This document shows positions 1 to 46,697 of a stretch of DNA of 46,697 bases, one piece after another (position 1 is the first letter of the stretch; every line of letters starts with the position of its first letter). Origin of the DNA: Rivularia sp. T60_A2020_040 (GTDB taxonomy: Bacteria; Cyanobacteriota; Cyanobacteriia; Cyanobacteriales; Nostocaceae); contig JACYMD010000061.1 in NCBI GenBank assembly GCA_015272215.1, positions 1 to 46,697 on the forward strand. The letters are read 5' to 3'. The position numbers and the translations under genes were made by a program. The notes under the pieces were generated by a model. The model was not told the origin of the DNA. It saw nothing but the letters and a program-made list of their open reading frames with translations, and did no database searches.

Positions 1-144
1 CTATTCCCTTACATTCTAGCTGATATAATATCTAAATTTTCTTGCGTTTACCCTGTATCTAGAATCGGATTGTAGATTTTCATTTAAGGAAATTGAGCAA
101 CATCAACCACCAATACAGTTATCATTACCGATTTAGCTGTTTTT

Positions 145-426
145 ATGTCAAAATTACCGCGATATATTTCCAAATCCAAGAAAAGAAATAATCTGCAACA
201 GCTAATTAATGAAGCATTGTATATTCTGGATAAGCTTGGTATACCTTTAGAAGGAATTTCGCTCAGATGTAGGGAGAGAATAGGAATGGCTTTTTTAGCT
301 GTTTCTAATGTTAAACAAAGTAAAGTTTTTAGTCCCTTATTCTCCGAAAGATTCTATATAATATTTCGACTACTTATTACTAAAAAATATGACTTCACAA
401 AAACCGCTCAACGTATGGCAATATAA
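145..426 (+). pseudogene. Truncated N-terminal remnant, possibly of a restriction-endonuclease-like protein
   Basis: An open frame of 93 codons. Residues about 17-57 look like a genuine domain start: a helix containing ALYILDKLGIPLEGIS followed by RERIGMAFLAVSNVK. I associate this pattern with N-terminal domains of some type II restriction enzymes in cyanobacteria (recalled, not searched). After residue 57 the sequence loses family character, runs 38 bases into the start of the next gene in another frame and stops. The rest of the expected protein is absent. I read it as a decayed fragment; a small real protein is possible but less likely. Confidence 0.35.
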
Positions 427-625
427 ACCTTGGTGGTGTCAACCTTGGTCTATCTTACTCACAGGAGCAACGTTAATTAGTGGAAGCTGGTTATTATTTC
501 ACAAAGTTTGGTTAACTATTTTAATATCTATTCCTTTATTAACGTGGATGGGATTTTTTTTATTGATATATCCCAAAGTTTTTATGAAAATGATTAGGGA
601 AGAGGCAATAGGGAATAGGGAATAG
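389..625 (+). CDS. DUF6737 family small membrane protein
   Basis: A 78-residue protein with the N-terminal signature KPLNVWQYKPWWCQPWSI that I recognise from a cyanobacterial family of unknown function (DUF6737). Two hydrophobic segments, about residues 20-37 and 41-62, suggest two membrane passes. The start overlaps the 3' part of the upstream remnant and no clear Shine-Dalgarno is seen. The last residues (EEAIGNRE) are encoded by the beginning of a GGGAATA heptamer array, so the native C terminus has probably been replaced or extended by repeat DNA. Function unknown. Confidence 0.75.
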   Translation: MTSQKPLNVWQYKPWWCQPWSILLTGATLISGSWLLFHKVWLTILISIPLLTWMGFFLLIYPKVFMKMIREEAIGNRE

Positions 626-660
626 GTAATAGGGAATAGGGAATAGGGAATAGGTAATAG
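606..660 (+). repeat. Short tandem heptamer repeat (GGGAATA / GGTAATA type)
   Basis: About eight consecutive seven-base units alternating GGGAATA and GGTAATA. This is the short tandemly repeated repetitive sequence type typical of filamentous cyanobacteria. It begins inside the last codons of the preceding gene. Confidence 0.85.
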
Positions 661-785
661 ATGAGGAGATGGGGAGATGCTAAGTCATAAGTCATAAATT
701 CTTACTTCTTAGTTCTTACTCCGGTGGTACTAACTCCTAACTTTATTCCCAATCCAAAATCTAAAATCTAAAATCCAAAATCGAA

Positions 786-1850
786 TCACTGTTTATTTTC
801 TAAAGAACGATAAGCAAAACGCATCGATTGCAACATTCTTTCTCGCTTTTTGCGAGCGATTGCTTGTAAATCGATGGTTTTATCGGTTTCATCAACAATC
901 TCACCAGTGATTACTTCCAAAACATCTTCCAAAGTAATTACACCAGAAACATTCCCGTATTCATCCACTACTACCGCTAAATGTTCCCGTGCTTCCAAGA
1001 AGTTTCTCAGCAATCTATCAGCACGAATTGTTTCCGGTACAAACCTGACTTTTCGTGTCAAAGTTGCAATTTTTTGAGTGTTCCTTCCTTCTACCATTGC
1101 TGTCAGCAAATTCTGTTTTAATGCAACACCAATTACTTCATCAATTGTCTCGTTAATCACAATTATTCGCGTATGCTGTGAAGCGATAATATCAGTTTTA
1201 ACTTCAGCAAGAGTCAAATTACCGCGTAAATATGTCAGAATTGTTCGGGGTGTCATCAAATCTGCTGCTGTCAGTTCATTTAACTGAAACACCCGTTGAA
1301 TCATCTGCGCTTCATCCGGTTCAATTATTCCTTCTTGGTGAGCAATATCCGCCAACAACATAATTTCTGCTTTATTAGTTGTTGGTTGCTTTTTACCTCT
1401 AGTAAAAGGTGCCGTAATATTTTCTAACACCCAGACTAAAGGTGTAAATATAAAAGTTAATGCAGCGATAGGAATAGCGATGAGTAATGAAATTGGCTCT
1501 GCAAAACGTTCGCCGATAGTTTTGGGGACAATTTCTGCAAAAATGATAATCAGAAATGTCAATACTCCAGAAAATACCCCTAACCAAGTATCTCCTAATA
1601 CTGTTCTAGCAATATTTCCTGTAATAATACTACCAACAATATTGAAAACATTATTCATAATTACAATAGTCGCAATCGGTCGATTCATGTTTTCGCGAAT
1701 CGCCAATAGTGCTATTGCTGAAGGGTTTTTTGATTGCGCTAACTGTCTTACTTTCAGCGTCGAAACTGAGAATAAAGCCACTTCCATTCCAGAACAGAGG
1801 GCTGAACCTGAAATTACAAAAATAACAACGATTAGGAGCTGTAACATCAT
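786..1850 (-). CDS. CNNM transmembrane domain and CBS-pair protein (HlyC/CorC-like)
   Basis: A 354-residue membrane protein. Residues 1 to about 150 form a CNNM (DUF21) domain with about four hydrophobic segments and the conserved AEIVPKTIGE motif. A cytosolic pair of CBS domains follows (about 190-320), including the signature VVVDEYGNVSGVITLEDVLE. CNNM/CBS proteins are linked to divalent cation (magnesium, cobalt) homeostasis; the old 'hemolysin' label is weak. The protein ends about 30 residues after the second CBS domain, so the C-terminal CorC/HlyC domain found in longer relatives is missing. It is monocistronic on the minus strand. Confidence 0.88.
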   Translation of the reverse strand: MMLQLLIVVIFVISGSALCSGMEVALFSVSTLKVRQLAQSKNPSAIALLAIRENMNRPIATIVIMNNVFNIVGSIITGNIARTVLGDTWLGVFSGVLTFLIIIFAEIVPKTIGERFAEPISLLIAIPIAALTFIFTPLVWVLENITAPFTRGKKQPTTNKAEIMLLADIAHQEGIIEPDEAQMIQRVFQLNELTAADLMTPRTILTYLRGNLTLAEVKTDIIASQHTRIIVINETIDEVIGVALKQNLLTAMVEGRNTQKIATLTRKVRFVPETIRADRLLRNFLEAREHLAVVVDEYGNVSGVITLEDVLEVITGEIVDETDKTIDLQAIARKKRERMLQSMRFAYRSLENKQ

Positions 1851-2009
1851 ATTTCCCAGCTATGGGAAGAATAGTTGAGGTTAATGTGTGTTAAACGAAA
1901 AACTACAAGCGATGTTGTAGCTAATACAACCTCACCTATCTTAAACCCACGCAAGCAAGATATGGCGATCAAAAAAATACGTGTCAGTATATAATAATTG
2001 AGAAGCATT

Positions 2010-2600
2010 TCAATTCACCACCTGACTACCGTGACTGCGTGGGTCTTCATTACTACCCGTTGTGGCTTCGGTTGTAGAAAATTGCGAAACTCGACCATTA
2101 GCTTGAATATAAGGTAAAGGAGAACCCGCGATCAAGGCTTCTAGATTACTTCCCATTATTGTACGGGGTTGGTCGCCTATAGTTTCTGCTTTGGCTTGGG
2201 CATTTTTATCTAAAAACACAAAATGCGGAATCCCATCTACTCGATATTGCAGCATTTCTGGTAGCCACTTACTGTTATCCACATTCAGCATCACAAAATT
2301 TATTTTATCGGCATATTCTATTTCCAGTGTGGCAATATCCGGTGCCATTTTTTGGCAGACAGTACACCAATTAGCGTAAAATTCTATTAAGGTTGGTTTT
2401 CCATTGTTCATCGCAACTTCCAAGGGTGTGGAATTTTGATCTAACTCACTTAAAGAAACCGAGCTATTTTCGCTTTGCAGTCCTAAAAACAAAGCTACTG
2501 AGAGAACTATAGCTACCATTACAATCAAAAAATTTCGGAGTCGCACTCCAAAACTCGATTCTGGCTTTTCTTGGGAATCTAAGGACGAATCCTTACTCAT
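2010..2600 (-). CDS. txlA: Membrane-anchored thioredoxin-like protein, TxlA/HCF164 type
   Basis: Thioredoxin-fold protein with one N-terminal membrane anchor (about residues 24-41) and redox motif WCTVC (Cys79 and Cys82 from the ATG at 2600). The cis-proline loop is present (DGIPHFVFLD). This architecture matches cyanobacterial TxlA and plant HCF164, which face the thylakoid lumen and pass reductant for cytochrome b6f or cytochrome c assembly. I start at the ATG ending at 2600 rather than the in-frame TTG two codons upstream. The C-terminal 40 residues are Ser/Thr/Gly-rich and look disordered. Membrane topology and exact partner are inferred from the family. Confidence 0.85.
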   Translation of the reverse strand: MSKDSSLDSQEKPESSFGVRLRNFLIVMVAIVLSVALFLGLQSENSSVSLSELDQNSTPLEVAMNNGKPTLIEFYANWCTVCQKMAPDIATLEIEYADKINFVMLNVDNSKWLPEMLQYRVDGIPHFVFLDKNAQAKAETIGDQPRTIMGSNLEALIAGSPLPYIQANGRVSQFSTTEATTGSNEDPRSHGSQVVN

Positions 2601-2697
2601 AATCAAGGTTTATAAAAACTTAATAAATCATTTCATCCACCAGTTTAACGCTCTACTTCCATTTATTAGACTTGTTTCAAAAATAAAAACATTAGAC

Positions 2698-2770
2698 GGG
2701 AATTGGGAATAGGGTTGGGGGTAATGGGGAATAGGGAATGGGGAATAGGGAATGGGGAATGGGGAATGGG
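2698..2770 (+). repeat. Degenerate GGGAATA/GGGAATG heptamer tract
   Basis: G-rich heptamer units GGGAATA and GGGAATG with occasional octamers occupy the spacer between the thioredoxin gene and the NIL-ferredoxin gene. The downstream 2801-2826 stretch is a second simple repeat built on AAAATCT. Confidence 0.8.
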
Positions 2771-2826
2771 TAAAAAGGAGAATTTCGGTCAAAACTTAAT
2801 CTAAAATCTAAAATCTAAAATCCAAA

Positions 2827-3231
2827 ATGAAAAAACGAGTTACCATTACCTTTCCCAAACGTACAGTTCAAATGCCTGTTACCTACCGATTGGCGAAGGA
2901 TTTTAATGTTGCTGCCAATATTATCCGCGCTGCTGTTGCCCCCAATCAAATTGGTAAACTAGTTGTGGAATTATCTGGAGATATTGACCAATTGGATGCA
3001 GCGATAGAATGGATGCGAAACCAGAGTATCACTGTTTCCCATAGTTTAGGAGAAATTGTCATTGATGAACAAGCCTGTGTTGATTGCGGATTATGTACTG
3101 GGGTTTGTCCGACACAAGCACTTACTCTTAATCCCCAAAGCTTTAAGCTCAACTTTACTCGCTCTCGCTGTATTGTTTGTGAACAGTGTATTCCGAATTG
3201 TCCCGTAAATGCGATTTCGACCAATTTATGA
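2827..3231 (+). CDS. NIL domain and 2[4Fe-4S] ferredoxin fusion protein
   Basis: A 134-residue protein. Residues 1-76 resemble the NIL domain, the small ligand-sensing fold found at the C terminus of methionine-uptake ABC ATPases. Residues 80-134 hold two ferredoxin clusters: Cys84/87/90/94 and Cys115/118/121/125, both in CxxCxxCxxxCP spacing, so two [4Fe-4S] clusters are expected. NIL-ferredoxin fusions are widespread in cyanobacteria and methanogens and have been proposed to act in sulfur or methionine metabolism; the role here is not shown by context. The start codon lies directly after an AAAATCC repeat tract, and no Shine-Dalgarno is visible. Confidence 0.88.
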   Translation: MKKRVTITFPKRTVQMPVTYRLAKDFNVAANIIRAAVAPNQIGKLVVELSGDIDQLDAAIEWMRNQSITVSHSLGEIVIDEQACVDCGLCTGVCPTQALTLNPQSFKLNFTRSRCIVCEQCIPNCPVNAISTNL

Positions 3232-3586
3232 TTGATAATTAGGTCAGTGTTGAAATATAAAAAAATACTTAGTCAGCTTTATGTTTGGGAGCATCCCTAC
3301 TTCTTCAAAACCAAACAAAAGCTTTTGTTAAACCTCTCAATCCCTTTGCGTAATCCTCTGCGCCACTTTGCGTTTCAAAATAAAATAAAAATAATATTGA
3401 AATCCATCGGTAAATAAAAATTTAATCTTAATAATTGAATTATTTCATCAAAAATACTATAAAATAATCTTTCTTAAGACTGAGATTAAATAAAAAAATA
3501 TCGCAGGTGATAGATATACTTAAAACCAATGCTAGCATTCAATAATGCTCCAAGGTCAAAACATTACTATTATCGTTTGAATTATT
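3232..3586. other. Intergenic spacer, no supported gene
   Basis: AT-rich spacer of about 355 bases. It contains one copy of the pyrimidine-rich repeat related to CTCTGCGCC...TTTGCGTTTC (about 3345-3380) that also occurs near 6430-6470. A 61-codon open frame here has lysine-rich low-complexity content and no family resemblance, so I do not call it. Confidence 0.6.
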
Positions 3587-4624
3587 ATGACATTAGCGAC
3601 AAAATCTACAGTAAAAACTTTAGCTGACTACACTTACAGTGCCATTGAAAAACACTTTAAGAAAACTTGTAAATGGGAAAAATCCGTAAAAAATGACGAA
3701 GATATGGAAGCTTTACACCAAATGCGAGTTGGTATGCGTCGTTTACGTACTACTGTAACTAGCTTTAATTCTATCGTCAATTTTCCTAAATCCGCGAACG
3801 ATAAAAACATTGGTAAAATTGCCCGCTGTCTTGGTTCGTTAAGAGATTTGGATGTTTTAAAAGAAACTTTGAAAACTACATATCAACCACAATTACCCAA
3901 AAAAGAAAAGGTAATTTTAGATGATGTTATTGACACATTGGATAAACAACGTGCAGATGCAAGAATAGATGTCAAAACATTATTTAAAACCGAACGTTAC
4001 AAATCTTTGAAAACCGGATTAAAAGAATGGTTGGAGAAGCCAAGTTATCAACCATTAGCAAATTTAACACTCGAACAAGCTTTACCTGATTTACTTTTAC
4101 CCGAAGTTAGTCGCTTTTTTCTACATCCGGGTTGGTTAATTGGAACTCAAGTAGAAGACAATAGAGTTGTTGTTTCTAGAGATTTTGATCAGAAAAAAGT
4201 AGATAAACAATTGTTAACAAAAGGAGAAGACTTACACGATTTACGTAAATCTGGGAAAAAGCTGCGCTATCAAATGGAATTGTTTACCGATTTGTATGGT
4301 CAAGGATATGCAAATCATCTCGAACAAGTCAAAAATATTCAAGAAGTTTTGGGTTCTATGCAAGATAGCGTTGTTTTAGATGAGTGGTTACAAGATGTGT
4401 TAGAATCAAAGATTAGTAAGGAAATTCCGACTCTAGCAAGTTTACTCACCAAAAATCGTTACGATTTATGGCAACAATGGCAATCTTTACAGGAACAATA
4501 TCTCAAACTTGAAACAAGACTTGAATTTCACCTAATAATTCTTAACCCTGAGATGAAACGGGGATGGGGAGATAGGGAAGCAAGAGAACAAACTGAAGAA
4601 AAAGTTTTGATAGATAATAATTGA
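3587..4624 (+). CDS. CHAD domain protein
   Basis: A 345-residue helical protein of the CHAD family, named for conserved histidines. The first half contains HQMRVGMRRLRT (His44, Arg47, Arg51, Arg54) and the second contains DLHDLRKSGKKLRYQMELF, the two matched signature helices of CHAD repeats. CHAD domains bind inorganic polyphosphate, so a role at polyphosphate granules is likely from family knowledge. There is no attached CYTH domain. The last ~20 residues (from KRGWGDREAREQ onward) are encoded by a GGGGATGGGGAGAT-type simple repeat and probably replace the ancestral C terminus. Confidence 0.88.
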   Translation: MTLATKSTVKTLADYTYSAIEKHFKKTCKWEKSVKNDEDMEALHQMRVGMRRLRTTVTSFNSIVNFPKSANDKNIGKIARCLGSLRDLDVLKETLKTTYQPQLPKKEKVILDDVIDTLDKQRADARIDVKTLFKTERYKSLKTGLKEWLEKPSYQPLANLTLEQALPDLLLPEVSRFFLHPGWLIGTQVEDNRVVVSRDFDQKKVDKQLLTKGEDLHDLRKSGKKLRYQMELFTDLYGQGYANHLEQVKNIQEVLGSMQDSVVLDEWLQDVLESKISKEIPTLASLLTKNRYDLWQQWQSLQEQYLKLETRLEFHLIILNPEMKRGWGDREAREQTEEKVLIDNN

Positions 4625-4698
4625 TTGGCTCTACATCATCTGACAGTTATCGGGGTGGATTTCCATCCCGGTTCACCTTTAATGAAATAAAAGTAATT

Positions 4699-4731
4699 AA
4701 AACCCGCTCCTAGTCATGGAACGGGGTTTTT
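4699..4731. terminator. Hairpin between CHAD gene and tRNA-His
   Basis: AAAACCCG and GGGGTTTT arms flank a short loop and the plus-strand copy ends in TTTTT, so this may terminate the upstream CHAD transcript; its A-rich left flank could also serve the opposite-strand tRNA transcript. Imperfect stem, so moderate confidence. Confidence 0.5.
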
Positions 4732-4759
4732 AAGTATTATTGATTGAACTTGCAAAAAG

Positions 4760-4833
4760 GGCGACCGATGGGACTCGAACCCACGAATGGAGATACCACA
4801 AACCTCTGCCTTAACCACTTGGCTACGATCGCC
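4760..4833 (-). tRNA. trnH: tRNA-His (GUG)
   Basis: Read on the minus strand it folds as a full cloverleaf. The acceptor stem is GCGATCG with CGGTCGC (one G-U pair). The D arm is GCC/GGC, the anticodon stem GAGGT/ATCTC with loop TTGTGGT gives anticodon GTG, and the T arm is GTGGG/CCCAT with loop TTCGAGT. The extra 5' G at position -1 (base 4833) opposite discriminator C73 (base 4760) is the histidine identity pair. No complete CCA end is encoded. It stands alone between two plus-strand genes. Confidence 0.97.
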
Positions 4834-4961
4834 ATGTTCATTTTTTTATCTTCTTAAATACTATAACAAATTTAGAATCAATTGATCAAGCATTTTTTTG
4901 GAACGGACTCAGATAATCTAGAGTCTAATAGTCAAATAGTTAATAATTATATCAGGAGAGA

Positions 4962-5342
4962 ATGAAAATTGTAAATATTGTTACATATGCCGGAGTTGCT
5001 GCACTAATCGCATTAGGTGTAGTAATGGCAAGTACAAATCCATCACGAACCGAGTATGAAGCATACGCTACCCAGCGATTGAGTGAGTATATAAAAGAAG
5101 AAGGCTGTAGTAAAACTCCGAAGCTATTAGATAATTTAATCAAATTCAACTGTGCAAAGTTGATTGATTCATTGAATCCGCAAATGAAGCAGATAATTAA
5201 TGCATCTACCCAACAACGTGATTATTTACTATTTAGCGTTTACGAGACAGATTTACAAATAAACTCTCTTATACCTTCATATAAATTCGAGACGATAGGG
5301 GCTTTAGATAATTTCTTTACTTATAAAGCGGAAAAACAATAA
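4962..5342 (+). CDS. DUF4359 domain protein
   Basis: A 126-residue protein with an N-terminal hydrophobic segment (about residues 7-24, signal anchor or signal peptide) followed by SNPSRTEYEAYAT-like text (here STNPSRTEYEAYAT), which I recognise as the start of the cyanobacterial DUF4359 family. The remaining domain has two cysteines (in EEGCSK and FNCAKL) that could form a disulfide outside the cytoplasm. A good ribosome site (AGGAGAG) precedes the ATG. The function of the family is unknown. Confidence 0.8.
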   Translation: MKIVNIVTYAGVAALIALGVVMASTNPSRTEYEAYATQRLSEYIKEEGCSKTPKLLDNLIKFNCAKLIDSLNPQMKQIINASTQQRDYLLFSVYETDLQINSLIPSYKFETIGALDNFFTYKAEKQ

Positions 5343-5388
5343 TTGTAAATGCTTGTTAATTTGTAGATTTGCAATGCAAAATCCACAG

Positions 5389-5410
5389 GAGACGTAAAAT
5401 TTTACGTCTC
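5389..5410. repeat. Perfect 22-bp palindrome, GAGACGT family
   Basis: GAGACGTAAAA is followed directly by its exact complement, with no loop. It overlaps the 3' end of the minus-strand PLP gene: the final codons and the TAA stop of that gene lie inside the palindrome. Relatives with longer arms occur at 40899-40928 and 44139-44160. Confidence 0.85.
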
Positions 5411-6337
5411 TACATTTAATTGCAATAATTCCCCAAACCGTTGATTAAAACCAGCAATTCCCTGTAAACCACCCGTGTGGATTACCACAATAGTACTACC
5501 ATCTTCAAATCTACCTTTTTTGATTTCATTCCATACCCCATAAAATAGTTTTCCAGTATAAATAGGGTCAATTTGGATACGAAATTTTTCGTAAAAACCG
5601 TTAATAAAATCGATTAATTGGTGATTCCATTTTGTATAACCACCAAAATGATAATCACTGACTAACTGCCAATTTTCATACTTTTTTTCCACACATTCCC
5701 ATATCAAACGATTAATTTCATCTTGAATAAAATCACCCTTGAGTGCCGGGAAAACTTTTAAAACGGACATTCCACCTAAACCCGTGACTAAACCCGCAGC
5801 AGTACCACCCGTACCACAACTCACACAAAAATAATCCGGTAATTTGCCATCAAGTTGTTCCCTTACCTCTGTAACTATTTCCGCACAACCTTTAACCGCT
5901 AAAGCATTGCTTCCACCTTCAGGTATTACATAACATTTTCCTAGCTGCAGTTGTAACCTTGTTGCTAATTCTGCTTTCTCTGCTCGATATGCTTGTCTAT
6001 CAACAGATATCAACCGCATCCCCTGCTGTTGAGCTAAAAATAAAGTTGGATTTAACGGCTTGATTAATTCTCCTCGAATCACACCAAACGTTTCAAAACC
6101 AAACATTTTACCAGCTGCTGCCGTTGCTGCAATATGATTAGAATAAGCACCACCAAAAGTGAGTAAGCGTGTTTGTTGTTGCTCTTGTGCTGTTTGCAGA
6201 TTGTATTTTAATTTCCGCCATTTATTCCCAGAAACTTGTGGATGAATCAAATCATCCCGCTTAATAAATAAACGTATTCCCTGCTTTGCTAATAATTCAT
6301 CTTGAATCAATTGTAATGTACTTGATTGATTGAACAT
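5402..6337 (-). CDS. PLP-dependent ACC deaminase / D-cysteine desulfhydrase family enzyme
   Basis: A 311-residue fold-type II PLP enzyme. SGNKWRKL carries the Schiff-base lysine (Lys39), GGAYSNH (residues 62-68) binds substrate and cofactor, and SCGTGGTAAGL is the phosphate-binding loop. Sequence resembles the 1-aminocyclopropane-1-carboxylate deaminase / D-cysteine desulfhydrase family; which substrate is used cannot be decided by eye, though D-cysteine desulfhydrase activity is the more usual result for such bacterial members. The C terminus ends in a dispersed palindrome that supplies the last residues and stop codon. Monocistronic on the minus strand. Confidence 0.85.
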   Translation of the reverse strand: MFNQSSTLQLIQDELLAKQGIRLFIKRDDLIHPQVSGNKWRKLKYNLQTAQEQQQTRLLTFGGAYSNHIAATAAAGKMFGFETFGVIRGELIKPLNPTLFLAQQQGMRLISVDRQAYRAEKAELATRLQLQLGKCYVIPEGGSNALAVKGCAEIVTEVREQLDGKLPDYFCVSCGTGGTAAGLVTGLGGMSVLKVFPALKGDFIQDEINRLIWECVEKKYENWQLVSDYHFGGYTKWNHQLIDFINGFYEKFRIQIDPIYTGKLFYGVWNEIKKGRFEDGSTIVVIHTGGLQGIAGFNQRFGELLQLNVET

Positions 6338-6514
6338 GATTTTATCAACAGCAATTATTGCAGCACCCTAGGATTGAAAAACCTATCCTACTCCTGCCTT
6401 ACTCCATAATACGGTTTCTCTCTCATTATCTCTTCTCTCTGCGTTCTCTGCGTCTCTGCGGTTTTTTTTCCGTAATCATAAAACCTTGAACGAAGTAATA
6501 AAAAAACCTATCTG

Positions 6515-6539
6515 AAAAAAAGCGAGCTTTCCGGCTCGC
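6515..6539 (-). terminator. Intrinsic terminator of murJ
   Basis: On the minus strand a perfect six-base stem, GCGAGC with GCTCGC and a six-base loop, is followed by seven T residues. It lies about 35 bases after the murJ stop codon and has the right orientation for that gene. Confidence 0.85.
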
Positions 6540-6573
6540 ACTACCTAACTCCGGTGGTACTAACTCCTACCTC

Positions 6574-8235
6574 CTAACTCTTAAAAAACTTCTGTCGCAA
6601 ACGACTGACAAAAAGATTTACTTCGGGTAACTTCATCATCGAAGCAATAACCCCGAAAATTGCTAATCCCACAAAACCAGATATTGATAATTGTAAAAGC
6701 TCAATTAACAAATTTCCCGAACTGAAAAACTGTTCCATAGCTTGAGAAGTTGCATAACTAGCAACACCAGCTACTAAACTACCTGCGGCTAAACCTAATA
6801 TTGGTAAACCCCATTCCACAAGAGGTAAACCATTTAATTTACCCTTGAGTAAGAATAACAACATTAATATCGAACTGCAATTAACTCCGACTGTTGCTAA
6901 CACTAAACCCGGTGCGCCTAAATCAAAAACTCTAATAAATATAAAGTCTAATAAAGCATTGAGAAAAATGTTGATCATACTGATGCGAAATGGTGTGTCT
7001 CCATCACCCAAAGCGTAAAATACTCGCACCAAAACATCACGTCCTAAATAGACAAACATTCCGATTCCATTAACAACTAATAGAGAAGCAACCAAAGCTG
7101 AATTTTCGGCATTAAAAGCACCACGTTGATAGACTATCTTCACAATTGGATTTGCTAAAGCCACCATTAAAGCACCCAAAGGTAACATTGTAAAAGCTGA
7201 AAGCAACAATCCTTGACGGATGCGTAATTTTAAATCTCCCCAATTTTGTGGATCTGCCAGTCGAGCAAACATCGGTAATAAAGGAACCAGAATTACTCCA
7301 GAAATAATTCCCAAAGGAGTTTGTACTAATAATCCAGCATTGGCTAAAGCAGGTGCAACCTCAGTACTAATAAATGAAGCGAAAAATAAATCGGTGTAAA
7401 GATTAATTTGTAGCATCCCAGAAGAAAAAGTTGCAGGTCCCATAATTTTCAGGATTTCCTTTACTCCCGGTTGATTAAAATCGAATCTCAACCGAATTCT
7501 ACCCATACCCGCTTTGGTTTGCGCTGCTAGCTGTACAAACCACTGTAAAAGCGCTCCCGCTAAAGTTCCCCCTGCTAAGACAGTTCCCCCTAACATCGCG
7601 TATTCTGGGGTACTAATTTTAGTACCAACTTGTAGGTAAAGAACACCCACAGCAACAACAACCGCAACACTGGAAAACAACGGACTAATTGAAGGTAGCC
7701 AAAACACATTAGCAGCATTCAGAACACCGAAACCAATACCAATTAAGCCTGCTAAAACCGCCATTGGAGCCATTACTCGCAATTGACGAATCGCAATTTC
7801 TCGAACTAATTCCTTTCCCGGCTCCTGTAATCCAGGTGCAAAAATATCAATACATAAAGGTGCAGCTAATACCAAAACAATTGAGACAGCAATCAGTATT
7901 CCACCAATCAGCGTCATGATCGTTTCTACCAACGGTGCTGCCTCTTCCTTTTCACGTTTAGCTAAAACACTAACCACTGCACTGTAAAAAGGACCGTTAA
8001 TACCACCCAGTAATATCAGTAAAAACCCAGGTATCGTATAAGCGTATTGAAAACCCGCAAAAGCAGGACCCAAGCCAAAAGCAGCAGACATAACTAACTG
8101 CCGCACCAAACCAAATACTTTGCTAATTAAAGTGGCAACGGCTACAATACCAGCAATACCAGCAAACGAACGAGACGGTTTATCCTGTTGTTTCGTCACA
8201 AATAGTACCCGAATTTCCAAGGTCAGATATCTCAA
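6574..8235 (-). CDS. murJ: Lipid II flippase MurJ (MviN)
   Basis: A 553-residue polytopic membrane protein of the MOP/MviN superfamily with about 14 hydrophobic helices. The N terminus has the family pattern GIVAVATLISKVFGLVRQL and a following AAFGLGPAFAGFQYAY. MurJ moves lipid-linked peptidoglycan precursor across the plasma membrane. The first 12 residues (MRYLTLEIRVLF) are atypical; a GTG at base 8199 starting VTKQQDKPSRSF is an equally plausible start. Length is normal for the family. It sits near an LCP cell-wall ligase on the same strand, with a textbook terminator downstream. Confidence 0.95.
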   Translation of the reverse strand: MRYLTLEIRVLFVTKQQDKPSRSFAGIAGIVAVATLISKVFGLVRQLVMSAAFGLGPAFAGFQYAYTIPGFLLILLGGINGPFYSAVVSVLAKREKEEAAPLVETIMTLIGGILIAVSIVLVLAAPLCIDIFAPGLQEPGKELVREIAIRQLRVMAPMAVLAGLIGIGFGVLNAANVFWLPSISPLFSSVAVVVAVGVLYLQVGTKISTPEYAMLGGTVLAGGTLAGALLQWFVQLAAQTKAGMGRIRLRFDFNQPGVKEILKIMGPATFSSGMLQINLYTDLFFASFISTEVAPALANAGLLVQTPLGIISGVILVPLLPMFARLADPQNWGDLKLRIRQGLLLSAFTMLPLGALMVALANPIVKIVYQRGAFNAENSALVASLLVVNGIGMFVYLGRDVLVRVFYALGDGDTPFRISMINIFLNALLDFIFIRVFDLGAPGLVLATVGVNCSSILMLLFLLKGKLNGLPLVEWGLPILGLAAGSLVAGVASYATSQAMEQFFSSGNLLIELLQLSISGFVGLAIFGVIASMMKLPEVNLFVSRLRQKFFKS

Positions 8236-8374
8236 AATATTTAACCTGAATTTGGGTTATATGTCAGGTAAATTTTGACAAAAAGCTTAGATGTTTGATA
8301 GTTGATAGTGGTTAGTTGATGGTTGTTATTTATTTCTTCCCCGAACCCCATCCTCTTGTCCCTTTGTCTCCCCA

Positions 8375-8890
8375 TCAACGACATCCAAGACTATACCTTG
8401 TGGAAATGCCGGTAACTGGATTTACTCCCGAAGCGCGATCGCACATCAATTTCACTTGATAGCGGTCAATAATGGCATCGGTAAAATCGGCACCAGTAAT
8501 ATCCGCGTCAAAAAAGCGACTTCTGCTCATGGTTGCTTCTGTAAAATTAGCGTTTTTCAAATTAGCAAAATCCATTGTCACCTGGTCTACTAAGGCTCCT
8601 TTTAAGTTCGCACCTTCTAAATTGGCTCTCAGTAAATTCCCTTTAGTAAACATGGCGTTTGTTAAATTGGCACCTTGAAAATTTATCTCTCGCATTTCCG
8701 CAGCAATAAAATTGACTCCTACTAAATCTTTATTGGAGAAATCACGGTTTTCTAAATTTGTACTGCTGTAATTAATTGTGTTTATTTGCGCGAAAGCCGG
8801 ATGAGCATCAAGTAATACCCATAACCACGCTAAACACAAAACGAAAACTAAACCTAATAAGCGCAAAAGAATTTTTTTCATAATCTTCAA
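8375..8890 (-). CDS. Secreted pentapeptide-repeat protein
   Basis: A 171-residue protein with an N-terminal signal peptide: charged MKKILLR, a hydrophobic core to about residue 30 and a cleavage-like AFA-Q. Residues 50-145 contain about 18 A(N/D)LXX-type pentapeptides (for example ANLTN, ANLEG, ANLKG, ADFTD), forming a right-handed quadrilateral beta-helix. Two cysteines near the C terminus could form a disulfide. Similar cyanobacterial proteins are predicted to be lumenal or periplasmic; function unknown. An alternative ATG lies at codon 4. Confidence 0.88.
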   Translation of the reverse strand: MKIMKKILLRLLGLVFVLCLAWLWVLLDAHPAFAQINTINYSSTNLENRDFSNKDLVGVNFIAAEMREINFQGANLTNAMFTKGNLLRANLEGANLKGALVDQVTMDFANLKNANFTEATMSRSRFFDADITGADFTDAIIDRYQVKLMCDRASGVNPVTGISTRYSLGCR

Positions 8891-8892
8891 AT

Positions 8893-9000
8893 TTGGATAG
8901 TTGATAGTGGATAGTTGACAGTTGACCTGGGACAGTGGTGATTAGAAAAACCATTAACCAACAACTAACAACTAACAACCAACCACTAACTACTAACTAC
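8893..9000. repeat. Heptamer-type simple repeats (GATAGTT / CTAACAA units)
   Basis: A tract of imperfect units such as GATAGTT, GACAGTT and ACAACTA fills the spacer between the pentapeptide gene and the LCP gene and reaches the LCP stop codon. Confidence 0.6.
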
Positions 9001-10457
9001 TTCCAATCTTTCCCAATACGAATTGTTAGGTCAGATTGTATATCGCCGGTGGCGGATATATCAATATGGTTGATGTTTAAAATTTGCTGTAATTCGGATG
9101 CTGCTTGTTTATTACCTTTTTGTACTATAATTTCGGATTTTGCTCGTTCGTCTGCCCAGTTGGGTACTGCATAAACATTTGTAAAGCCCTGTTTTTTGAG
9201 AATTTCCATGACTTTTTGAGTTTGTGCAGAGCGATTACCAGTATTTTGAACGGCAATTTTTAAGCTGGTTATTGGCTTGTTATTTTCCTTAAGGCTAGCT
9301 AGGTTGACTCCAGCGTAATTGGCAAGCAAGTCGGCTTGTCCATTTAAATTCAGCCAGTAACTATCGGGATCTGCACTCAAGCGACTGAATATTCCTGGTA
9401 ACAAAGTCATTTGAAAATCGTTTCGCTCGACTTTTAAAGTGAAGTTGACTAATGCCATCATTTCTTCCAACTTCAAGTTAGTGTCAAAATACTTTCTTGT
9501 TAAGCGAGTTAATTGTGGTAATCGAGGTAAAACTTTGGGACTCCAAAGACGTTCGCGTAAAGCGAGTAACATTGTTTGCTGTCGTTGGACTCTTTCTAAA
9601 TCCCCGCTATTTTGTTCTCGAAAGCGGACATATTGTTCTGCTTTTTCTCCATCAAGAGTTTGCCAACCACTAACCAAATTAATCGATAGTTTTTGAGCGG
9701 AATCTTCGTACTGCATTGGTTTAGGTACAAATACCTCGACTCCTCCCAATTGGTCAACTAATTGTCTAAGACCATCCGTAGAAATACGAATATAGCGATG
9801 AATCGGAGCATTACTCAAACTACGACTTACCACCCGTGCAGCTAAAACTGGGCCATCAGAAGCATTCGCTTGGGATACCTTGTTTAAACCCCTTTCCGGA
9901 ATTGAGATCATCGTACCTTTGGGGATCGAAAGTACCCAAATCGTTTTATCTTCAGGATTAACTCTTACCAACAACATGGTATCGCTATTCCCCGCGAAAC
10001 TTTCCGGTGAACCTGCAACCGTACCGGGTACGGGTTCAACTCCCAAAACCAAAATATTCATCGGTTTTTTGAGTTGATATTGGGAAATATTGCTCCATAA
10101 ATCCCCTGTTAATGGTGCGTCTTCAGTATCGAGTGTAGACCATCCCAACTCATCTTCAGTTTTATCTACTCCACTCCATAACGGAGTCCAAAGCGCCAAA
10201 CTTGATACCAGTAATCCCGATAAAGTAACTCCCATTACAACTGTGAGAATCCAAAACAACCATCTGGGCATTGTTAAACCCAGTCGATAATAAAGCTGAC
10301 TAGGAATAGAACTTGTTTTTTTACCGGATGCCGGCTCAACCGGAACTTGCAGATCATCTACAGAAGCTTGGTTTTGTAAATTTTGCTCGCGATCGTAAAT
10401 CTCTTGATTTTCCCAGCTTTCTATTTGTTTAACCACAATTAACTCCCCACTAACCAA
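8997..10457 (-). CDS. LytR-CpsA-Psr (LCP) family cell-wall polymer ligase with LytR_C domain
   Basis: A 486-residue protein: cytoplasmic N terminus, one membrane segment (about residues 65-90), an LCP catalytic domain (about 130-340) and a C-terminal LytR_C domain (about 395-485). LCP hallmarks include LVRVNPEDKTIWVLSIPK, a DGLRQLVDQLGGVEV block and the arginine-rich YVRFREQNSGDLERVQRQQ. LCP enzymes transfer lipid-linked glycopolymers to peptidoglycan; in cyanobacteria a role in attaching surface polysaccharide is plausible but not shown. Proximity to murJ fits a cell-envelope theme. The first codons come from repeat-like DNA, and GTG at 10436 is an alternative start. Confidence 0.92.
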   Translation of the reverse strand: MVSGELIVVKQIESWENQEIYDREQNLQNQASVDDLQVPVEPASGKKTSSIPSQLYYRLGLTMPRWLFWILTVVMGVTLSGLLVSSLALWTPLWSGVDKTEDELGWSTLDTEDAPLTGDLWSNISQYQLKKPMNILVLGVEPVPGTVAGSPESFAGNSDTMLLVRVNPEDKTIWVLSIPKGTMISIPERGLNKVSQANASDGPVLAARVVSRSLSNAPIHRYIRISTDGLRQLVDQLGGVEVFVPKPMQYEDSAQKLSINLVSGWQTLDGEKAEQYVRFREQNSGDLERVQRQQTMLLALRERLWSPKVLPRLPQLTRLTRKYFDTNLKLEEMMALVNFTLKVERNDFQMTLLPGIFSRLSADPDSYWLNLNGQADLLANYAGVNLASLKENNKPITSLKIAVQNTGNRSAQTQKVMEILKKQGFTNVYAVPNWADERAKSEIIVQKGNKQAASELQQILNINHIDISATGDIQSDLTIRIGKDWK

Positions 10458-10550
10458 TCCCTAACGCGATTTTAATTCAAGCCAAAAATATTGCCACTTT
10501 AAAAGCCCACTGTACACTTGAAGTGTTGTAAATAGAGTAAGTAAGATAAC

Positions 10551-11615
10551 ATGACTAATCGTTTGTTTCCAGTAATTCTTGCAGGTGGTAAAGGCGAACG
10601 TTTTTGGCCTCTTTCTCGACGAATCCGACCGAAGCAATTTTTAAATCTTGATGGTACCTCACGTAGCTTAATGCAAGCCACTGCTGACCGTTTATTACCG
10701 TTAACTGATGGTTGGGATTCTTTATGGGTAGTAACCTCTAGTCTCATAGCAGAAGGTGTAAAGGAACAATTACCCGAATTACCCAGTGCCAACTTGCTTA
10801 TAGAGCCACAAGGAAGAGATACAGCAGCGGCGATTGCCTGGGCAAGTTTGGAAATTCAAAAGCGTTACGGTGAAGACGCTATTATCGGTTTTTTCCCAGC
10901 GGATCACTGGATTGCAGACCAAGAAGCTTTTGCACGTACATTAAGTGCAGCAGCGGAGTTAGCGGCACAAAATCCAGCGATTGTAACTTTGGGCATCAAA
11001 CCAACATTTCCATCAACAGGTTACGGCTACATAGAAGAAGGTGAAAAATTTGGTAACTTTAACAACTTGCCAGCCTATCACGTGAACCGTTTTACTGAAA
11101 AGCCCAACCGTGAAACAGCGGAAACTTTTTTACAAACGGGACGATTTAGTTGGAACAGTGGGATGTTTATTTTCCGAGCCGGTGTTGCGATTAAAGAACT
11201 GTATGCTCATGCTCCAGAAATCATCGAACCCATCGAAAAACATGGTCCTGATATTTATCCTCAATTGCCCAAATTGAGTGTAGATTATGCCTTAATGGAA
11301 AAAACCAATTTAGCTTATGTCTTACCAGTCGAATTTGGCTGGGACGATTTAGGAGATTGGAATGCCATTGAAAGGCTGCTCAAAAAAGAAACAGAGCCAA
11401 ATGTAGAATTAGCTACTCATGTAGGATTAGATACTAAGGGAGCTATTTTCTATGCTAGCAATCAAGATGATGTAATTGTTACCATTGGGCTTGAGGATGT
11501 AGTCGTCGTTCGCGACAAGAATGTCACTTTAATTGTCAAAAAAGAACGCACCCAAGAAATTAAGCAGGTACTCAAGACTCTAGAATCTGATTCTCGATTT
11601 ACCGAATTACTTTAA
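10551..11615 (+). CDS. manC: Mannose-1-phosphate guanylyltransferase
   Basis: A 354-residue nucleotidyltransferase starting with the signature AGGKGERFWPLSR (residues 11-23) and PKQFL. Further ManC motifs are FPADHWI, RFTEKPN and GWDDLGDW. It makes GDP-mannose from GTP and mannose-1-phosphate for polysaccharides and glycolipids. Only the GT-A transferase and the left-handed beta-helix tail are present; the phosphomannose isomerase domain of the bifunctional enzymes is absent, as is normal for cyanobacterial forms of this length. It is divergent from the LCP gene, 93 bases away. Confidence 0.93.
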   Translation: MTNRLFPVILAGGKGERFWPLSRRIRPKQFLNLDGTSRSLMQATADRLLPLTDGWDSLWVVTSSLIAEGVKEQLPELPSANLLIEPQGRDTAAAIAWASLEIQKRYGEDAIIGFFPADHWIADQEAFARTLSAAAELAAQNPAIVTLGIKPTFPSTGYGYIEEGEKFGNFNNLPAYHVNRFTEKPNRETAETFLQTGRFSWNSGMFIFRAGVAIKELYAHAPEIIEPIEKHGPDIYPQLPKLSVDYALMEKTNLAYVLPVEFGWDDLGDWNAIERLLKKETEPNVELATHVGLDTKGAIFYASNQDDVIVTIGLEDVVVVRDKNVTLIVKKERTQEIKQVLKTLESDSRFTELL

Positions 11616-11648
11616 AGTAACTATAGCCTAGTAATTATTAACCGGGGC

Positions 11649-11689
11649 ATTGGGTATGACCAAAGATCAAAAAATCCATCATACCCAAT
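11649..11689 (+). terminator. Inverted repeat downstream of manC
   Basis: ATTGGGTATGA and its exact complement TCATACCCAAT, 11-base arms with a 19-base loop, 34 bases after the manC stop. There is no T-run directly after the stem, so it may be a transcript-stabilising hairpin rather than a true intrinsic terminator. Confidence 0.45.
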
Positions 11690-11852
11690 CGCCCAAATTT
11701 CACAAAATAAACAATAAAGTCAAAATATACCAAAAAAAAATATATATAAAATATATAAAAAATTAAAACCTCAAACCCTTGATAGAAGCATTAAAGCTCT
11801 TTTTCCTAGTATAACTATTCAATCGGAAGATGAGGTTCGGGGGAGATAGATA

Positions 11853-11897
11853 ATTCCCAATTACCCATTACCAATTACCAATTACCAATTACCAATT
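11853..11897 (+). repeat. AATTACC heptamer array
   Basis: Five to six AATTACC-type units end 17 bases before the ABC1 kinase start codon, placing the array in its 5' untranslated region. Confidence 0.85.
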
Positions 11898-11914
11898 CTG
11901 ATTAATTATTAAAA

Positions 11915-13561
11915 ATGTTTCTAACTCAAACCGTTCCTCGTCAAAGAGAAATTATTGAAGTTTTATTCCGCAATGGCTGGGATTATATGCGACGGCTGAT
12001 TACCGTTGGTAAAGCCGATGAACCACAGTTACCTACTCCTGCGGTGTTAAAAAATATTTTGGTAGATTTGGGTCCTGTTTATATTAAACTCGGTCAATTA
12101 CTTTCTACCCGTCCAGACTTGCTCAGCGCATCCTATATTGAAGAACTTTCCACACTACAGGATAATGTACCACCCGTACCTTGGGCAGATGTAGAGGTAC
12201 TGATTCGCAAGCAGTTGAAAAATCCCCTAGAAGAAAGCTTTGCCACAATTAATCCTGTACCTGTAGCTGCTGGTTCAATCGCTCAGACACATAAAGCGAC
12301 TCTTGTCAATGGGAATGATGTGGCAATTAAGGTACAACGTCCCGGAATTGACCTGACTGTTGACCAAGATATTGCTTTAATTCAAGGTATTGCGGAATTA
12401 GTCGCTCGGACAGAATTTGGACAAGTTAACGATATTAAGGCGATCGCCGATGAATTTTGTACTGCATTAAAAGCGGAATTAGATTTTACACGAGAAGCTG
12501 CTTTTACAGACCAATTACGGCGCAATTTATCCCAAAGTAAATGGTTTGATCCCAAAGAAATAGTGGTTGCTCAAATTTACTGGGAATTAACCACACCAAA
12601 ATTAATGGTGATGGAATGGCTTGATGGTGTACCGATATTATCTGCCACTATCGGTAATGATAATAATGGTGTGAGTGCGGCAGCAGAACGTAAAAGAGTC
12701 ACCAGCCTGTTATTTGCAGCCTTTTCTCAACAATTATATATTGATGGATTCTTTCATGCAGACCCCCATCCTGGCAATATATTTTATCTCAAAGATGGTC
12801 GTGTTGCTCTCCTCGACTGCGGAATGGTGGGAAGACTTGACCCGCGTACTCAGCAAATATTAATCGAAATGTTGCTTGCAATTGTAGACTTAGATGCTCA
12901 AAGATGCGCTCAATTGACTTTACAGTTAGCAGGTTCATCTAAGCCGGTAGATATGTCGCGTTTGGAAAATGATTATGACCGGATGCTGCGAAAATATTTT
13001 AATCTGAGTTTAGCTCAACTTAATTTCTCCGAAGTTGTTTACGAAACTTTTCAAGTTGCTCGTAATAACAATATTCGCTTACCTAGCAATATGGGATTGT
13101 ATGCCAAAACTATCGCTAATTTAGAAGGATTAGCACGAGCATTCAATCCAGAGATCAATTTTCTAGAAGAAATTAAACCATTTCTCACAGACTTATTTCG
13201 TCAACAGTTAGTAGGAGATTCACCCGTCCGCTCCCTTCTAAGAACCGCATTGGATTTAAAAAGTCTTTCTTTGCAATTCCCTCGTCAAATAGAATATCTC
13301 TTAGAACGAGTAACAACAGAAACCTTACAATGGAATATCACTCTCAAAGGTTTAGATGGTTTACGACGTACCACAGACGATGCAGCCAATCGATTATCCT
13401 TCAGTATCCTAGTAGGTTCACTGATAATGGGTGCAGCAATTATTTCTACCAATGCTCAAACCGCTCAGTTATCTTTAATCAGTAATATATTATTTGCTGC
13501 TGCTAGTTTATTAGGGCTTTGGTTAATCTTTAGTATTTTGCGCTCCGGACGTTTACGTTAG
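11915..13561 (+). CDS. ABC1 (AarF/UbiB/ADCK) family atypical protein kinase
   Basis: A 548-residue protein. The family-specific KxGQ motif appears as YIKLGQLLSTRPD, the alanine-rich loop as AAGSIAQTH, the ATP lysine in VAIKVQRPG, the catalytic loop as FFHADPHPGNIF, and the metal-binding triad as LLDCGMVG. Two hydrophobic helices close the C terminus (about 500-545). ABC1 kinases support isoprenoid quinone metabolism; cyanobacteria and plastids carry many paralogues linked to plastoquinone and tocopherol control. A heptamer repeat array lies directly upstream of the ATG and no Shine-Dalgarno is visible. Confidence 0.94.
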   Translation: MFLTQTVPRQREIIEVLFRNGWDYMRRLITVGKADEPQLPTPAVLKNILVDLGPVYIKLGQLLSTRPDLLSASYIEELSTLQDNVPPVPWADVEVLIRKQLKNPLEESFATINPVPVAAGSIAQTHKATLVNGNDVAIKVQRPGIDLTVDQDIALIQGIAELVARTEFGQVNDIKAIADEFCTALKAELDFTREAAFTDQLRRNLSQSKWFDPKEIVVAQIYWELTTPKLMVMEWLDGVPILSATIGNDNNGVSAAAERKRVTSLLFAAFSQQLYIDGFFHADPHPGNIFYLKDGRVALLDCGMVGRLDPRTQQILIEMLLAIVDLDAQRCAQLTLQLAGSSKPVDMSRLENDYDRMLRKYFNLSLAQLNFSEVVYETFQVARNNNIRLPSNMGLYAKTIANLEGLARAFNPEINFLEEIKPFLTDLFRQQLVGDSPVRSLLRTALDLKSLSLQFPRQIEYLLERVTTETLQWNITLKGLDGLRRTTDDAANRLSFSILVGSLIMGAAIISTNAQTAQLSLISNILFAAASLLGLWLIFSILRSGRLR

Positions 13562-13570
13562 CACCACAGA

Positions 13571-13624
13571 TGGGAAAATAGGTAATGGGTAATGGGAAAA
13601 TAGGTAATGGGTAATGAGTAATGG
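13571..13624 (+). repeat. GGTAATG heptamer array
   Basis: GGTAATG and GGGAAAATA units repeated in a higher-order duplicated block just after the ABC1 kinase gene. Confidence 0.8.
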
Positions 13625-13706
13625 AGGATTGAAAAATAATTAATATCATGAAAAATAACTAATACCAAGAGATTTTTGACGAACACCCTACGCGCTTTGC
13701 AACTTT

Positions 13707-13758
13707 AATTACCAATTACCAATTACCAATTCCCAATCCCCAATTCCCAACTACCAAT
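13707..13758 (+). repeat. AATTACC / AATTCCC heptamer array
   Basis: Seven or so heptamer units of the AATTACC and AATTCCC type, ending about 19 bases before the ABC ATPase start codon. It is the complementary-strand version of the array at 13571-13624. Confidence 0.8.
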
Positions 13759-13776
13759 GCTTTTAAGATTAAATCT

Positions 13777-14763
13777 ATGTCTATGATTATTGCTCAAGAT
13801 TTGAGCAAAATTTATCCAGTTGCTATTAAAGAACCAGGTATTAAAGGTACAGTTTCTCATTTTTTTCACCGCAAATACCGGGAAATTAAAGCTGTTAATC
13901 ATGTCTCTTTTGAAATTGCTCCCGGTGAGGTGGTGGGTTTTTTGGGAGCAAATGGTGCAGGGAAAACTACTACTCTCAAAATGCTCACGGGGTTAATTCA
14001 TCCGAGTAGTGGTAATGTCAGAGTCGCGGGTTCAGTTCCATTCCGTCGCCAAGAAGCTTTTTTACAGCAAATTACTTTGGTCATGGGACAAAAACAGCAG
14101 TTATTATGGGATTTACCTGCTCTTGATTCTTTAAAAATTAACGCTGCTGTATATGGTATTTCCGATCGAGAATATCGGACACGAGTGGGAGAATTAACCG
14201 AAATGCTTTCACTTCAAGGTAAACTCACTCAACCAGTGCGGAAAATGTCTTTGGGTGAACGAATGAAGGCTGAATTATTAGCGGCTCTTTTACATCGTCC
14301 TCAAGTATTATTTTTGGATGAACCGACTTTAGGATTGGATGTCAATGCTCAGGTAAATGTGCGGGATTTTTTGCGCGAATACAATCAGCGCTATCAAGCA
14401 ACGGTTTTGTTAACCAGTCATTACATGGCTGATATTACTGCTTTATGTAAGCGAGTGCTGTTGATTCATCAAGGACAATTAATGTATGACGGTAGTTTAG
14501 ATGGACTTTTGGAAAGGTTTGCACCTTATCGAGTTGTTAATATTGAATTAGCTCAACCTTTAGATACAGTTAAATTGGAGACATACGGCGAAATTAAGTT
14601 ACATGACGGTAGAATGGTTGGTTTTATGATTCCTCAAGAAAAACTTACTAGTACGGTATCGCGTATTTTAACTGAGTTAGAAGTTGTTGATTTAACCGTT
14701 ACTGAACCTCCTGTAGAAGAAGTCGTTGGTAAAGTATTTCAAGCAGGAGCGTTTGAAAGTTAA
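13777..14763 (+). CDS. ABC-2 type transporter ATP-binding protein
   Basis: A 328-residue ABC ATPase: Walker A GANGAGKT (57-64), Q-loop region MGQKQQLLWDLPA, signature MSLGERMKAEL, Walker B VLFLDEPTLGLD and H-loop TSHY. The sequence between Walker A and signature (QKQQLLWDLPALDS) is that of a cyanobacterial ABC-2 export group usually accompanied by two membrane permeases. None is encoded nearby: a repeat-rich 1.2-kb spacer follows. Its permeases must lie elsewhere or have been lost. Substrate unknown. Confidence 0.88.
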   Translation: MSMIIAQDLSKIYPVAIKEPGIKGTVSHFFHRKYREIKAVNHVSFEIAPGEVVGFLGANGAGKTTTLKMLTGLIHPSSGNVRVAGSVPFRRQEAFLQQITLVMGQKQQLLWDLPALDSLKINAAVYGISDREYRTRVGELTEMLSLQGKLTQPVRKMSLGERMKAELLAALLHRPQVLFLDEPTLGLDVNAQVNVRDFLREYNQRYQATVLLTSHYMADITALCKRVLLIHQGQLMYDGSLDGLLERFAPYRVVNIELAQPLDTVKLETYGEIKLHDGRMVGFMIPQEKLTSTVSRILTELEVVDLTVTEPPVEEVVGKVFQAGAFES

Positions 14764-15150
14764 TTATATTATTCGCTGTTAACAATTTCCAGATCAACTT
14801 TAGTAGTATTTTTTTTCATCGAGTAAATCAATAGGAATTACACAAATAAACCCAGGTTTTATGCAAAATCCTTGTTTTGATCGGCAGATATCGAGGAAAA
14901 AACCGGGTTTCTGGCTTCAAATAGGAAATACCTGTTCCCCCGAACCCTGTTAAGAGTTCCCTTTTACTGGCGTTACTCCGGAGGAGTCTAGCTCCGCTAA
15001 TCGCCACGCGCTACATTACTATTCCAAAATAAAGCTGTTTGCTACAATTTTGACAATGGCAAGTTATATAACACCGGGTTTTTCTCAATAAAAATACGGT
15101 TTTATGGTTTTTCCAGTAAGATTAAATACTGAAAAATCTCAAGAATACAT

Positions 15151-15480
15151 CAAAAATCATAGAAGTCGGGTTTTTTGGCAGCAATATCCATCAGAGCAAA
15201 TAATTCTGGTAAAAACCCGACTTCTTATTCCAGATCAAAAAATCATAGAAGTCGGGTTTTTGGCAGCAATATCCATCAGAGCAAATAATTCTGGTAAAAA
15301 CCCGACTTCTTATTCCAGATCAAAAAATCATAGAAGTCGGGTTTTTGGCAGCAATATCCATCAGAGCAAATAATTCTGGTAAAAACCCGACTTCTTATCT
15401 CACATTAAGGAATCATAGAAGTCAGATTTTTTAGGAAAATATTCATCACACCAGACAATCGTCGTAAAAGACTTCTTACC
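15151..15480. repeat. 85-bp tandem repeat of a palindromic element, three copies plus one degenerate
   Basis: Repeat starts can be followed at the motif AGAAGTCGGG at 15161, 15247 and 15332 and at AGAAGTCAGA at 15417, giving spacings of 86, 85 and 85 bases. Every good unit contains AGAAGTCGGGTTTTT and its complement AAAAACCCGACTTCT, so each can form a long hairpin, and adjacent units can also pair with one another. The fourth unit is diverged. Single copies of the same palindrome occur at 26150, 40805 and 45630. Confidence 0.92.
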
Positions 15481-15757
15481 CTACATCAAAAAATCATCAT
15501 TAATATAATCTCGGTTTCTTCTCAGTTAAAATACTGATTCCGTTTTTTAAGTATTTTAAAATACCAAAAAAACATAAAAAAGCAACAAAACTACATATAA
15601 ACACGTTTTTTTTCTCAGTGCGTAGTTATTAGAATCACAAAAATAGTTTTTAATGACAAGAATCTCATTAATAATGCAAATGGGTTCATTTAACTAACGA
15701 AAATTCGTTGTTTTTGAGACGTGATATAAGTCACTTTTTAAGTTAAAATAAAAATCT

Positions 15758-15766
15758 TGGTATAAT
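15758..15766 (+). promoter_or_regulatory. Extended -10 promoter-like element upstream of DUF2993 gene
   Basis: TGGTATAAT matches the extended -10 form TGnTATAAT. It lies about 180 bases before the next start codon. No convincing -35 box is seen; this is a sequence match only. Confidence 0.3.
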
Positions 15767-15946
15767 CTGTTTGGACCTATTGGTCGGTTTATTTAACTAA
15801 AGCCTTTTTAGCTTGCTTTGAGAAAAATGTCAATTAAATAAAGGTTAATTTGAAGTTAATCCTTGTTACCTATTTCTTAATATAGATTTATTTTTGAAGA
15901 TAAAGGTTTAGAGTAACAAAGCATGAGATTAATGGATAAATTATAA

Positions 15947-16624
15947 ATGAGTGAATTAAATATAGATGTACAAACAGATTTACTGCAAGCAATTCAAGGA
16001 CACGCGGAGGGTGTTTCATTTGAAGCCAAAGGATTAAAATTACAAGATATTCGCCTTTCTGAAATACAATTACAAACTGACGATATTGATATCAATCCTT
16101 TCAAAGTATTGTTTGGTCAAATTGAATTAGAACATCCAATAAATGCAGAGACTAGAATTGTCATTAAAGAAGCTGATATCAATCAAGCTTTAAAACTAGA
16201 TTTAGTTCGCAACTTATTAGAAAAATTTTTGACATTTGAGGCTGAAACATCAATTGTGAGTATGTATCCGCAAAATCTCCAAATTTGTTTGCCAGGAGAT
16301 AACAAAATAGAAATTGAAGGAGAGATAGTTTTAGATTCGGGTTTAGAAAATAAACCTTTAAAATTGAAAGCTGACCTGCGGTTAGTATCTTTAGAAAACC
16401 CAATTATCCTTGATGCTTTAAAATGCAATACTCCAGACGGAATTGAGTTAGAAGTAATTAATGCATTAATAGATAAAATAAACAAACTGCGGAAATCACC
16501 TGATTTTGAATTCAAAGATGCAGCATTACGTCTGACCTCTCTAGAAGTGCAACAAGGTAGTATAATGTTGCAGGCGCAAACTAATCTTCAACAAATCCCC
16601 GATAATATACCCATAAAGTCGTAA
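15947..16624 (+). CDS. DUF2993 (LmeA-like) protein
   Basis: A 225-residue protein of the DUF2993 family, which includes mycobacterial LmeA, a phospholipid-binding mannan elongation factor. The region from about 30 to 150 has the typical alternating beta pattern and the conserved ITEADINQAL-like block, here IKEADINQAL. No signal peptide or membrane segment is seen, unlike many homologues, so a cytosolic or peripheral location is likely. Next gene downstream (crtO) is 106 bases away on the same strand; co-transcription is possible but unproven. Confidence 0.82.
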   Translation: MSELNIDVQTDLLQAIQGHAEGVSFEAKGLKLQDIRLSEIQLQTDDIDINPFKVLFGQIELEHPINAETRIVIKEADINQALKLDLVRNLLEKFLTFEAETSIVSMYPQNLQICLPGDNKIEIEGEIVLDSGLENKPLKLKADLRLVSLENPIILDALKCNTPDGIELEVINALIDKINKLRKSPDFEFKDAALRLTSLEVQQGSIMLQAQTNLQQIPDNIPIKS

Positions 16625-16730
16625 TTTGAAATAGGCAGTTATATAACTGAAGTAGGATGTATATTTTTGGCTATTTTACTAATATAATCTAATCAATATA
16701 TTCCATATCTAGAATCTAGAACTATTAATC

Positions 16731-18425
16731 ATGCAACAGTACGATGTTGTAATTATCGGTGCGGGACACAATGGATTAGTTTGTGCTGCTTATTTATTGA
16801 AAGCTGGCTATAGCGTTATTTTATTAGAAAAGCGTTCTGTACCCGGAGGTGCAGCCACTACAGAAGAGATATTACCAAAAGAAGCACCAGGATTTAAGTT
16901 TAACTTGTGTGCGATCGACCATGAATTTATTCACCTTGGACCAGTAGTTGAAGAATTAGAATTAGAAAAATATGGGTTGGAATATTTATATTGTGACCCA
17001 GTTGTTTTTTGTCCTCATCCAGACGGAAAGTATTTCTTGGGGCATAAGTCTTTAGATAAAACTTGTGCGGAAATTGCTCGTTATTCTCAACGGGATGCTG
17101 TAAAATACAAAGAATTTACAGAATATTGGCAGCGAGCTTTGGGTGCGATGATTCCGATGTTTAATGCACCACCAAAATCGATTTTAGATATTGCTGGTAA
17201 TTATGATATTACGAAGATAAAAGATTTATTTTCAGTCATAGGTTCACCTGCCAAAACCTTAGACTTTCTACGTAATATGTTAACCAGCGGAGAGGATATT
17301 CTAAACGAATGGTTTGATTCGGAATTTCTCAAAGCACCTTTAGCTAGACTTTGTGCCGAATTGGGTGCGCCACCTTCCCAAAAAACCCTGGCGATTGGGG
17401 CGATAATGATGGCGATGCGTCATAATCCGGGAATGGCTAGACCTCGTGGTGGCACTGGTGCATTAACACAAGCTTTGGTGAATTTAGTCAAAAGTAAAGG
17501 TGGTGTGATTTTAACTGACCAACAGGTAGAAAAAGTCTTAATTGGTGATGGGAAAGCTGTAGGTGTTCGGGTTGCAGGTGGTAAAGAGTATCGGGCAAAA
17601 GAAGGAGTAATTTCTAATATTGATGCCAAAAGATTATTTTTGCAAATGATAGATAAAAGCGATGCAGATGCAGCTGATCCAGATTTACATGAAAGGTTAG
17701 AACGTCGGATTGTTAATAATAACGAAACCATTCTTAAAATTGACTTAGCATTAAACGAACCGCTACGTTTTGAACATCACGAACACAAAGATGAATATTT
17801 AGTCGGTTCTATTTTGATTGCCGATTCTGTGACTCATGTAGAACAAGCTCATAGTTTGTGTACCTTGGGACAAATTCCTGATGCTGACCCTTCAATGTAT
17901 GTGGTAATGCCCAGTTTTCTTGACCCCAGTTTAGCCCCTCCAGGAAAGCATACTGTATGGATTGAATTTTTTGCTCCTTATCAAATAAAAGATGCTGAAG
18001 GTACTGGTTTAAATGGTACGGGATGGACTGATGAATTGAAAAATAAAGTAGCAGATAGAGTTGTAGATAAACTAGCAGATTACGCACCAAACGTAAAAAG
18101 TGCAACTATTGCTCGTGCTGTAGAAAGTCCTGCGGAATTAGGTGAAAGATTAGGTGCTTATAAAGGGAATTACTATCACATTGATATGACATTAGACCAG
18201 ATGATTTTCTTCCGTCCTTTGCCCGAAATCGCTAATTATAAAACCCCAATTGATGATTTGTATTTAACAGGTGCGGGAACTCATCCAGGTGGTTCAATAT
18301 CTGGAATGCCCGGACGTAATTGTGCTAGGGTATTTTTACAGAAAAAGCAACCGATGCAGCAGAGTTTGAAGGATGCACGAGAATCAATTGTCTCTACCTT
18401 TGAGTCGCTGTTTAAAGGTAAGTAA
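16731..18425 (+). CDS. crtO: Beta-carotene 4-ketolase, CrtO type
   Basis: A 564-residue FAD-dependent oxidoreductase related to phytoene desaturases. The dinucleotide-binding motif is IIGAGHNGLVCAAYL (GAGHNG at 10-15), followed by EKRSVPGGAATTEE, and the C-terminal FAD motif is LTGAGTHPGGSISGMPGRN. The length and the insert around AIDHEFIHLGP fit CrtO, which converts beta-carotene to echinenone and canthaxanthin in cyanobacteria. Echinenone is also a chromophore of orange carotenoid protein. A related oxidoreductase of the same superfamily cannot be fully excluded without alignment. Confidence 0.88.
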   Translation: MQQYDVVIIGAGHNGLVCAAYLLKAGYSVILLEKRSVPGGAATTEEILPKEAPGFKFNLCAIDHEFIHLGPVVEELELEKYGLEYLYCDPVVFCPHPDGKYFLGHKSLDKTCAEIARYSQRDAVKYKEFTEYWQRALGAMIPMFNAPPKSILDIAGNYDITKIKDLFSVIGSPAKTLDFLRNMLTSGEDILNEWFDSEFLKAPLARLCAELGAPPSQKTLAIGAIMMAMRHNPGMARPRGGTGALTQALVNLVKSKGGVILTDQQVEKVLIGDGKAVGVRVAGGKEYRAKEGVISNIDAKRLFLQMIDKSDADAADPDLHERLERRIVNNNETILKIDLALNEPLRFEHHEHKDEYLVGSILIADSVTHVEQAHSLCTLGQIPDADPSMYVVMPSFLDPSLAPPGKHTVWIEFFAPYQIKDAEGTGLNGTGWTDELKNKVADRVVDKLADYAPNVKSATIARAVESPAELGERLGAYKGNYYHIDMTLDQMIFFRPLPEIANYKTPIDDLYLTGAGTHPGGSISGMPGRNCARVFLQKKQPMQQSLKDARESIVSTFESLFKGK

Positions 18426-19003
18426 TCAATCCCTTTTTAGCTTATTAACAAGTTGGTTGTGTTATGGCTTTAGCCGCATTTCTCACAAACAAGAAGGAGT
18501 AGTAGTGAGCAGTGGGAAAATCAATCTGTGACTCAACGTTTACCATTTACTTGTGAGAAATCCTGGTTTAGCCTAACGCACCAATTATTTTGCAGATAAC
18601 CAAATAAAATCTAAATTTAATCTCAATTAAATAGGACTTAGTAAAAAGGTATATTTTTAATTGTAGGGGAGTCCAAATTAATTTCCAATAATCGCGATCG
18701 GCACACGCTCCGGAAGGGCGATCGCAATGGTTTCTAAAAGAAGATAATGCCGAATTGTGAAGAGTATTAATTCTGTCTACATATATTTCTGAAACTTGAA
18801 AAAATAAAATTGTAAATAACGGCAATAGGTCGAGCAACGATTGTTACTCTCAGAATGAATAACCCTGTAATTATTGTTGCTAGAAGAAGATGAAAGCTAA
18901 GCGGTTGGCACCCTCCTATTGACTAAATAATTTCATCCCGAATACAGATGACAAACCGTATACAAAACGGATGTAATAGATATAGCGTAGCCAATGCACC
19001 AAT
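18426..19003. other. Intergenic spacer, no supported gene
   Basis: About 580 AT-rich bases. The only structured element is at 18691-18727, where two GCGATCG sequences flank a short GC-rich stretch (CACGCTCCGGAAGG), one of them a full HIP1 site. An 89-codon minus-strand frame here has no family resemblance and poor composition and is not called. Confidence 0.55.
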
Positions 19004-20095
19004 ATGACACAACGAGTTTTAATTTTAGGAGGAAGAGGACGTATAGGTAGTAGTGTTGCTCAAGATATCGCCAAACATACACAAGCGAATATTACCGTTA
19101 CCGGACGCACAGCTATACAATTGCGACACGACTACTCTGTAGAACACCTCGTCTTAGATTTAGCAGAAACTGAAAAACTATATGAAGTTATTTCTAATGC
19201 CGATATTGTAGTTCATTGTGCAGGCCCTTTTCATTATCGAGATACTGAGGTTTTGCAAATTTGTATTGAACAAGGTGTTAATTATGTAGATGTTAGTGAC
19301 CATCGTTCTTATACTAGTAAAGTATTAACGCTTCACGAACAAGCTGCTAAAAAAGGTATAACGGCGGTAATTAATACAGGTATTTTTCCTGGTATTTCTA
19401 ACAGTATGGTGCGCGAGTGCGTTGAACAATTCGACCAAGCAGAAAAAATACATTTGAGTTATGTTGTCGCTGGTTCAGGTGGTGCTGGTGTGACGATGAT
19501 GCGAACTACATTTTTAGGGTTGAGAAATCCCTTTGAAGCATGGATAAATGGCAAATGGGAAATAGTTAAACCCTACACTCAAAGAGAACCTATTACTTTT
19601 CCCCAACCCTACGGAAAAACCGGGGTTTATTGGTTTGATATGCCCGAAACATTCACTTTACCTAAAGCTTTTCCCACAGTTAAAAGTGTAATTACTAAAT
19701 TTGGTTCGATTCCCGATTTTTATAATCATTTAACTTGGATAACAGCAAATATATTTCCTAAATCATGGATTCAAAATCGCACTGGAATCGAATTTTTGGC
19801 TCATGTGAGTCATTCTATGACCGATGTGACTAATAATATTAGTGGAATTGGTGTGGCAATTCGCTCGGAAGTTACGGGAATCAAAGATGGTAAAACAGCA
19901 ATTTATTGTTCGACTTTAGCTCATGAAAATACCGCAATTGCAGCCGGTTATGGTACTGGTAGTATTGTTCAATTATTACTCGAAGGTAAATTGAAAAAGT
20001 CGGGAGTCTATCCGGTTGAAGAAGCATTATCAACTGATTTATTTGAAGAAATGATGCAAAATAGAGGACTCAATATTAATCAACAATGGTTATAG
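19004..20095 (+). CDS. Saccharopine dehydrogenase-like NADP-binding protein
   Basis: A 363-residue protein with an N-terminal Rossmann fold (LILGGRGRIGSSVA; GGRGRIG at 9-15) and the saccharopine dehydrogenase-like block HCAGPFHYRDTEVLQICIEQGVNYVD split here as AGPFHYRD and GVNYVDVSDH. Family members reduce or oxidise varied substrates; true lysine metabolism is unlikely because the rest of that pathway is not nearby. Similar plant and cyanobacterial proteins lie close to carotenoid or lipid genes. It follows crtO after a 578-base gap, so the two are probably separate transcripts. Confidence 0.82.
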   Translation: MTQRVLILGGRGRIGSSVAQDIAKHTQANITVTGRTAIQLRHDYSVEHLVLDLAETEKLYEVISNADIVVHCAGPFHYRDTEVLQICIEQGVNYVDVSDHRSYTSKVLTLHEQAAKKGITAVINTGIFPGISNSMVRECVEQFDQAEKIHLSYVVAGSGGAGVTMMRTTFLGLRNPFEAWINGKWEIVKPYTQREPITFPQPYGKTGVYWFDMPETFTLPKAFPTVKSVITKFGSIPDFYNHLTWITANIFPKSWIQNRTGIEFLAHVSHSMTDVTNNISGIGVAIRSEVTGIKDGKTAIYCSTLAHENTAIAAGYGTGSIVQLLLEGKLKKSGVYPVEEALSTDLFEEMMQNRGLNINQQWL

Positions 20096-20501
20096 AATTC
20101 ATTCTGATGTTTATTTGTTTGTTTGTTTATTAATGCATCTTTTGATAGAAGGAACTCTTCGATTAATAAAAGTAGGATACTTTGTGAGTTGGAAGTTTAG
20201 TTAGATTAGATTTTGTCAAAAATTATTTCTAACTAACTAGGATAAAAACAAACATTCAAAATCCGAGGGACTTATATGCAAAGAGTTTTATCAGCTGCAC
20301 TATCATCTATTTTCCCTCAAATAGTAGTGTCTCTTCTTTTACTTGATATTGAGCGTTTAATTCCCCTCTTACATAGTTGGGGTTGTGACATCTATTTTTT
20401 CAGGTGCAAGATATGAGTTAAGAAATAGGAAACAAGCAAAAATCAAAACACTTTTGAGTTTGCGTTTTTAAATTTTACTTTATTCCCTTTCCCTTTCTTG
20501 C
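20096..20501. other. Intergenic spacer with one doubtful small ORF
   Basis: About 400 bases between convergent genes. One frame (20276-20416, plus) of 46 codons begins MQRVLSAALSS, is preceded by a GAGGGA sequence and contains a hydrophobic stretch. Otherwise nothing recognisable. Confidence 0.5.
20276..20416 (+). CDS. Possible 46-residue membrane microprotein
   Basis: ATG at 20276 with GAGGGA seven bases before it. The peptide has a hydrophobic core (IVVSLLLLDIE) and two C-terminal cysteines. No homology recognised. It may be the remains of a signal peptide from a lost gene. Weak call. Confidence 0.2.
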   Translation: MQRVLSAALSSIFPQIVVSLLLLDIERLIPLLHSWGCDIYFFRCKI

Positions 20502-20825
20502 TTACAGATACTGTGCTAAAGTTTTAATCAGGGTTGTTTTTGGTACTGCACCAACAACCGTATCAACCTGCCTACCGCCTTTAAATACTATTAATGTCGG
20601 AATACTGCGAATACCGTAATGACTGGCAACAGTGGGATTTTGGTCTGTGTTTAGTTTCACCACTTTTACTTGTCCTTCATATTCCCCAGCTACTTCATCT
20701 ACCACCGGAGCAACCATCCGACAAGGGCCACACCAAGGTGCCCAAAAGTCTACTAGTACCGGAATCTGGCTCTCGAGGACTTCTTGCTTGAACGTGGCTT
20801 CTGTCACATTCGTAATCGCGTCCAT
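20502..20825 (-). CDS. trxA: Thioredoxin (TrxA2 type, RexT-controlled)
   Basis: A standard 107-residue thioredoxin with active site WCGPC (Cys32, Cys35), the preceding DFWAP and the cis-proline SIPTLIVF. It reduces disulfides in the cytosol. A strong ribosome site (GGGAGGA) lies six bases before the ATG. It is divergent from the rexT gene with an 85-base gap containing a palindrome; in Anabaena sp. PCC 7120 the orthologous arrangement is trxA2 repressed by RexT. It should therefore be induced by peroxide. Confidence 0.95.
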
Positions 20826-20856
20826 TACTGTCCTCCCTATTAATCATATTTCTATA

Positions 20857-20873
20857 ATTCGATAAAATCGAAT
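20857..20873. promoter_or_regulatory. Palindromic operator for RexT between trxA and rexT
   Basis: ATTCGATAAAATCGAAT: two perfect seven-base arms (ATTCGAT / ATCGAAT) with a three-base spacer. It sits 32 bases upstream of the trxA start and 38 bases upstream of the rexT start, the position expected for an ArsR-family repressor controlling both genes. Operator role is inferred. Confidence 0.7.
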
Positions 20874-20910
20874 AATTAAACTATAGGCCTTTTTAAGATA
20901 AGCTGCAACA

Positions 20911-21255
20911 ATGAGATTTCTTTATCATCCAGAGCAAAAGAACATATATTTAGCGGGGGTGCTTTATGCATTAGGAGACCCAGTAAGGTTAGAGATTGTC
21001 AGACAGTTAGCGGTGAAAAAAGAGCAATGCTGTAGTGACTTTAATTTTGCGATCGCCAAGTCAACGATGTCGAATCATTTTAAGATTTTGCGCTCTTCGG
21101 GGGTAGTGTTGACAAGGAAAGAAGGAACTCAGCATATAAATACATTGCGAAAGGAAGATTTAGAAGAATTATTTCCAGGATTACTAGCAGCGGTGTTGAA
21201 TTCGGCGCAACCATTTATAATTCCGCAAAAAGAAGTAGTTGAGCAAACTGTTTGA
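20911..21255 (+). CDS. rexT: Redox-sensing ArsR-family repressor RexT
   Basis: A 114-residue winged-helix protein: ALGDPVRLEIVRQL is the ArsR dimer and first helix segment, and AKSTMSNHFKILRSSGVV is the recognition helix region. Residues 40-41 are adjacent cysteines (KEQCCSDF). Anabaena RexT was reported to sense hydrogen peroxide through a vicinal Cys40-Cys41 disulfide; the position and neighbours match exactly. It lacks the ELCV metal motif of classic ArsR. Divergent neighbour is thioredoxin, its known target. Confidence 0.9.
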   Translation: MRFLYHPEQKNIYLAGVLYALGDPVRLEIVRQLAVKKEQCCSDFNFAIAKSTMSNHFKILRSSGVVLTRKEGTQHINTLRKEDLEELFPGLLAAVLNSAQPFIIPQKEVVEQTV

Positions 21256-21365
21256 ATGGGGAGTAGGGAGTAGGGGGGATAGAAAGAGATTTATTTGATT
21301 AATTCCTCAGTGCTGTTCCGATTGCATTGGTAAATTTCCAACTAGATGAAGATAAACCATGACCA

Positions 21366-21500
21366 CGAGTTGCCGTTGCGATCGACAAACCAGGAAACAC
21401 GCTGTGGGTGATTGTGGTAGATGGGAAACAGCCACTTTATAGTGAAGGGGTAACTGTTGCCAGCAAATTAGGAGCCTATGCGAGAGCGTCCAGTTGCTAA
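21366..21500 (+). pseudogene. Fragment of a phosphodiester glycosidase (NAGPA/DUF2233-like) gene
   Basis: The plus frame from 21366 reads RVAVAIDKPGNTLWVIVVDG and then KQPLYSEGVTVASKL, which matches the conserved core of phosphodiester glycosidase proteins common in cyanobacteria. An in-frame TGA lies just upstream, no start is available, and the frame stops at 21500 before the expected LNLDGGGS motif. About 45 codons of a gene near 300 codons remain, so this is a relic. Confidence 0.6.
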
Positions 21501-21682
21501 TCATTTCGGTTTTTACGGAGATAAATTGTAATTTAAGAAACTTATTAATAGCAAAATACTATGCTTGGGATTTTGAATTAATTAAATGATTATTACAAAG
21601 CGGTGGTAAGTGCTGCGATGACTTATAACTAATAGTTACACTAGTTGATATTAAAACTAATTACATATTAAGGAGTAGTTAA

Positions 21683-22288
21683 ATGGTTAATGAGCGGGAC
21701 TATACATTAATAATTGATAAAAGTGGTAGTATGTCCACTCCTGACCAAGCTGGTGGTAGAAGTCGATGGGAGATAATGCAGGAATCTACCCTTGCTTTAG
21801 CGAGAAAGTGCGAACAGTTTGATCCCGATGGAATGACAGTTTATCTATTTTCTGGTAAATTCAAACGTTACGATGATGTGACATCAGATAAAATCGCGCA
21901 GATATTCATGGAAAATGATCCTGCGGGGACTACAAATTTAGCAGCAGTACTCAAAGACGCAACTGATAATTATTTTAAGCGTAAAGCCGCAGGTCAAACT
22001 AAACCCAACGGAGAAACCATTTTAGTTGTAACTGATGGTGAGCCTGATGATAGAAAAGCGGTTTTTGAAGTAATTATCAATGCTTCTCGTCAGATGGAAA
22101 AAGATGAGGAATTAGCAATATCTATTGTTCAAGTTGGTTCAGATGCTCAAGCAAGCAAATTTCTCAAAGCCTTAGATGACCAAATGGAATCAATTGGTGC
22201 AAAATTTGATATTTGCGATACCGTAACTTTGGATGATATGGAAGATATGACTCTTGCGGAAATATTAACGAATGCAATTACTGATTAA
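21683..22288 (+). CDS. VWA domain protein, first of a tandem pair
   Basis: A 201-residue single-domain von Willebrand factor A protein. The metal-ion-dependent adhesion site is complete: DKSGS (Asp12, Ser14, Ser16), the threonine in DPAGTTNL and the aspartate in VTDGEPDD. There is no signal peptide or membrane helix, so it is cytosolic. An AAGGAG ribosome site precedes the ATG. It is 72% identical by my ungapped hand count to the next gene. Comparable cytosolic VWA proteins resemble TerY of tellurite/stress clusters, but no Ter partner is in the window. Confidence 0.85.
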   Translation: MVNERDYTLIIDKSGSMSTPDQAGGRSRWEIMQESTLALARKCEQFDPDGMTVYLFSGKFKRYDDVTSDKIAQIFMENDPAGTTNLAAVLKDATDNYFKRKAAGQTKPNGETILVVTDGEPDDRKAVFEVIINASRQMEKDEELAISIVQVGSDAQASKFLKALDDQMESIGAKFDICDTVTLDDMEDMTLAEILTNAITD

Positions 22289-22339
22289 GTTAGTTAATAG
22301 ATTAATAAACTAATCAACTAATCATAGGAGAATTAATCG

Positions 22340-22945
22340 ATGTTAGAAAATCGTGATTATACTTTAATTATTGATAAAAGCGGTAGTATGGCAACTCCCG
22401 ATCAAAAAGGTGGTAGAACAAGATGGGTAGCAGCAGAAGAGTCAACTTTTGCTTTAGCAACTAAATGCGAAGAGTTCGATCCGGATGGCATTACTGTATA
22501 TACATTTTCCGGTAGATTCAAAAGATATGAGAATGTGACATCTGCGAAAGTGATGCAAATTTTTAAAGAAAACGATCCTTCCGGAACAACAGATTTAGCT
22601 TCAGTATTAAAACACTCTACCGATAATTATTTTCAGCGCAAGGCTGCGGGTGAAACCAAGCCAAATGGTGAGACAATTTTAGTAATTACCGATGGTGAAC
22701 CTGATGACCGTAAAGCGGTAATGAAGACGATTATTGAAGCTTCTCGTCGAATGGATAGAGATGAAGAATTAGCAATTTCCTTTATTCAAGTTGGTACGGA
22801 TGCCCAAGCTACTCGTTTTCTCAAAGTATTGGATGATGAATTGCAAGGCGCTGGAGCCAAGTTTGATATTTGTGACACAATTACAATGGATGATATGGAA
22901 GATTATAGTCTTTCAGAAGTGTTGCTCAATGCAATTGTTGATTAG
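22340..22945 (+). CDS. VWA domain protein, second of a tandem pair
   Basis: Same length as its upstream neighbour (201 residues, no gaps; 145 identical positions by hand count). Its metal site is also intact: DKSGS, DPSGTTDL and ITDGEPDD. A TAGGAGAA ribosome site is present. The 51-base gap between the two suggests one operon. Differences cluster in the helix after the metal site (RWVAAEESTF versus RWEIMQESTL) and near the C terminus, suggesting different partners. Confidence 0.85.
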   Translation: MLENRDYTLIIDKSGSMATPDQKGGRTRWVAAEESTFALATKCEEFDPDGITVYTFSGRFKRYENVTSAKVMQIFKENDPSGTTDLASVLKHSTDNYFQRKAAGETKPNGETILVITDGEPDDRKAVMKTIIEASRRMDRDEELAISFIQVGTDAQATRFLKVLDDELQGAGAKFDICDTITMDDMEDYSLSEVLLNAIVD

Positions 22946-22977
22946 TTGTTCCTATTAATTTAATCGCAATTAAACAA

Positions 22978-23400
22978 ATGGATTCCATTGATAAATTATT
23001 ATCCGAACTCAAAGCTGAATATGAGAAACCAGCTAATTCTCCCACAAAAAGAACTGAGGAATTTGAGAAAGTAAAATTAGACTCATCTCCTCTAGATTCC
23101 TCTTTGTTCACATCTTCATCAGCAAAAAAAGATGTCATAGATAATGTTTTATCTCAAGTAAAGCAAGATTTTGAGCAGAAACAATTATTAGAAGAACAAC
23201 AAAAACAGCAACAACTTGAAGAGGAACGAATTAAACAGGAAAAACTAAAAGTAAAAGAGTTAGAAGGGTTAAAAAAACAAGCTCAAGAATGGTTAAATAA
23301 ATTAGAACCATTATCCCCCGAAGGACTTTGGTTTGAAGGTTTTGCTAAAAGTTATAATTCACAACTAGAAGCAGCGATTGAATATTTACAAGCTGAGTAA
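22978..23400 (+). CDS. Hypothetical coiled-coil protein of the VWA operon
   Basis: A 140-residue hydrophilic protein. An acidic N terminus (MDSIDKLLSELKAEYE) is repeated in part at about residues 51-64 (VIDNVLSQVKQDFE), a Ser-rich linker lies between, and a Gln/Glu/Lys coiled coil spans about 65-105. The C-terminal 40 residues contain LEPLSPEGLWFEGFAKSY, the most family-like part, similar to other cyanobacterial hypothetical proteins I cannot name. It begins 32 bases after the second VWA gene and has no clear ribosome site. Probably translated with the VWA pair and a candidate partner. Confidence 0.7.
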   Translation: MDSIDKLLSELKAEYEKPANSPTKRTEEFEKVKLDSSPLDSSLFTSSSAKKDVIDNVLSQVKQDFEQKQLLEEQQKQQQLEEERIKQEKLKVKELEGLKKQAQEWLNKLEPLSPEGLWFEGFAKSYNSQLEAAIEYLQAE

Positions 23401-23446
23401 TAGATTTATTCATATTTATCAAATATCAAATATCAAATATCATCAA

Positions 23447-23794
23447 CTATTGATTTTGATTTATTTGATGTAAATGCTTTACTCCCCATTCATGCATTGC
23501 CTGAAGAATTGGTTGTAAACTTTCTCCTAAAGGTGTAAGGGAATATTCGACTTTTGGGGGAATTTCTGCATAAACTTTGCGATGTACTATTCCATGTTCT
23601 TCCATTTCTCTTAATTGCTGAGTCAGCATTTTTTGAGTAATTCCGAGTAAAGCACGCTGTAATTCTCCAAAACGTTTGATTCCTGAAAGTAATTCTCTAA
23701 TAATCAATACTTTCCAACGTCCCCCAATTACTTCAATCGTGGTTTCTACTTCACAACTAACCATCTTTTTGTGGTTTTCTGTTTTAGTTTTCAT
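23447..23794 (-). CDS. HxlR-family transcriptional regulator
   Basis: A 115-residue winged-helix protein with the HxlR pattern: GGRWKVLIIRELLSG, RFGELQRALLGITQKMLTQQL (split as RFGELQR and ITQKMLTQQLREME), and PPKVEYSLTPLGESL in the wing. One cysteine precedes the domain (CEVETTIEVIGG), the place where redox- or aldehyde-sensing members carry their reactive cysteine. The target is unknown; it is on the same strand as the 2TM and ABA4-like genes upstream but separated by 170 bases. Confidence 0.88.
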   Translation of the reverse strand: MKTKTENHKKMVSCEVETTIEVIGGRWKVLIIRELLSGIKRFGELQRALLGITQKMLTQQLREMEEHGIVHRKVYAEIPPKVEYSLTPLGESLQPILQAMHEWGVKHLHQINQNQ

Positions 23795-23964
23795 CGTTAA
23801 TTTTTAGTTTGTGTTTTATTGAATAAACAATTAAAAAATGCTATATAATCAAGATAAAATAGGCGGATTCTAAATAAAATAATTAATATTATAATTAATA
23901 AAATCAGAAAATTTTATGCACGTAATCAATAAATAAATTGCTTATAATATGAAATTAAATTAAA

Positions 23965-24471
23965 TTAATTTAATCCAGAAGTAGCTTTTAAAAACTTATT
24001 AAGAAGATTATTGAAAGAACTTTTTAATTGATGCTTGCGGTACCATCTTTGAAAAGCAGCTTCATAATCTTCACCTTTAGTTTGAAAAGTATTCCAACCA
24101 TCCAGACCTACAAGCATACCCCAAAATAATACAATATAAAGTGACCAGTTAATGCCACCACCCGTGAGCAAATCCATCGATAGTAAAAAGGTATTGACAA
24201 TCGCATAATTACCGACACGCTTTTTAAATCTTCTTTGACGGTGAGCGTTAAATGCTAGTCGATGCTGTATTTCACCTTGTTTACTTACCCAATCGTTTTC
24301 TGCTAATTGTAGATTTTCCGGGGAGATATCCAACTCAGCAGCGATTTCCATAAGTACTTCGTAAGAAAACTCCTTTTCATCCCCCGTTTGACGTGCGATT
24401 GCTAACTGCAAAATCTGCTGTACGTCTTCTTGGCTATAACAACGATTAATTTTATCTCCCGAATTCGCCAT
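23965..24471 (-). CDS. 2TM domain protein
   Basis: From the ATG at 24471 (MANSGDKINRC) the protein has 168 residues; the longer in-frame version from 24534 adds a non-family leader. The N-terminal half is a soluble helical region with YSQEDVQQILQLAIAR and AELDISPENLQLAENDW, a pattern common in cyanobacterial stress and membrane proteins. The C-terminal half is a 2TM domain: two helices around NYAIVNTFLLSMDLL and WSLYIVLFWGMLVGL. Such proteins are of unknown function. Confidence 0.8.
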   Translation of the reverse strand: MANSGDKINRCYSQEDVQQILQLAIARQTGDEKEFSYEVLMEIAAELDISPENLQLAENDWVSKQGEIQHRLAFNAHRQRRFKKRVGNYAIVNTFLLSMDLLTGGGINWSLYIVLFWGMLVGLDGWNTFQTKGEDYEAAFQRWYRKHQLKSSFNNLLNKFLKATSGLN

Positions 24472-24628
24472 AATACTAGTCTCTTCTATTACTTTTAATA
24501 GAGAATTTCTTTCTCCAGCACCAAGTACTGGCATTATCTCTAGGGTAACAAATCCATCAGGTTAAAGGTTAAAGGTCAAAGTTTAGAGTTTTTAATTTAT
24601 AATTTATCATTGCCTGAACTTTCCATCT

Positions 24629-25090
24629 CTAAGTATTGGGAACTGAAATTGTAGTATCTACGGATTGTTTGGGGAAAAATCGCTGAAAAATCCAGTGGGT
24701 AAAAATGTGAGATAATAAACCTAAAGGACCAGCAAATAAACAAAGAGCAAGAGAGTGGAAAGTCCAAATACCTGTTTTGACTCCTGCTAAATAAATATAA
24801 CGTCCGACGAATAAATCCATCACTAAAAAATGAATCCAACCAGTTGCGGCAGCGGTTTCGGAAGCAAAAAAGCGAGCAATATCAGCTAGTTGAGGATTAG
24901 ATAAAGCTTGAGCATTTTCGGGTGTAATGCTGCTGATAAACAAGTATAAATATAATCCAGCTAATGGTACAAATGCAATATAGGACTGCATAATGTTTTG
25001 AGTTACTTTCCACTTCGGTAGAAAAATCATCAATACCCAAAAAGGTAGAACATAAAGATTGGCAATATTAAATAATTCACTAATAGACAT
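24629..25090 (-). CDS. ABA4-like membrane protein (DUF4281)
   Basis: A polytopic protein of about 153 residues with four hydrophobic helices. Motifs NIANLYVLPFWVLMIFLPKW and WIHFLVMDLFVGRYIY are those of the ABA4 family. Plant ABA4 is needed for neoxanthin formation; cyanobacteria lack neoxanthin, so the role here is unknown but may concern carotenoids or membrane photoprotection. The start is the ATG at 25090, because GGAG lies six bases before it; the longer frame begins with a TTG that overlaps that ribosome site. Confidence 0.82.
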   Translation of the reverse strand: MSISELFNIANLYVLPFWVLMIFLPKWKVTQNIMQSYIAFVPLAGLYLYLFISSITPENAQALSNPQLADIARFFASETAAATGWIHFLVMDLFVGRYIYLAGVKTGIWTFHSLALCLFAGPLGLLSHIFTHWIFQRFFPKQSVDTTISVPNT

Positions 25091-25291
25091 CACAAACTCC
25101 AATATTAACTACTTAGTTTAATTTCAATGAAATCAGTATATCTCTATTGAGTATATTTTTATTTGATTTATATGTTGTTATATAGTTTATCTAGTTATAT
25201 TTATTAGTTCTGTTGATTTTTACCGATTTACTTCATAGACTTTTAACCTTAAACCTTTAATCTTTGACCTAAAAAAAAGGAGTAGCATATT

Positions 25292-26020
25292 TTGGCAACT
25301 ATTAGATGTAGAGATACAACTTTTTCTAATATACAAGCAATTGTATTTGATAAAAATGGTACTTTAGAAGATTCAGAAACAGATTTACGTAACCTTGCTC
25401 AAAAAGCAGCAAGAATTATAGATGCTCAAATACCTGGGATTGGAGAACCTTTATTAATGGCATTTGGGGTTAATGGTGATATTTTAGATGCTGCGGGTTT
25501 AATGGCTGTAGCAAGCCGTCAGGAAACCGAAATTGCGACAGCAGCTTACATTGCCGAAACCGGAAGAGGTTGGATTGAATCCTTAAAAATAGCTCGTAAA
25601 AGTTTAGATGAAGCAGATACATATCTGGGTAATTCTGCTGCTCCATTATTTCCAGGTAGTCTGGAAATTTTACAGAAACTTTCACAAGCGGGATTAAAAT
25701 TGGGTATTCTTTCAGCAGCAACAACCGCAGAAGTAAATAATTTTGTCGCAATTCATCAACTTGGTGAATATATAAACTTAGAAATGGGAGTAGATGGTAA
25801 TATTTTTAAACCAGAACCAGCTTTATTTTTACAAGCTTGTGAAAAATTGGGAGTAGAAGCAAACGCAACATTAATGGTAGGAGATTCGGTTGGTGATATG
25901 CAAATGGCACGCAATGCTCAAGCGGCTGGTTGTATTGGTATTACTTGGATTGGGCGTTTAGATAATGTTCGAGGTGCGGATGTAGTAATTAATCAATTAG
26001 ATGAAATTCAAGTTGATTAA
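25292..26020 (+). CDS. HAD-superfamily hydrolase
   Basis: A 242-residue HAD protein beginning with TTG at 25292, chosen because AAGGAG sits nine bases before it. Motif I is VFDKNGTLED (nucleophile Asp20), motif II lies in LGILSAATT, and motifs III/IV are in FKPEPALF and MVGDSVGDMQMA. The cap is a small helical (C1) type. The second aspartate of the usual DxD is Asn22, which normally weakens phosphatase acid-base catalysis. Relatives include phosphoglycolate phosphatase-like enzymes; the substrate is unknown. Confidence 0.85.
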   Translation: MATIRCRDTTFSNIQAIVFDKNGTLEDSETDLRNLAQKAARIIDAQIPGIGEPLLMAFGVNGDILDAAGLMAVASRQETEIATAAYIAETGRGWIESLKIARKSLDEADTYLGNSAAPLFPGSLEILQKLSQAGLKLGILSAATTAEVNNFVAIHQLGEYINLEMGVDGNIFKPEPALFLQACEKLGVEANATLMVGDSVGDMQMARNAQAAGCIGITWIGRLDNVRGADVVINQLDEIQVD

Positions 26021-26149
26021 TTACCTACTATAAACCTATTACAAATAAAACGTTATAACCTTGACCTTCAACTATACATTGTCCATTATTATCAACAGGA
26101 CAAGCAACTTTTGAAGCATCTATCTCAAAAAGTTTAACCGACAGTACAG

Positions 26150-26182
26150 AGAAGTAGGGTTTCTTTGAGAAATCCGACTTCT
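26150..26182. repeat. Single copy of the AGAAGTCGGG palindrome family
   Basis: AGAAGT-A-GGGTTTCT, a three-base loop and AGAAATCC-G-ACTTCT form a compact hairpin between convergent HAD and L,D-transpeptidase genes. Position would suit a bidirectional transcription barrier. Confidence 0.75.
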
Positions 26183-26222
26183 GAGTTTATAAATAAGCAG
26201 GAAAAACACAGAAAATAACTTC

Positions 26223-26732
26223 CTAACGTTGTACAACAACTGTAGTTCCAACTGATGCCCAATTGAATAATTTTTTAGCTTGATTAGGTGCTAAATTCAC
26301 ACAACCATGACTAACTGGTGTACCAAAATTATTATGCCAATATGCGCCATGAATTCCATAACCACCTTGATAATACATAGTGTGGGGAACATCAGGAATG
26401 TCGTAACCATCACCCTTCATGCGAGTTTTATTCAACTTTGTGTAGATATTAAATACACCAATGGGGGTAGAAGTTGTTCTTTTCCCTGTAGAAACAATAA
26501 CCCCAAAAACAGCTTTATTTCCTTGCCAAGCAATTAATCTTTGTTCTGACAAATCTACTTGAATCCAACGTTTATTAGATTTTTTCAACTGCCGAACTTT
26601 TTGACTAACCTGCTGCATATTATTTCCTAAAGCTTTATTTGTCGGAAAACTGACAACAGTAGCCGACAGTGCTATAACAGCAACAAAATTTTTTAAGCCG
26701 CGAATATACTGAGTTGAATTTAGTTTTTTCAT
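26223..26732 (-). CDS. L,D-transpeptidase (YkuD domain)
   Basis: About 169 residues from the ATG at 26732 ([10 protein letters not shown]). An N-terminal signal sequence (hydrophobic [13 protein letters not shown]) is followed by a YkuD domain with the catalytic motif [20 protein letters not shown], whose cysteine is the nucleophile. The domain starts with [16 protein letters not shown]. These enzymes make 3-3 crosslinks in peptidoglycan or attach proteins to it in the periplasm. An upstream TTG extension to 26747 is less likely. Confidence 0.92.
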
Positions 26733-26833
26733 GGTAAATATTCTCAAATGTGAGTATTTTTTGTTTATTATCTTTTCTATTTGTATTTCATCGCTTATTG
26801 TTGTTATCAGCTATGAACGTCTCTATTTTTATC

Positions 26834-27496
26834 TTACTTTATCTTTTGAAGTAGAGTTTCTGTCTGTTGAGTTATTAAATCCCAATCTTCAGATATAATT
26901 AGATGTTTAGGGAATAACTCACTACTTAATCCAATTGCGATGGCACCTGAAGAGATAAATTCTGCTGCATTTTCTAAAGTTACTCCCCCGGTAGGAATCA
27001 AAGGAATTTGTTTTAAGGGAGCTTGTAAACTTTTGATATATTCAACACCACCTACTGCTTGTATCGGAAATACTTTGACGCAGGTTGCTCCTAAACTCCA
27101 AGCTGTCACAATTTCTGTTGGAGTCAGCGCTCCGGGTATAATTGGTATATTTAAATTTACAGCCGCTGAAATTATTTCTGAGTCAATATGAGGAGTAAAC
27201 AAGAATTGCGACCCTGCTTGTACTGCTTGCTGCATCTGTTGTAAGTTTAACAGTGTACCCGCGCCAATAATACAATCAGGCATTTCTCTACGTAATTCTG
27301 CGATTAACTCTGCCGCTCCTGGAGTATTCCAAGTTACCTCAATCAGTTTTATTCCCCCAAATGCAACGGCTAAAGCCATTTGTCGAGCTAAATCTGTTTT
27401 ATTAGCACGAATTACGGCAATAACGCGATGTTTTTTTAAAAGTGTTAACCAAGAGGTTGGGCATGGAAAATTGACCATTGGGCATTGGGAATTCAA
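26834..27496 (-). CDS. eda: KDPG / 4-hydroxy-2-oxoglutarate aldolase
   Basis: A 220-residue class I aldolase. The catalytic Glu is in IEVTWNTPGA, the phosphate and carboxylate contacts in GAGTLL and FTPHIDSEI, the Schiff-base Lys in CVKVFPIQAVGG and the last phosphate loop in IPTGGV. It splits 2-keto-3-deoxy-6-phosphogluconate into pyruvate and glyceraldehyde-3-phosphate in the Entner-Doudoroff route, which operates in cyanobacteria. The first 15 residues (MNSQCPMVNFPCPTS) come from a GGGCATT-type repeat and precede the conserved WLTLLKKHRVIAVIR, so the true start may be internal. Confidence 0.93.
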   Translation of the reverse strand: MNSQCPMVNFPCPTSWLTLLKKHRVIAVIRANKTDLARQMALAVAFGGIKLIEVTWNTPGAAELIAELRREMPDCIIGAGTLLNLQQMQQAVQAGSQFLFTPHIDSEIISAAVNLNIPIIPGALTPTEIVTAWSLGATCVKVFPIQAVGGVEYIKSLQAPLKQIPLIPTGGVTLENAAEFISSGAIAIGLSSELFPKHLIISEDWDLITQQTETLLQKIK

Positions 27497-27771
27497 TATT
27501 GAAAATGTTTTATTTCAAGTTATTTTTGATTTATTTAGATTACATAACTTATTTTTATTATAGGAACTTAATTTTTAAGCTCATTCACTATTAACCTCGA
27601 TGAATTATTTTTTGATTAAATAAAAAGCCTAAAATTATTAATATTAACTCCTGTTTTATTTTCTACTATTACGGACAAGTCAAGCAAAAATTTTATGTTT
27701 TTTTTGGATTGAGTAGATAATTTGTATCGCTAATATGATAAAAGCTAAATAAATAAAGGTAATTAGTCAAC

Positions 27772-28857
27772 ATGAATTACAAAGGATTTTTGCAAAAAAG
27801 CTTTATAACATCGGTTGTTGTAGCAACAGTTATTATCGGTGGCAGTAACTTAATCCAAACGGATGCTCAAACCCCAAATATCTCAAAATCCCCACAAATT
27901 AAACCTACCTTTACCTTAAAAGGACATATATGGGATATCGAAGCTTTAGCTTTTAGCCCCGACGGACAAACTTTAATTAGTGGTAGTTTCGACCATACTG
28001 TAAAGATGTGGAACCTGATAAATGGTAGACTTATTACTACCCTTGACGGACACAAAGATGGAGTCAACGACGTTGTTATCAGTGCCGACGGACAGCTATT
28101 TTTTACTGGGGGAGGAACAGCACAAACCAATACCGATAAAGTAATTAAAGTATGGAGCATGAAAACCAGAAAACTGCTTCGTACCCTCAAAGGACATTCT
28201 CAAGGAGTGACTTCCTTAGCAATAACTGCTGACGGTAAAACTCTTGTTAGCGGTAGTTACGACAACACTATTAAACTGTGGAATCCGCAAACAGGTGCAT
28301 TAATTCGCACTTTAGCTGGACATAATAGTCCGGTACGTTCAGTAGCAATTAGTCCCGACGGTAAAACTCTGGCTAGCGGTGGAGGTTCACTCAAAGGTGA
28401 TTCCGACAAAACACTTAGATTATGGAACCTGGAAACAGGAAAACTAATTAGTAGTATCGAAGGAAACACTAATCTGATTAGTTTTATCGGCTTTACTCCC
28501 GATGGTAAATATCTAGTTAACGCTACAGACCCAAGAATCAATGTTTGGGATTTGAATACAGGTAAACTAGTTAATACTTTTAGCGTATCAGATATTGAAG
28601 GCATTACCTCTGTAACTTTAGGAAACGATAGCAAAAGCGTTGTGACTACAACATTAGATGGTGCAGTCACAATGTGGGATTTAAGTACCGGAAAAGCCAT
28701 TAATTCTTTCCTGGAAGCAGCAAATAATCCTCAAAATTACGACCAACTTTATCCTACCAGCACCGCATTTAGTCCCGACGGTAAAATTATTGCCATCGGA
28801 AAAGGAGGTGGAGCTTACAATTCAACCTTCCCAATCAGCATTCAAAAAATGCCGTGA
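27772..28857 (+). CDS. Secreted seven-bladed WD40 repeat protein
   Basis: A 361-residue protein with an N-terminal signal or anchor (hydrophobic SVVVATVIIGG) followed by seven WD40 blades. Clear blades read FSPDGQTLISGSFD...VKMWNL, ITADGKTLVSGSYD...IKLWNP and ISPDGKTLASGGG...LRLWNL; blades five to seven are more diverged. Seven units make one closed beta-propeller, so the protein is complete. Extracytoplasmic WD40 proteins are common in filamentous cyanobacteria and act as binding scaffolds; no partner is evident. Confidence 0.9.
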   Translation: MNYKGFLQKSFITSVVVATVIIGGSNLIQTDAQTPNISKSPQIKPTFTLKGHIWDIEALAFSPDGQTLISGSFDHTVKMWNLINGRLITTLDGHKDGVNDVVISADGQLFFTGGGTAQTNTDKVIKVWSMKTRKLLRTLKGHSQGVTSLAITADGKTLVSGSYDNTIKLWNPQTGALIRTLAGHNSPVRSVAISPDGKTLASGGGSLKGDSDKTLRLWNLETGKLISSIEGNTNLISFIGFTPDGKYLVNATDPRINVWDLNTGKLVNTFSVSDIEGITSVTLGNDSKSVVTTTLDGAVTMWDLSTGKAINSFLEAANNPQNYDQLYPTSTAFSPDGKIIAIGKGGGAYNSTFPISIQKMP

Positions 28858-28950
28858 GCAGGTTAGAGGTTTGGAGTTAGGAGTTAGTTTTGTAGAGACG
28901 GGGCGTATTGCTACGTCTGTACGGGAGTTGGGAGTTAGTAAATAATAGAA

Positions 28951-28999
28951 CAACTGTCAACTGTCAACTGTCCACTCTCAACTGTCAACTGTCAACTGT
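28951..28999. repeat. CAACTGT heptamer array
   Basis: Seven units of CAACTGT with two variant units, ending at the phoH stop codon. Confidence 0.85.
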
Positions 29000-29953
29000 T
29001 TACTTCTCATACTGCTCGTAAGCGGCGACAATGCGCTGTACTAAAGGATGACGGACAACATCTTTTTGAGAAAATTCACAGAATGCGATGCCTTCTACGT
29101 GCTTTAAAATTTGAAAAGCTGTTAATAATCCCGATTGTTGCTGTGATGGTAAATCGCTTTGCGTCATATCACCCGTTACTACCATACGCGAACGAAAACC
29201 CAAACGAGTTAAAAGCATTTTCATCTGTGCTGGTGTGGTGTTTTGAGCTTCGTCTACAATTACAAAAGCATTATTTAAAGTTCTCCCCCGCATATAAGCT
29301 AAAGGTGCAACTTCAATTACTCCTTTTTCAATTAGTGATGGTACTTTGTCCGGATCAATAAATTCGTTGATAGCATCATAAAGTGGACGCAAATAAGGAT
29401 TAACTTTTTGCTGTAAATCCCCCGGTAAAAAGCCGAGTTTTTCACCTGCCTCTACCGCTGGACGAGTTAAAATAAGTTTCTCATACTTATTATCCAGCAG
29501 AGCTTGGATGGCAACAACAACCGCTAAAAATGTTTTACCAGTACCAGCCGGGCCAATACAAAATGTTAAATCACGCTTGCGTATTGCTTCAATATACTGT
29601 CGCTGACGAAAAGTTTTAGCGCGAATTTGTTCACCACGACGAGTTTTAGCAAGTACATCCTTTTGTAATGTTTGCAGTTCATCTTCTCGATGAGTATCGA
29701 GGGCTTGACGCGCAGTTAAGATATCGGCGAGAGATAGTATATTACCGTTCGTCCAAATATCTTCTAAAGATTTTACCAACCGACGAACCAAATCGATTTG
29801 TTTTTCAGTGCCACTAACGTATAATTCTTGCCCCCGCAGTACTATTGTGGCTCCAGTTTGTCGGGATAGGATTTTGAGGTTTTCTTCCTCATTTCCCGCT
29901 AACGCCATAGCGCTTGGAATATCCGGTAATTCTATTGTTATGGCATCTGCCAT
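29000..29953 (-). CDS. phoH: PhoH-like ATPase
   Basis: From the ATG at 29953 (MADAITIELPD) the protein has 317 residues; an upstream ATG at 30025 adds a non-conserved 24-residue leader. An N-terminal KH-like region (LKILSRQTGATIVLRGQELY) is followed by a P-loop ATPase: Walker A GPAGTGKT, VEAGEKLGFLPGD, Walker B FVIVDEAQN and TGDMTQSDLP. PhoH proteins are RNA-associated NTPases, often next to RNA maturation genes. Here it ends the ffh-rpsP-KH-phoH cluster, which points to ribosome or RNA quality control. Confidence 0.93.
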   Translation of the reverse strand: MADAITIELPDIPSAMALAGNEEENLKILSRQTGATIVLRGQELYVSGTEKQIDLVRRLVKSLEDIWTNGNILSLADILTARQALDTHREDELQTLQKDVLAKTRRGEQIRAKTFRQRQYIEAIRKRDLTFCIGPAGTGKTFLAVVVAIQALLDNKYEKLILTRPAVEAGEKLGFLPGDLQQKVNPYLRPLYDAINEFIDPDKVPSLIEKGVIEVAPLAYMRGRTLNNAFVIVDEAQNTTPAQMKMLLTRLGFRSRMVVTGDMTQSDLPSQQQSGLLTAFQILKHVEGIAFCEFSQKDVVRHPLVQRIVAAYEQYEK

Positions 29954-30108
29954 CGTGTTTATTAGTAAGCAGTAAATATTAACAAAATTAACAAAACTAA
30001 CAAAAATGCTCCAGTGGAGAGACAAATCTTATTTGTTGTTTACTATCAGCCATAGGGCTGATAGCGAATCCAACAAGAAACAATAAATATCAATAAATAT
30101 TGTTTCAA

Positions 30109-30561
30109 TCAAATACGAGTACGGGGTTGGGTGAAATTTATGTTTCCGTCACCACGTTTTGTTTTAGGTTTGGGCATCGGTAATTGTCTATTCTCTTCTT
30201 CGCCATTAGCATTAATAGTCGATACAGGTGCATCTTCCCGACTTTCATTACTACCGTAAATGTCTAGGTGTGCCGATTGTCCGGCGGCTTGAGCAGCAGC
30301 AGAAATCACCGTGCGAATCGCCTGAATATTGCGTCCTCCACGACCAAAAACTTTACCTTTATCTGCACTATCAAAGGCAATGCGAATCCAAGCTCGTTTA
30401 GTGCTGCCAGAAATTTCGCAATCAACGCTTAAAGATTCTGGAGACTCCAAAAACGGCTGAATCAAGAATTTTACTAAACCGATGTAATCGGGAGTTGTAC
30501 GGGGGTTCGTTTCTCCTGCATTATGAGGATACAGCTTCTGCACGGACTTGTTCAAAAACAT
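30109..30561 (-). CDS. khpA: KH domain RNA-binding protein (KhpA-like)
   Basis: A 150-residue protein. The core [20 protein letters not shown] and [19 protein letters not shown] carries the KH GxxG loop (GRGG). A disordered, charged tail (about 110-150) extends beyond the usual ~80-residue KhpA. Its ATG at 30561 overlaps the end of rpsP by 41 bases, consistent with translational coupling; GTG at 30543 is an alternative start. In many bacteria khpA follows rpsP and the protein binds RNA with KhpB. Confidence 0.9.
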
Positions 30562-30784
30562 TATTTTTTGTTAAAATGCGACGCACGGTGTCAGTTGGTT
30601 GAGCGCCCTGTTGTAACCGCTCCACAATGCGGGGAACGTCTAATTTGACTTCATTGGTTCTAGGATTATAAAAACCCAATTCTTCAAGGGGAAGACCATC
30701 ACGACGAGCAAGGTTATTGATGGCAATTATCCGGTAACTAGCTTCTCGTTTTTTGCCAAATCGCTTGAGGCGGAGTTTAATCAT
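30521..30784 (-). CDS. rpsP: 30S ribosomal protein S16
   Basis: An 87-residue bS16 with the conserved start [19 protein letters not shown] and [14 protein letters not shown]. It is part of the 30S body and needed for subunit assembly. A TAGGAG-type ribosome site lies upstream. It follows ffh by about 230 bases and overlaps the KH gene. Confidence 0.98.
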
Positions 30785-31017
30785 GATTAAGAAGTTATGC
30801 TCCTAATTTTAATGGTGTTGGTTGACAACTACTAATTGGCGATAAGTCTATTTAACATTATGGAAGCATTTCACCTAAAAGGCTAATGCTCTTGATCGCA
30901 GGAAGATAAAAATTTCCCACAAGTAGCAAATGCTAATTCTAGCACTCACACAGCAGGAAGCGCTATTGTATGAGGTTAGAGGTTAAAAGTTAGAGGTTAA
31001 AGATTTTTGATTTTTAA

Positions 31018-32472
31018 CTAAAGGGTACCAAAACCTTTTTTCTTCTTGTCTTTTTTCGGTTTTTTCTTACCACCAGCACCGCCGGGATAACCCCGCCATC
31101 CCGGTGCAGCTTGATTACCGGCAGCCATTGGATTACCACCCATACCTCCTAACATTCCTCCCATGCCGGGAAAGTTGCCTTGACCCATTTGCTGCATCAT
31201 ACTCCGCATTCGCTGGAAATCACTGACTAATTTGCTGATATCTTTTTCTTTAAAACCGCTTCCAGTTGCAATCCGTCGCCGACGACTAGGAGAACTTGCC
31301 AATAAATCGGGATTTTTACGTTCTTCCTGAGTCATGGACTTAATCATCGCTTCGCAGCGTTTAAGCTGAGATTGCCCTTGTTCGAGTTGCTCGTTAGAAA
31401 TTTTACCCATCCCCGGTATCATCTTCATGATACCTCCGAGGGAACCCATATTTTTCAACAAACGCAATTGTTTGAGAAAGTCGGTAAAATCAAACTTCGC
31501 TGACAGCATTTTCTCTGTCATTTTTTCGGCATCGGCGATGTCAAATTCTTCCTGGGCTTTTTCTACAAGGGTTAATACATCCCCCATTCCCAAAATTCGC
31601 GATGCCATTCTTTCGGGATAAAAGGGCTGTAGCGCTTCTACTTTTTCACCCACACCAACAAATTTAATCGGCGCACCGGAAATTCTTCTTACCGACAGTG
31701 CCGCACCACCACGGCTATCACCGTCTAATTTGGTGAGAATTGCCCCAGTAATCCCAATTTGTTCGTGAAAGGTACGAGTCAAATTTGCTGCTTCTTGACC
31801 AGTCATCGCGTCCACTACCAGCAGTGTTTCATGGGGCTGGACGGTTTGTTTTACCTGGGCTAACTCCGCCATCATGTCTTCGTCAATTTGCAGACGACCA
31901 GCGGTATCAATAATTACGGTATCAATTCCTTCTGCCTTCGCGTGTTCTACCCCCTGACGGGCAATTTCAACTGGATTTGCATCGCTTCCCAGTTCAAATA
32001 CCGGCACGTCAATTTGTTGACCTAAAGTTATCAATTGATCGATGGCAGCGGGACGGTAAACGTCTGTAGCAACCATCAAACAACTGCGTTCTAATTTTCT
32101 CAAGTGTAAGGCTAACTTCGCCGTTGCCGTGGTTTTACCAGTACCCTGTAAACCAGCCATCAAAACTACTGTAGGTGCTACTTCGGCTTGTACGAGGGGA
32201 ACATTGGTTTCCCCCATGACTCTTACCAATTCGTCATTAACTATTTTGATAAACTGTTGATCGGGACGTACCCCACTTAACACCTCAGCCCCTTGTGCCT
32301 TGGCTTCTACTTCGCTAATAAATTCTTTAACTACTTGGAGGTTGACATCCGCTTCTAATAAGGCGCGGCGAACTTCTCGCAAAGCTTCCTGGATGTTGGA
32401 TTGAGAAATCTTATCTTGTCCCCGGAGCTTTTTCCAGGTAGATTCTAAACGGTCGGCTAGTGCATCAAACAT
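31018..32472 (-). CDS. ffh: Signal recognition particle protein Ffh (SRP54)
   Basis: A 484-residue SRP GTPase. The N domain precedes the G domain with GLQGTGKTTATAKLA, DVYRPAAIDQL, DTAGRLQ and TKLDGDSRGG. The methionine-rich M domain follows (about 320-435, with SSPSRRRRIA as the RNA-binding motif) and the C-terminal tail is Gly/Met-rich, then lysine-rich. It delivers nascent membrane proteins to FtsY with 4.5S RNA. Length is normal for cyanobacteria. It heads the ffh-rpsP-khpA-phoH cluster. Confidence 0.98.
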   Translation of the reverse strand: MFDALADRLESTWKKLRGQDKISQSNIQEALREVRRALLEADVNLQVVKEFISEVEAKAQGAEVLSGVRPDQQFIKIVNDELVRVMGETNVPLVQAEVAPTVVLMAGLQGTGKTTATAKLALHLRKLERSCLMVATDVYRPAAIDQLITLGQQIDVPVFELGSDANPVEIARQGVEHAKAEGIDTVIIDTAGRLQIDEDMMAELAQVKQTVQPHETLLVVDAMTGQEAANLTRTFHEQIGITGAILTKLDGDSRGGAALSVRRISGAPIKFVGVGEKVEALQPFYPERMASRILGMGDVLTLVEKAQEEFDIADAEKMTEKMLSAKFDFTDFLKQLRLLKNMGSLGGIMKMIPGMGKISNEQLEQGQSQLKRCEAMIKSMTQEERKNPDLLASSPSRRRRIATGSGFKEKDISKLVSDFQRMRSMMQQMGQGNFPGMGGMLGGMGGNPMAAGNQAAPGWRGYPGGAGGKKKPKKDKKKKGFGTL

Positions 32473-32576
32473 AATTCAATTTCTATTAGTCAGCAAGCAT
32501 ATTAACGCGCTATATAACAGCTTAATAGTTTTTAATTGATAAAAGCACTTCTATTCCTCCAATGCGGGCAAAATTG

Positions 32577-32640
32577 GGGAATTGGGAATCGGTAATGGGT
32601 AATGGGTAATTGGTAATGGGTAATGGGTAATGGGTAATTA
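32577..32640 (+). repeat. GGTAATG heptamer array
   Basis: Seven or more units of GGTAATG / GGTAATT in tandem, preceded by AATTGGG variants. Confidence 0.85.
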
Positions 32641-32740
32641 AATCCGTGTAATCATTGTAATCCTTTTTAATCCGTGTTCAAAGCTGTTACACAATGATAT
32701 TTTTCGTGCTTGCGATCGCAAAAATACAAAAATATAATTT

Positions 32741-32768
32741 AAATAATTAAATAATTAAATAATTAAAT
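32741..32768 (+). repeat. AAATAATT octamer array
   Basis: Three and a half copies of AAATAATT, the only eight-base unit seen in the window. Confidence 0.75.
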
Positions 32769-32863
32769 ATTTCTTGCATATAATACAATTATGTATGTAA
32801 TATCAACTATTGTTAGTGATAATTAAATCACAATTAAATTTTATTTAAAGATACTTATTAATT

Positions 32864-33970
32864 ATGAATACAACTAACCCGAAAAAAAATAATTTATCCG
32901 AATCTAAACATAGATTATATTTCGTATTCCAAATCATAGCTGTAGTTCTCACAAGTTATATATTTCTTTCACTAATAATTAGCAATCAATCCTCATTTTT
33001 ATTAATTGGTATCAGTTTAGGTACTGGCTTAATTTTTATTGTTGTAAATATCCTGTTGAATAAACAAAATAAGTTAAAAAATGAAATTCCGAATACACTT
33101 GAGAATGTCGAATCTCAAAAACAAGATAATATCCAAGAAAAAATCCTCAATCAAATTACCCAAGGTAACAATATTAGCAGTTTAAACTTGATTTTCGCTG
33201 ACTTAAAAGAGGTTAACTTAATTGGTATTAATTTCAATAATATGTATTTGAGCGGTGTTGAATTAAGTGATGCTAATTTAACAGATGCCCAGTTGATAGG
33301 AGTTGATTTTAGTGAAGCCAATTTACGCAATGCTAAATTAGTAAATGCTCAGTTATTAGGTGCTAACCTCAACAGCATTAAGTTAACAGGTGCTAATCTA
33401 AATAACGCTAATTTAAAAGACGCTAACCTTAGTACAGCCGAGCTTAATCATGCTTGCTTAATCAATGCCATATTAATCAGTGCAAACCTCAGTGATGCTA
33501 AATTACTGGATGCCAATTTAACTAATGCCCAACTTTATAAAGCTTATCTGTGGAATGCTAATCTTAATAATGCTCAGTTAGTCAATGCCGATTTAAGTTG
33601 TGCCTATATGAATAATGTCAAACTTAATAATGCTAACTTAACTCGCGCTAATCTCAAAGATGCTCAATTATGTACAGCTAAGCTCAAAGATGCCAATTTA
33701 GAATCAGTTAATTTGAACAATGCTCAGTTAGATAATGCTAATTTGAAAAATGCCAATTTGAGTGAAGCTTGTTTAGAGAAAGCTAATTTAGCAAATAGCA
33801 ATCTTGAAAATGCTAATCTATATAATACCGATTTAAGAAAAGCAAATTTAACCAATACTAATTTGATTCATGCAAAAGTTGAAAATTCTCGCTTTGGAGA
33901 TAATATAGGCATTAGCGATGATGTTAAATTATATTTAAAGCGACAAGGTGCAATTTTTGAAGATCAATAG
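32864..33970 (+). CDS. Membrane-anchored pentapeptide-repeat protein
   Basis: A 368-residue protein. Two membrane helices (about residues 18-40 and 46-66) are followed by a charged linker with a weak coiled coil, then about 45 A(N/D)LXX pentapeptides between residues 105 and 350 (ANLTD, ANLRN, ANLNN, ANLKD). The whole repeat block is asparagine-rich. The expected fold is a long right-handed beta-helix projecting from the membrane, probably on the cytoplasmic side. Function unknown. The C-terminal DDVKLYLKRQGAIFED is a typical cap of cyanobacterial relatives. Confidence 0.9.
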   Translation: MNTTNPKKNNLSESKHRLYFVFQIIAVVLTSYIFLSLIISNQSSFLLIGISLGTGLIFIVVNILLNKQNKLKNEIPNTLENVESQKQDNIQEKILNQITQGNNISSLNLIFADLKEVNLIGINFNNMYLSGVELSDANLTDAQLIGVDFSEANLRNAKLVNAQLLGANLNSIKLTGANLNNANLKDANLSTAELNHACLINAILISANLSDAKLLDANLTNAQLYKAYLWNANLNNAQLVNADLSCAYMNNVKLNNANLTRANLKDAQLCTAKLKDANLESVNLNNAQLDNANLKNANLSEACLEKANLANSNLENANLYNTDLRKANLTNTNLIHAKVENSRFGDNIGISDDVKLYLKRQGAIFEDQ

Positions 33971-33980
33971 TTAGGTCATT

Positions 33981-34157
33981 TCACGAAACTAAAGTAATTA
34001 GGTTAGAAAAAGCTTCAGTCGCATCGGCTATAACTTTGCTTTGAAAAACAAATTCGCCATAGTCTGCTAAGTTATCCAAACCAACTACATTCAAGAGAAC
34101 TTCAGTCGTTACCCATGCAGAAGTTTCAACTAATAGTTTCCGCCATTTTACTCTCAT
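33981..34157 (-). CDS. Conserved-looking 58-residue small protein
   Basis: A minus-strand frame from ATG at 34157 to TGA at 33981 encodes 58 residues: it starts MRVKWRKLLVETSAWV, has a moderately hydrophobic first half and continues NVVGLDNLADYGEFVFQ. I associate the GLDxLADYxEFxF pattern with small cyanobacterial proteins of unknown function (recollection, not a search). An AAGGAAG ribosome-site sequence lies about ten bases upstream of the ATG. It was short enough to be missed by length cut-offs. It sits in an otherwise empty spacer, 131 bases downstream of the pepP-like gene's stop on the same strand. Confidence 0.6.
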   Translation of the reverse strand: MRVKWRKLLVETSAWVTTEVLLNVVGLDNLADYGEFVFQSKVIADATEAFSNLITLVS

Positions 34158-34288
34158 AATTTTCGCTTCCTTGCGAAATATATCAGCTTTTATTTAATTA
34201 TTAACAAATGTAAATTATTTTAACGATTGATTACAATACCCCGATTGAAGAAATGAGGTAGTAATTTTACGTATTGACCTAATTACTG

Positions 34289-35662
34289 CTAACTGCTAAA
34301 TGTTAACTGTTCCACAGCATCGGCTTGTGTTGGTAACGCTGCTGTTAAAACTTCGCTGCCATTATCGGTAACTAAAACATCGTCTTCGATGCGGATTCCT
34401 CGGACATCGGAAAATTGAGATAAACGTTCCCAATTAACATATTTATAGAAGTTTTGGCGATTTTGAGGATTATTAATAATTGCCGGGACTTGATAAAACC
34501 CTGGCTCAATTGTTACTAACATTCCTGTACGTAAAGGTCGATTTAAGCGTAAATAACCCAACCCAAAACGACTGCTTCTTTCTCTTCCGGTTTCGTATCC
34601 TGCTAAATCTCCCAAATCTTCCATATCATGTACGTCTAAACCCAGTAAATGACCTATACCGTGGGGAAAAAACAATGCATGAGCATCCATATCTACTAAC
34701 TCTTCGGGATTTCCTTGTAAAATACCTAAATTCATTAAACCTTCCGTAATAACCCTACAAGCACAAAGATGAATTTCTTCATATTCCACACCGGGACGTA
34801 TTTTGTCAATACAGGCATCATGTGCGGCTAAAACTACGTCATAAATATCTCTTTGGGTAGATGACATTTTGCCATTGACAGCCCAAGTTCGAGTCACATC
34901 AGCAGCCCAACCAGTGGAAGTTTCCGCACCCACATCAGCAAGTAGTAGGTCATTTGGTTGCAGGGTGTTTCCATAATGTTCGTTATGCAATACTTCCCCA
35001 CGCACGGTGACGATACTGTTATAAGATGTAGTCATATTATGAGCGATAATGACTGCTTCCATTGCTGCTCTGACTTGTGCTTCAGTTTTTGCTGTGGATG
35101 TTGCTGCCATACCGGCTTTGTGGGCTTCTACAGTCACACTCACGGCTTTGCGTATTTCAGTCAAAGCTGCGTCATCATGGGTAAGACGCAATTCAACAAT
35201 CGCTTTAGCTAATTCTAAATCGATATTTTCCGGCGCACGTTGCGGTAAAATCCATCTATCTAATAATTGGGATTGTTGAGTCCATGAAGCTGCATCTTGT
35301 ACGGCAATTGTTGCCACACCTTGCAAATAAAATTCCAACTCTATCATTGGGTAAGCTTCATCCGCGCCAATGTGTTCTGCAATGCGATCGCGATTTGGAA
35401 TTTCTCCATGCCACAAAGCGCTACTTACTGCGGGGTCATCCATGAATAATTGCATTTTACCAGCTTCTAAGCGAATCATCGCATTTTGTAAAGGTAATCC
35501 GGCAAAATAGAGAAAATGACTACTAGAACGATGTGGGAAAATATTTGCAGAAAAGTTACGCGGGCTAGGACTTCCAGACCATAATAATGCCGGAAAATCG
35601 ATTAATTTGGCTAATTTTTCTCGTCTTTGACGTAAAATATCTGGTAGAGATTTTGTAATCAT
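34289..35662 (-). CDS. pepP: Xaa-Pro aminopeptidase (aminopeptidase P, M24B)
   Basis: A 457-residue metallopeptidase. Residues 1 to about 140 form the N-terminal domain (RREKLAKLIDFPALLWSG, RSSSHFLYFAGLP). The pita-bread catalytic domain has the metal ligands in LLADVGAETSTGWAADVTRT (two Asp), FFPHGIGHLLGLDVHD (His), IEPGFY (Glu) and GIRIEDDVLV (Glu). It removes N-terminal residues before proline using two Mn ions. Monocistronic; the following spacer is repeat-rich. Confidence 0.93.
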   Translation of the reverse strand: MITKSLPDILRQRREKLAKLIDFPALLWSGSPSPRNFSANIFPHRSSSHFLYFAGLPLQNAMIRLEAGKMQLFMDDPAVSSALWHGEIPNRDRIAEHIGADEAYPMIELEFYLQGVATIAVQDAASWTQQSQLLDRWILPQRAPENIDLELAKAIVELRLTHDDAALTEIRKAVSVTVEAHKAGMAATSTAKTEAQVRAAMEAVIIAHNMTTSYNSIVTVRGEVLHNEHYGNTLQPNDLLLADVGAETSTGWAADVTRTWAVNGKMSSTQRDIYDVVLAAHDACIDKIRPGVEYEEIHLCACRVITEGLMNLGILQGNPEELVDMDAHALFFPHGIGHLLGLDVHDMEDLGDLAGYETGRERSSRFGLGYLRLNRPLRTGMLVTIEPGFYQVPAIINNPQNRQNFYKYVNWERLSQFSDVRGIRIEDDVLVTDNGSEVLTAALPTQADAVEQLTFSS

Positions 35663-35734
35663 GGCAATTGAGGATGGGGAGACAAGGGGATGGGGGATGG
35701 GGAGAAAAATTCTTAATTCCTAATTTACAACCTA

Positions 35735-35878
35735 TAATCCAAAATCCAAAATTCTTTAACTGCTAAATCTTTTAATCCAAAATCCAAAATTTAAAATCCA
35801 AAATTCTTTGACTCTTAACTTACAACTTATAATCCAAAATCCAAAATTTAAAATCCAAAATTCTTTGACTCTTAACTT
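35735..35878 (+). repeat. AATCCAAA-type simple repeats with a duplicated ~55-base block
   Basis: Tandem AATCCAAA and AAAATCC units. A block containing ATAATCCAAAATCC through TTTGACTCTTAACTT occurs twice, the copies about 55 bases apart (near 35770 and 35828), showing recent tandem duplication at a second scale. Confidence 0.75.
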
Positions 35879-35916
35879 TTTATTTGTAACTAATCACTGA
35901 TAATGGATAAATTGAA

Positions 35917-36363
35917 ATGTCTCCTAAACCAAAATTTAAAAATAATGCTGTTAAACAGAATAATTTTCTGATTGAGGAATTGCCGGGATTAAGCCAAGAT
36001 GAAATTGATAATTTGAAAAATTGCGGTATTACGAACACTTTAGCTTTGATAAAACAAGGCAAAACCGTACAAGAAAAATTACTGCTAGCAACTAAATTAC
36101 AAGTTCACATCCAGTATGTCAATAAATGGGTTGCACTGGCTGATTTAGCTCGGATTCCCAGTGTGGGAACCCAATATTGTGGGTTATTGCTTCACGCCGG
36201 GGTTGCTTCGGTAATGCAGTTGACTATTACTCCTCCTCATCGATTACATAAACAAATTTTGCGTTTACAAGTAGCAACCTTACAGCGACGCGATTTATGT
36301 CCTCCTGTCGAACAAGTGCAACAATGGTTTGAACAAGCTAAATTAATTCATAATGACAGTTGA
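35917..36363 (+). CDS. DUF4332 domain protein
   Basis: A 148-residue protein with helix-hairpin-helix-like segments: ELPGLSQDEIDNLKNCGI, LADLARIPSVGTQYCGLL and HAGVASVMQLTITPPHRLH. This is the DUF4332 pattern, related to nucleic-acid-binding HhH folds. The first 25 residues are basic and poorly conserved. Function unknown. It lies alone between repeat tracts. Confidence 0.82.
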   Translation: MSPKPKFKNNAVKQNNFLIEELPGLSQDEIDNLKNCGITNTLALIKQGKTVQEKLLLATKLQVHIQYVNKWVALADLARIPSVGTQYCGLLLHAGVASVMQLTITPPHRLHKQILRLQVATLQRRDLCPPVEQVQQWFEQAKLIHNDS

Positions 36364-36448
36364 CAGTGGACAGTGGACAGTGGACAGTTGTTAGTTGTTA
36401 GTTGATAGTTGTTAGTTGATAGTTGATGGTTGACAGTTGATGGTTGTT
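36354..36448 (+). repeat. GACAGTG / TTAGTTG / GATAGTT heptamer array
   Basis: About 12 heptamer units starting inside the last two codons of the DUF4332 gene. The complementary-type units (CAACTGT, CCACTGT) recur at 36614-36651, so the two tracts can pair across the hairpin cluster between them. Confidence 0.8.
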
Positions 36449-36483
36449 CTATTTTTTACGAAAAAGATGTTTTGAAATACCGG

Positions 36484-36561
36484 GCGACTATAAGTCGCGG
36501 CTACACAAGCAAAACCCGCCTGCGCGGGTTTCAAATTAAATAGTCCACCTTACGGTGGACT
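36484..36561. repeat. Cluster of three perfect hairpins
   Basis: Within 78 bases: GCGACT-ATA-AGTCGC (36484-36498), AAACCCGC-CTGC-GCGGGTTT (36512-36531) and AGTCCACC-TTAC-GGTGGACT (36542-36561). The first two recur in reverse order at 40988-41039. The third is followed by T-rich DNA and could terminate transcription from the left. Confidence 0.85.
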
Positions 36562-36654
36562 TTGTTTCTGTAGTAGCGGTAAAAAAGCGCCAGATACTTT
36601 TAAAACATTCTCTAACCACTGTCAACTGTCCACTGTCAACTGCCAACTAACTCC

Positions 36655-37266
36655 TCACTCTTTTTCCAATACCCCATTGAGAAATATATCAGCTAATCCT
36701 TCTGCCATTTTTTGTTTTTCTTGGGGGGAAGCGTTGGGTTCCATAAGAGTTTCATGGGAAAAGCCTGCAACGGCAAACATTCCTAAAAATACTTGAGCGA
36801 CGAGTTTCGCATCTGTCTTGCGATAGATTCCTTTATCCATTGCAGTTTGAAAAAAAGCTTCGGCAACATGAGTCATTTTATCAATAACTTCTTTTTGAAT
36901 GCGATCGCGTAAGTCGGGATGAAATTGAGCTTCCATGAAACAAACTTTCATCATGTCGGCGTTTTTTTGTAAATTCCACATCCGACGACGCATGACTTGG
37001 GCTACGGCTTTGTAGCTGCCCATTTCGCTTAATTCGGTGAGTAAATCGGTGAGAATGTCTACCCAGCCTGCGGTTGCGACTTCAACTAAGATTGCTTTTT
37101 TATTAGAAAAATGACGGAATAAAGTTCCTTCTGCAACACCTGCGGCTTGTGCTAAGTCACGAGTGGTAGTACCGTCAAACCCTTGGGAAGCGAACAATTT
37201 TTGTGCTGCTTGCAAAATGCGATCGCGTGTTTGTGTTTCTGGGGGAGGGGATTTAAAAGCTCGCAT
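36655..37266 (-). CDS. TetR-family transcriptional regulator
   Basis: A 203-residue regulator: HTH residues about 10-57 include RDRILQAAQKLFASQGFDG and TTRDLAQAAGVAEGTLFRHF. The C-terminal ligand domain contains FMEAQFHPDLRDRIQKEV, seen in cyanobacterial TetR proteins next to transporters or peptidases. It is divergent from the M16 peptidase pair (195-base gap), which are possible targets; no obvious palindrome was identified. Two HIP1 sites lie in the gene. Confidence 0.9.
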   Translation of the reverse strand: MRAFKSPPPETQTRDRILQAAQKLFASQGFDGTTTRDLAQAAGVAEGTLFRHFSNKKAILVEVATAGWVDILTDLLTELSEMGSYKAVAQVMRRRMWNLQKNADMMKVCFMEAQFHPDLRDRIQKEVIDKMTHVAEAFFQTAMDKGIYRKTDAKLVAQVFLGMFAVAGFSHETLMEPNASPQEKQKMAEGLADIFLNGVLEKE

Positions 37267-37461
37267 AAATCATAATATCAGGTATAGTGAGTGCGCCGGA
37301 ACTGCATTTGTAGCATTATTGTCTAACGTTAAGTACAACAAGTACCAAATCCTTAATATAAGATTAATGCCTGAAGGTTACTGAGAACACAAATCAACCC
37401 GAATTCCGCGAAAATCACCCGAAGCGGTACTCTTATCAAGTTAAAGTTTAGAAGGATAATT

Positions 37462-39009
37462 ATGGGAAATGTTTCACGTCGGCTAGTCGGATTATTTTTA
37501 GGATTAGTTTTCTACTGTTTGTTTGTACCAGGAGTCGCATTTGCTCAAACTGCAACCCCAAGTCAATCTAATGAAACTTCGATTCAACCTTATTTAGATC
37601 GGGTTGTTGAAAATTTAACGGAATTCAAGTTAGATAATGGCATGAAGTTCATTGTTTTACGACGACCTCAAGCACCAGTAGTTTCTTTTTTGACTTATGC
37701 TGATGTTGGTGGAGTAGATGAACCTATTGGAAAGACTGGTGTTGCTCACTTTTTAGAACATTTAGCTTTTAAAGGTACTGACAAAATTGGTACTAAAAAT
37801 TACGCTAAAGAAAAAGCGTTGCTGGATAGAATAGATCAAGTCGCAGCCCAAATTCAACAAGCCCAAAAAGCTGGACAAAAAAATCGAGTTGCTCAACTCC
37901 AAACTCAATTTCAAAAATTGGAATCACAAGCTGCTAAAATTGTCAATCAAAATGAGTTAGGTAGAATTGTCGAACAAGCGGGAGGAGTAGGTTTAAATGC
38001 GACTACTTCTACAGAAGCTACCAAATATTTTTACAGCTTTCCTGCGAATAAGTTAGAACTGTGGATGTCTTTGGAGTCGGAACGTTTTCTCAATCCTGAA
38101 TTGCGACGGGAGTTTTACAAGGAAAAAGATGTAATTCTAGAAGAAAGACGAATGCGGGTAGATAACTCACCCATCGGACAAATGATTGAAAAGTTTAATG
38201 ATACTGCTTTTCAAGAACATCCTTACAAACGTCCGGTAATTGGTTATGACGAAGATATCCGCAATTTAACAACTCAAGACGTACAGCAATTTTTTGATAA
38301 GTACTATGTACCGAGTAATCTAACAGTGGCGGTTGTGGGAGATGTCAACCCTGCTGAAGTCCAAAAAATAGCTCAAGCTTACTTTGGACGTTATGAAGCT
38401 AAACCGAAGCCAGAGCAGAACCTTCCGGTAGAACCCAAGCAAACCCAACAGCGAGAATTTACATTAAATCTACCTTCTCAACCTTGGTATTTAGAAGGTT
38501 ATCATCGTCCTAGTCTTAACCATCCAGACAATGCAGTTTATGACATTATCGGTGGTTTACTCAGTGATGGACGTACTTCGCGACTATATCAATCTTTGGT
38601 AGAAAAGCAACAATTAGCACTCACTGCTCAAGGATTTAGTGGATTTCCAGGAGATAAATATCCTAACTTAATGTTGTTCTACGCATTAACTGCACCGGGA
38701 CACACCGTTGATGAAGTAGCGACAGCATTAGGAGAACAAATTGCAGCTTTAAAAACACAACCAGTTTCCGAACAAGAATTAGAACGAGTTAAAACTAATG
38801 CTCGTGCGGGATTATTACGTTCTCTCGATTCTAATATGGGCATGGCGCAGCAATTATTAGAATATGAAATCAAAACTGGTTCTTGGAAGAATTTATTTGC
38901 ACAGTTAGAAAAAATTCAAGGTGTAACCGCACAAGATGTGATGAAAGTAGCGAAAGAAACTTTTACCGCAGAAAATCGCACCGTTGGTAAATTATTACCC
39001 AAGGGGTAG
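37462..39009 (+). CDS. M16 zinc metallopeptidase, catalytic member of a pair
   Basis: A 515-residue secreted or periplasmic peptidase with signal peptide (cleavage near VAFAQT, residue 29). The inverted zinc motif is HFLEH at 96-100 in GVAHFLEHLAFKGT; the distal Glu is in LWMSLESERF. Between them is an Ala/Gln-rich coiled-coil insert (about 112-160) longer than in mitochondrial processing peptidase. The C-terminal half has LSDGRTSRLYQSL but lacks the QGLAYSV-type motif. It is followed 261 bases later by a non-catalytic partner, as in heterodimeric M16B enzymes. Confidence 0.92.
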   Translation: MGNVSRRLVGLFLGLVFYCLFVPGVAFAQTATPSQSNETSIQPYLDRVVENLTEFKLDNGMKFIVLRRPQAPVVSFLTYADVGGVDEPIGKTGVAHFLEHLAFKGTDKIGTKNYAKEKALLDRIDQVAAQIQQAQKAGQKNRVAQLQTQFQKLESQAAKIVNQNELGRIVEQAGGVGLNATTSTEATKYFYSFPANKLELWMSLESERFLNPELRREFYKEKDVILEERRMRVDNSPIGQMIEKFNDTAFQEHPYKRPVIGYDEDIRNLTTQDVQQFFDKYYVPSNLTVAVVGDVNPAEVQKIAQAYFGRYEAKPKPEQNLPVEPKQTQQREFTLNLPSQPWYLEGYHRPSLNHPDNAVYDIIGGLLSDGRTSRLYQSLVEKQQLALTAQGFSGFPGDKYPNLMLFYALTAPGHTVDEVATALGEQIAALKTQPVSEQELERVKTNARAGLLRSLDSNMGMAQQLLEYEIKTGSWKNLFAQLEKIQGVTAQDVMKVAKETFTAENRTVGKLLPKG

Positions 39010-39221
39010 AGGAGACAAGGGGATGGGGAGATGGGGAGCAAGATGCTCCCACTACAAATATTTTCTTAACTCCTACTCCCCCAAACCGCTTTAAGATTAC
39101 CTTTCACCCATGGAGGGTGCGGTTCATCTCTTTTTTACCTCTTTCAAGAAGCGTACTCTGCGTCTAGAAGGGTTTTTTAATCAGTAATCTTCTGCTGAGA
39201 AGGGAGTAACTATATTATTCC

Positions 39222-39266
39222 CTCTTCCCTCTTCCCTCTTCCCTCTTCCCAATTCCCAATTCCCAA
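39222..39266 (+). repeat. TTCCCTC / AATTCCC heptamer array
   Basis: Four TTCCCTC units then three AATTCCC-type units, ending four bases before the start codon of the second M16 gene, so the array forms its 5' untranslated region. Confidence 0.85.
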
Positions 39267-39270
39267 GAAA

Positions 39271-40794
39271 ATGAAAATTCAAAGAAAAAGGCACAATAAG
39301 AAAGTGAAAAAATTGCTTTACTCGCTACTAGTTTGTTTTGCTTTTGTATTGGTAAGTTTTAACCTTTCTGGTGCAATGGCTCAGCAAGTAACACCGCAAG
39401 GTAATTATACGCCAAAGCATTATACAGAATTGGAATTCAAGCCGGTAGGAGAAATCAAGTTACCCAAATATGAACGGTACCAACTTGAAAACGGCATGAT
39501 AGTTTATTTAATGGAGAATCATGAGTTACCGTTGGTAAATGGTAGAGCACTCATTCATACTGGTTCTCGTTTTGAACCTGCTACAGAAGTTGGTTTGGCT
39601 GAGTTGACAGGTAATGTAATGCGTACTGGAGGAACTCAACAACATCCTCCTGATAAACTTAACCAAATGTTGGAACAACGAGCCGCTTCAGTAGAAACTA
39701 GTATTGATGAAACTTCTGGTAATGCTTTTTTTGAAGCACTCAGCGAAGATACAGATACAGTTTTTGGATTGTTTGCTGAAGTATTGCAACAACCGGCTTT
39801 TATTCAAAATCAGTTGGATTTAGCAAAAACCCAAATGAAGGGTGGTATTGCACGTCGCAACGATAGCCCAGACGATATTGCACGAAGAGAATTCAAAAAA
39901 CTGATTTACGGGGAAAATAGTCCTTATGCTCGTATCCCCGAATATACAACCCTAGATAATATTACCCGCGATGATTTGGTTAAATTCTACCAACAGTACT
40001 ATTATCCCAATAATATGATTTTGGGTATTGAAGGGGATTTTGATTCTGCAAAAATGAAATCTCTGATTCAACAAACATTTGGTAAATGGAAAGCAAATCC
40101 GCAGTTCAAGAAACCTCAATTACCCGAAGTTTCTCAAGCTAAAATGGGTGGTGTATTCTTTGTAAACCAGCCGCAATTAACTCAAAGTAATGTACTTATT
40201 GGACATATCGGTGATAAATTTGCTAATCCCGATTATCCCGAATTGGATGTGATGAATGGGATATTAAATGGATTCGGTGGTAGATTATTTAATGAAGTGC
40301 GATCGCGACAAGGTTTAGCATATTCAGTATACGGTTATTGGAGTCCCCGCTTTGATTATCCAGGAATGTTTATTTCTGGGGGACAAACACGTTCTGATGC
40401 TACTGTACAATTTGTTAAAGCTATCCAACAAGAAATCAAACGGATTCAAACTCAACCTGTAACGGCTCAAGAATTAGCTTTTGCTAAAGATTCTACTTTG
40501 AATTCTTTTGTATTCAATTTCCAAGACCCTGCTCAAACTTTATCACGTTTGATGCGCTATGAATATTACGGTTATCCGGAAGATTTCTTGTTTACCTATC
40601 AAAAAGAGGTGGAAAATACCACAGTTGCAGATGTACAAAGAGTTGCAAAAGAACATCTCAAACCAGAAAATCTAGTTTTTCTAGTAGTAGGGAATCAAAC
40701 CGCTATCAATCCTCCACTTACACAACTTGCATCGCAGATAACGCCTATAGATATTACCATTCCTGGTACACCTAAACCCCAAGCGAATAAGTAA
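39271..40794 (+). CDS. M16-family protein without zinc motif, partner of the upstream peptidase
   Basis: A 507-residue secreted protein (signal peptide to about residue 37, AMAQ). At the position of HxxEH it reads GLAELTGNVMRTGGT, so zinc binding is lost. It keeps the substrate-binding Arg/Tyr region FGGRLFNEVRSRQGLAYSVY that the upstream gene lacks. Complementary loss of motifs is the pattern of M16B heterodimers. The start is ATG 39271, followed by a very basic leader (KIQRKRHNKKVKK). No Shine-Dalgarno: a heptamer array abuts the ATG. Confidence 0.9.
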   Translation: MKIQRKRHNKKVKKLLYSLLVCFAFVLVSFNLSGAMAQQVTPQGNYTPKHYTELEFKPVGEIKLPKYERYQLENGMIVYLMENHELPLVNGRALIHTGSRFEPATEVGLAELTGNVMRTGGTQQHPPDKLNQMLEQRAASVETSIDETSGNAFFEALSEDTDTVFGLFAEVLQQPAFIQNQLDLAKTQMKGGIARRNDSPDDIARREFKKLIYGENSPYARIPEYTTLDNITRDDLVKFYQQYYYPNNMILGIEGDFDSAKMKSLIQQTFGKWKANPQFKKPQLPEVSQAKMGGVFFVNQPQLTQSNVLIGHIGDKFANPDYPELDVMNGILNGFGGRLFNEVRSRQGLAYSVYGYWSPRFDYPGMFISGGQTRSDATVQFVKAIQQEIKRIQTQPVTAQELAFAKDSTLNSFVFNFQDPAQTLSRLMRYEYYGYPEDFLFTYQKEVENTTVADVQRVAKEHLKPENLVFLVVGNQTAINPPLTQLASQITPIDITIPGTPKPQANK

Positions 40795-40804
40795 TAGTAC
40801 CAAT

Positions 40805-40864
40805 AAGTCGGGTTTTTATAACTGTTGCCCGATGTAAAGGATGTATATCATAAAAACCCGACTT
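40805..40864. repeat. AAGTCGGGTTTTTAT long palindrome
   Basis: Perfect 15-base arms with a 30-base loop, ten bases after the M16 stop codon. Same family as the tandem array at 15151-15480; a plausible terminator for the peptidase pair. Confidence 0.85.
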
Positions 40865-40898
40865 CTCAGCACTAGTAGTCAGATTTTACCAGAAATCT

Positions 40899-40928
40899 TG
40901 TAGAGACGTTACATATAACGTCTCTACA
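40899..40928. repeat. TGTAGAGACGTTA palindrome
   Basis: Perfect 13-base arms around CATA. Second member of the GAGACGT family. Confidence 0.85.
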
Positions 40929-40987
40929 TTACATCGGTAGACAAACAAAACCTATCAAAATTAATGAAATGAACTACTAGTTAATTT

Positions 40988-41039
40988 AAAACCCGCCGTG
41001 GCAGCGGGTTTTGTTCATGTAGCCGCGACTTCTAGTCGC
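40988..41039. repeat. AAAACCCGC and GCGACT double hairpin
   Basis: AAAACCCGC/GCGGGTTTT (40988-41012) then GCGACT-TCT-AGTCGC (41025-41039). Compared with 36484-36531 the order is reversed, as expected for the same element in opposite orientation. Confidence 0.8.
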
Positions 41040-41587
41040 CAGGTAAAGTATTAAATTAGACTATTCTACTGTAACTTTTATAACATTTACATTGTCATTC
41101 AGTATTTTTGCTAACTATCCGAAATATCTGTATAAATTTTAAGCTTTATTCATCATTGCTTTACCAAATAGCTAGTATTATCCTTTAGTATTAATACGTA
41201 AGTACTTAATTATGGGTTATAGTATATTTGGTTTCAAACATGGGTATTTCACGGATTTGTAATGATACTTTTGTAAAATAATTTATTTTTTGATTTTTTT
41301 ATAAAAGCAACTACAGTAATCCTTCCTATGTGATTTGTGAAAACAATTAATTTGTTTCTGAATTCAGTTAACCTCCTAATCCAAAAGGGATTACAGCTGG
41401 AATTCAAGAAATATTGCAATATTCACAAATGATTTTGAACTGCGATATATCCGGTGTTTACACCAGAGCAAATACGTCTTTTTTTCTACTTCCGAACAAA
41501 ATTAGATTATCTGTACTTGCTGACTTTTTACACCACCAGGTGAATTAGTCAAATTTATCCTGTCAAAAATTTCCCACAACTAAAAGC

Positions 41588-42394
41588 ATGAAAAAACACT
41601 TGAAAATATTGCAACGCTGTTTATTAGTAACCACATCAATTTTAGCTAGCACTATAGTAGGTACTGCACCTAGTAAAGCTGCTACCTTTGCTTTTTCTGA
41701 GGGAAATTTAGTTTTTGAAGATTTTAGTCAAAATCCATCAAATGTTGCAACTGATACAGATACAAATACTTTAACCATAGGTGAAGGGGGTATGGTTCAA
41801 GCAACTGCTGAAGCAGAAGCATTTTTTTTAATTGAACCAGCAGTAGCATTTAATTCATCTTTGAGTGCAGCTTTTGGTGAAAACCGAAATTATTTAGGAA
41901 TTGCACAAAGTGAAGCTTCAGTTATCGGCAACTTTAATGTAAAAGCAAATACAAATTTTTCTTTCGACTTTTTGAGTAACTTAGAACTTGCTACATCTAT
42001 AGATAATTCCTCTATAGAAAATGCTAGAGCAAGTGGGGATATATCTTTTGCACTTATTAATCTAAAAAATGATGATATTTTAGACTTTTTTAGCCTTGTA
42101 GGCAATATCACCACAGAAGGAGATGACGATTTTGTGGCGTTACAACAAAGTGATAATGTTATTCTAAGTGGAATATCTGGTGCGCCTGGTTTTGGTGGTT
42201 TGCAAGAGTTTCTCACGGTATCTATTGAAGGTTCATTACAACGTTATTTTGCTGATGATACAACTGTAGCTTTAGTAGAAGTTAAGCGAAATCGAGCGGA
42301 AGTTCAAGCAGTACCCGAACCTTCAATTAGTCTAGCTTTACTTGTATCCGGTGGTGTTATTAGTCTGGTTTTGAAACGCAAACGACGTAATTAA
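41588..42394 (+). CDS. PEP-CTERM sorting domain protein
   Basis: A 268-residue secreted protein. The signal peptide ends near residue 31 (APSKAATF). The C-terminal 28 residues are the exosortase sorting signal: VPEPSISLALL, a hydrophobic helix, then KRKRRN. The central part is acidic and beta-rich with several Ala/Glu/Asn stretches (ATAEAEAFF, NSSIENARASGD). Such proteins are cut and exported to the surface by exosortase; cargo function unknown. Confidence 0.9.
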   Translation: MKKHLKILQRCLLVTTSILASTIVGTAPSKAATFAFSEGNLVFEDFSQNPSNVATDTDTNTLTIGEGGMVQATAEAEAFFLIEPAVAFNSSLSAAFGENRNYLGIAQSEASVIGNFNVKANTNFSFDFLSNLELATSIDNSSIENARASGDISFALINLKNDDILDFFSLVGNITTEGDDDFVALQQSDNVILSGISGAPGFGGLQEFLTVSIEGSLQRYFADDTTVALVEVKRNRAEVQAVPEPSISLALLVSGGVISLVLKRKRRN

Positions 42395-42603
42395 TATTAA
42401 ATTGCTAAGTAGTCGTGCAAAATTAATTTTACATTCTGAAAGCTTCAATTCCTTGGGATTGCTTAGTTGCTCGCTTCAGACAATACACAATTAATTTTGC
42501 ATAAGTACTTAGTACAACAATGAGTGTGTCTACTCAAAAGTAAGTTTCCGAGCAATTAAGAATATTTTTTGGTCAAAAGAATCTTCCAAATAAATGATGA
42601 ATA

Positions 42604-43932
42604 TTATAAAGTAGCAACCAAATCGTTATAAGTAAAGCTTGAATTTCCACTATCAAAATTAAATTGCTCAAAGTTCTGAGTACTCATAATTATCCCATCA
42701 CGCTCAAAGTTGATTTGATTATTATTAGTAGCACCTAAACTGATATTAAAGTCATCTATCTTGAAAGAGCCAAGACTAAGAATATCAAAACCTTTTTCAC
42801 CATTTATTGTCGCGTCACCGAAACCTTCAACAAAGTCTTTTCCATCACCCATATTTATATTCACACCACCACCAAAGCTCGACGCTTCTATCCTATCGGC
42901 TCCATCACCTGTATTAATAGTGCCACCAAAAATACCATAAGATTCAAGCCCCGTAGCATCAGCTTGGATGATATCGGCTCCCTTACCTGTCTTAATAGTG
43001 CCATTAGTGTTTTCAATCGCAATGGCTTTATCAGCACCATTAGCAGTTGCTTGGATGATATCGACTCCCTTACCTGTCTCAATAATACCTTTAGTATTAT
43101 CAATGGCGATCGCCTTGTCTTGAGATTTAGCAACAGCTTCAGCAACAGCTATAGCTAAAGCTTGATTTTCGGGAGTGGCAGCACTGAAAGCGGAAGTTGA
43201 AGCTTCTGCGAAAGTAGCAGAATCGGAAGTAGCAGTAGCAGTAATAATATCTTTACCCTTAGCAGTCAAAAGCTCACCTCCACTGTTATTCAAAGCAGTG
43301 GCAATGATAGTCGCATTTGCTAAACTTTCAGCGATTGCGGCTGCGAAAGCTGTGAGACTGTCATCTATAGGGGCTTGAGCGATACCTTTGACGATAGCTG
43401 CTGCATCTGCTGTGGCTGTAGCAACCGCTGCAACAGAACCTTCGTTTTCCACATCAACGCTGTCATCCCCTTTACCAGTGTTAATTTTACCAGAGTTGTC
43501 TATACCATTAGCAATTGCATTAATATCAATGTTGGCAAAAGTTTCGGCGATGGCGGCACTATCCAATTTATCCGCGTAAGCTATTGCCTCAGAAACTGTT
43601 TGTGCGACAGCAGCAATTTTTGCTGTTGCGGTGCCTCTGACTATATCACGTCCTTTATTTGTACTAATACTTCCTTTATTGTCAATTCCACTGATATTAA
43701 TATTGGCTTTAGCACTTAAATCCGCTGCGGCGATTGCACCAGCGTTTTTAGCTCCAACCTCTGCAATTACCTCTAAACCGAAAGCACTATTTATAGAGTT
43801 ATTACCAATAATTTCATCGGCACCTTGCAATGTTTTAACATCGGAACCTGCGGGATTGAAAATTCCATTGTCTGAATTAACTTTATCCGCTTTGTTGGTA
43901 AATTTGACTTTACTTAAGTCTAAAGGTGCCAT
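42604..43932 (-). CDS. Ala-rich acidic repeat protein with GxGxD-like units, likely exported
   Basis: From the ATG at 43932 (AAGGAG ribosome site; the upstream TTG is not needed) the protein has 442 residues. Around nine imperfect units of the form (N/G)xGxIxTxKGxDxI occur: for example KINTGKGDDSV, IIETGKGVDII, TIKTGKGADII, TINTGDGADRI. In the first two-thirds they are separated by 50-60-residue Ala-rich stretches (AIAESLANATIIATA), then become closely spaced and more RTX-like. The C terminus (FEQFNFDSGNSSFTYNDL) resembles tails of type I secretion substrates. No signal peptide. Composition suggests an extracellular calcium-binding or structural protein. Confidence 0.75.
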   Translation of the reverse strand: MAPLDLSKVKFTNKADKVNSDNGIFNPAGSDVKTLQGADEIIGNNSINSAFGLEVIAEVGAKNAGAIAAADLSAKANINISGIDNKGSISTNKGRDIVRGTATAKIAAVAQTVSEAIAYADKLDSAAIAETFANIDINAIANGIDNSGKINTGKGDDSVDVENEGSVAAVATATADAAAIVKGIAQAPIDDSLTAFAAAIAESLANATIIATALNNSGGELLTAKGKDIITATATSDSATFAEASTSAFSAATPENQALAIAVAEAVAKSQDKAIAIDNTKGIIETGKGVDIIQATANGADKAIAIENTNGTIKTGKGADIIQADATGLESYGIFGGTINTGDGADRIEASSFGGGVNINMGDGKDFVEGFGDATINGEKGFDILSLGSFKIDDFNISLGATNNNQINFERDGIIMSTQNFEQFNFDSGNSSFTYNDLVATL

Positions 43933-43935
43933 CAA

Positions 43936-44218
43936 ATTCTCCTTTTAATTTTGTTGTAATTTCAGCACTCAACCAGATTAATTTTGCGGGGTACTCCGTC
44001 AGTCGTCTTAGACGACTTTCGCTGTGAGACAGGGACTTTAAGTCCCTGGCAGATTAGATACTCACCCTTCATAATTAATGTGGCGGAGTACTGTCTTTTG
44101 CATTAAATTTGACGGATTCGTTGTCTCCCAAACCTAGGGAGACGTTATGTATAACGTCTCTACAACCCATCATAATTAATGGGACTGACTACTACTTTAC
44201 GCTCAGTGCCAGATAAGT
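43936..44218. other. Spacer with palindromes between the repeat protein and poly-Ser gene
   Basis: About 280 bases. GTCGTC-TTA-GACGAC near 44001, AGGGACTT-TAAGTCCCT near 44032-44050 and the GAGACGTTAT palindrome at 44139-44160 follow one another. They could separate the two neighbouring transcripts. Confidence 0.6.
44139..44160. repeat. GAGACGTTAT palindrome
   Basis: Perfect ten-base arms around GT. Third member of the GAGACGT family in the window. Confidence 0.85.
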
Positions 44219-44425
44219 TTATATTTCGCCAGTTTGCAGTTTAGAAGAACTAGAACTTGATGACGAAGAACTACTAGAACTGCTGCTAGAAGAAACGTTA
44301 ACACTAACGCTTTGACTAACTTGAGTATTATTATCACCTGATGCTTTCGCAACACTTTTAGCTTCGGAAATCACTTTACCATCAGGGGATACTATTCTTT
44401 TGGTGATAACTCGATATTCACTCAT
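44219..44425 (-). CDS. Small protein with a 17-serine tract
   Basis: A 68-residue protein. The first half (MSEYRVITKRIVSPDGKVIS) looks like a conserved beta segment; then come a polar QVSQSVSVNV stretch, 17 consecutive serines and KLQTGEI. The serine tract uses five different codons (TCT, AGT, TCA, TCG, AGC), so it is kept at protein level and is not a simple triplet expansion. No GG leader is present. No clear ribosome site. It lies on the same strand as the double-glycine peptides upstream. Confidence 0.65.
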   Translation of the reverse strand: MSEYRVITKRIVSPDGKVISEAKSVAKASGDNNTQVSQSVSVNVSSSSSSSSSSSSSSSSSKLQTGEI

Positions 44426-44512
44426 AATTATCTATGTTTATCTGGCTTATTTTGTGAACAGAAACTAAAAATCGATCGCATAATAACCTGTTGTAGAGAA
44501 GAGGTTATATTA

Positions 44513-44848
44513 CTATATCTCTTTAGGTATACCAGACGAGCTAACTCTTGCAAAAGATGCTTTGTATATACTACCATCACTCAAATTACCTGTTACAGCA
44601 CCAGTTTCTATCGTGCTATTTTCAGTTTCCATTGACATCATCATTCCAGAACTATTAGTCTCTGGATCGTAAAATTCCTGCATTTCGTAACCATCTTGTT
44701 GCAAGGGTTGTCCCCAAGGCTGGAGCCGAGAAAAGAAAGCATTTAAAAAACGATTTCTTGAATAACTTAACAACCCACCCTGCACTTGATTATCATCCAG
44801 AAACTCTGTTTGACAAAAACTGAGGTCGGCAATTTCTAATCTACCCAT
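44513..44848 (-). CDS. Small protein with possible double-glycine leader
   Basis: A 111-residue protein. The N terminus MGRLEIADLSFCQTEFLDDN ends in QVQGG (Gly24-Gly25), with Val at -4 and acidic residue at -8, a pattern shared with the 98-residue neighbour. It resembles cyanobacterial peptides starting (I/L)xDLxFC that carry GG leaders. The predicted cargo begins LLSYSRNRF and has an aromatic, Gln-rich middle and a Met/Ser-rich end. No recognisable modification enzyme is present in the window. Function unknown. Confidence 0.65.
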   Translation of the reverse strand: MGRLEIADLSFCQTEFLDDNQVQGGLLSYSRNRFLNAFFSRLQPWGQPLQQDGYEMQEFYDPETNSSGMMMSMETENSTIETGAVTGNLSDGSIYKASFARVSSSGIPKEI

Positions 44849-44987
44849 TATGCACCATTTTTAAATCAATCGAAACTCAAGTCAATCGCCGAAAGCTAAG
44901 AATAACTTTCAGCGATTTTTATTATCCAAAAATCGTTTTTTAGCTAACAGCAGACTTGAAGTCATGCTATTAGCTAAAAATCATTTT

Positions 44988-45284
44988 CTAGTTAACAGCA
45001 GACTTGGAATCAGAGTAAGATTGAGAGGTGTAGTCGTCAGCATAAGTAACTGTCAAGGTTTCGCTGAAGCTGTCTTCACCAGATGCATCAGCAAAAGCTT
45101 CAGCATCAGCTAAGTTACCTTTTACTACTGCTTTAGAAAACACAGTTTTAAAGGCATCTAGTCTGTTTGTTACATCAGTATTTACTACCTTTGTAAATTC
45201 GAAGTCAGGCTTGGAGTAACCATGACCACCAACAACTTCAGTTCCTTCAACAGCTTCGATGTGGTTTAAATCAAAAATATTCAT
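44988..45284 (-). CDS. Small secreted-type peptide with double-glycine leader
   Basis: A 98-residue protein with a strong ribosome site (AGGAG, seven bases before ATG). Leader MNIFDLNHIEAVEGTEVVGG matches the double-glycine consensus: Ile at -12, Glu at -8, Val at -4, Gly-Gly at -2/-1 (residues 19-20). The predicted cargo is acidic and Ser/Ala/Asp-rich (ADAEAFADASGEDSFSET, SDSKSAVN), with no cysteine, so disulfide or lanthionine chemistry is unlikely. Such cargo is cut by C39 peptidase ABC exporters. Role (adhesin-like, signal, bacteriocin-like) is unknown. Confidence 0.72.
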   Translation of the reverse strand: MNIFDLNHIEAVEGTEVVGGHGYSKPDFEFTKVVNTDVTNRLDAFKTVFSKAVVKGNLADAEAFADASGEDSFSETLTVTYADDYTSQSYSDSKSAVN

Positions 45285-45860
45285 GAGATTCTCCTGGGAA
45301 TTAATTAATCTTTATCTGGGAATGTTATGTAAGCAATTTGTTTTTTTGCTTACATTTATAACTATATATTTTTAATTTAAAAAAGTCAACTTATTTTCGA
45401 TTACTTACAATAGCAATTTCTTATATGAAAGAGATATTTTTTATCTTTTTTACTTATCCTTTCATCTATTTATTACATATTTTTAAACAGTAAAAGTTGA
45501 GCAATAAAACTATGTTTTTTGCTCGTATTTGAAAGATAATTAAAATAATTTGTTTGAGTTTGAGAATTAATTATCGATGAATAAATTACTGTGAAAAGAA
45601 GCTGTAGAACCTTGATTTTGAGTGTGCTAAGAAGTCGTGTTTTTATCGGTATTTCCTGCTTTTACGGTTATTTATCGTAAAAATCCGACTTCTCTATAAA
45701 CTTGGTTTGCAGCACTTTTCGTAGAGATTATCATCGAATTTGCGTATGATTAGCGTTAAATTTTAAGCCATAAATTTCATAAATTACACCTACCCGATGA
45801 AAAAGTTATTAATTTTTAAATTCTGTGATTTTGGAATAAAAAAATACTGAGAGAAATGCT
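45285..45860. other. Intergenic spacer, no supported gene
   Basis: About 575 AT-rich bases between the PPIase gene and the leader-peptide gene. The only structured element is the palindrome at 45630-45693. Promoters for the leader-peptide gene should lie in 45300-45500 but none is convincing. Confidence 0.6.
45630..45693. repeat. AGAAGTCGTGTTTTTA palindrome
   Basis: Imperfect long inverted repeat, left arm AGAAGTCG-T-GTTTTTA, right arm TAAAAATCCGACTTCT, 64 bases overall. Diverged member of the AGAAGTCGGG family; it lies about 170 bases after the PPIase stop codon. Confidence 0.75.
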
Positions 45861-46643
45861 TTATCTCGACATCACTAAATCGGGTGATACTTGGTTGTCA
45901 ACATTAGAATCGAATGAAGTTGTAATTGACCTTTGTTTGATTTCTTGCTTTAACCAACTATTAAATAAATCGCTAACAATTTGCTCTCGTAACTGCTCAT
46001 TTAATTCAGGTTGAATAATTTCCTCAACCCAAATGAGATAAATACCTTTCGGAGTCATAATTGGCTTAAGAACTTGCGGTGGAGTAGCAGCAAAAACACT
46101 ACTCGCAACTTCCGGACGAAAATCTTTACGTCGTCGAACTCCTTGATATCCACCAGCACGACGTAACTCTGGATTTGGGATGTATTCACGAGCAATTTCT
46201 GGGAAGGTTAATTCATTTTCTTCAAGAGCGTAAAACAGTTCCAAAGCCAAATCATAATCATCCAAAAGGACTTCATAGGTAACAGCTTTCACGAAATCGA
46301 GTTGATTCGGATAAAAGAAAGCTTCGACTTTATCGTTAAACAGATGATGTGCCACCTTTTTAGAAAGCACAGTGTGATGGACTAATTCTTCAAACTCATC
46401 CAGAGAGAGATGATGAGCTTTCAACCAAGCCCAAGTATCTGCTGCTTTGACAAGTTTTTTCGCAAACCTGAGCCTGTCTCCTTCTTGCTGTAATTCATCC
46501 TCCTCTACGGTAATACCTTCTTTGGAAGCAGTATCAGCAATAATTTGTCGAGTCGCTATTCCCTCGATGACACCGGGAATTTGACAAGACATTTTCAGAT
46601 AATGAATAACCTCTGTAGGTGATATGGATAGAATGTTTGACAT
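45861..46643 (-). CDS. Parvulin-like peptidyl-prolyl isomerase of export-operon type
   Basis: A 260-residue protein. Residues 1 to about 130 form a SurA-N-like helical chaperone domain (MSNILSISPTEVIHYLK, FEELVHHTVLSKKVAHHLF). Residues about 135-240 are a divergent PpiC/parvulin domain (FPEIAREYIPNPELRRAGGY, FAATPPQVLKPIMTPKGIYLIWVEEI). No signal peptide. In cyanobacteria this type is commonly encoded with HlyD and C39-peptidase ABC exporters, where it probably helps cargo folding. Here the leader-peptide genes are on the same strand downstream; upstream DNA is outside the window. A heptamer array abuts the start codon and replaces any Shine-Dalgarno. Confidence 0.85.
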   Translation of the reverse strand: MSNILSISPTEVIHYLKMSCQIPGVIEGIATRQIIADTASKEGITVEEDELQQEGDRLRFAKKLVKAADTWAWLKAHHLSLDEFEELVHHTVLSKKVAHHLFNDKVEAFFYPNQLDFVKAVTYEVLLDDYDLALELFYALEENELTFPEIAREYIPNPELRRAGGYQGVRRRKDFRPEVASSVFAATPPQVLKPIMTPKGIYLIWVEEIIQPELNEQLREQIVSDLFNSWLKQEIKQRSITTSFDSNVDNQVSPDLVMSR

Positions 46644-46697
46644 AATTGGTAATTGGTAATTGGTAATTGGTAATTGGTAATTGGTAATTGGTAATTG
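46644..46697 (+). repeat. AATTGGT heptamer array touching the PPIase start codon
   Basis: Seven full units and five more bases of perfect AATTGGT run from the base next to the start codon to the window edge. It is the most regular array in the window and continues beyond it. Confidence 0.95.

What the first reader, a model, noticed from the sequence alone, without database searches (positions are those of the whole stretch)
42604..46643. Candidate type I / double-glycine export locus carrying novel cargo
Five minus-strand genes in 4 kb: a SurA/PpiC-like isomerase, two small proteins with GG-type leaders, a poly-Ser protein and a 442-residue GxGxD-like repeat protein. The isomerase type usually accompanies HlyD and C39-peptidase ABC transporters in cyanobacteria. 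None of the four cargo-like genes matches a family whose function I know. The set looks like cargo served by one exporter encoded just past the right edge.
Basis: partly seen in the sequence, partly recalled or inferred. Interest (0 to 1): 0.75.

Follow-up and report, generated by a model that had tools for sequence, protein, structure and literature searches.

The report
Cyanobacterial double-glycine protein export locus
This stretch of a cyanobacterial genome makes small proteins that look built to be clipped and pumped out of the cell, beside a helper protein, and relatives indicate that the pump is encoded just past the end of the sequenced piece; the machine is of a known kind, but the jobs of the exported proteins are unknown.

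Summary
Observation confirmed: a PpiC/SurA-like protein, two small proteins with double-glycine (GG) leaders, a poly-Ser protein and a 442-residue repeat protein lie where stated. The window is a whole contig ending in a 7-bp repeat beside PpiC. A 6-kb contig of the same genome ends in the same repeat and carries a C39-peptidase ABC transporter and HlyD. Synteny supports the join: HlyD lies upstream of PpiC in 54 of 65 named relatives, ABC in 53 of 63. Leader-bearing small ORFs are about 12 times denser downstream of PpiC than upstream of the exporter. GG leaders are conserved, cores are not, and 71 of 83 GG-family hits lie within 10 kb of a PpiC. So the central prediction holds. The machinery is not new: it matches 'group II' cyanobacterial bacteriocin clusters (Wang et al. 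2011), M16 peptidases included. The poly-Ser and 442-residue proteins have no GG leader; only position ties them to the exporter (442-residue family: 11 of 21 examined loci). In some relatives a microviridin cassette shares the locus. Cargo function is not shown; I prefer a surface or matrix role, with antimicrobial action the main rival.

The parts
45861..46643 (-). PpiC/SurA-like protein, 260 aa, no evident signal peptide; likely cytosolic chaperone of the export system (inferred)
   Evidence: Pfam Rotamase_2 1.6e-7 and Rotamase 2.7e-5, both over cut-off; NCBIfam TIGR04500 59 bits, below its cut-off of 180; first 45 residues below the 1.6 hydropathy mark in 70 of 71 relatives measured
44988..45284 (-). 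GG-A cargo, 98 aa; leader of 20 aa ending VVGG, predicted mature part 78 aa
   Evidence: family hits within 10 kb of a PpiC in 50 of 60
44513..44848 (-). GG-B cargo, 111 aa; leader of 25 aa ending VQGG, predicted mature part 86 aa (one helix and five strands)
   Evidence: family hits within 10 kb of a PpiC in 21 of 23
44219..44425 (-). Ser family, 68 aa, conserved head RIVSPDGKVISEAKS and Ser-run tail, no GG leader; role unknown
   Evidence: within 10 kb of a PpiC in 12 of 14 hits; dN/dS 0.22 and 0.12 on few differences
42604..43932 (-). 442-aa GxGxD-like repeat protein, predicted beta-solenoid with helical inserts; possible co-exported partner
   Evidence: fold search gives no significant match
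46644..46697 (.). (CAATTAC)n tandem repeat at the contig end, 5' of PpiC; the assembly breaks here, by inference between HlyD (contig C125) and PpiC
45361..45389 (-). promoter-like TTGACT-17-TATAGT about 76 nt upstream of the first GG gene (consensus match only)
   Evidence: 21 such sites found in the region; shuffles give mean 13.5, sd 4.5
41588..42394 (+). PEP-CTERM-type protein, 268 aa, convergent recurrent neighbour
   Evidence: TIGR02595 20.4 bits, over its cut-off of 16; Pfam PEP-CTERM 15.2 bits, under its cut-off of 20.7; homologue downstream of PpiC in 15 of 65 relatives
39271..40794 (+). M16-family peptidase homologue with signal-like N-terminus and no HxxEH motif
   Evidence: PF05193 6.1e-40; sequence; hydropathy
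37462..39009 (+). M16-family zinc peptidase with signal-like N-terminus and HFLEH motif; M16 is a marker of group II clusters
   Evidence: PF05193 8.1e-37, PF00675 3.3e-18; sequence; hydropathy; PMC3140520 part 2

Best explanation
This is the cargo half of a peptidase-containing type I export system. Inferred steps: the two GG proteins are made as precursors in the cytosol; the PpiC/SurA-like protein, which has no evident signal peptide, keeps them unfolded or hands them over; the C39 domain of the ABC transporter binds the leader (I-x-D-L ... V-x-G-G) and cuts after the second Gly; the mature 78- and 86-residue proteins leave through the ABC-HlyD-outer membrane channel. Shown: the genes, the leaders, a C39 domain with the catalytic positions kept, the exporter in the same genome and its recurring order ABC-HlyD-PpiC-cargo in relatives, a TolC-like gene elsewhere in the genome. 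Inferred: the contig join, cleavage, transport and the chaperone role. I think the exported set more likely works at the cell surface or matrix (GG-A cores alternate A-x-A-x-A; a beta-solenoid protein and a PEP-CTERM protein are neighbours) than as diffusible antibiotics, but this last step is weakly supported.
For: C125 carries ABC (C39, TM and ATPase domains, plus a weak cNMP match) and HlyD and ends in the window's repeat. In 20 loci fetched from unnamed relatives HlyD precedes PpiC in 20 and ABC precedes HlyD in 18; the other two start inside or just before HlyD at a contig end. Named set of 73: HlyD 54 of 65, gap 10-1861 nt; ABC 53 of 63. Leader-like small ORFs per 100 kb at loci with HlyD: 41.7 downstream, same strand; 5.7 opposite strand; 3.45 upstream of ABC; 0.34 shuffled; at least one in 47 of 60 loci. 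Leader identity median 0.58/0.54 against core 0.22/0.15. C39 aligns with solved PCATs around DCG, the His and Asp-Pro (that these are catalytic is established knowledge). The other intact PpiC homologues of this genome lie 0.6-5.3 kb from their own C39 ABC (C132, C90, C138). TolC-like gene on C53. AxAxA in 84 GG-A cores: 99 against 7.9 (sd 3.1) in shuffles.
Against: The C125-C129 join is not in one contig; the repeat alone proves nothing, since it gives 237 overlapping matches in the genome and also opens C121. One more C39 ABC, on C37, has no PpiC either, though it is of the short type and has its own HlyD and GG ORFs. 11 of 65 PpiC loci have no HlyD upstream; 9 of these have no ABC and no GG-A, GG-B or Ser hit either. 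10 of 60 GG-A hits lie over 10 kb from a listed PpiC; one GG-A/GG-B/Ser cassette (G029) has no exporter within about 10 kb. The leader pattern was written after seeing these families. GG-B cores show little of the alternation (small-x-small-x-small 52 against 40.7, sd 7.1). No expression, cleavage or secretion data were available. The matrix role rests on composition and neighbours only.
Confidence: 0.68

Rival explanations
1. The GG proteins are bacteriocins or signals: small diffusible antagonists or pheromones released by the same exporter, as the 2011 naming assumes.
For: GG leaders and C39 exporters are typical of bacteriocins; cores vary far more than leaders and dN/dS is high for the 98- and 111-aa genes; tandem copies occur in relatives (seven leader ORFs in L142); a microviridin precursor, a protease inhibitor family, lies within 10 kb downstream in 11 of 65 relatives.
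Against: No immunity gene was recognised in the family scans, which is weak evidence since such genes are hard to spot; GG-A and GG-B recur across many genera (40 and 35 of 65 loci); GG-B is predicted to fold as a compact domain; in Synechococcus elongatus the GG proteins exported by a C39 transporter serve biofilm (PMC4997328, PMC9981879, passages).
Confidence: 0.27
2. Only the two GG proteins are cargo. The Ser protein works inside the cell (for example as an export adaptor) and the 442-residue protein leaves by another route or is a chance neighbour.
For: Neither has a GG leader. 10 of 21 examined strong-hit loci of the 442-residue family have no group II exporter in the fetched stretch, and three weaker-hit loci (L121-L123) have none either; one of the ten (L109) has other ABC- and HlyD-like genes. 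Ser and the 442-residue protein show lower dN/dS than the GG proteins.
Against: Ser lies within 10 kb of a PpiC in 12 of 14 hits. The 442-residue family sits by such an exporter in two further genera (G031; G067 and G094), and in G031 it lies beside ABC, HlyD and a GG-A gene without a PpiC hit.
Confidence: 0.4
3. The locus is a decaying remnant without a working exporter.
For: The window itself holds no exporter; decayed copies of such systems exist: a PpiC homologue with two stops on C59 of this genome, a 39-residue PpiC fragment beside a GG-A gene in L069, a shortened exporter in L104.
Against: Open ABC and HlyD frames on C125 and purifying selection on PpiC, Ser and the 442-residue gene.
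Confidence: 0.04

Closest known systems
Group II cyanobacterial 'bacteriocin' gene clusters (Wang, Fewer, Sivonen 2011, PMC3140520; parts 1-3 of 5 read)
   Same: Long-type ABC with N-terminal nucleotide-binding domain and C39 peptidase, HlyD, SurA/rotamase protein, M16 peptidases, several GG precursors close by
   Different: Here a Ser-tail family and a 442-residue repeat protein without GG lie among the cargo; I could not see the paper's Table S3, so its precursor list may contain the GG families
PteB / EbfG1-4 biofilm export system of Synechococcus elongatus (PMC4997328, PMC9981879; passages read)
   Same: Small GG proteins exported by a C39-domain protein; efficient secretion and biofilm need the peptidase Cys
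   Different: EbfG sequences were not compared; 'peptidyl' and 'HlyD' do not occur in the main text of PMC4997328
HetC-HetP locus of heterocystous cyanobacteria (PMC10986499, passages read)
   Same: Same ABC architecture (cNMP + C39); a PpiC paralogue nearby in this genome (L008); HetP carries KIKDLAYLE...IRGG, like the cargo leaders
   Different: The HetC paper reports no membrane fusion gene near hetC; HetP's motif is internal and its GG is not kept in all HetP-family frames seen
Class II microviridin clusters (PMC7823629, PMC13039773; passages read)
   Same: GG precursor with a C39 transporter and HlyD; in 11 of 65 relatives a microviridin precursor lies within 10 kb downstream of PpiC
   Different: No microviridin precursor was found in the window's genome (its control genomes did not ring, so absence is not proven)
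Rosaritide MirC, TIGR04500 (PMC13097080, passages and one section read)
   Same: SurA-like protein encoded beside a PCAT, acting with a peptide precursor in the cytosol
   Different: MirC has an extra N-terminal domain and serves a graspetide synthetase; the window protein matches only profile positions 102-335 at 59 bits, below cut-off, and no synthetase was among the ORFs scanned here

Membership tests
Group II cluster (Wang 2011) | Long-type ABC: N-terminal nucleotide-binding domain + C39 + TM + NBD | tested here: met
   On C125, not in the window: C39 2.1e-40, ABC_membrane 6.3e-52, ABC_tran 9e-36, with about 310 residues before C39; cNMP_binding only 22.2 bits, below its cut-off of 27.5
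Group II cluster (Wang 2011) | HlyD and SurA/rotamase protein adjacent | tested here: met
   Contiguous in relatives; in this genome split by a contig break
Group II cluster (Wang 2011) | M16 peptidases | tested here: met
   Two M16 genes at 37462-39009 and 39271-40794
Group II cluster (Wang 2011) | ABC tree position in clade II | not tested
   No tree was built
PCAT substrates | Leader ending GG, conserved against a variable core | tested here: met
   98- and 111-aa proteins (on family members); the Ser and 442-aa proteins lack it
PCAT substrates | Cleavage after GG and export by the transporter | not testable with these tools
   Needs an assay
NHLP or N11P precursor families | Match to the family models | tested here: not met
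   No such hit listed at E<=1 in Pfam or NCBIfam
RTX proteins | Repeated GGxGxDxUx | tested here: not met
   0 canonical, 5 GxGxD; no Pfam hit at E<=1
TIGR04500 | Score over the curated cut-off (180 bits) | tested here: not met
   59 bits
Parvulin/PpiC domain | Pfam rotamase domain over cut-off | tested here: met
   Rotamase_2 32.6 bits against 27, Rotamase 25.5 against 21.7
Microviridin cluster | Precursor with Inhibitor_I10 and ATP-grasp ligases | tested here: inconclusive
   Precursor not found in G000, but the control genomes did not ring; present in relatives such as L053. Ligases were not searched for genome-wide in G000.

The most novel reading that the evidence does not exclude
One exporter delivers a multi-part surface structure: GG-A subunits with alternating small residues assemble into beta-rich fibres, GG-B is a folded cap or nucleator, the Ser-tail protein and the 442-residue beta-solenoid are co-exported partners without GG leaders, the PEP-CTERM neighbour anchors the assembly, and microviridins sent by the same pump in relatives shield it from proteases. 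This would be a curli-like extracellular machine of filamentous cyanobacteria run by a type I, not a type VIII, route.
Probability: 0.15. Interest if true: 0.65.

Novelty: new member of a known kind. Interest (0 to 1): 0.4.

Why it matters
A close PpiC homologue (E<=1e-70) is present in 184 of 192 same-family genomes (188 at E<=1e-30, which also admits paralogues such as the HetC-linked one), and where flanks were read it usually sits with this exporter, yet the exporter's natural cargo has no assigned job. The recurring order ABC-HlyD-PpiC-GG-A-GG-B-Ser gives a defined, testable cargo set for one pump, in a group where such pumps drive biofilm (S. elongatus) and, through HetC, cell differentiation. 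It also suggests which transporter could export and trim microviridins in some species.

Tried and rejected
RTX toxin reading of the 442-aa protein: rejected as a membership claim (no canonical nonapeptide, no Pfam hit). NHLP/N11P precursors: no model hits listed. Microviridin in this genome: precursor not found, but the control genomes did not ring, so absence is not proven. Proof of the contig join from the shared repeat: rejected, because the pattern gives 237 overlapping matches (at most 1 mismatch) in the genome and also opens contig C121; the join rests on synteny and on pairing each PpiC with a C39 ABC. HetP as shown HetC cargo: not claimed, because only 8 of 19 HetP-family frames match the leader pattern, some frames being incomplete. 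Fold of GG-B and of the 442-aa protein in the PDB: no significant match (best E 0.057 and 0.24). PDB sequence search for PpiC (E<=0.01) and the 442-aa protein (E<=1): nothing. Phylum search for GG-B: 11 of 386 sampled genomes, at most 12 candidates scored in each; 5 in this family, 6 in other families of the order, the latter weak (1.7e-11 to 1.9e-4) and mostly limited to the leader. RNA families: only one tRNA in the window.
Full report
What is there. The window is contig C129 of a 6.0-Mb, 139-contig genome. The closest named relatives at this locus are a Richelia sp. MAG (95% identity in PpiC), Plectonema cf. radiosum LEGE 06105 (94%), and Rivularia and Calothrix genomes (71-72%), so the source is probably a heterocystous, Rivularia-like cyanobacterium; the genome also holds a HetC-HetP locus. 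The five reported genes are present on the minus strand at the stated place. Comparison with two close relatives shows coding constraint, clear for PpiC and the 442-aa gene, on few differences for Ser, and weak for the two GG genes.

The missing exporter. The window ends 54 bases upstream of PpiC inside a (CAATTAC)n repeat. Contig C125 (6040 bp) carries an ABC gene with C39, transmembrane and ATPase parts and a weak cNMP match, then HlyD, and ends in the same repeat. The repeat alone is weak evidence, since it gives 237 overlapping matches in the genome and also opens C121. Two other lines decide it. First, synteny: in 20 loci fetched from unnamed relatives HlyD lies upstream of PpiC in 20 (about 2 kb away in L059) and ABC upstream of HlyD in 18, the other two being cut by contig ends. 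In 73 named loci, HlyD is upstream in 54 of the 65 with at least 2.5 kb of upstream sequence (gap 10-1861 nt) and ABC in 53 of the 63 with at least 6 kb; of the 11 loci without HlyD, 9 also lack ABC and any GG-A, GG-B or Ser hit. The HlyD of C125 is about 95% identical to the HlyD next to the 94-95% identical PpiC genes. Second, pairing: the other intact PpiC homologues of this genome lie 0.6-5.3 kb from their own C39 ABC gene (C132, C90, C138). A further C39 ABC, on C37, also lacks a PpiC, but it is of the short type and has its own HlyD and GG ORFs. The C39 domain keeps the DCG, His and Asp-Pro positions when aligned with the solved bacteriocin transporter 4ry2; chains listed for the whole transporter include HlyB, 4ry2 and ComA, besides many P-glycoproteins. 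A TolC-like gene lies on C53.

The GG cargo. Downstream of PpiC in relatives comes a recurring order: GG-A (98 aa here), GG-B (111 aa here), Ser (68 aa here), then variable genes; some loci repeat, lack or reorder members. Among 65 named loci with at least 8 kb downstream, GG-A occurs in 40, GG-B in 35, Ser in 18, a PEP-CTERM-type neighbour in 15, a microviridin precursor in 11, an ATP-grasp ligase of its type in 10, an M16 gene in 9 and the 442-aa protein in 1. At loci with HlyD, small ORFs with a leader-like start are 41.7 per 100 kb downstream on the same strand, 5.7 on the opposite strand, 3.45 upstream of the exporter, and 0.34 in shuffled sequence; 47 of 60 loci have at least one. The pattern was written after the families were seen, so the contrast between regions matters more than the absolute rate. 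Leaders are conserved and cores are not: median pairwise identity 0.58 against 0.22 for GG-A (84 sequences) and 0.54 against 0.15 for GG-B (39 sequences). In 40 near-complete genomes, 50 of 60 GG-A, 21 of 23 GG-B and 12 of 14 Ser hits lie within 10 kb of a listed PpiC hit, against less than one expected by chance for each. Seven of these genomes had supplied seeds; without them the counts are 35 of 42, 10 of 12 and 6 of 8. The regions of the exceptions were looked at: G031 has ABC and HlyD without a PpiC hit, G147 an ABC, G066 an ABC that runs off the stretch, one G059 region a PpiC fragment; G029 is a GG-A/GG-B/Ser cassette with no exporter in the stretch; another G059 region has only the PEP-CTERM homologue; G108, G004, G060 and G111 show nothing of the system apart from a distant M16 homologue in G111.

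The two leaderless proteins. Ser has a conserved head and a serine-run tail but carries no GG. The 442-aa protein is predicted as a beta-solenoid with helical inserts (best model mean pLDDT 77, pTM 0.81; the five models range from 48 to 77, and the alignment had only 5 sequences), with no significant match among solved structures. Homologues at E<=1e-10 occur in 38 of 192 genomes, the weaker ones matching only the last 170 residues or so. Of 22 loci with strong hits, 21 including the window were examined: 11 lie by this type of exporter, in genus g1 and in two further genera, and 10 show none in the fetched stretch, which for some is shortened by contig ends; one (G051:C118) was not fetched. 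Three weaker-hit loci (L121-L123) show no exporter. Co-location is real but not exclusive, so I treat these two proteins as candidates.

PpiC role. The protein has rotamase domains over Pfam's cut-off. Among 71 of the 73 relatives measured, 1 reaches the 1.6 hydropathy mark in its first 45 residues, while the signal-bearing neighbours in the window score 1.9-2.7, so a cytosolic chaperone is more likely than a periplasmic foldase. The nearest studied parallel, MirC (TIGR04500), is encoded beside a PCAT and copurifies with a peptide-modifying enzyme (PMC13097080, section read). The window protein scores far below the TIGR04500 cut-off, so this is a likeness, not a membership.

What the system does. 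GG-A cores are rich in alternating A-x-A-x-A (99 seen, 7.9 expected, sd 3.1; the sequences are related, so this describes the family and is not an independent test); GG-B cores show little of it. GG-B is predicted as one helix plus five strands (mean pLDDT per block 86-93 over residues 41-100, 76 overall) with no significant PDB match. Together with the PEP-CTERM neighbour and the solenoid this makes a surface or matrix role my first choice, by analogy with EbfG proteins of S. elongatus, which need a C39 peptidase protein for efficient secretion and of which EbfG2 forms amyloid-like fibrils (PMC4997328 and PMC9981879, passages). A bacteriocin or signal role is the main rival.

Known or new. 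Wang, Fewer and Sivonen 2011 (PMC3140520; I read parts 1-3 of 5) describe group II clusters with this ABC type, HlyD, SurA and M16 peptidases, with several GG precursors each; the window's two M16 genes complete the match. Class II microviridin clusters with C39 and HlyD are also in print (PMC7823629, passages). Seven library searches brought up no account of the Ser family or of the 442-aa family, but none of them named those families directly, and supplementary tables could not be opened, so I make no claim of first description.

Noticed in passing
L008:6120-6590 (-), 3963-4712 (-), 8194-11349 (-): HetC-HetP locus on contig C132 with a PpiC paralogue nearby. HetP carries KIKDLAYLEVVGKQKTEIRGG, like the GG cargo leaders; 8 of 19 HetP-family frames in the fetched loci match the pattern. 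Wang 2011 noted the motif; the 2024 HetC paper states that no leader-bearing gene was found near hetC (passage).
   Followed up: partly
L125, L131, L135, L140, L143, L148, L157, L163, L168, L169, L181, L196: Microviridin precursor downstream of PpiC in these 12 named loci (L135 has under 8 kb downstream and is outside the 65), in 7 of them ahead of the PEP-CTERM gene. The window and its 95% relative L124 have the 442-aa gene directly beside the PEP-CTERM gene.
   Followed up: partly
window 41588-42394 (+): A homologue of this PEP-CTERM-type protein also lies by GG or ABC genes where no HlyD or PpiC hit was seen (L065, L067), so it may be a functional partner.
   Followed up: no
window 44922-44995: 31-nt imperfect inverted repeat (77% complementary) between the two GG genes; it could set their expression ratio.
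   Followed up: no
L104 and L105: Relative G130 carries several copies of the 442-aa gene on two contigs and two microviridin precursor hits, with a shortened exporter (ABC running into a partial PpiC, no HlyD hit).
   Followed up: no
L064:8800-10600 (G029): GG-A/GG-B/Ser cassette with no exporter or PpiC hit within about 10 kb.
   Followed up: partly
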